A program made the position numbers and the translations under genes. Source: a virus. From it: a stretch of DNA of 22,244 nucleotides. How positions within the stretch are numbered: position 1 is the stretch's first letter; every line of letters starts with the position of its first letter. The notes under the pieces are model-generated. The model was not told the origin of the DNA. It was given only the letters and a program-made list of their open reading frames with translations, and searched no databases. Positions 1 to 22,244 of this stretch are shown piece after piece. The DNA is taken from positions 1 through 22,244 of IMG/VR virus record IMGVR_UViG_3300034023_000149; one strand, 5' to 3'.

Positions 1-990
1 ATAAATGTAATTATTCTCTACAATTACTCTTTTTGTTCCTATGCAGTATATATTATTAACTGGATTAGTTCTATCGGACGCATCCAATAATGGATTATCT
101 TTTACAACTAAAAGCCCACAGTTATTAACATTGATAGTGGGTATAATTGATACAGACGCACCTGTACATAGTGGGTTGGAAACGATTCGGCACCCTGATA
201 CTTCTACATAGATCACTTTTTGCGACGTACCGCCGTCACAATATACTCCGATATCGAAGTTTGTAATCACACAATCCCGAACAATCACCCTAGAATCAGC
301 GGGTGTAGTATTTCCATTATCGAGCGTTATGGCTTTCCAGAACGTGTTTTGTGCAGCAGCGGGGCGAGTCATCGTCAGACCCACTACAGTCAGTGACCCA
401 GCGGCGCTAAAAAGCTGGAAGTTTAAGCTAGTAGATACTACGGCACTGGGATGCGCTGTAATCTTTGTGTCTGCAAGCGTGCTAATCGTGTTGCTAACAA
501 CATATGTACCGGATGGGAAATATACATCCCTCAACACAGTGAATGCTGCCTGAAGACGAGATGTATCATCGTCGCCTCCGTTACCTTTAGCGCCGAAAGC
601 CTTAACGCTTACAGAACCCTCAACCACACGTAGCCATGCGGACGACGCAGTAACGCCAAGTCCAGTCGTGATGATCGTTCCGCCATTATCAGTATAAGAC
701 CCGCCAGAGACGGCGTAGAACAATCCGCCGCCGCCATCACCATTAGTATAATACCCGCTAACAAGAACATTATACTCTGTAGTCGGCGTTAATGCTCTCA
801 GGGCAGCAATCGTAGATTTACCGCGAAGCGGTAACTGCGCCTGAGATAGCTGCGGAAAGCCGCCGATAGTAGCGCCATCATGGACGACAACAACATCTTT
901 ATCTGTGTCAACAGTAATCTCACCAACAGCGCCCGTAAACGCTGCATGTTGGGCTGTCGTTCCACGACGATGCTGAACCTGTTTACTCAT
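1..990 (-). CDS. Tail fibre / tailspike protein, beta-helix type (partial, 3' end outside window)
   Basis: The frame is open from an ATG at 990 to the window edge, giving 330 visible residues, so the C-terminus is missing. The N-terminus carries the QHRRGTTAQHAAFTGAVGE signature near residues 6-24, followed by a VDTDKDVVVVHDG segment. This is the short module found at the start of many phage tail-fibre and tropism-determinant proteins. Around residues 129-150 there is a VKAFGAKGNGGDDDTSRLQ segment, followed by VYFPSGTYVV. These match the start of the pectate-lyase-3 / right-handed beta-helix fold used by tailspikes and exopolysaccharide depolymerases. The remainder is rich in short beta-strand-like repeats (VIVRD, VIYVEVSG, LLVVKD), as expected of a helix ladder. 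It would sit at the tail tip and bind or degrade surface glycans. It is last in the minus-strand structural unit, after two small proteins. Whether it has enzymatic activity cannot be judged from this fragment. Confidence 0.85.
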   Translation of the reverse strand, partial: MSKQVQHRRGTTAQHAAFTGAVGEITVDTDKDVVVVHDGATIGGFPQLSQAQLPLRGKSTIAALRALTPTTEYNVLVSGYYTNGDGGGGLFYAVSGGSYTDNGGTIITTGLGVTASSAWLRVVEGSVSVKAFGAKGNGGDDDTSRLQAAFTVLRDVYFPSGTYVVSNTISTLADTKITAHPSAVVSTSLNFQLFSAAGSLTVVGLTMTRPAAAQNTFWKAITLDNGNTTPADSRVIVRDCVITNFDIGVYCDGGTSQKVIYVEVSGCRIVSNPLCTGASVSIIPTINVNNCGLLVVKDNPLLDASDRTNPVNNIYCIGTKRVIVENNYIY

Positions 991-1002
991 GATTAGCGCC
1001 TA

Positions 1003-1149
1003 TTATGACTCAAGAAGGATAGTGTCGCCGTTCTCCATGAGGAGAAAAGATACACCGTCTTCTAGTAAAAGCCCATCAGTCGTCGGGGCAAACGAGGTTA
1101 TCCGCCTGCGCCGCCTAATGAACATTGCAAATGCCCGATACACCCTCAT
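1003..1149 (-). CDS. Small phage protein (48 aa), tail-fibre-linked hypothetical
   Basis: This is a 48-residue ORF between the tail-fibre gene and the 117-residue gene. Its ATG shares one base with the upstream stop codon (TGATG), which is typical of translationally coupled phage genes. The first half is very basic, with a run of five arginines. The second half ends in a pattern of the type TDGLLLEDG..FLLMENGD.ILLES, a leucine/glutamate beta-repeat that I associate with small proteins near tail-fibre genes in other phages. The function is unknown. Its position suggests a minor virion component or an assembly helper. Confidence 0.6.
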   Translation of the reverse strand: MRVYRAFAMFIRRRRRITSFAPTTDGLLLEDGVSFLLMENGDTILLES

Positions 1150-1502
1150 CAGTATAGACCGCGCAGAACAACAATAATATCAATATTATCGCCAGTCCCG
1201 CCGGTAACTGCTGGTTTTATATACGCTGCTGAGCAAGTAAATTCGGAAATCGACGTTGCGTCAGTAAGGGCTATCGTAGCCCCCTGTAAATCTTTGACAC
1301 TAGCCCAATTCGTTCCATCGTTGCTCATCACGAGCGCGACAGAAGCGCCACCAAACGTGCCTGTGGCTTGGACGCAACCAGCGAGACCCCATTGTTCAGT
1401 GATGGCGAACTTAAGCGGGGTGTCTGTCGATGTAGACACATCGTCCCAGCGCAACGTAGGGACGCCGTCTACAATTGAACGGACAGGAGAAATATCAGCC
1501 AT
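1149..1502 (-). CDS. Small virion-associated hypothetical protein (117 aa)
   Basis: The ATG at 1502 follows an AGAGGTG ribosome-binding site about five bases upstream. The protein is small, neutral and beta-rich. It contains ATGTFGGASVALVMSNDGTNW followed by VKDLQGATIALTD and IKPAVTGGTGDNIDIIV. This pattern (substitution-noise-like measurement of 'SNDGTNW', then a 'YIKPAVTGGTG' strand) recurs in small beta-sandwich proteins of phage structural modules. It is the first gene after a terminator-promoter pair and is coupled to the next small gene, so it probably belongs to the tail-fibre unit. A decoration, adaptor or tail-tip role is possible. No enzymatic motif is visible. Confidence 0.7.
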   Translation of the reverse strand: MADISPVRSIVDGVPTLRWDDVSTSTDTPLKFAITEQWGLAGCVQATGTFGGASVALVMSNDGTNWASVKDLQGATIALTDATSISEFTCSAAYIKPAVTGGTGDNIDIIVVLRGLY

Positions 1503-1531
1503 AAGGCACCTCTAGAGACCGGCCTGCGCAG

Positions 1532-1560
1532 ACTCTATCCTATGTCATCCTGTTGTGCAA
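1532..1560 (-). promoter_or_regulatory. Putative sigma70-type promoter for the tail-fibre unit
   Basis: On the minus strand there is TTGCAC (1555-1560), a 17-base spacer and TAGAGT (1532-1537), about 30 bases before the 117-residue gene. It lies immediately downstream of the terminase terminator, so it would restart transcription into the tail genes. Based on motif and position only. Confidence 0.5.
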
Positions 1561-1566
1561 GCACAG

Positions 1567-1606
1567 AAAAACCCCCGGTAGCGAAAGGGATAAGCCACCG
1601 GGGGGT
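1567..1606 (-). terminator. Rho-independent terminator after terminase large subunit
   Basis: Read on the minus strand, an 11-base-pair GC-rich stem (arms 1594-1604 and 1572-1582) closes an 11-base loop and is followed by five T residues (1567-1571). The single non-Watson-Crick position is a G-U pair on the minus-strand RNA but an A-C mismatch on the other strand, so the signal is oriented with the terminase genes. It begins about 65 bases after the terminase stop codon. Confidence 0.85.
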
Positions 1607-1670
1607 CAAGTCTAGAGGCAATGGAAAGCCGTGGGAGGTCTTCCGCAGCCTGTTTACCATGTGGATAAAC

Positions 1671-3059
1671 TCATGTCCAGCCCACGGCGGACATCGGCTT
1701 AACCTCTCGTCTGGCCAGAACGGTCCCGCCATCAGCAACTTGCGCAATATGAAGCATAAGATACTGCAGCGCCTCGGCCACATGGGAGTGGTTGTTCTTA
1801 TCAATGACCCCATCACCCTTGGGCTTGTAGCGATACCCACCCATCATCGCCGCCTTGAGATGTGTGCATCGGGGGTCAACGAGGAAGGCTGGGTCTCCGT
1901 CCACCTGCCGCATGAGGTAGTCATCGACCGCGTTGATGCGCGCCGCCACCGAGTTGGTCCGCGCAGGCATGACCTTGAACCCCTCGGCCTTGATGATGTC
2001 CACGGCGCTGCGCTCGTCGGTCTGCGCTCTCTGGGTGCCAGCGGGGTCGGTGACGATGATGACGGGAGCGCCGGGAAACTGCTCGTAGAGCATGGGCTTG
2101 AGAACTGTGCGCATGAACCGTTGCACACCCATGTCGAAGCTGACCGCTTCAGCCAATATCAGTGCGCGCCCGCGCGGGTCTTGCTGTCCAATGACGGCGG
2201 CAGGTGTGAGTCCAAGGTCCATCCCAACAACGATTGGACGAACTCCGTTGACAATGTATCGCAATTTAGAAGTGGCCATATGATAGTCTGGCCGAAAATA
2301 TTTGTAAACAGGTAGACCTGAACTGGAGAGTCCGTACTCTCCGTCGATGTACACGCGGATATACTCATCAGACCTTCCCTGAATGTCGTAGTATCCATCG
2401 GGTAGGTTCTCGATGTTCTCAGCATATGGACTCCTGCCGGACGGCTGCTTGAACACATCCCATCCGTTGTCGTTGAAGCTAACCCCATCCACAGGGCTAA
2501 GATGCTCAAGCTGGTAGTACCACCAAGTGTCCATCGTCGGCGGGTTGGTGTCTCCCCACATCCCGTGCCATGTGGGTCCGCCGTCTTTCTTGGATGGGAA
2601 ACGTCCAATGCGTTTAGACATTGCATCTACAATGTCCGGGTGGATGTCGCGGCACTCGTTAAACCACGCCCCGGTAAGCTCCAACGAGTTGAGGTTCGCC
2701 ACATCGTCCGCGTCGTCCAGCGCACGGAACATAATCTCACTCTCGACATCGCCCACTTTGAAGAAGTACGTCTTGGTCGTCCGCATATAGTCGCCGCACA
2801 CCCCCGGTGGGAACCAATCGAGGAACGTCTTGATCGTCGTATCCTGAAGCTGTCTGGCCGTTTCACGCACCACAGCGAACCGTGTCTTGCGTACTCCCTG
2901 CTGATTCGGCTCCTGCATGGACGCCCGACGGATAACCTCAAACGAACAGGTGACAGACTTGCCACTACCCACTGGCCCGAGCAGAACGCGCATCTTGGCG
3001 TCCGACGCCATGAACTTCACCCCCGTCGGCGGGGGCGTATAATTAATATCAAGAGCCAT
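1671..3059 (-). CDS. terL: Terminase large subunit (DNA-packaging ATPase/nuclease)
   Basis: 462 residues, within the usual size range for the family. It is the packaging motor that pumps DNA into the prohead and cuts the concatemer. The Walker A motif GPVGSGKS lies at residues 28-35. The Walker B region is WFNECRD, with the likely catalytic Glu at 135, after the typical LNSLELTGA segment. The C-terminal RNase H-like nuclease is marked by VVGMDLGLTPAA (Asp281) and VIIVTDPAG (Asp338), acidic residues that would hold metal ions. It follows the putative small subunit and a short overlapping ORF on the same strand, and a strong terminator lies downstream. Portal and capsid genes are not seen here and must lie outside the window. 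The assignment as large terminase is firm; the packaging strategy (cos, pac or repeats) is not. Confidence 0.95.
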   Translation of the reverse strand: MALDINYTPPPTGVKFMASDAKMRVLLGPVGSGKSVTCSFEVIRRASMQEPNQQGVRKTRFAVVRETARQLQDTTIKTFLDWFPPGVCGDYMRTTKTYFFKVGDVESEIMFRALDDADDVANLNSLELTGAWFNECRDIHPDIVDAMSKRIGRFPSKKDGGPTWHGMWGDTNPPTMDTWWYYQLEHLSPVDGVSFNDNGWDVFKQPSGRSPYAENIENLPDGYYDIQGRSDEYIRVYIDGEYGLSSSGLPVYKYFRPDYHMATSKLRYIVNGVRPIVVGMDLGLTPAAVIGQQDPRGRALILAEAVSFDMGVQRFMRTVLKPMLYEQFPGAPVIIVTDPAGTQRAQTDERSAVDIIKAEGFKVMPARTNSVAARINAVDDYLMRQVDGDPAFLVDPRCTHLKAAMMGGYRYKPKGDGVIDKNNHSHVAEALQYLMLHIAQVADGGTVLARREVKPMSAVGWT

Positions 3060-3162
3060 TGGTCTGATCCAGCACAGTGACCCGATAGGTCACGCCTGCG
3101 CGCCTGTTCTTAATGATCTTCGTCTGATAGGACAGCTTCTGGATTGTCAACAACTTCTCCAT
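3049..3162 (-). CDS. Small overlapping ORF between terminase subunits (37 aa, start uncertain)
   Basis: An open frame ends 11 bases inside the large terminase gene and fills the gap after the small subunit stop at 3191. The only ATG is at 3162 and gives 37 residues (MEKLLTIQKLSYQTKIIKNR...), ending in NGS. The frame could be extended to a TTG at 3270, but that would overlap the upstream gene by 80 bases and has no well-spaced ribosome-binding site. The protein is basic and has no recognised domain. Short genes at this position are common in phage packaging modules. It could also simply be a translated spacer for coupling to the large subunit. Confidence 0.4.
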   Translation of the reverse strand: MEKLLTIQKLSYQTKIIKNRRAGVTYRVTVLDQTNGS

Positions 3163-3190
3163 CAGAGTCGCTTCGCTCAGACTCGTAAAG

Positions 3191-3682
3191 TCAAATGTCG
3201 CTGGCCTCGGCCTCAATCCCAGAGTCTGAAGTAGTCTCTGCGTCAACGTCGATAAGCCTTGCACTTCCAAGCTCCTGACCCCCGAGATTTATCATTATGC
3301 GCACGCCGCCAGCCGCGCCGGAATCCACTGGTTCATTCTTCGGCTCCAGACCAGCCCACTTCACCGTGGACTTGATGAGGTCCGCTTTGACCGCTGCGCT
3401 TACGTCGGGGTTGTGGATTAACAACCAAGACGTTGTGAGAAGCTCTTCAGCCTGTAACCGCGCTTTGGTCTTGAAGAGAATCCCTTTGTCCCGAATCTCT
3501 TCCCGATAACTCTCCACCTTCTTGAGGAAGATCGGGTCCTTGTTGAATGACAACAAGTCTATCGTCGTGATGCTGTGTCGGTCCAAAATTTCATCGACCT
3601 CTTCACCACTGCCCTCAAGTCTGAGCGCAATGTCAAAAGCCAGTCGGTTCGTCCAGCGTGTGGAATCGTATGCAAGAGCCAT
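3191..3682 (-). CDS. Putative terminase small subunit
   Basis: 163 residues, mostly helical and charged. The N-terminal part (LDRHSITTIDLLSFNKDPIF, about residues 34-53) looks like a small DNA-binding helical domain. It is followed by a long helix with EEIRDKG, KARLQAEELL and then HNPDVSAAVKADLIKSTVKWAGL. This layout and wording are typical of phage proteins encoded just before the large terminase, which recognise the packaging site and form a ring. The C-terminal tail is acidic and probably flexible (DAETTSDSGIEAEASDI). Position directly upstream of the large subunit is the strongest support. There is no purine-rich ribosome-binding site before the ATG. A promoter-like pair sits so close that the mRNA could be leaderless. 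Confidence 0.75.
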   Translation of the reverse strand: MALAYDSTRWTNRLAFDIALRLEGSGEEVDEILDRHSITTIDLLSFNKDPIFLKKVESYREEIRDKGILFKTKARLQAEELLTTSWLLIHNPDVSAAVKADLIKSTVKWAGLEPKNEPVDSGAAGGVRIMINLGGQELGSARLIDVDAETTSDSGIEAEASDI

Positions 3683-3688
3683 GTGGAG

Positions 3689-3717
3689 AAAGTAAACTGG
3701 GATCGGGGTGATAGCAA
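3689..3717 (-). promoter_or_regulatory. Weak promoter candidate upstream of terminase small subunit
   Basis: On the minus strand, TTGCTA (3712-3717), a 17-base spacer and TACTTT (3689-3694) sit with the -10 box ending seven bases before the ATG at 3682. Transcription would then start at or next to the start codon. The match to consensus is modest. Confidence 0.35.
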
Positions 3718-3729
3718 GGGGGCGGAAGT

Positions 3730-4218
3730 CTAAGCCCCATGGTCGTCTGTAAAGCCTAATGCCTCGTATAGAGTATCTCGTATTTTTATCGCTAAATCCA
3801 AATCGTCGTAGCGCCCACCAAAAACAGACTTCTCTCCGCTACCTACGCGAACTCGCCATTTTCCAGCATTGCGGTCAATCCCATTATGCCCACTGGTATT
3901 ATTTTTAGCCTTAGTTTTATTACGAGCATTTAAGTTCGGCGTGGCTAGTCGCAGGTTTTCTATTCTATTGTCCGTCGTATCTCGGTTTATGTGGTCTATA
4001 TCGCCAGTTGGCCAAGCACCCATTACGACAGCCCATACTACCCTGTGAACTGCGTATCGCTTGCCATTATGTTCAACTTCTCCGTAAGGGCGCGCTGCCC
4101 GCTTTTTAAGTTTATATCGAATGTAAACACATTGCCCCGTGCGTATGCGAATTAATTTGCCATGTTCGTAGTCGTACCGAAACACGGTTTGAAAATTTGG
4201 GGGTGCGGCTTTTTGCAT
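3730..4218 (-). CDS. HNH homing endonuclease with AP2-like DNA-binding domain
   Basis: 162 residues. The central part contains the HNH_3-type core: VHRVVW (His58), then GDIDHINRDTTDNRIENLRLAT (His76, Asn78, Asn88 region). The metal-binding and catalytic pattern is complete. The C-terminal part, NTSGHNGIDRNAGKWRVRV and the following FGG/LDLAI segment, resembles an AP2-type DNA-binding domain, which gives target specificity in many phage HNH enzymes. Such enzymes are free-standing mobile genes that cut phage genomes lacking them. This one sits immediately upstream of the terminase genes, a common location for such insertions. It is intact, so it is probably active. Some phages need an HNH protein near the terminase for packaging, so a structural-packaging role is an alternative, though the AP2 tail favours homing. 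Confidence 0.88.
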   Translation of the reverse strand: MQKAAPPNFQTVFRYDYEHGKLIRIRTGQCVYIRYKLKKRAARPYGEVEHNGKRYAVHRVVWAVVMGAWPTGDIDHINRDTTDNRIENLRLATPNLNARNKTKAKNNTSGHNGIDRNAGKWRVRVGSGEKSVFGGRYDDLDLAIKIRDTLYEALGFTDDHGA

Positions 4219-4224
4219 GTACCG

Positions 4225-4253
4225 GGTGTACTACTATGGATTGTTTGTGTCAA
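4225..4253 (-). promoter_or_regulatory. Promoter candidate for the HNH/terminase unit
   Basis: On the minus strand there is a perfect TTGACA (4248-4253), a 17-base spacer and a weak TACACC (4225-4230). The -10 box ends seven bases before the HNH start codon at 4218, and no ribosome-binding site is visible, so a leaderless transcript is possible. Confidence 0.4.
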
Positions 4254-4450
4254 TCCCCCCGGTTAGTAAAAATGGGCTGTGCTTTACGAAGAATACTACA
4301 CTGGGGATGGGCCTCGCGTTCGTCAGTCCATGTGGGGTGGGGGTGGCTACCCTTCTCTGTTGCCATATAAATAAGTGATTTGTTGTCATTCAATATAGGG
4401 GTCGATGCTACGGCAGAGTTTAAGGCATAACCTATTGATATTGCAGCGAG

Positions 4451-4478
4451 TTGACAGGCCGAATCATTTGTGCATAAT
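4451..4478 (+). promoter_or_regulatory. Sigma70-type promoter for the 99-residue gene
   Basis: A perfect TTGACA (4451-4456), a 16-base spacer and CATAAT (4473-4478), with the gene start about 55 bases downstream. This is the best -35/-10 pair in the window and faces away from the terminase arm. Confidence 0.65.
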
Positions 4479-4532
4479 GGACACAACTCGCCGGGCTTTT
4501 CCGACGGGTTAGGCAATGGAAAGGTAATAACA

Positions 4533-4832
4533 ATGGCTATCGCTTCTAAGAAAACCGCCCCGGCTCAGGCTGTTAGCAATGAGCAACTGTTTGAGATGAT
4601 TAAACGTCTACAGGCTGAAAACGCTGCCCTGAAAACTGCTAAGGCGTCCCCTGCCAATAGGTTTACGGTTAAGATGTCGCCTTCTGGTAAGGGCAATCTT
4701 TGCGTTTATGGCCTGTCCCGGTACCCTTTTTCCTTCTATCGCAATCAGATAGAAGCTATTCTGGAAAACGCTGAAATCATTAAAGCGTTTATTACTCAAA
4801 ACGAAACCGCCCTGTCCAAAAAGGGTGAGTAA
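4533..4832 (+). CDS. Conserved hypothetical phage/plasmid-type protein (99 aa)
   Basis: I place the start at the ATG at 4533, after GGAAAGG. Upstream in-frame codons overlap the promoter and are unlikely to be translated. The N-terminus is a short helix-rich, charged segment (NEQLFEMIKRLQAENAALK), probably a coiled coil, at about residues 16-34. A compact domain follows with KMSPSGKGNLCVYGLSRYPFSFYRNQIEAIL, then a C-terminal helix AEIIKAFITQNE. The pattern 'SVYGL.RFP.TLY..Q...L' followed by 'I.AFI..N' is one I recognise from small proteins of unknown function in phages and mobile elements. It sits alone between a strong promoter and a strong terminator, so it may be highly expressed. No function is assigned. 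Confidence 0.85.
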   Translation: MAIASKKTAPAQAVSNEQLFEMIKRLQAENAALKTAKASPANRFTVKMSPSGKGNLCVYGLSRYPFSFYRNQIEAILENAEIIKAFITQNETALSKKGE

Positions 4833-4845
4833 ATCCGGTTCCTTG

Positions 4846-4877
4846 AGGGATAGGCGATAGCCTATCCCTTTCTTTTC
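4846..4877 (+). terminator. Rho-independent terminator after the 99-residue gene
   Basis: A perfect GGGATAGGC / GCCTATCCC stem (4847-4855 with 4860-4868, extendable by one A-T pair) closes a GATA tetraloop and runs into TTTCTTTTC. The next small gene begins about 20 bases later and would depend on read-through or its own promoter. Confidence 0.88.
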
Positions 4878-4896
4878 TCGTTTTCAAGAGCCTACC

Positions 4897-5058
4897 ATGC
4901 AAAAAATTAACGAAATCGCAATCGTTCGCCATTACAAGGGCAAGAGCCGCACAATTCTGGTGGGCGTTTATGCCAAGCGGAAACGCGCTGTTTCCAAGGC
5001 ACTGGTGGAAAAATACGGGTTTAACCTGAAAGGGGCTGAAAATGCTACACGAGCTTGA
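4897..5058 (+). CDS. Small basic hypothetical protein (53 aa)
   Basis: A 53-residue ORF starting at the ATG at 4897, preceded by TTTTCAAGAG. It is strongly basic, with KGKSRTILVGVYAKRKRAVSK in the middle, and ends NLKGAENATRA. It has no recognised domain; the charge suggests nucleic-acid contact. It overlaps the following 22-codon frame by 17 bases and shares its terminator. Support is the tidy placement between two terminators and a composition unlike chance translation. Confidence 0.55.
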   Translation: MQKINEIAIVRHYKGKSRTILVGVYAKRKRAVSKALVEKYGFNLKGAENATRA

Positions 5059-5110
5059 ATTATTGGCTGTCGCACTAGCAATGACAGTCGTTGCACAATA
5101 TCTTTTCTAA
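5042..5110 (+). CDS. Possible membrane micropeptide (22 aa)
   Basis: A 22-residue frame starts at an ATG inside the end of the preceding gene, just after AAAGGGGCTGAA, which could serve as its ribosome-binding site. It reads as a short acidic start followed by one hydrophobic helix (LLAVALAMTVVAQYLF). It ends seven bases before the terminator stem. A coupled single-pass membrane peptide is plausible, but a frame this short can occur by chance. Confidence 0.35.
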   Translation: MLHELELLAVALAMTVVAQYLF

Positions 5111-5116
5111 TAGCTA

Positions 5117-5145
5117 GGCCGGGATTTTCCCGGCCTTTTCTTTAT
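5117..5145 (+). terminator. Rho-independent terminator
   Basis: A perfect eight-base-pair GGCCGGGA / TCCCGGCC stem (5117-5124 and 5128-5135) with a three-base loop, followed by TTTTCTTTAT. It closes the short plus-strand unit before the repeat-rich region. Confidence 0.9.
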
Positions 5146-5335
5146 CCGCTTGTTTACATTCATGGGATTGGCTAGGAAGGCTCAGGAATAGCCTGTTTAT
5201 TTTCTGGTAGGGTAGTAGCACCCCGGTTCTAAATCACTCCCTGCGCCGCTCCCTATCCGTTCTAGCGCCTACCCCATACCCGATGCGACCCTGCCCCGGC
5301 GCAAGGCGTCGATCCTCTCCGAACGGTCAAGACTT

Positions 5336-5397
5336 AGCTAATGGTCAAGCGCAAGCTAATGGTTCAGATTTAGATTAGGATTATTTTCCCTAATGGT
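5336..5397 (+). repeat. CTAATGGT direct repeat (three copies)
   Basis: Two copies of AGCTAATGGT start at 5336 and 5354, and a shorter CTAATGGT starts at 5390. They lie at the left edge of the gene-free region, spaced 18 and about 34 bases apart. Confidence 0.5.
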
Positions 5398-5437
5398 AAT
5401 AGCTTTGACTTTGATTTTTGTCGTCATTCATATCACT

Positions 5438-5498
5438 CAAGTGTTACCGGGCGCTCCCGAAAACCAGTCGAAAATGCTACCCAAGTGTTACCGGGCGC
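5438..5498 (+). repeat. 17-base direct repeat, two copies
   Basis: CAAGTGTTACCGGGCGC occurs at 5438-5454 and again, identically, at 5482-5498. Start-to-start distance is 44 bases, close to four helical turns, so both copies would face the same side of the DNA. It is the only GC-rich repeat family in the region. Confidence 0.75.
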
Positions 5499-5583
5499 AA
5501 GTTGTTGATTTTATTACGATAAGCTAACAATCCAATTTTTTTTGGGATGATCCAGAATTGGCCTTACACGCCCCAAACGGTCG

Positions 5584-6101
5584 TAACTTTACATTTCAAA
5601 TCCATAAGTGGTTGTTTTCTTTATATATATATATAAGTGTTAATATAAATATTATTACAAATACAGAGAAATTGGTGTCTTTGACTCCACAAAAATAAAA
5701 ATCTCTCCCATGGCAAAAACGCGCCGCCCTCCCCCACCCCAAAAATTTTTATTTTTTGGTGACTCCTACAAAAGAAACTTGGATTTTTTATATTAATATT
5801 GATTTCTAACGACTTTCAACGATCCATTTTAGATTATCGCCAGATTATTGCCACAATTTTTAGATTATTTACCCCTGTTTTCATGGTTTGTTCCGCCTAA
5901 CTTTACATTTTCAGCGTTTTTGACCATTTTGGAACTTTACATTTTACCCTGTGCAAATCTCAATGTTCTGAGTGTGTTCTCACTTTTTGCACAAGCAAAC
6001 TTTACATTTTCCTCTCCCTCTCTCCCGTTTACAATTAAACCTTACATTTTGCCCAGTGGCTCTCCTCTCCTTCGTCTACAATTAAACTTTACATTTTGCC
6101 C
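5584..6101 (+). repeat. AACTTTACATTTT iteron-like direct repeats (six copies)
   Basis: Copies with this core start near 5585, 5899, 5933, 5998, 6039 (one C for T) and 6086, all in the same orientation. The last two extend to a 25-base match (6030-6054 and 6077-6101) that differs at one base, ending TTTTGCCC. Spacing between the last five is 34, 65, 41 and 47 bases. Same-direction, clustered short repeats of this type are typical binding sites for a replication initiator or a repressor. Confidence 0.75.
5831..5868 (+). repeat. AGATTAT direct repeat (three copies)
   Basis: AGATTAT starts at 5831, 5842 and 5862. The first two share AGATTAT-Y-GCCA. Distances of 11 and 20 bases are about one and two helical turns, as expected for side-by-side protein binding. 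Confidence 0.55.
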
Positions 6102-6182
6102 TCTCCCCTCTCCCTCCGCCGTCGCTTCGTCGCCGCCGAGACGGCCCTTCATCGCTCCGCAACCCGTTGAACTTGTGTGAAC

Positions 6183-6232
6183 TTGACACAAGCGCCGACT
6201 TGTGAGACGATCAAAACTGTGCGTTGAACACA
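6183..6232 (+). promoter_or_regulatory. Early promoter-operator P1
   Basis: TTGACA (6183-6188), a 17-base spacer and a weak GACGAT (6206-6211), followed by the 15-base palindrome TGTGCGTTGAACACA (6218-6232) and then CAAAG. The same arrangement recurs at 8459 and 10585. The start region of transcription would fall at the palindrome, a natural place for a repressor or activator. It drives the block of small early genes. Confidence 0.72.
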
Positions 6233-6250
6233 CAAAGAAAGGGTAAGACA

Positions 6251-6613
6251 ATGGTAGAGGAAACCAAAAAAGGACTCACAAACAAGCAATGCCGCACATA
6301 CATAACCAATCTTAAACCCTTTGAGAATAAGAATAAAACCCTATTCGGTAGGTGGGTCGACGCCAACACCTACGTGGTTTATAGCTATGGAAGTCACTTC
6401 CCTATCTACGTATGGGTGCGCCAAACCAATCGTTGGTATGCCAATGAGGACAGATACAGCGTAACCACCACCCGCCATCAGAGCTACGCTCGTCCCTATT
6501 CCCTCACTGACACCCCTCCCACGCCGGTCTCAACCAGCTTTCTCAAATCACTGGCTATCCAAGGTTTCGCGGCCACCGCCGCCGCTCGTGTCGTCTATGG
6601 GGAGGTTCTGTGA
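6251..6613 (+). CDS. Conserved phage hypothetical protein (120 aa)
   Basis: The start is the ATG at 6251, with AAAGGG about eight bases upstream. An in-frame TTG at 6224 lies inside the P1 palindrome and is unlikely. After a charged start the protein has a central domain reading TYVVYSYGSHFPIYVWV, then NRWYANEDRYSVTTTRHQS. Segments of this form recur in small early proteins of unrelated phages and some plasmids; I believe a DUF has been defined for it but cannot name it safely. The C-terminus is hydrophobic and alanine-rich. It is the first gene under P1 and its stop overlaps the next start (TGATG). The function is unknown; early expression suggests host takeover or regulation. Confidence 0.85.
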   Translation: MVEETKKGLTNKQCRTYITNLKPFENKNKTLFGRWVDANTYVVYSYGSHFPIYVWVRQTNRWYANEDRYSVTTTRHQSYARPYSLTDTPPTPVSTSFLKSLAIQGFAATAAARVVYGEVL

Positions 6614-6795
6614 TGACTATGACTGTCTTAACGAAAGCACAGCGTAAATCTGTCTATCGCCTGTGGCTTAGGGATGAAAAGAAACAGCCCTATCGCCAGT
6701 TTCGACGCCGCGTTCAGCCAGCCTATGGCTGCGTAATGATTAACCTATGGGGTATGTGGCTCGGCATCGAGCCTGATGGATACACGCATAGCTGA
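6613..6795 (+). CDS. Small basic hypothetical protein (60 aa)
   Basis: The ATG at 6613 overlaps the previous stop by one base and has GGAGG seven bases upstream. A GTG three bases earlier is a weaker option. The sequence is rich in Arg, Lys and aromatic residues (YRLWLRDEKKQPYRQFRRR) and ends in a hydrophobic, Trp-containing strand (MINLWGMWLGIEPDGY). No known domain is recognised. Its compact, basic, aromatic make-up would fit a small nucleic-acid or protein-interaction factor of the early phage type. Confidence 0.75.
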   Translation: MTMTVLTKAQRKSVYRLWLRDEKKQPYRQFRRRVQPAYGCVMINLWGMWLGIEPDGYTHS

Positions 6796-6812
6796 GAAGG
6801 GGAGGTTCTGTG

Positions 6813-7019
6813 ATGGCTAATTGTCTTTGTTCTCGCTGCACAAATCCGATCCCAAAGCGCAGATACGACCTTGGCTACAGGCTTTGCCTGTCCTGTGGCG
6901 ACGCGCAAGCGCGTAAAATCGTCAGGACGGTCGTCCCTTCCCATAAGGGTGCGTATCAGCCTGTCGGAGACGTTAAGTATTTGAAAATGCTTAACAAGTA
7001 TGCAGCGATGGAAGGCTAA
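6813..7019 (+). CDS. Small zinc-ribbon-like protein (68 aa)
   Basis: The ATG at 6813 follows GGGGAGG. The protein begins MANCLCSRCTNPIPKRRYDLGYRLCLSCGD. The CSRC and CLSC pairs, about 20 residues apart, form a CxxC...CxxC zinc-finger pattern of the short DksA/TraR-like or ribbon kind. The rest is basic (QARKIVRTVVPSHKGAY). Proteins of this type are common among phage early genes and usually bind RNA polymerase, RNA or DNA. The 17 bases before and over its start are identical to those of the previous gene. The next gene starts 16 bases after its stop. Confidence 0.8.
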   Translation: MANCLCSRCTNPIPKRRYDLGYRLCLSCGDAQARKIVRTVVPSHKGAYQPVGDVKYLKMLNKYAAMEG

Positions 7020-7035
7020 GAGAGGGAGAAAACCA

Positions 7036-7269
7036 ATGGAATTTAAGGAAGCAACGCTGGACGGCAAGCGCATTGCTTACACTACCCAGACCCAGTTTCT
7101 CGTCCAAGTGGGCAAGGCCAAGAGCGGCTACAAAACGCGGTATTCATTCACTGGTGATCTGGCGAGAGCGGTTCTCTACTATTCGTCCATTAACATCGGC
7201 AATGGGTATAAGAAGCGGCTGTTCTCGCCCGACATGAACAAACCCGTGCTGGCGAAGGCATATAGCTAA
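7036..7269 (+). CDS. Hypothetical early protein (77 aa)
   Basis: I use the ATG at 7036, which has AGAGGGAG ten bases upstream, rather than an in-frame ATG at 7000 that lies within the previous gene. The sequence reads as a small alpha/beta protein: MEFKEATLDGKRIAYTTQTQFLVQ, then a basic KAKSGYKTRYSFTGDLARAVLYYSSI, then GNGYKKRLFSPDM. It has no cysteines, membrane segments or known motif. It lies in a run of short genes under the P1 promoter. No function assigned. Confidence 0.72.
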   Translation: MEFKEATLDGKRIAYTTQTQFLVQVGKAKSGYKTRYSFTGDLARAVLYYSSINIGNGYKKRLFSPDMNKPVLAKAYS

Positions 7270-7289
7270 CAACCCAAAGGGGGAAACCA

Positions 7290-7481
7290 ATGCTGTTCGA
7301 GGATAAAATCGTGTTCGTGGTTTGGAACGATGACAGGCGCGCATGGGTGGCTGCTGAAGGGAGTGGGCTGTTCTATACAGCCGACCCTGACAAAACCCGG
7401 ACATTCCCAAGCATCGAAGAAGCGCAGAAGTGGGCCAAGACCGATGGCTCCGAGACGATCCAGCGTTGGATAGGAGGTTAA
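7290..7481 (+). CDS. Hypothetical early protein (63 aa)
   Basis: The ATG at 7290 is preceded by AAAGGGGG. The sequence MLFEDKIVFVVWNDDRRAWV...GLFYTADPDKTRTFPSIEEAQKWAK is a compact beta-beta-alpha pattern. This 'strand, Trp, aspartate-rich turn, then EEAQKWA helix' form recurs in small early proteins of phages and mobile elements. It is acidic and carries no catalytic signature. The next gene begins one base after the stop, preceded by a strong AGGAGG inside this gene's end, so the two are translationally linked. Confidence 0.75.
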   Translation: MLFEDKIVFVVWNDDRRAWVAAEGSGLFYTADPDKTRTFPSIEEAQKWAKTDGSETIQRWIGG

Positions 7482-7482
7482 G

Positions 7483-7929
7483 ATGGCTACCACTACGCTC
7501 GCTACGCTTCCATCCTTCGCACAATGCGTTGGTGTTTGTCTGGTGGCCTTCAAAACCATAACGGGCATACCCGAACATAACCACGACGGCGATACGCTCA
7601 CGGTGAGAACCCAGAGCGGCGCGATAAACGTCCGCCTGCATGGCATAGATGCGCCTGAGTTATCAGAGCCTTACGGTGTGCAGAGCCAAGAATATCTCAG
7701 CACCATCACGAAGGGCCAAACGCTGCGCTGTGAACCATCCAGCCAGAACACAAGCTACACTAGAGTCGTCGCGCGGTGCTTCCTCGAAGATGGCAGGGAA
7801 ATCAATCAGTTAATGGTCGAAGCCGGGCTGGCTCTGGACTGCAAACGCTACAGCCATGGTTACTACGCCAAGTTTGAACAGTCATGGGCGCGCAAGCGCC
7901 TCACGCAGAAGGGGTATTGCCATGAGTGA
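7483..7929 (+). CDS. Staphylococcal-nuclease (thermonuclease) family protein
   Basis: 148 residues with a strong AGGAGG ribosome-binding site. The SNase fold is marked by DGDTLTV (Asp37, equal to Asp21 of the Staphylococcus enzyme) and VRLHGIDAPE (Arg51, Asp56, Glu59, equal to Arg35, Asp40, Glu43). Then TRVVARCF (Arg94, equal to Arg87) and GREINQLMVEAGLA follow. All catalytic and calcium-binding positions are present, so it should cut DNA or RNA. The first 30 residues are hydrophobic but lack an N-terminal positive charge, so a signal peptide is not certain. If it stays in the cytoplasm it may help degrade host DNA; if exported it may act in the envelope or outside. It overlaps the next gene by eight bases. 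Confidence 0.92.
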   Translation: MATTTLATLPSFAQCVGVCLVAFKTITGIPEHNHDGDTLTVRTQSGAINVRLHGIDAPELSEPYGVQSQEYLSTITKGQTLRCEPSSQNTSYTRVVARCFLEDGREINQLMVEAGLALDCKRYSHGYYAKFEQSWARKRLTQKGYCHE

Positions 7930-8239
7930 CGACCTAATCGCACGGCTGCGCCACGGCAGCGTTTGTGTAGAAATAGAAGATGACCGGACAATGAATGAAG
8001 CCGCCGACGCTCTTGAAGCGAAGGACAGGCTGATTGCGGACTTGGAAGCTGACTGTGCAATTCTTCGCGCTGCTAATTTTGGTCAGTCACAGACGATAGA
8101 CGGATACGCCGCCCGCATCGCCATTCTTGAAGCGGCGCTAGAGGAGAGGCACAGGCACCATCTGGAACTGGAATTGAGATGCAGAGATTTGGAAGCTGAG
8201 AAACAAGCGTTCAAGGATGGGAATAAGCGCAATGACTGA
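7922..8239 (+). CDS. Coiled-coil hypothetical protein (105 aa)
   Basis: The ATG at 7922 overlaps the nuclease stop (ATGAGTGA). The N-terminus, MSDDLIARLRHG...DDRTMNEAADALEAKD, is a form shared by many phage early proteins of the Ead/Ea22-like group. The rest is a long heptad-rich helix (LIADLEADCAILR, RIAILEAALEER, LELELRCRDLEAEKQ). It probably makes a dimeric rod. Function unknown; such proteins are usually accessory early proteins. Confidence 0.8.
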   Translation: MSDDLIARLRHGSVCVEIEDDRTMNEAADALEAKDRLIADLEADCAILRAANFGQSQTIDGYAARIAILEAALEERHRHHLELELRCRDLEAEKQAFKDGNKRND

Positions 8240-8281
8240 CGACCTCCGCGCCGCCCGCGCCGCTTATAGGGGAGAGAAGGA

Positions 8282-8446
8282 ATGAGTGAACCCAGATCAA
8301 TCGAACTTGAACTGCGTTGGTTGCGCGCACGTTTTAACGACGCAGAGTGGGAGCAAGATGAAGGGATGATGGCTTCGCTCTCTTACGAAATCAATCGGTT
8401 GGAAATGCTACAATCCTTGGGCGAACGATTCGACGTAAATCATTGA
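8282..8446 (+). CDS. Small acidic hypothetical protein (54 aa)
   Basis: The ATG at 8282 has GGGGAGAGAAGG directly upstream. It encodes a 54-residue, mostly helical, acidic protein (IELELRWLRARFNDAEWEQDEGM...YEINRLEMLQSLGERFD), suggesting a short coiled-coil hairpin. It is the last gene of the P1 block; the next promoter (P2) begins 12 bases after its stop. A 17-codon frame (8232-8285) just before it begins MTDDL, like the start of the preceding gene, and may be a remnant. Confidence 0.6.
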   Translation: MSEPRSIELELRWLRARFNDAEWEQDEGMMASLSYEINRLEMLQSLGERFDVNH

Positions 8447-8458
8447 AATCACGGCGAC

Positions 8459-8507
8459 TTGACACGCTCAACGTGTTGTGCGATGATCGGACTGTGAACA
8501 AATCACA
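8459..8507 (+). promoter_or_regulatory. Early promoter-operator P2
   Basis: TTGACA (8459-8464), a 17-base spacer, GATGAT (8482-8487), then the palindrome TGTGAACAAATCACA (8493-8507) and CAAA. Same design as P1 and P3, with the bases before -35 (GGCGACTTGACACG) matching P3. It drives the MoxR-like ATPase pair. Confidence 0.75.
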
Positions 8508-8536
8508 CAAATAAAAACTAACCAAGAGGCAATACC

Positions 8537-9529
8537 ATGCGACCGACTCAGTTAGAAGCTACTCTTACGGCTCTTATCTCTATCAATCGCACAACTACCA
8601 TCGAGGGTGCGCCCGGTGGTGGTAAGACAACCATTGTTCATGCCGTCGCCAATAAGATGGGTAAACACTATATCGAACGGCATCTTCCTACGATGCTGGT
8701 TGAGGACTTTGGCATACCCGTTATCGGCGGTGATACGCTGACCTATAAAATCCCTGACTGGTTTCCTGCCAAAGGTTCCTCATGGGACGATGGTAAGGGC
8801 GGTGTGCTGTGCTTCGACGATAGGAACCAAGCTAATGCAGATATTCAGAAGGTGCTGGCGAACATTTGTCAAGCTCGCAATCTTCATGGTGTTCCTCTTG
8901 CTGATAACTGGACTGTCGTTTCTACTGGCAATCGGCAGTCTGATCGTGCTGGCGCAAACCGCGTTCTTAGCCATCTGCGTAACCGTGAAACGGTTCTTGA
9001 GTTGGACACTCACTTGGATGACTCAACCCAATGGATGATCGACAACGACATTAAACCGGAGGTTATCTCGTTCCTTCGCTTTCGTCCCAACCTATTGCAC
9101 GACTTCGATCCGCAGCGTGATAGCAACCCTACGCCCCGTAGCTGGGTCGAAGGTGTAAGCGCAGTGCTTGGCGTTGTGCCAGCCGAGTCCGAATATGAGT
9201 GCTTCAAGGGCGCAGTGGGTGAAGGCGCTGCGGCTGAGTTTGTTGGCTTCATGCGTATCTTCCGCAAGCTGCCCAATCCTGACGCCATCTTGCTCAACCC
9301 GGATAAATCCGATGTGCCTTCCGATCCGGCGACTCTCTATGCCTTATCGGGCGCTCTGGCTGAACGCGCCAGCGATGCGAACTTCTCCCGTGTCTGCACG
9401 TATTGTGAGCGTATGCCGCCTGAGTTTTCTGTGCTGACCATTAGCTATGCCGCCCGTAAGAACCCATCACTGGCTTCGACCCAAGCGTTTACGACATGGG
9501 CTGTGAAGCATCAGGACGTTTTGTTCTAG
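8537..9529 (+). CDS. MoxR-like AAA+ ATPase (CobS-like)
   Basis: 330 residues starting at an ATG with AAGAGG eight bases upstream. Walker A is GAPGGGKTT (residues 24-32). The Walker B equivalent is VLCFDD (Asp94, Asp95), in which the usual catalytic Glu is Asp. Sensor 1 is VVSTGN (Asn132), followed by arginines at 134, 137, 142 and 148-150 for sensing and trans action. LHGVPLADN before sensor 1 is the MoxR-type insert pattern. MoxR ATPases act with VWA-domain partners to remodel proteins or insert metals (RavA-ViaA, CobS-CobT, Mg-chelatase). Here the matching VWA protein is encoded two genes on, with a DUF3150-like gene between. Phage versions are often labelled CobS, but no cobalamin gene lies nearby, so a cobalt-chelatase role is unlikely. 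Confidence 0.9.
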   Translation: MRPTQLEATLTALISINRTTTIEGAPGGGKTTIVHAVANKMGKHYIERHLPTMLVEDFGIPVIGGDTLTYKIPDWFPAKGSSWDDGKGGVLCFDDRNQANADIQKVLANICQARNLHGVPLADNWTVVSTGNRQSDRAGANRVLSHLRNRETVLELDTHLDDSTQWMIDNDIKPEVISFLRFRPNLLHDFDPQRDSNPTPRSWVEGVSAVLGVVPAESEYECFKGAVGEGAAAEFVGFMRIFRKLPNPDAILLNPDKSDVPSDPATLYALSGALAERASDANFSRVCTYCERMPPEFSVLTISYAARKNPSLASTQAFTTWAVKHQDVLF

Positions 9530-9533
9530 CAAG

Positions 9534-9554
9534 GCGGGAGGATAATCCCCCCGC
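9534..9554 (+). promoter_or_regulatory. Intergenic mRNA hairpin between the ATPase and its neighbour
   Basis: GCGGG-A-GGA pairs with TCC-C-CCCGC around a three-base loop, giving eight pairs and one mismatch. No T-run follows, so it is not a terminator. It may stabilise the mRNA 3' end or adjust expression of the second gene. Confidence 0.4.
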
Positions 9555-9586
9555 TACATACTCTCGTTTGTCAAGGAGAACTAACC

Positions 9587-10438
9587 ATGAACCTCAATGA
9601 TCGTGCGCTGCTGGTGCAGCTTAACATTTCACAGTGGACGGCGCGCAAGCATGACAAGCGCGCTACGGAGGACGTTGCTGCGATGCACAACGCTGGCAAA
9701 TCTGCTGGCCGGTATCACAAAGCGTTGCTTCCCATGAACGATTATCTGGATAACGTGCAGAAGAAAGCCACGCTGATCCGCACACGCTACTACCAGAACA
9801 CGTTGCCGTGGGCGATGGATGGCACACAGATGCTTCCGTCGGCTAACTACCTGTCGTTTATGACTGACTTCCGTAAACAGAAAGCGGAGTGGGAGTATGC
9901 CGTTGCGTTGTTCATCGACCACTACGATGACATGAAAACCATCGCCAAGCGTGTGCTTGGTTCGCTCTACTCCGAGGCTGACTACCCGTCGGAGCAAGAG
10001 ATTATTCATAAGTTTAAGATGGATATGGCTGTGTTTCCTGTGCCTTCCACTGACTTTCGTGTGCAGTTATCGAACGATGAACTAAACCATATTCGTGGTG
10101 ACTTAGAAGCTAGGCTTGCTACTGCACAGCAAGCGGCTGTGCGTGATGTGTGGGATCGACTGTTCGACAAAGTAAAACATATTGCTGACAAGCTGGCCGA
10201 TCCCAAAGCTATCTTCCGTGACAGCATGGTGGAGAACGCCAAAGAATTATGTGAACTACTGCCAAGGTTAAACTTTACTGATGACCCGAACCTTGAGATG
10301 ATGCGCGCAGAAGTGGAAGCCAAACTAATCGGCCATCATCCAGAGGCGTTGCGTAACAACCTTGACTTGCGACACGACACTGCGTCCGAAGCGAAAGCTA
10401 TCATGGATAAGATGGCTGTATATATGAACGGTTTGTAG
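9587..10438 (+). CDS. DUF3150-like partner of the MoxR/VWA pair (283 aa)
   Basis: The ATG at 9587 follows AAGGAGAACTAACC. The protein opens with MNLNDRALLVQLNISQWTARKHDKRA, the pattern I associate with the DUF3150 family, and is largely helical. Notable segments are RYHKALLPMND (about 42-52), RTRYYQNTLPWAMDGTQMLPS (65-85), KFKMDMAVFPVPSTDFRVQLS (143-163) and KHIADKLADPKAIFRDSMVENAKELCELL. No catalytic motif is visible. DUF3150-type genes sit between or beside MoxR ATPase and VWA genes in phages, so it is likely a third subunit or adaptor of that complex. Its function is undetermined. It shares P2 with the ATPase. Confidence 0.82.
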   Translation: MNLNDRALLVQLNISQWTARKHDKRATEDVAAMHNAGKSAGRYHKALLPMNDYLDNVQKKATLIRTRYYQNTLPWAMDGTQMLPSANYLSFMTDFRKQKAEWEYAVALFIDHYDDMKTIAKRVLGSLYSEADYPSEQEIIHKFKMDMAVFPVPSTDFRVQLSNDELNHIRGDLEARLATAQQAAVRDVWDRLFDKVKHIADKLADPKAIFRDSMVENAKELCELLPRLNFTDDPNLEMMRAEVEAKLIGHHPEALRNNLDLRHDTASEAKAIMDKMAVYMNGL

Positions 10439-10576
10439 GATACGGTAGCTGTCAGTTTGCTACTGTATAGTCTCACCTGACTTGCATGGTGGTTATGTGG
10501 GACTCGAAAACTGGAAACGAGAGAGCACTAAGAGTCGTCGCGGCAATCGCGTAACACGCTGCGGCGACTCACTTTT
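10439..10576 (+). ncRNA. Structured intergenic RNA region ending in a terminator-like hairpin
   Basis: Between the DUF3150-like gene and promoter P3 there is a chain of hairpins. A ten-pair stem (10440-10449 with 10459-10468, one G-U) is followed by weaker hairpins at 10474-10491 and 10503-10521. A ten-pair GAGTCGTCGC / GCGGCGACTC stem (10532-10541 with 10561-10570, one G-U) has a small GCG/CGC stem inside its 19-base loop and TTTT three bases after. The last hairpin probably terminates the P2 transcript. The whole could be the 3' end of the mRNA or a separate small RNA. No promoter for an independent RNA was identified. Confidence 0.45.
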
Positions 10577-10584
10577 CCGGCGAC

Positions 10585-10633
10585 TTGACACGCGCCGCAA
10601 CGTCGTGCATCATCGGGCTGTGAACTGAACACA
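10585..10633 (+). promoter_or_regulatory. Early promoter-operator P3
   Basis: TTGACA (10585-10590), a 17-base spacer, CATCAT (10608-10613), then the palindrome TGTGAACTGAACACA (10619-10633) and CAAAGG. Third copy of the P1/P2 design. It starts the long replication operon with the VWA gene. Confidence 0.75.
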
Positions 10634-10648
10634 CAAAGGACTAAGGCA

Positions 10649-11752
10649 ATGGACTTACTCAAGCGGTTATCGAAAGCCAAGACTGGCCTAATCCTAGAGC
10701 ATCCCTTCATCGGATCGGTTGCCATTAACATGCCGTTCGAACTGGACGAAACCATTGCGACTGCTGGCACCAATGGCAAGCGTGTTAGATTTAACCCTGC
10801 GTTTATTGAGAAGCTGACTGATGAGGAACTTAAATTCCTTGTCGCTCACGAGTGTCTCCATCCCATGCTCGAACATAACTATCGCCGCAATGGACGGACT
10901 GCCAAGCGTTGGAATCAGGCGGCTGACTATGTGATTAACCAGCTTCTTGTCGATGAAAAGATTGGCAAGTTTATCGACGGCGGCTGTCTCAATCAGGCTA
11001 CCTATAACGCTGGCGGTGGCACCAGTGACGGTATCTATAACATACTGCCGGAAGATAACGGCGAAGGTGGAGGTGACATCGGTGGCGCTGGCAATGATCT
11101 GGAAGATGGTGAAGGTTCACCTGCCGAACAGGAACAACAAGCCGCAGAATGGCGTGTCAAAGTTGCCCAAGCCGCGCAAGCCGCGAAGATGATGGGTAAA
11201 CTGTCGGCTAACATGCAGCGTTTTGTTGACGAAGTATTGCAGCCCAAGGTTGCATGGCAGGATGTGTTGCGTCGGTTTGTGCAGAAAGCCAAGACGGATC
11301 AGCGCACGTTCGCCCGCCCCAACCGTAGGTTCTTGGCGCAGGGTTTGTATATGCCGTCCATCACTGGCGAGGTTCTTGGTGAGATTGCCATTGCCGTTGA
11401 TTGCTCTGGCTCTATCGGTCAGCGTGAACTCAATGAGTTTGCTACTGAAATCAAAGCCATGAAGGAGGATGGCAACCCGTCTGCGCTACATATCGTTTAC
11501 TTTGACAGTGAGGTTAGTCACTACGATCACTATGGTCGTGACGATGAGGTTGTTATTGAGCCGCACGGTGGTGGCGGCACAGCGTTCAGCCCCATCTTTC
11601 AGTATCTTGAGCAAAACAATATTAACCCTGTCGCTTGTGTCGTGCTTACCGATTTGTATTGCAATGACTTTGGCGACATGCCTGACTACCCTGTGCTGTG
11701 GGTTACGAACGGCACAGACAAAGCGCCTTGGGGTGAAGTGGTCAAGATGTAA
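10649..11752 (+). CDS. Metallopeptidase-like / VWA-domain protein (DUF2201-like, CobT-like)
   Basis: 367 residues. The N-terminal half has a zincin-type VAHECLHPMLEH motif (His67, Glu68, His71) with a following NQAADYVIN (Asp93), the pattern of the putative metallopeptidase domain in DUF2201-type proteins. A Gly/Glu/Asp-rich linker covers about residues 121-165. The C-terminal half is a von Willebrand factor A domain with a complete metal-ion-dependent adhesion site: AVDCSGS (Asp251, Ser253, Ser255), GGGGTAFSP (Thr311) and VVLTDLY (Asp335). It is the expected partner of the MoxR-like ATPase: the ATPase hexamer drives the VWA subunit, which positions a substrate. Whether the HExxH site cuts proteins is unknown. 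It has its own promoter P3 although it must work with the P2 products, so the two promoters are probably co-regulated. Confidence 0.9.
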   Translation: MDLLKRLSKAKTGLILEHPFIGSVAINMPFELDETIATAGTNGKRVRFNPAFIEKLTDEELKFLVAHECLHPMLEHNYRRNGRTAKRWNQAADYVINQLLVDEKIGKFIDGGCLNQATYNAGGGTSDGIYNILPEDNGEGGGDIGGAGNDLEDGEGSPAEQEQQAAEWRVKVAQAAQAAKMMGKLSANMQRFVDEVLQPKVAWQDVLRRFVQKAKTDQRTFARPNRRFLAQGLYMPSITGEVLGEIAIAVDCSGSIGQRELNEFATEIKAMKEDGNPSALHIVYFDSEVSHYDHYGRDDEVVIEPHGGGGTAFSPIFQYLEQNNINPVACVVLTDLYCNDFGDMPDYPVLWVTNGTDKAPWGEVVKM

Positions 11753-11764
11753 AGGGAGAGTGCA

Positions 11765-11977
11765 ATGGATTACGAATCATTACGTTTGTTAGCTGCCCTT
11801 CTCTGTGGTCTGTGCTTAGCACAGACCGTGTGGATCATAGTGCTGCACTCGCAGCGCGACGAAGCCAGAGACATGGCAGGGTTTGTAGCACAGGCTGTCG
11901 AGGATATTGCAAGAGGCAAAGCTAAAGCGTTCATGCACATGGGTCGTGTTCACATAACCAATGATATGGGAGAATAA
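11765..11977 (+). CDS. Small membrane protein (70 aa)
   Basis: The ATG at 11765 is preceded by AAAGGGAGAG. Residues about 6-28 form one hydrophobic helix (LRLLAALLCGLCLAQTVWIIVL), followed by a charged helical tail (HSQRDEARDMAGFVAQAVEDIARGKAKAF). It looks like a single-pass inner-membrane protein with its tail in the cytoplasm. It is 13 bases after the VWA gene and three bases before the next gene. Function unknown. Confidence 0.75.
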   Translation: MDYESLRLLAALLCGLCLAQTVWIIVLHSQRDEARDMAGFVAQAVEDIARGKAKAFMHMGRVHITNDMGE

Positions 11978-11979
11978 CA

Positions 11980-12624
11980 ATGGCCGTCGTTCGTATGTCT
12001 GATGATCTGCGTCGTAACATTGAATCTATGGCGCGGGCTTCCTTCGATGCTCGTATAGACACAGCTAACAAAAGCCTCGTCGTTCCTATGAGCGGAGATG
12101 AAATCTATAACCTAATGTTTGCCGATACCGTCAATGGTATGCTGGCATTGCCAGATGGTTATTTTAGAATGAGCGATACGTTTATTGTTAGCAGCGTAAA
12201 TGGCGTGTCCATCCATTATGATTTTCATACGAGTCAGCCAATGCCGTGGCCGTATGATATTCCTACGAAGCCACACTTTGCGAAGAACAATTCCTATGGG
12301 AACACAGTTCATATTGTGTTGCGTTTGAATGAATCCGGTCTGTGGGATAGCCTAGAAGCTGCGTTCAGAGATTGGCATAAGCGTGTCAAAGACGTAGCCG
12401 ATTCGCGTGACCAGTTTGTTAGTGGGGTGCGGGCGATCCTCAATAACAATACAACTCTTGGCGCTGCCATTAAACAGTGGCCCCCGCTGTGGGACTTTAT
12501 CCCGCAGTATGCCAAGGACAAACACTCGCAGGTTGTTGAAAAGAAAAAGAGAGAACTGATTGAGAAGCCAGAGGTTGACACCGCAAGCCTGACTGCGATG
12601 GCTACATTTAACAAGATGGTTTAA
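11980..12624 (+). CDS. Hypothetical protein (214 aa), possibly Nmad5-like
   Basis: The ATG at 11980 follows GGGAGAATAAC. It starts with a helical segment (RMSDDLRRNIESMARASFDARIDTANKS), then MSGDEIYNLMF, then LPDGYFRMSDTFIVSSVNGVSIHYDF, and ends in a long charged helix (SQVVEKKKRELIE). The order 'N-terminal LR..I...A...FD.RI helix, then a LP.G(Y/W) strand' reminds me of phage proteins assigned to the nucleotide-modification-associated Nmad5 group, but this is from memory and weak. No catalytic residues stand out. It lies between a membrane protein and another unknown in the P3 operon. Confidence 0.75.
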   Translation: MAVVRMSDDLRRNIESMARASFDARIDTANKSLVVPMSGDEIYNLMFADTVNGMLALPDGYFRMSDTFIVSSVNGVSIHYDFHTSQPMPWPYDIPTKPHFAKNNSYGNTVHIVLRLNESGLWDSLEAAFRDWHKRVKDVADSRDQFVSGVRAILNNNTTLGAAIKQWPPLWDFIPQYAKDKHSQVVEKKKRELIEKPEVDTASLTAMATFNKMV

Positions 12625-12636
12625 GGGAGAGTCACC

Positions 12637-13437
12637 ATGCCGATGATTGAATCTTATACCGATGCTGTGCGTTTGTTTGATAGCGCCAAAGATAAGCAGA
12701 AGGGTAAACCCCTTCTGTCATTCGGTCGCTTGCTTAAAGACGGCGATGCGTATGTTATTCACGTTCACGCACTGGCAGTTGCGCGGATCACATCCGACAA
12801 CGTGTTGGAATATCTGCCAACGGTCGAGCAGTATCGGTCTTATCACAACACTATCGCTATGTCGTTCCATCAGATCGTCCCTGTCCAATCCATGCGAGTT
12901 GGCCCGTTAAAGTATCGTATCGGTCATATGAAATGGATTGGAACGAAAGTGCAGAAATGGGGGGTTACTACCAATAATTGGGAAAGACTACGCAGCGAAG
13001 CGCAGGAATATTTCAAGGGCGTCAAGATCGACATGGTAAGTGGCGATTACATTAACTCGCGCCCTGATTTTACGCATACCATTGTGCCAGAGAAGCGCAA
13101 GACTTGGCTGCGTTGCCTTCGCAATTTCAAGAACGGCTTGAAGGTTCGCCATAAACTTGGTGTGTTCGATGCGCTTATCAATGAGATGGGCCTGTCGGAT
13201 GCCAACCGTTGGTCGTATCGGTATGACTTTGATGGCACGTATATCGACTCGCTTGTTGGCAATATGAAGGAAGGAACCTTCGAAGATAATCTTATGCGTA
13301 GCTTTGTGCAGTATGCGAGAGGCCAGACCTATGGTGTGATGTCCGGTAAACAAGTTTTGGATACAGCCATGTATCTTCTCAAAGACTTGAGCGTTCCACT
13401 GCGCCGTGAGTTCGAGGTATTCGGTGATGCTGAGTGA
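12637..13437 (+). CDS. Hypothetical protein (266 aa)
   Basis: The ATG at 12637 has AAGGGAGAG nine bases upstream. I do not recognise the family. The sequence has several Trp/Arg-rich patches (KYRIGHMKWIGTKVQKWGV, RKTWLRCLRNFKNGLKVR) and is basic overall, so nucleic-acid binding is possible. The middle part (FDALINEMGLSDANRW) and the C-terminal GKQVLDTAMYLLKDLSVPLRRE are helical. No Walker, nuclease or cysteine motif. The stop overlaps the start of the next gene by 11 bases. Confidence 0.75.
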   Translation: MPMIESYTDAVRLFDSAKDKQKGKPLLSFGRLLKDGDAYVIHVHALAVARITSDNVLEYLPTVEQYRSYHNTIAMSFHQIVPVQSMRVGPLKYRIGHMKWIGTKVQKWGVTTNNWERLRSEAQEYFKGVKIDMVSGDYINSRPDFTHTIVPEKRKTWLRCLRNFKNGLKVRHKLGVFDALINEMGLSDANRWSYRYDFDGTYIDSLVGNMKEGTFEDNLMRSFVQYARGQTYGVMSGKQVLDTAMYLLKDLSVPLRREFEVFGDAE

Positions 13438-14272
13438 GATTAACCAGCAGATATTAGCAATGGCGAATGACGGAGTTAAATACTCCGTCATAGCCGAACG
13501 GCTTGGGCTAACCTTCCAAGTTGTTAAGAGTCGCTTACACCACATGCGTATGACGCCAGAGCAGAAGGATAAGCTGCGCGCCCGTCGCCGTAAGACTAAG
13601 CGCGATCCAGTGAAGGCAAGGAAATATATAAAGGATTACATAAAGAACCACCCAGAGAAACCCGCAGAGTGGAGCAAGGCATACCGTGAAAGAAAGAGAG
13701 AAGCCGAATACAAATGGAGACGGGAGAACCCAGACAAGTGGGCAGAGCAGCGCCAACGCGACAACGAAAAGCGTAAAGCGCGACGAGCAGAAGCGCGCAA
13801 TACTCCAGAAGCTATTGCAGAGCGCACTAGAAAGACGGCTGAAAAAGCTGAACGAAGCGCAGAGTTAAAGCAGTTACGGCTGGAACGATGGAATGAGAAG
13901 CGTAGGGAGCGCAAGCTAAATAACATCTCTGACTACCAGACTTTGAAAGCTAGACTGGATGCAGACCCTGAGTTCAAAGCACAATATCTTGAGAAGCGGA
14001 GACTGATAAATGCAGAACGCCGACGTAAGAAAATGGAGGCTATCCCGCCAGAAGAACGGGAGCGCAATGCCCAACGGGCTAGAGAGGCTAGGATCAAAGC
14101 AGTTAGGGAAGCTAACGCGCGTCGTCGTGCCGAGCGTGAAGCAAACCCGCCGCCCAAGCAGCCTAAAGAGAAGCCTAATAACACTAGGCATTTGCCCAAG
14201 GTGGGGGGTAAAATACTAGATAAGCGCAAGCCCGGACGATTGCTGGCGCTGATGGGATGGAGAGGGTTCTGA
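13427..14272 (+). CDS. Helix-turn-helix protein with long basic helical tail (281 aa)
   Basis: I choose the ATG at 13427, with GAGG nine bases upstream; a GTG at 13406 is less likely. Residues about 1-40 form a helix-turn-helix (INQQILAMANDGVKYSVIAERLGLTFQVVKSRLHHMRM), similar to GcrA-type or sigma region 4-like HTH. From about residue 45 the chain is almost entirely Arg, Lys, Glu and Ala in long helices, with repeats such as NHPEKPAEWSKAYRERKRE and ENPDKWAEQRQRDNEKRK, and a basic Pro-rich segment near 240-260. It would bind DNA at a specific site by its head and coat or bridge nucleic acid by its tail. A phage transcription regulator or nucleoid-like protein is plausible. Neighbours on both sides overlap it by start/stop contact. 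Confidence 0.78.
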   Translation: MLSEINQQILAMANDGVKYSVIAERLGLTFQVVKSRLHHMRMTPEQKDKLRARRRKTKRDPVKARKYIKDYIKNHPEKPAEWSKAYRERKREAEYKWRRENPDKWAEQRQRDNEKRKARRAEARNTPEAIAERTRKTAEKAERSAELKQLRLERWNEKRRERKLNNISDYQTLKARLDADPEFKAQYLEKRRLINAERRRKKMEAIPPEERERNAQRAREARIKAVREANARRRAEREANPPPKQPKEKPNNTRHLPKVGGKILDKRKPGRLLALMGWRGF

Positions 14273-14535
14273 TGAATATAAAGCTAGAACTTAACGAGTA
14301 TCTCGATCCCCAACGCTATCGCCTTGGGACGCGGTTGGTTGATGTCGAACTATTACGGAGGGTTATCAGACATGTAGAGAAACAGGAACAACTTATATTG
14401 CAGTTACGAGAGACTCTCGAACTGGCTGTAACCAAATCATGTAGCCACTGTGCTGGAGAGATGACCATAGCGCGCAAGCTATGTGAAGATATGGAGAAGT
14501 GTGATGCTGAAAGTAATAGCGATGGTGGTGATTAA
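14272..14535 (+). CDS. Hypothetical protein with CxxC motif (87 aa)
   Basis: The ATG at 14272 shares one base with the preceding stop and has GGAGAGGG nine bases upstream. The protein is helical (LVDVELLRRVIRHVEKQEQLILQLRETLELAV, a likely coiled coil) and has a single CSHC pair near residue 57 plus another Cys near 70, hinting at a small metal site. The C-terminal tail is acidic. Its last 32 bases overlap the next gene. Unknown function. Confidence 0.68.
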   Translation: MNIKLELNEYLDPQRYRLGTRLVDVELLRRVIRHVEKQEQLILQLRETLELAVTKSCSHCAGEMTIARKLCEDMEKCDAESNSDGGD

Positions 14536-14779
14536 CATTGTCATCACATTGGCGTTTGCGTCCGCGCAGACTGTGTATTATAATAACATGCGAGGATCAC
14601 CGACTGATTCGACGATCTTCTTCGATGGTGAAGGGAGGATGGTCGGTAGCAGTTTACAAGTTGGCAATATGGTTACGTATCACGATGCAAGTGGGCGCAT
14701 GGTGGGAAGTTCAATGCCTACTACACCACTTCCGTTAGAGCGTTCACCGTTATCGGAGCATTACCTTGATGAAGAATAA
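14504..14779 (+). CDS. Exported small protein with signal peptide (91 aa)
   Basis: I place the start at the ATG at 14504, seven bases after GGAGAAG. Residues 1-22 (MLKVIAMVVINIVITLAFASAQ) form a classical Sec signal peptide with cleavage likely after ASA. The mature part repeats a small unit: FFDGEGRMVGSS and YHDASGRMVGSS, about 20 residues apart. Similar 'DasGR.vGs' repeats occur in small periplasmic proteins of alphaproteobacteria. It would act in the periplasm. It sits in the replication operon next to a lipoprotein gene, which overlaps its 3' end by 11 bases, so the two probably act together at the envelope. Confidence 0.75.
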   Translation: MLKVIAMVVINIVITLAFASAQTVYYNNMRGSPTDSTIFFDGEGRMVGSSLQVGNMVTYHDASGRMVGSSMPTTPLPLERSPLSEHYLDEE

Positions 14780-14939
14780 ATACGGGCTGCTAATACTTGC
14801 CATGCTTCTGCTGGCAGGATGCTCGTATAACCTAGACACTAACGGTGTGTATTACAAATCGAAGAACCGATACAACACCGAGTGTAAGCAAGTAAGTGAA
14901 TATAAAATAGACTGTAGAAGCAATGGAGTAGAGCAATGA
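14769..14939 (+). CDS. Small lipoprotein (56 aa)
   Basis: The ATG at 14769 overlaps the upstream gene. Residues 1-18 form a lipoprotein signal peptide, MKNKYGLLILAMLLLAGC, ending in a textbook LAGC lipobox with Cys18 as the lipidated residue. The mature part is about 38 residues, with two further cysteines that could form a disulfide. The residue after the lipid-modified Cys is Ser, which in enterobacteria would direct the protein to the outer membrane. Phage lipoproteins of this size include superinfection-exclusion proteins and spanin subunits. Far from lysis genes and in an early operon, exclusion is the more likely role. Its stop overlaps the next start (ATGA). Confidence 0.75.
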   Translation: MKNKYGLLILAMLLLAGCSYNLDTNGVYYKSKNRYNTECKQVSEYKIDCRSNGVEQ

Positions 14940-15352
14940 CTGATAATCCTCTGAGTGAAATCCTTAATCGTGTCGATGACCAACTGTCTATGGAACTTGC
15001 ACAGCTAAAGACAAAGACTAAGCATCCGACCGCAGCCGCGCCGGTCTATGTGGAAGCCGTAAAAAATGATGAGGGTAAACTCCCTTGGCATTTGCTTCCG
15101 TCGGATGCCATCGACAATGTGCTTGAGGTGCTACAGTATGGCGCTGCTAAGTATGGTGAGCGCAACTGGGAGCGTGGTATGGAATGGAGTCGTCCGTTCT
15201 CTGCATTGATGCGCCATATGTGGGCGTGGTGGCGTGGAGAAACGTATGATCCTGAGAGTGGCAAGCCTCATCTTGCCCACGCAGCGTGTTGTGTTTTGTT
15301 CCTAGTAGCATACGAACGTAGAGGCGTAGGCGTAGATAACCGCGTTAAGTAA
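14936..15352 (+). CDS. dATP/dGTP diphosphohydrolase-like protein (DUF5664 type)
   Basis: 138 residues. The conserved core runs from about residue 48 to 125: KLPWHLLPSDAIDNVLEVL, then QYGAAKYGERNWERG, then RHMWAWWRGETYDPESG and HLAHAACCVLFL. This matches the dATP/dGTP diphosphohydrolase N-terminal domain family, an all-alpha NTP pyrophosphohydrolase-type fold, in which acidic residues and the His pair coordinate metal. The reaction would be dATP or dGTP to the monophosphate plus pyrophosphate. In some phages related enzymes feed dGMP into 2-aminoadenine synthesis; in others they adjust the dNTP pool. The N-terminal 45 residues are not conserved in the family that I recall. It lies three genes before the DNA polymerase. 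Substrate preference is not readable from sequence. Confidence 0.85.
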   Translation: MTDNPLSEILNRVDDQLSMELAQLKTKTKHPTAAAPVYVEAVKNDEGKLPWHLLPSDAIDNVLEVLQYGAAKYGERNWERGMEWSRPFSALMRHMWAWWRGETYDPESGKPHLAHAACCVLFLVAYERRGVGVDNRVK

Positions 15353-15359
15353 TAACAAC

Positions 15360-15379
15360 GCCGGGGCTACGGCCCCGGC
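15360..15379 (+). promoter_or_regulatory. GC-rich hairpin with UACG tetraloop
   Basis: A perfect eight-pair GCCGGGGC / GCCCCGGC stem closes a TACG loop, giving C(UACG)G in RNA, the extra-stable UNCG tetraloop class. It lies eight bases after the diphosphohydrolase stop. No T-run follows, so full termination is unlikely; mRNA stabilisation or processing is more plausible. Confidence 0.6.
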
Positions 15380-15395
15380 TACCTTCGGTGCGGCT

Positions 15396-15677
15396 ATGAG
15401 CAAGAGGTATTTGGATGTGAGTAGCTTATCACGCAGTGTAACAACGGGTGCAATCGCAAGCAGTCCTTCATGGACTACATCAACTGCATCTTCCACGGCA
15501 CCACATAACCACATGGATATACAGGGGACTTTAAAGATACAGGATCAAACTATTACCGGCAGTGACGTTAAGGAACTGAAGATGATGCTTGACTTTCTTC
15601 GCCATGTCATTGCCACCGATACGCATATGAGTGAGTTGTGGGTAGCATACAAAGCAAAAGAAAAGATACTGAGGTGA
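15396..15677 (+). CDS. Hypothetical protein (93 aa)
   Basis: The ATG at 15396 has only a weak GGTGCGG upstream, so the start is less certain than for neighbours. The first 35 residues are Ser/Thr/Ala-rich and low in complexity (SSLSRSVTTGAIASSPSW). The second half is ordered: MDIQGTLKIQDQTITGSDVKELKMMLDFL, then a helix. The 'G.L.I.D..ITG.DVKELK.ML' segment resembles small phage proteins with a beta-hairpin followed by helices. Unknown function, in the replication operon just before the polymerase. Confidence 0.6.
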   Translation: MSKRYLDVSSLSRSVTTGAIASSPSWTTSTASSTAPHNHMDIQGTLKIQDQTITGSDVKELKMMLDFLRHVIATDTHMSELWVAYKAKEKILR

Positions 15678-15681
15678 TGAA

Positions 15682-15918
15682 ATGTATATGGTTGTCCATC
15701 CAGTTAGGCAATACACAGATAGTAGAGGCATAAGCAACAGCATTGTGGACACGCACTTGCTGGAGCAAGTTGTGAACCAAGTGCAGTATAATTTTACAGA
15801 AACAGATGAAAGACTGAAGAAGCTGGAGTCGTTTCTGGAATTTACGCAGACACAATACCCTGATGTGATCGAAGCATACAGGGTAGCTGCCGAGGCAAAG
15901 AAAAGAATGGGTGTGTAA
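15682..15918 (+). CDS. Hypothetical helical protein (78 aa)
   Basis: The ATG at 15682 has GAGGTGAT seven bases upstream. After a short beta segment (MVVHPVRQYTDSRG) the protein is helical (LLEQVVNQVQYNFTETDERLKKLESFLEF) with heptad-like spacing, and ends in a basic EAKKRMGV. Its stop overlaps the polymerase start by one base (TAATG), so it is translationally coupled to it. An accessory role with the polymerase is possible but only inferred from position. Confidence 0.7.
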   Translation: MYMVVHPVRQYTDSRGISNSIVDTHLLEQVVNQVQYNFTETDERLKKLESFLEFTQTQYPDVIEAYRVAAEAKKRMGV

Positions 15919-17804
15919 TGGACATCGTGACCATCGACTTTGAAACTTACTATGACAAAGAGTTCTCGTTGTCCAAGATGACAACGGAAGCATACGTGCG
16001 TGACCCACGCTTTGAAGTTATCGGAGTCGGCATAAAGGTTAACGATCACCAGACTGACTTTTATTCTGGCGAGAACCCCGGTCGCTTTCTCCGGTCGCTG
16101 GACTATAAAGATAAAGCTATTCTCTGCCACAACACAGCGTTCGATGGTCTAATCCTCGCGCACCACTTCAATATCAAGCCACGGTTATGGCTGGATACTC
16201 TCTCTATGGCGCGTCCAAGACATGCCATCACTGTAGGTGGATCGCTCAAAGCGTTGGTGGAATACTACCGACTTGGCGCTAAAGGCGATGAGGTTGTCAA
16301 TGCGATTGGCAAACGGCGCGCAGACTTCGACTCCTATGAGATGGCGCGCTACGGTGACTACTGCCGCAACGACGTTGACTTAACCTACAAGTTATTTCTG
16401 GAACTGCGTAAAGGTTTTCCTGCGTCAGAACTAAGACTGATAGATCAGACGCTTCGTCTCTACACAGAGCCGACGTTGGTTATTAATAAGTTGTTGCTTG
16501 AACGCCACCTCGAAAACGTAATCGCCAAGAAATCTAATCTGGTTGAGGCGCTTGGCTTAGACTGCACTGAAGAAGAAGCTAAGAAGATACTCATGTCGAA
16601 TGAAAAGTTCGCTGAGTATCTTGCCGTGCGTGGTGTGCAACCACCGACAAAGACTAGCCAGCGCACTGGCAAACAGACCTACGCTTTCAGCAAGACTGAT
16701 CGCGGATTCACGGACTTGTTGGAGCATCCAGACGAAAGTATCCAGAACGCTGCGGCTGCTAGGCTTGGCGTTAAATCAACGCTGGAAGAAACACGTACAC
16801 GTTCGTTGATAGGTGTCGCAGATCGTGGGCCTTTGCCTATCTTGCTTAACTACTACGGCGCGCACACTGGCCGCTTCAGTGGCGGCGATAAGATGAACCT
16901 ACAGAACTTGCCGCGTGGTGGTGCGCTACGCAAATCGCTGTGTGCGCCAGAGGGTAAGATGCTTGTCGCTTGCGATTCATCGCAGATCGAAGCCCGTGTC
17001 GTTGCATGGGTGGCAGAACAGAATGATTTGCTAGATGCGTTCCGTGAAGGGCGTGACGTTTATTCTGAGTTCGCCACTGATGTGTATGGCAAGAAGGTTA
17101 CGAAGGCTGACAAGATCGAACGCTTCGTAGGTAAGACCTGTATCCTTGGCCTTGGCTATGGCATGGGCGCTGAGAAGTTCAAAGCGACGTTGGCTATTGG
17201 CGCTGGTGGTATGCGGGTAAACTTAGATACGTACGAAGCCAAACGTATTGTCAAACTCTATCGCACGAAGAACCACAAGATTGCGTCGTTCTGGAATCGC
17301 TGTAGCGCGGCGCTTGAAAGGATATACGCCAAGCAAGACTTCACTCTCATCCCACACTCCCCTCACATTCAGTTAACGGACGATGGTATCCAAATGCCGA
17401 ACGGCTTGGCTATTAAATATCCGATGCTAACTGAGATGCCGAACGGCCAAGGCTATGCGTACGCAGCGGACGGTCGTGTGTATCGTGAAGCGTTGAAAGA
17501 TAGAGTGCTTGGCAAGCCAGTAAACACAGACAAATTCATACGTGTTTATGGTGGTAAGGTCACAGAAAACCTAGTCCAAGGATTAGCCAGAATAGTTGTA
17601 GCCGAGCAGATGGTTAAGATTGGTGAACGCTACAAGGTCGTTCTTCAGGTACACGATGAGGTGGTTATCCTCTGCGATGCCGATGAGGTGGAAGAAGCCA
17701 AGGCGTATATGATCGAGGTCATGTCAACGCCACCTAAATGGGCGGCGGATTTACCCGTCGCATGTGAAGCAGACTACGGGTTGAATTATGGAGAGTGCAA
17801 ATGA
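15918..17804 (+). CDS. polA: Family A DNA polymerase with 3'-5' exonuclease
   Basis: 628 residues, the usual size for a phage Pol I lacking a 5'-3' exonuclease. The N-terminal proofreading domain is complete: IDFET (Asp7, Glu9), CHNTAFD (Asp76) and YCRND (Tyr148, Asp152). The palm carries motif A CDSSQIEAR (Asp353) and motif C QVHDEVV (His579, Asp580, Glu581). The fingers helix (motif B) reads RFVGKTCILGLGYG, with Arg402, Lys406 and Tyr414 matching E. coli Arg754, Lys758 and Tyr766. Leu410 stands where E. coli has Phe762. HTGRFSGGDKMNLQNLPR (about 316-333) is the template/primer-grasping region typical of the family. It should be the replicative polymerase of the phage. It is coupled to a small helical protein upstream and a membrane micropeptide downstream. 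Confidence 0.96.
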   Translation: MDIVTIDFETYYDKEFSLSKMTTEAYVRDPRFEVIGVGIKVNDHQTDFYSGENPGRFLRSLDYKDKAILCHNTAFDGLILAHHFNIKPRLWLDTLSMARPRHAITVGGSLKALVEYYRLGAKGDEVVNAIGKRRADFDSYEMARYGDYCRNDVDLTYKLFLELRKGFPASELRLIDQTLRLYTEPTLVINKLLLERHLENVIAKKSNLVEALGLDCTEEEAKKILMSNEKFAEYLAVRGVQPPTKTSQRTGKQTYAFSKTDRGFTDLLEHPDESIQNAAAARLGVKSTLEETRTRSLIGVADRGPLPILLNYYGAHTGRFSGGDKMNLQNLPRGGALRKSLCAPEGKMLVACDSSQIEARVVAWVAEQNDLLDAFREGRDVYSEFATDVYGKKVTKADKIERFVGKTCILGLGYGMGAEKFKATLAIGAGGMRVNLDTYEAKRIVKLYRTKNHKIASFWNRCSAALERIYAKQDFTLIPHSPHIQLTDDGIQMPNGLAIKYPMLTEMPNGQGYAYAADGRVYREALKDRVLGKPVNTDKFIRVYGGKVTENLVQGLARIVVAEQMVKIGERYKVVLQVHDEVVILCDADEVEEAKAYMIEVMSTPPKWAADLPVACEADYGLNYGECK

Positions 17805-17917
17805 CGTACACAGAAATGCTAACTGACTCTGGGCTGTATCTATTCTTCTTCAGCTTCGGCTTAGTCTCCGGTATGTTTATCTTTTGGGTTGATACGAGAG
17901 CAGGAAAGAACCAATGA
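17801..17917 (+). CDS. Small membrane protein (38 aa)
   Basis: The ATG at 17801 lies within the last codons of the polymerase gene, with GGAGAG five to ten bases upstream, and the stop overlaps the dCMP deaminase start (ATGA). Residues about 12-32 form a hydrophobic helix rich in Phe and Gly (LYLFFFSFGLVSGMFIFWV), followed by a short basic tail. Perfect packing between two firm genes supports it as real. Function unknown. Confidence 0.6.
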   Translation: MTYTEMLTDSGLYLFFFSFGLVSGMFIFWVDTRAGKNQ

Positions 17918-18351
17918 CCATGAGTTGGGAAGATTACTTTATGGACTTGGCTTGCAAAATATCTGAGCGATCCAAAGACCCAAGCACCAAGGTCGGTTGT
18001 GTTGTGGTGACTGAAGATAAGGTCATCGCTGCGACCGGCTATAATGGAATCCCTCGTGGCGTCGAAGATAAGCATGAACGTATGGAGAGGCCAGCTAAAT
18101 ATCTATGGACAGCCCATGCAGAGGAAAATGCTGTGGCTCACGCAGCGCGTGTGGGCGCACGATTAAAAGGTGGGTCGGCGTTCGTGACCCATGAGCCATG
18201 CAGTCGGTGTGCGAGGTCACTTATTCAAGCTGGCATTATCCAAGTTCATGTCGGCCCCGGCACTACCAAGATGCCAGAAGAAGAATTTGAAGTGTCTCGC
18301 ATTATGTTCGAGGAAGCTGGAGTGAAGGTGTACCGCGATGGTGTTATATAA
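17914..18351 (+). CDS. Deoxycytidylate (dCMP) deaminase
   Basis: 145 residues. The cytidine-deaminase fold is clear: SKDPSTKVGCVVV near residues 20-32, then TAHAEENA (His68, Glu70, the zinc ligand and proton shuttle) and HEPCSRC (Pro95, Cys96, Cys99, the other zinc ligands). ATGYNGIPRGVED is the substrate-loop pattern of dCMP/deoxycytidylate deaminases. It converts dCMP to dUMP for dTMP synthesis in the cytoplasm, matching a role in raising thymidylate for phage DNA. A second ATG two codons in is an alternative start. It overlaps the next gene by 14 bases. Confidence 0.93.
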   Translation: MTMSWEDYFMDLACKISERSKDPSTKVGCVVVTEDKVIAATGYNGIPRGVEDKHERMERPAKYLWTAHAEENAVAHAARVGARLKGGSAFVTHEPCSRCARSLIQAGIIQVHVGPGTTKMPEEEFEVSRIMFEEAGVKVYRDGVI

Positions 18352-18610
18352 ACTAGACAAACAAATCGTAAACGAACTACGCAAGGAAGCGGAGAGTTGT
18401 ATAGAACCAATCTTGCAGAAACATAATCTACGTTGGGAGCATGTGTTCGCGCACAATAAATCAGCCCTGTATATTGCCGCACGGCAAGAGATTTATGTGG
18501 CAATTCGCAACCGACTTAAATGGTCGTACCCGAAAATAGGTCGATTGTTTAACAGGGATCATGCGTCGGTCTTACATTCTGTGCGGCGGTATAAGAACTT
18601 AAAAAAGTAG
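18338..18610 (+). CDS. DnaA domain IV-like DNA-binding protein (90 aa)
   Basis: The ATG at 18338 lies within the deaminase end, with GAAGGTG upstream. The C-terminal 50 residues match the DnaA domain IV helix-turn-helix: ARQEIYVAIRNRLKWSYPKIGRLF, then NRDHASVLHSVRRY. The RDHASVLHSVR stretch corresponds to the DnaA signature RDHTTVLHA.R, which contacts the DnaA box. There is no AAA+ domain, so it cannot act as an ATP-driven initiator by itself. It may bind phage origin repeats, or compete with host DnaA for host boxes. It is grouped with polymerase and nucleases. Confidence 0.87.
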   Translation: MVLYKLDKQIVNELRKEAESCIEPILQKHNLRWEHVFAHNKSALYIAARQEIYVAIRNRLKWSYPKIGRLFNRDHASVLHSVRRYKNLKK

Positions 18611-18620
18611 AGATGCCACG

Positions 18621-19283
18621 ATGAACCTTAGCCACTCTTATTCATCACTGAAGCTATATGAGAACTGCCCATACCGGTACTACCACCAGCGTATAGCTAA
18701 GACGGTGGTGGATCAGGGTGGCGAGGCCAGCAAGCACGGAGAACGCATACATAAATATCTTGAAGATAGAGTGAACGATAAAGTTGAACTACCAGATGAA
18801 CTGAAACATGCCGAGCCAATCGTTGCGTCACTGGAGAAGCTGGCTAAAGGTGGAATCCTGCGCGCCGAAGCAGAGATGACGCTGACGATTGACCTAACGC
18901 CAACGACATGGTGGGCGAAGGACGCATGGATGCGGTCGAAGCTGGACATAATCGTATCTAAAGACACCACGGCTGTTGTCGCAGACTGGAAAACAGGAAA
19001 GCGCAGACCAGACTTCGCACAGTTGGAGTTGTTTGCGTTGCAAGTGTTCGCGCACTACCCGCACATCAACAAGGTCACATCCAGTTTCATCTGGATTAAA
19101 GACATCGCTATGGATCGCAGGACATACACACGTAAAGACCAGCATGAACTGTGGAACAAAGTGCTGACCAAAACGCAGCGCATTGAACACTCACTTGAGA
19201 ATGAGAACTGGCCCGCTAAACCAAGCGGTCTGTGTGGATACTGCCCATGTAAAAATTTTTGTGAGTTCGCTTACACTAGATAG
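18621..19283 (+). CDS. Cas4/RecB-like PD-(D/E)XK nuclease with Fe-S cluster motif
   Basis: 220 residues. It begins LSHSYSSLKLYENCPYRYYH, the usual opening of the PDDEXK_1/Cas4/AddB group with the first cluster cysteine (Cys16). KHGERIHKYLE (about 38-48) supplies the motif I helix. SKLDIIV (Asp109) and VVADWKTGK (Asp122, Lys124) form the nuclease core, followed by QLELFALQ. The C-terminus carries CGYCPCKNFC (Cys205, 208, 210, 214), which with Cys16 would bind a 4Fe-4S cluster. Such enzymes are 5'-3' or 3'-5' DNA exonucleases acting in recombination or end processing. No CRISPR array or other cas gene is present, so it is a stand-alone phage recombination nuclease. Confidence 0.9.
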   Translation: MNLSHSYSSLKLYENCPYRYYHQRIAKTVVDQGGEASKHGERIHKYLEDRVNDKVELPDELKHAEPIVASLEKLAKGGILRAEAEMTLTIDLTPTTWWAKDAWMRSKLDIIVSKDTTAVVADWKTGKRRPDFAQLELFALQVFAHYPHINKVTSSFIWIKDIAMDRRTYTRKDQHELWNKVLTKTQRIEHSLENENWPAKPSGLCGYCPCKNFCEFAYTR

Positions 19284-19292
19284 GAGATCGCC

Positions 19293-19976
19293 ATGAGTGA
19301 CGCACCGTATGGAATTATATTTGAAGGTGATAAGAAAGTATATGTTGGGGTACCGCATACTCTACAGATACCACTCACCGAGGAATTGAGGTCACGCATA
19401 GATGCAATAAGCGATAAATACGGCGCTTGGTATGAAGGCGACGGTGGCGATAGGGGTTCTTATCCTACTGAATACCGTGGTTCGTGGGATCGCAGTCTTG
19501 CGCGCCAGATAAATGGATACCCATATGAATTTATAGCTCCGTTGTTTACCAACATAAGAGGTAATAAACAGGTAGGAAAACTAGTTAGTAACAAATCTAT
19601 ATTCGATAGCATCATAGCTAACCAAGACTTGGTGTCTTACTTCAAAGACCGAGACTTTGACGCAGAGACGTTACGCAAATTTCTAAAAGCTATAAGCACT
19701 GACAAGCTAGACTTCTTAGATATGGCTAATGAGGTAGCTACCAAGCAAAACGTAACAAAGTTTTTAGAGACTGGCGAAAAACAAATGTGGCCTTCTAACT
19801 GGACAGAATATCCTAACCCTGCCGGAAAGGTAGCCAAGAAAATGGAAGACCGCCGCAATAAGTTTTTACTTGAGCAGACTTCTGGAGCGTACTTTGTCGG
19901 CGCTGGACACATCGCAGAACTTAAAGCCCTAGCCCCAGAATTAAAAGTTATAGGCGGGGAAAAATCGTACGAGTGA
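19293..19976 (+). CDS. Hypothetical protein, possible divergent TraB/Tiki-like fold (227 aa)
   Basis: The ATG at 19293 follows TAGGAGATCGCC. Most of it is not recognisable, but both ends carry motifs of the TraB/GumN/Tiki superfamily. KVYVGVPHTLQIPLTEEL includes a GxxH (Gly19, His22), followed 26 residues later by WYEGD (Glu48). Near the end, RRNKFLLEQTSGAYFVGAGH has the Arg-Asn pair (188-189) and GAGH (203-206). In that superfamily the N-terminal His and Glu and the C-terminal GAGH are the proposed metal-site residues of a putative protease. The middle (85-170) is charged and helical. The match is by eye and would need profile search. If wrong, it remains an unknown protein of the replication operon. 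Confidence 0.72.
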   Translation: MSDAPYGIIFEGDKKVYVGVPHTLQIPLTEELRSRIDAISDKYGAWYEGDGGDRGSYPTEYRGSWDRSLARQINGYPYEFIAPLFTNIRGNKQVGKLVSNKSIFDSIIANQDLVSYFKDRDFDAETLRKFLKAISTDKLDFLDMANEVATKQNVTKFLETGEKQMWPSNWTEYPNPAGKVAKKMEDRRNKFLLEQTSGAYFVGAGHIAELKALAPELKVIGGEKSYE

Positions 19977-19978
19977 AC

Positions 19979-20007
19979 TTGACATCTGTGTAAAGTAGGA
20001 ACAATAT
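19979..20007 (+). promoter_or_regulatory. Weak internal promoter candidate
   Basis: TTGACA (19979-19984), a 17-base spacer and CAATAT (20002-20007) in the short gap before the VRR-NUC gene. The -35 is perfect and preceded by C, as in P1-P3, but the TGTG-N7-CACA palindrome is missing and the -10 box touches the start codon at 20009. It might serve the helicase rather than the first gene. Confidence 0.3.
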
Positions 20008-20008
20008 A

Positions 20009-20314
20009 ATGGCTACACCCGAAGCGAAAATAAAGCTGAAGGTCGATAGGGCTTTGCAACAACTGAAGATTTGGTTCTTCAGTCCGCAAGCCGGTCCGTT
20101 TGGTAGGTCAGGTGTTCCAGATAGGATCATCTGCGCGAACGGTCATATGGTTGGTATAGAATGTAAAGCGGATAGGTCTAAGAAACCTACCCGCTTGCAG
20201 GTAGATTGTATGCGTAAGATCGAAGCGGCGGGCGGCAAATGCTTCCTTGTCTACGATGATGCTACGCTTGAAGAAGCAATAGAATATATTAAAGAGGCGA
20301 TGAAATGCTTGTAG
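20009..20314 (+). CDS. VRR-NUC domain nuclease (101 aa)
   Basis: A minimal PD-(D/E)XK nuclease of the VRR-NUC family, the stand-alone form common in phages and related to the FAN1 nuclease domain. The core is visible: Glu5 in the first helix, SGVPDRI (Asp38), GIECKAD (Glu51, Lys53) and RLQVDCMRKIEAAGG (Gln64). Family members act as structure-specific nucleases on branched DNA, often as homodimers. It overlaps the helicase gene by ten bases, which fits a nuclease-helicase pair acting on replication or recombination intermediates, as seen in many phages. Confidence 0.92.
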   Translation: MATPEAKIKLKVDRALQQLKIWFFSPQAGPFGRSGVPDRIICANGHMVGIECKADRSKKPTRLQVDCMRKIEAAGGKCFLVYDDATLEEAIEYIKEAMKCL

Positions 20315-22244
20315 TCGAAAGAGCCAAGGCGCTTGCGCTAAAGCTGGACTACCCAGCGCGTGTGCTGGAGACGATACCTACTGCAAAGGCGCTGCGCCCC
20401 AACATCGTTGTGGCTCCGCACCGGCTGGATGAAGTGCGTGTGCTGCGTAACATGGGCATCGACGCCCCATCGCCTATACTGCACTACTACGACTGGCCCG
20501 GTAGGTTTAAGCCGTACGAACACCAGCGGGAGACTGCTGCGTTCCTTACGATTAACCAACGTGCGTTGGTGCTTAACGAGATTGGCTGCGTAGACGCTGA
20601 TACGGAGTATCTTTCTCCTAACGGATGGCGGCGTATCGCTGACTATAACGGCGGCGCAGTAGCTCAGTACTGGCCTACCACTGGTAAGATAGACTTCGTT
20701 AGTGAACCGGAGTTTGTTAAGAAGCCATGCGATGAGATGATCCGCTTCAAGACAAGCAGAGGCATTGACCAGCTACTTAGTCCTGAGCATCGTGTCCTTT
20801 ATGTTTCTAGCACTGGTCGTCGTATGGTGCGTCAGGCTCATGAGGTAATGGCTGCCCATGATAAGGCTACCCGTGGGTGGAAGGGACGTATAATCACTAC
20901 GTTCGATACCGACGGCGGCGGTGGCATACCACTGTCTGATGAGGAACTGCGTCTACAGGTCGCCGTGCTTGCAGATGGACACTTCTCAGCTAATTCCTCT
21001 ACGAACCGGTGTACAATCCGCGTTAAGAAAGAGCGTAAGAAGCTACGTCTACGTGAACTACTGAAGGCTGCGAATGTTCAGTGGGTTGAGCGTGACCCTG
21101 AGTATGACTCTGCGCTTGGCTTCACAATCTTTAAGTTCAACGCACCGAAGCGCATCAAGACCTATGCCGATTGGGCGATGGCTGCAACGCGCCACCAGTT
21201 GCGTGTCATCGTTGATGAAGTGTCGCATTGGGATGGAACGACGCGCAAGCGCGGGGGCGTAGAATTTTTCTCCAGAGATAAAGAGTCTGCTGACTTTATT
21301 CAGTACGCCTTCTCTGCCACCGGGCATACAGCCTCGCTTTCTACGTATGAGAGAGACAATGGAACAGACTACGTGGTTTATGCACGTAATAAAGCAGCGT
21401 TGCTATACGTAACCGGCTGGTCTGCGGAGGGTAAATCGAATACGATTTATGCAGAACCATCTACTGATGGGTATAAGTATTGCTTTATGGTGCCAAGCAC
21501 CTTCCTTATCCTGCGCCGTAATGGGTGCGTGTTTGCCACAGGCAATACAGGCAAGACCCAGAGTGCGCTATGGGCTGCCGACTATCTGCTTAAGACCAAG
21601 CAGGTTAAGAAGATTCTGATTATCTCTCCGCTCTCTACACTAGAGCGCGTGTGGGGTGACGCTATCTTCTTCGGCTTCCCGCATCGTAAAGCTGTTGTGC
21701 TGCATGGCACAGCCGACCGTAGACGCAAGCTACTCAAGACTGACTGTAATTTCTATATCATTAACCATGATGGCTTTCCGATCATATCGGAAATCACGGA
21801 CGGCATGTTCGATCTTATCATCGTGGACGAAGCTGCGGTGTTACGTAACCATAGCACGATGCGTTACCGCGTAATGCGTAAGTACATGGACCGCAATCCA
21901 GACACGCGTTTGTGGTTGATGACCGGCACACCGACGCCTAACGATCCGACTGACGCATGGACATTATCCAGACTAGTTAATAGCCCGTTCGTACCATCCA
22001 GCTTCACTGCGTTCAGAGACCAAGTGATGATGAAAGTTGGTATGTATAAATGGGCGCCGCGTCCAAACAGTATGGACCTTGTAAAGAACGTATTGCAGCC
22101 AGCGGTGCGCTATACCAGAGACGAGTGCTTCGATCTGCCAGACACCGTAATACAGACGCGTAAGGTTGAGTTGACAGCGGAGCAGAAGAAACATTATCAG
22201 TCGATGATTCGCCATCTGGTTACGGACGCTGGCACTGAGGCTGG
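20305..22244 (+). CDS. SNF2/DEAD-type helicase interrupted by an intein (partial, 3' end outside window)
   Basis: The ATG at 20305 lies inside the nuclease gene end. The frame stays open to the window edge, so the C-terminal RecA domain is missing. Extein motifs in order: FKPYEHQRETAAFL (Q-motif like), LVLNEIG/TGKTQSAL (Walker A, split by the intein after Gly94), IISPLSTLERVW (motif Ia), LIIVDEAAVLRN (motif II, DEAA) and LMTGTPTPN (motif III). This is the SNF2-like helicase found beside VRR-NUC genes in many phages. It would act as an ATP-driven translocase in replication or recombination. ATPase activity requires intein removal, because the intein separates the glycine from GKT of the P-loop. 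The next extein residue is Thr. Confidence 0.93.
   Translation, partial: MLVVERAKALALKLDYPARVLETIPTAKALRPNIVVAPHRLDEVRVLRNMGIDAPSPILHYYDWPGRFKPYEHQRETAAFLTINQRALVLNEIGCVDADTEYLSPNGWRRIADYNGGAVAQYWPTTGKIDFVSEPEFVKKPCDEMIRFKTSRGIDQLLSPEHRVLYVSSTGRRMVRQAHEVMAAHDKATRGWKGRIITTFDTDGGGGIPLSDEELRLQVAVLADGHFSANSSTNRCTIRVKKERKKLRLRELLKAANVQWVERDPEYDSALGFTIFKFNAPKRIKTYADWAMAATRHQLRVIVDEVSHWDGTTRKRGGVEFFSRDKESADFIQYAFSATGHTASLSTYERDNGTDYVVYARNKAALLYVTGWSAEGKSNTIYAEPSTDGYKYCFMVPSTFLILRRNGCVFATGNTGKTQSALWAADYLLKTKQVKKILIISPLSTLERVWGDAIFFGFPHRKAVVLHGTADRRRKLLKTDCNFYIINHDGFPIISEITDGMFDLIIVDEAAVLRNHSTMRYRVMRKYMDRNPDTRLWLMTGTPTPNDPTDAWTLSRLVNSPFVPSSFTAFRDQVMMKVGMYKWAPRPNSMDLVKNVLQPAVRYTRDECFDLPDTVIQTRKVELTAEQKKHYQSMIRHLVTDAGTEA
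20587..21546 (+). mobile_element. Intein with LAGLIDADG-type homing endonuclease, inserted in the helicase Walker A motif
   Basis: 320 codons in frame with the helicase. It starts with Cys in CVDADTEYLSPNGWRRI (splicing block A) and has LLSPEHRVLY, the His-containing block B, near residue 68. The centre has DEELRLQVAVLADGHF, a LAGLIDADG (dodecapeptide) motif with its Asp, and a weaker second copy around DFIQYAFSATGH, so the homing endonuclease appears intact. The C-terminal blocks read YKYCFMVPSTFLILRRNGCVFATGN, ending in the required Asn and followed by a Thr (+1) of the host protein. The usual penultimate His is Gly. Removal restores LNEIGTGKTQS, a normal P-loop, which confirms both borders. 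Confidence 0.94.

Follow-up and report, generated by a model that had tools for sequence, protein, structure and literature searches.

Inteins have been described in the P-loops of ATPases, in phages and with noncanonical penultimate residues, and common ancestry across phage and bacterial hosts has been described for class 3 inteins, DnaB-b and TerL1-c/-e (PMC5050341, PMC5874633). One of the mycobacteriophage elements, the metallophosphoesterase/RDF intein, is distantly homologous to the element considered here, a comparison made on its Turj99 allele, where the penultimate residue, 316 of 317, is Gly. Splicing of the mycobacteriophage metallophosphoesterase/RDF intein goes to completion with Gly and without detectable delay, replacement of Gly by His slows it, and toxicity of its endonuclease has been shown (PMC5050341).

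The sequence analysed here, referred to as the window, is the IMG/VR virus record IMGVR_UViG_3300034023_000149, with a length of 22,244 bases. Its last gene starts with an ATG at 20305, runs past the end of the window, and is present in complete form on the near-identical contigs L002 and L003. A sequence-only reading of the window had proposed that this gene encodes an SNF2-type helicase whose P-loop is split by an intein, and the extein indeed matches Pfam SNF2-rel_dom (PF00176, E=1.8e-16), as well as the DNA helicase family phrog_62 of PHROGs (E=2.3e-44). The interruption follows Gly94 and comprises residues 95-414 of the open reading frame, 960 nt that are in frame and free of stop codons; removal of these residues rejoins NEIG and TGKT. 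The boundaries originally given for the insert proved exact (Table 1).

Table 1. Parts of the interrupted helicase gene, in window positions; the inner boundary between the HINT and endonuclease regions is approximate and was taken from predicted secondary structure
Feature	Position	Strand	Basis
N-extein of the SNF2-type helicase, 94 aa, ending ...LVLNEIG	20305..20586	+	alignment to the intein-free L010
Intein, 320 aa, C1...ATGN320, +1 Thr	20587..21546	+	
N-terminal HINT splicing half	20587..20925	+	conservation among 55 relatives; 6zgq profile match
Predicted LAGLIDADG-type endonuclease domain, boundaries approximate	20926..21444	+	invariant residues; LAGLIDADG_3; Foldseek
C-terminal splicing half, blocks F and G	21460..21546	+	invariant residues in 55 relatives
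C-extein of the helicase, beginning TGKT, cut by the contig end	21547..22242	+	SNF2-rel_dom; complete in L002 and L003

Several other genes of the window encode nucleases or DNA-associated proteins. The stop codon of the gene at 20009-20314 overlaps the helicase start; its 101-residue product resembles a VRR-NUC-type nuclease by eye (PDRIICANG...GIECKA), and Pfam gave no match. Further upstream lie a PD-(D/E)XK nuclease (18621-19283; PF12705, E=4e-20) that also matches PADLOC Cas4 models (best E=2e-10), a 90-residue stand-alone DnaA C-terminal DNA-binding domain (18338-18610; PF08299, E=1e-9) whose gene overlaps that of a dCMP deaminase, and a Staphylococcal-nuclease homologue (7483-7929; PF00565, E=1e-11). 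A MoxR-like AAA ATPase (8537-9529; phrog_1297) is followed, one gene further on, by a DUF2201 metallopeptidase/VWA-like protein (10649-11752; PF13203, PF09967), for which the PHROGs label "HNH endonuclease" looks like a misannotation. An HNH_3 endonuclease of the free-standing homing type is encoded on the minus strand at 3730-4218 (PF13392, E=8e-16), adjoining the terminase gene, and is possibly a second mobile endonuclease of the phage.

Evidence that the 320 residues are an insertion came from an alignment with intein-free helicases, a comparison the sequence-only reading had proposed. In the nearest intein-free helicases, which are ~92% identical in the extein, the motif LVLNEIGTGKT is gapless, placing the insert in the P-loop as claimed; intein-free orthologues show NEIGTGKT or NEQGTGKT. 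A comparison of 239 related loci, in which identical copies and host proteins of other kinds were counted too, found 151 without the insert and 88 with it. Since so many loci lack it, the insert is an insertion rather than an ordinary domain. A tree of 145 non-redundant helicases, of which 43 have the intein and 102 do not, requires at least seven changes of intein state and gives the window helicase an intein-free sister. The samples for both the comparison and the tree were chosen by similarity to a few seeds, and their proportions should not be read as population frequencies. In one helicase (L012, on the same contig as L118), a second, unrelated-looking insert of ~315 residues was seen in the C-extein after ...NKLLQIS. 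It begins CIAYNTPVLTNHGW and ends VHN before CG, a canonical HN ending, and is probably a second intein at another site of the same helicase.

The splicing blocks that the sequence-only reading had placed at both ends of the insert were found there, with their key residues invariant in 55 relatives. Block A reads C1-V-D-A-D-T-E-Y, block B is L64-S65-P-E-H68 within LLSPEHRVLYV, block F is DGYKYCFMVPS (Y298, C299) and block G is VFATGN (G319, N320). Between them lie endonuclease motif 1, VAVLADGHF (D130), a central K191 and motif 2, SHWDGT (D216). The residues C1, H68, D130, K151, K191, E211, D216, Y298, C299, G319 and N320 are identical in all 55 relatives, and T, S or C occupies +1 in all 58 family members compared. 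Inteins usually carry TxxH in block B and His as the penultimate residue. Nearly all members of this family have Ser in place of that Thr, with the His invariant, and every member has a penultimate Gly in place of His, so the splicing rate cannot be predicted. Class 3 inteins lack a nucleophile at residue 1 and carry a Trp-Cys-Thr triplet. Part of this triplet is present here, as block F Cys299 and Thr318, which is insufficient alone; since C1 is invariant and block B has no Trp, class 3 was rejected and the motifs assign the element to class 1.

Searches with single sequences gave weaker signals than searches with the family. The window protein alone scores below the Pfam cut-off for LAGLIDADG_3 (17.2 versus 22.5 bits), a model matched by 27 of the 55 relatives (best E=2.4e-6). 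A PDB search with the single intein sequence returned a chance match only, and a family profile was therefore needed. The profile of 55 family members matches the solved intein 6zgq (AceL NrdHF) at E=3.9e-6 over profile positions 14-96, the kind of match to known inteins that the sequence-only reading had suggested looking for. An AlphaFold model built on the family alignment has a mean pLDDT of 96.7, with the endonuclease region predicted as confidently as the rest. The solved structures that Foldseek ranks best against this model are the intein-endonucleases TliVMA, PI-PfuI and PI-SceI (E=1.8e-14), and I-DmoI matches the endonuclease part. The two acidic-ended motifs and the fold by which a LAGLIDADG enzyme is recognised are both found, with D130 and D216 invariant and the predicted structure resembling those of I-DmoI and PI-SceI, which bears out the endonuclease originally proposed, even though the window copy by itself stays below threshold. 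Together, the profile match and the predicted fold make the intein assignment secure.

The Walker A loop of this phage SNF2 helicase is therefore very probably the site of a selfish element, a homing intein of class 1. Cys1 of the translated precursor would attack the Gly94-Cys95 bond, the acyl group would move to the Thr that follows the intein, and cyclisation of Asn320 would release the intein, restoring NEIG-TGKT and the ATPase. Because the insert splits Walker A, it is a sound expectation that helicase activity requires splicing. During phage co-infection, the LAGLIDADG domain would cut intein-free copies of the same P-loop DNA, and repair would copy the intein into the cut allele. In this way the intein would persist selfishly within an essential motif, which is likely to tolerate only exact deletion.

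Evidence for mobility and selection came from other members of the family, as no close, non-identical copy of the window's own intein was found. For one pair of loci (L101 and L108), dS is 0.083 in the intein versus 0.452 in the adjoining helicase, corresponding to 20 and 99.5 synonymous changes (Fisher p about 2e-14). DNA identity, taken from L106, whose intein is the same as that of L101, peaks at 95-99% across the intein and falls outward on both sides, as expected from homing with co-conversion. In two close intein pairs, dN/dS is about 0.05 and 0.10, indicating purifying selection on the intein protein. Between the window and L009 the inteins share 61% identity and the exteins about 40-47%, whereas between the window and L005 the inteins share only 54% and the exteins 61-67%. 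A history with one entry of the intein into the window's helicase clade and later losses is not rejected by the AU test (p=0.35). Comparison of the window with the nearest intein-free relatives showed no sharp co-conversion tract, the flank closest to the site exceeding the rest in similarity slightly at most. Base composition was considered as a sign of recent arrival and is uninformative, since GC is 0.51 versus 0.53 and the codon usage of the insert falls inside the range of the window's own genes. The family is thus mobile and shows signs of selfish spread, with support for the window copy itself being indirect.

Related inteins occupy the same point, G|[T/S/C]GK, in a range of host proteins. 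Among 58 non-redundant members from viral contigs, Gly always precedes the insert, Thr, Ser or Cys follows it, and 56 have the K[T/S] that ends Walker A at +3/+4. Their hosts include several SNF2 subfamilies, UvsX/RecA, a DnaB-type primase-helicase and a terminase, and in isolated phages related inteins are found at this Walker A point in PhoH, PIF1/RecD and DnaB-like helicases. RtcB carries a related intein at VDIG|CGM, which is not a P-loop. The inteins of an SNF2 helicase (L170) and of a terminase (L171, so called from its similarity to L162; 28%, E=6e-45) are 55% identical, and their exteins have no detectable similarity; those of a UvsX (L146) and a primase-helicase (L165) are 46% identical. 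Such similar inteins in unlike host proteins make transfer between unrelated hosts within the family likely. The sample behind this is dominated by SNF2 hosts. A tentative extension, given slightly less than even credence, is that this is a single phage lineage whose endonuclease recognises Walker A-coding DNA (GGN|ACN GGN AAR) and which has passed laterally among unrelated ATPases, entering each at one and the same residue. Intein-plus and intein-free genes show a modest codon difference at the insertion point (GGC versus GGT), but the two samples also differ in composition and this difference was given no weight. If this proposal is true, the preference of inteins for P-loops would be a DNA-targeting property rather than a matter of regulation.

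Other explanations for the insert differ widely in how well they fit these data. An insert that is in frame and open could also be an ordinary domain of the helicase or an in-frame RNA intron, and for this reason sequence alone cannot show that the insert is removed. However, the insert is missing from most relatives, including close homologues in which the sequence-only reading had considered that the 320 residues might be an ordinary domain, and it has a predicted HINT-endonuclease fold with a full set of splicing blocks. A search for Rfam intron families at two thresholds found no match at either. An ordinary domain and a group I or II intron were both rejected on these grounds, and this explanation is extremely improbable. 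An intein that splices, is merely inherited and has a dead endonuclease would account for the weak Pfam LAGLIDADG match of the window copy. It is unlikely, given that the window copy retains D130, K191 and D216, which do not vary across the family, that the endonuclease region is predicted with undiminished confidence, and that recent transfer is seen in other family members.

The sequence-only reading went further, proposing that splicing acts as a switch that times phage replication. A regulatory intein of this kind, in which redox, temperature or metal conditions control splicing and thereby helicase activity, draws on the split Walker A motif, since unspliced helicase should be inactive, and on the conservation of Cys48 and Cys299 (53 and 55 of the 55 relatives, respectively). 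In addition, two reports describe stress- or zinc-responsive splicing in other helicase inteins (PMC6195587, PMC7360933). Of the two cysteines, Cys299 in block F is expected to be catalytic or structural, leaving Cys48 as the one feature worth considering for redox control. Most sampled relatives, the nearest included, do without the intein, which argues that no splicing control is needed; moreover, the distant homologue with a penultimate Gly splices without delay (PMC5050341), and the signs of selfish spread in the family also oppose a switch. Regulation is thus very unlikely: the intein, its boundaries, the P-loop site, the endonuclease and the SNF2 host proposed in the sequence-only reading all stand, and the switch is unsupported. 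The element supplies paired alleles of a single helicase, intein-plus and intein-minus. With a family at one Walker A point in several unrelated ATPases, these alleles make the origin of the P-loop preference testable, the candidate sources being the DNA target of the endonuclease, poor tolerance of imprecise loss, and regulation.

The window element is a further example of the known phage inteins in ATPase active sites. A literature search found no report of the SNF2 site, or of a single lineage that occupies one Walker A position across several unrelated ATPases; its coverage was incomplete and such absence is unproven. PHROGs already includes a PhoH-like family that spans the intein (phrog_32482), which the window intein matches over its full length, residues 1-320 (E=1.9e-48). 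The PhoH intein of Acinetobacter phage AM24 has the same Walker A insertion point, FAG|TSKT, but its host protein is unrelated and it is 37% identical to the window intein over the alignment. The mycobacteriophage A1 TOPRIM and metallophosphoesterase/RDF inteins (Bethlehem gp51; Turj99 homologues were compared) are homologous over most or all of their length and share with the window intein the ...TGN ending, the penultimate Gly and class 1 (PMC5050341). They are only 30% (TOPRIM) and 22% (RDF) identical to it, however, and both sit in active sites that are not P-loops. The classic P-loop inteins (mycobacteriophage TerL1-a; RecA, DnaB, PcrA and UvrD) likewise occupy Walker A of an ATPase of DNA metabolism (PMC5050341, PMC5874633), but TerL1-a lies between the Lys and Thr of GKT, whereas the window intein separates Gly from the residue preceding GKT. 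PI-SceI, PI-PfuI and TliVMA have the same two-domain HINT and LAGLIDADG fold as that predicted for the window intein, with 9-13% identity and a length of roughly 360-450 aa versus 320 aa.
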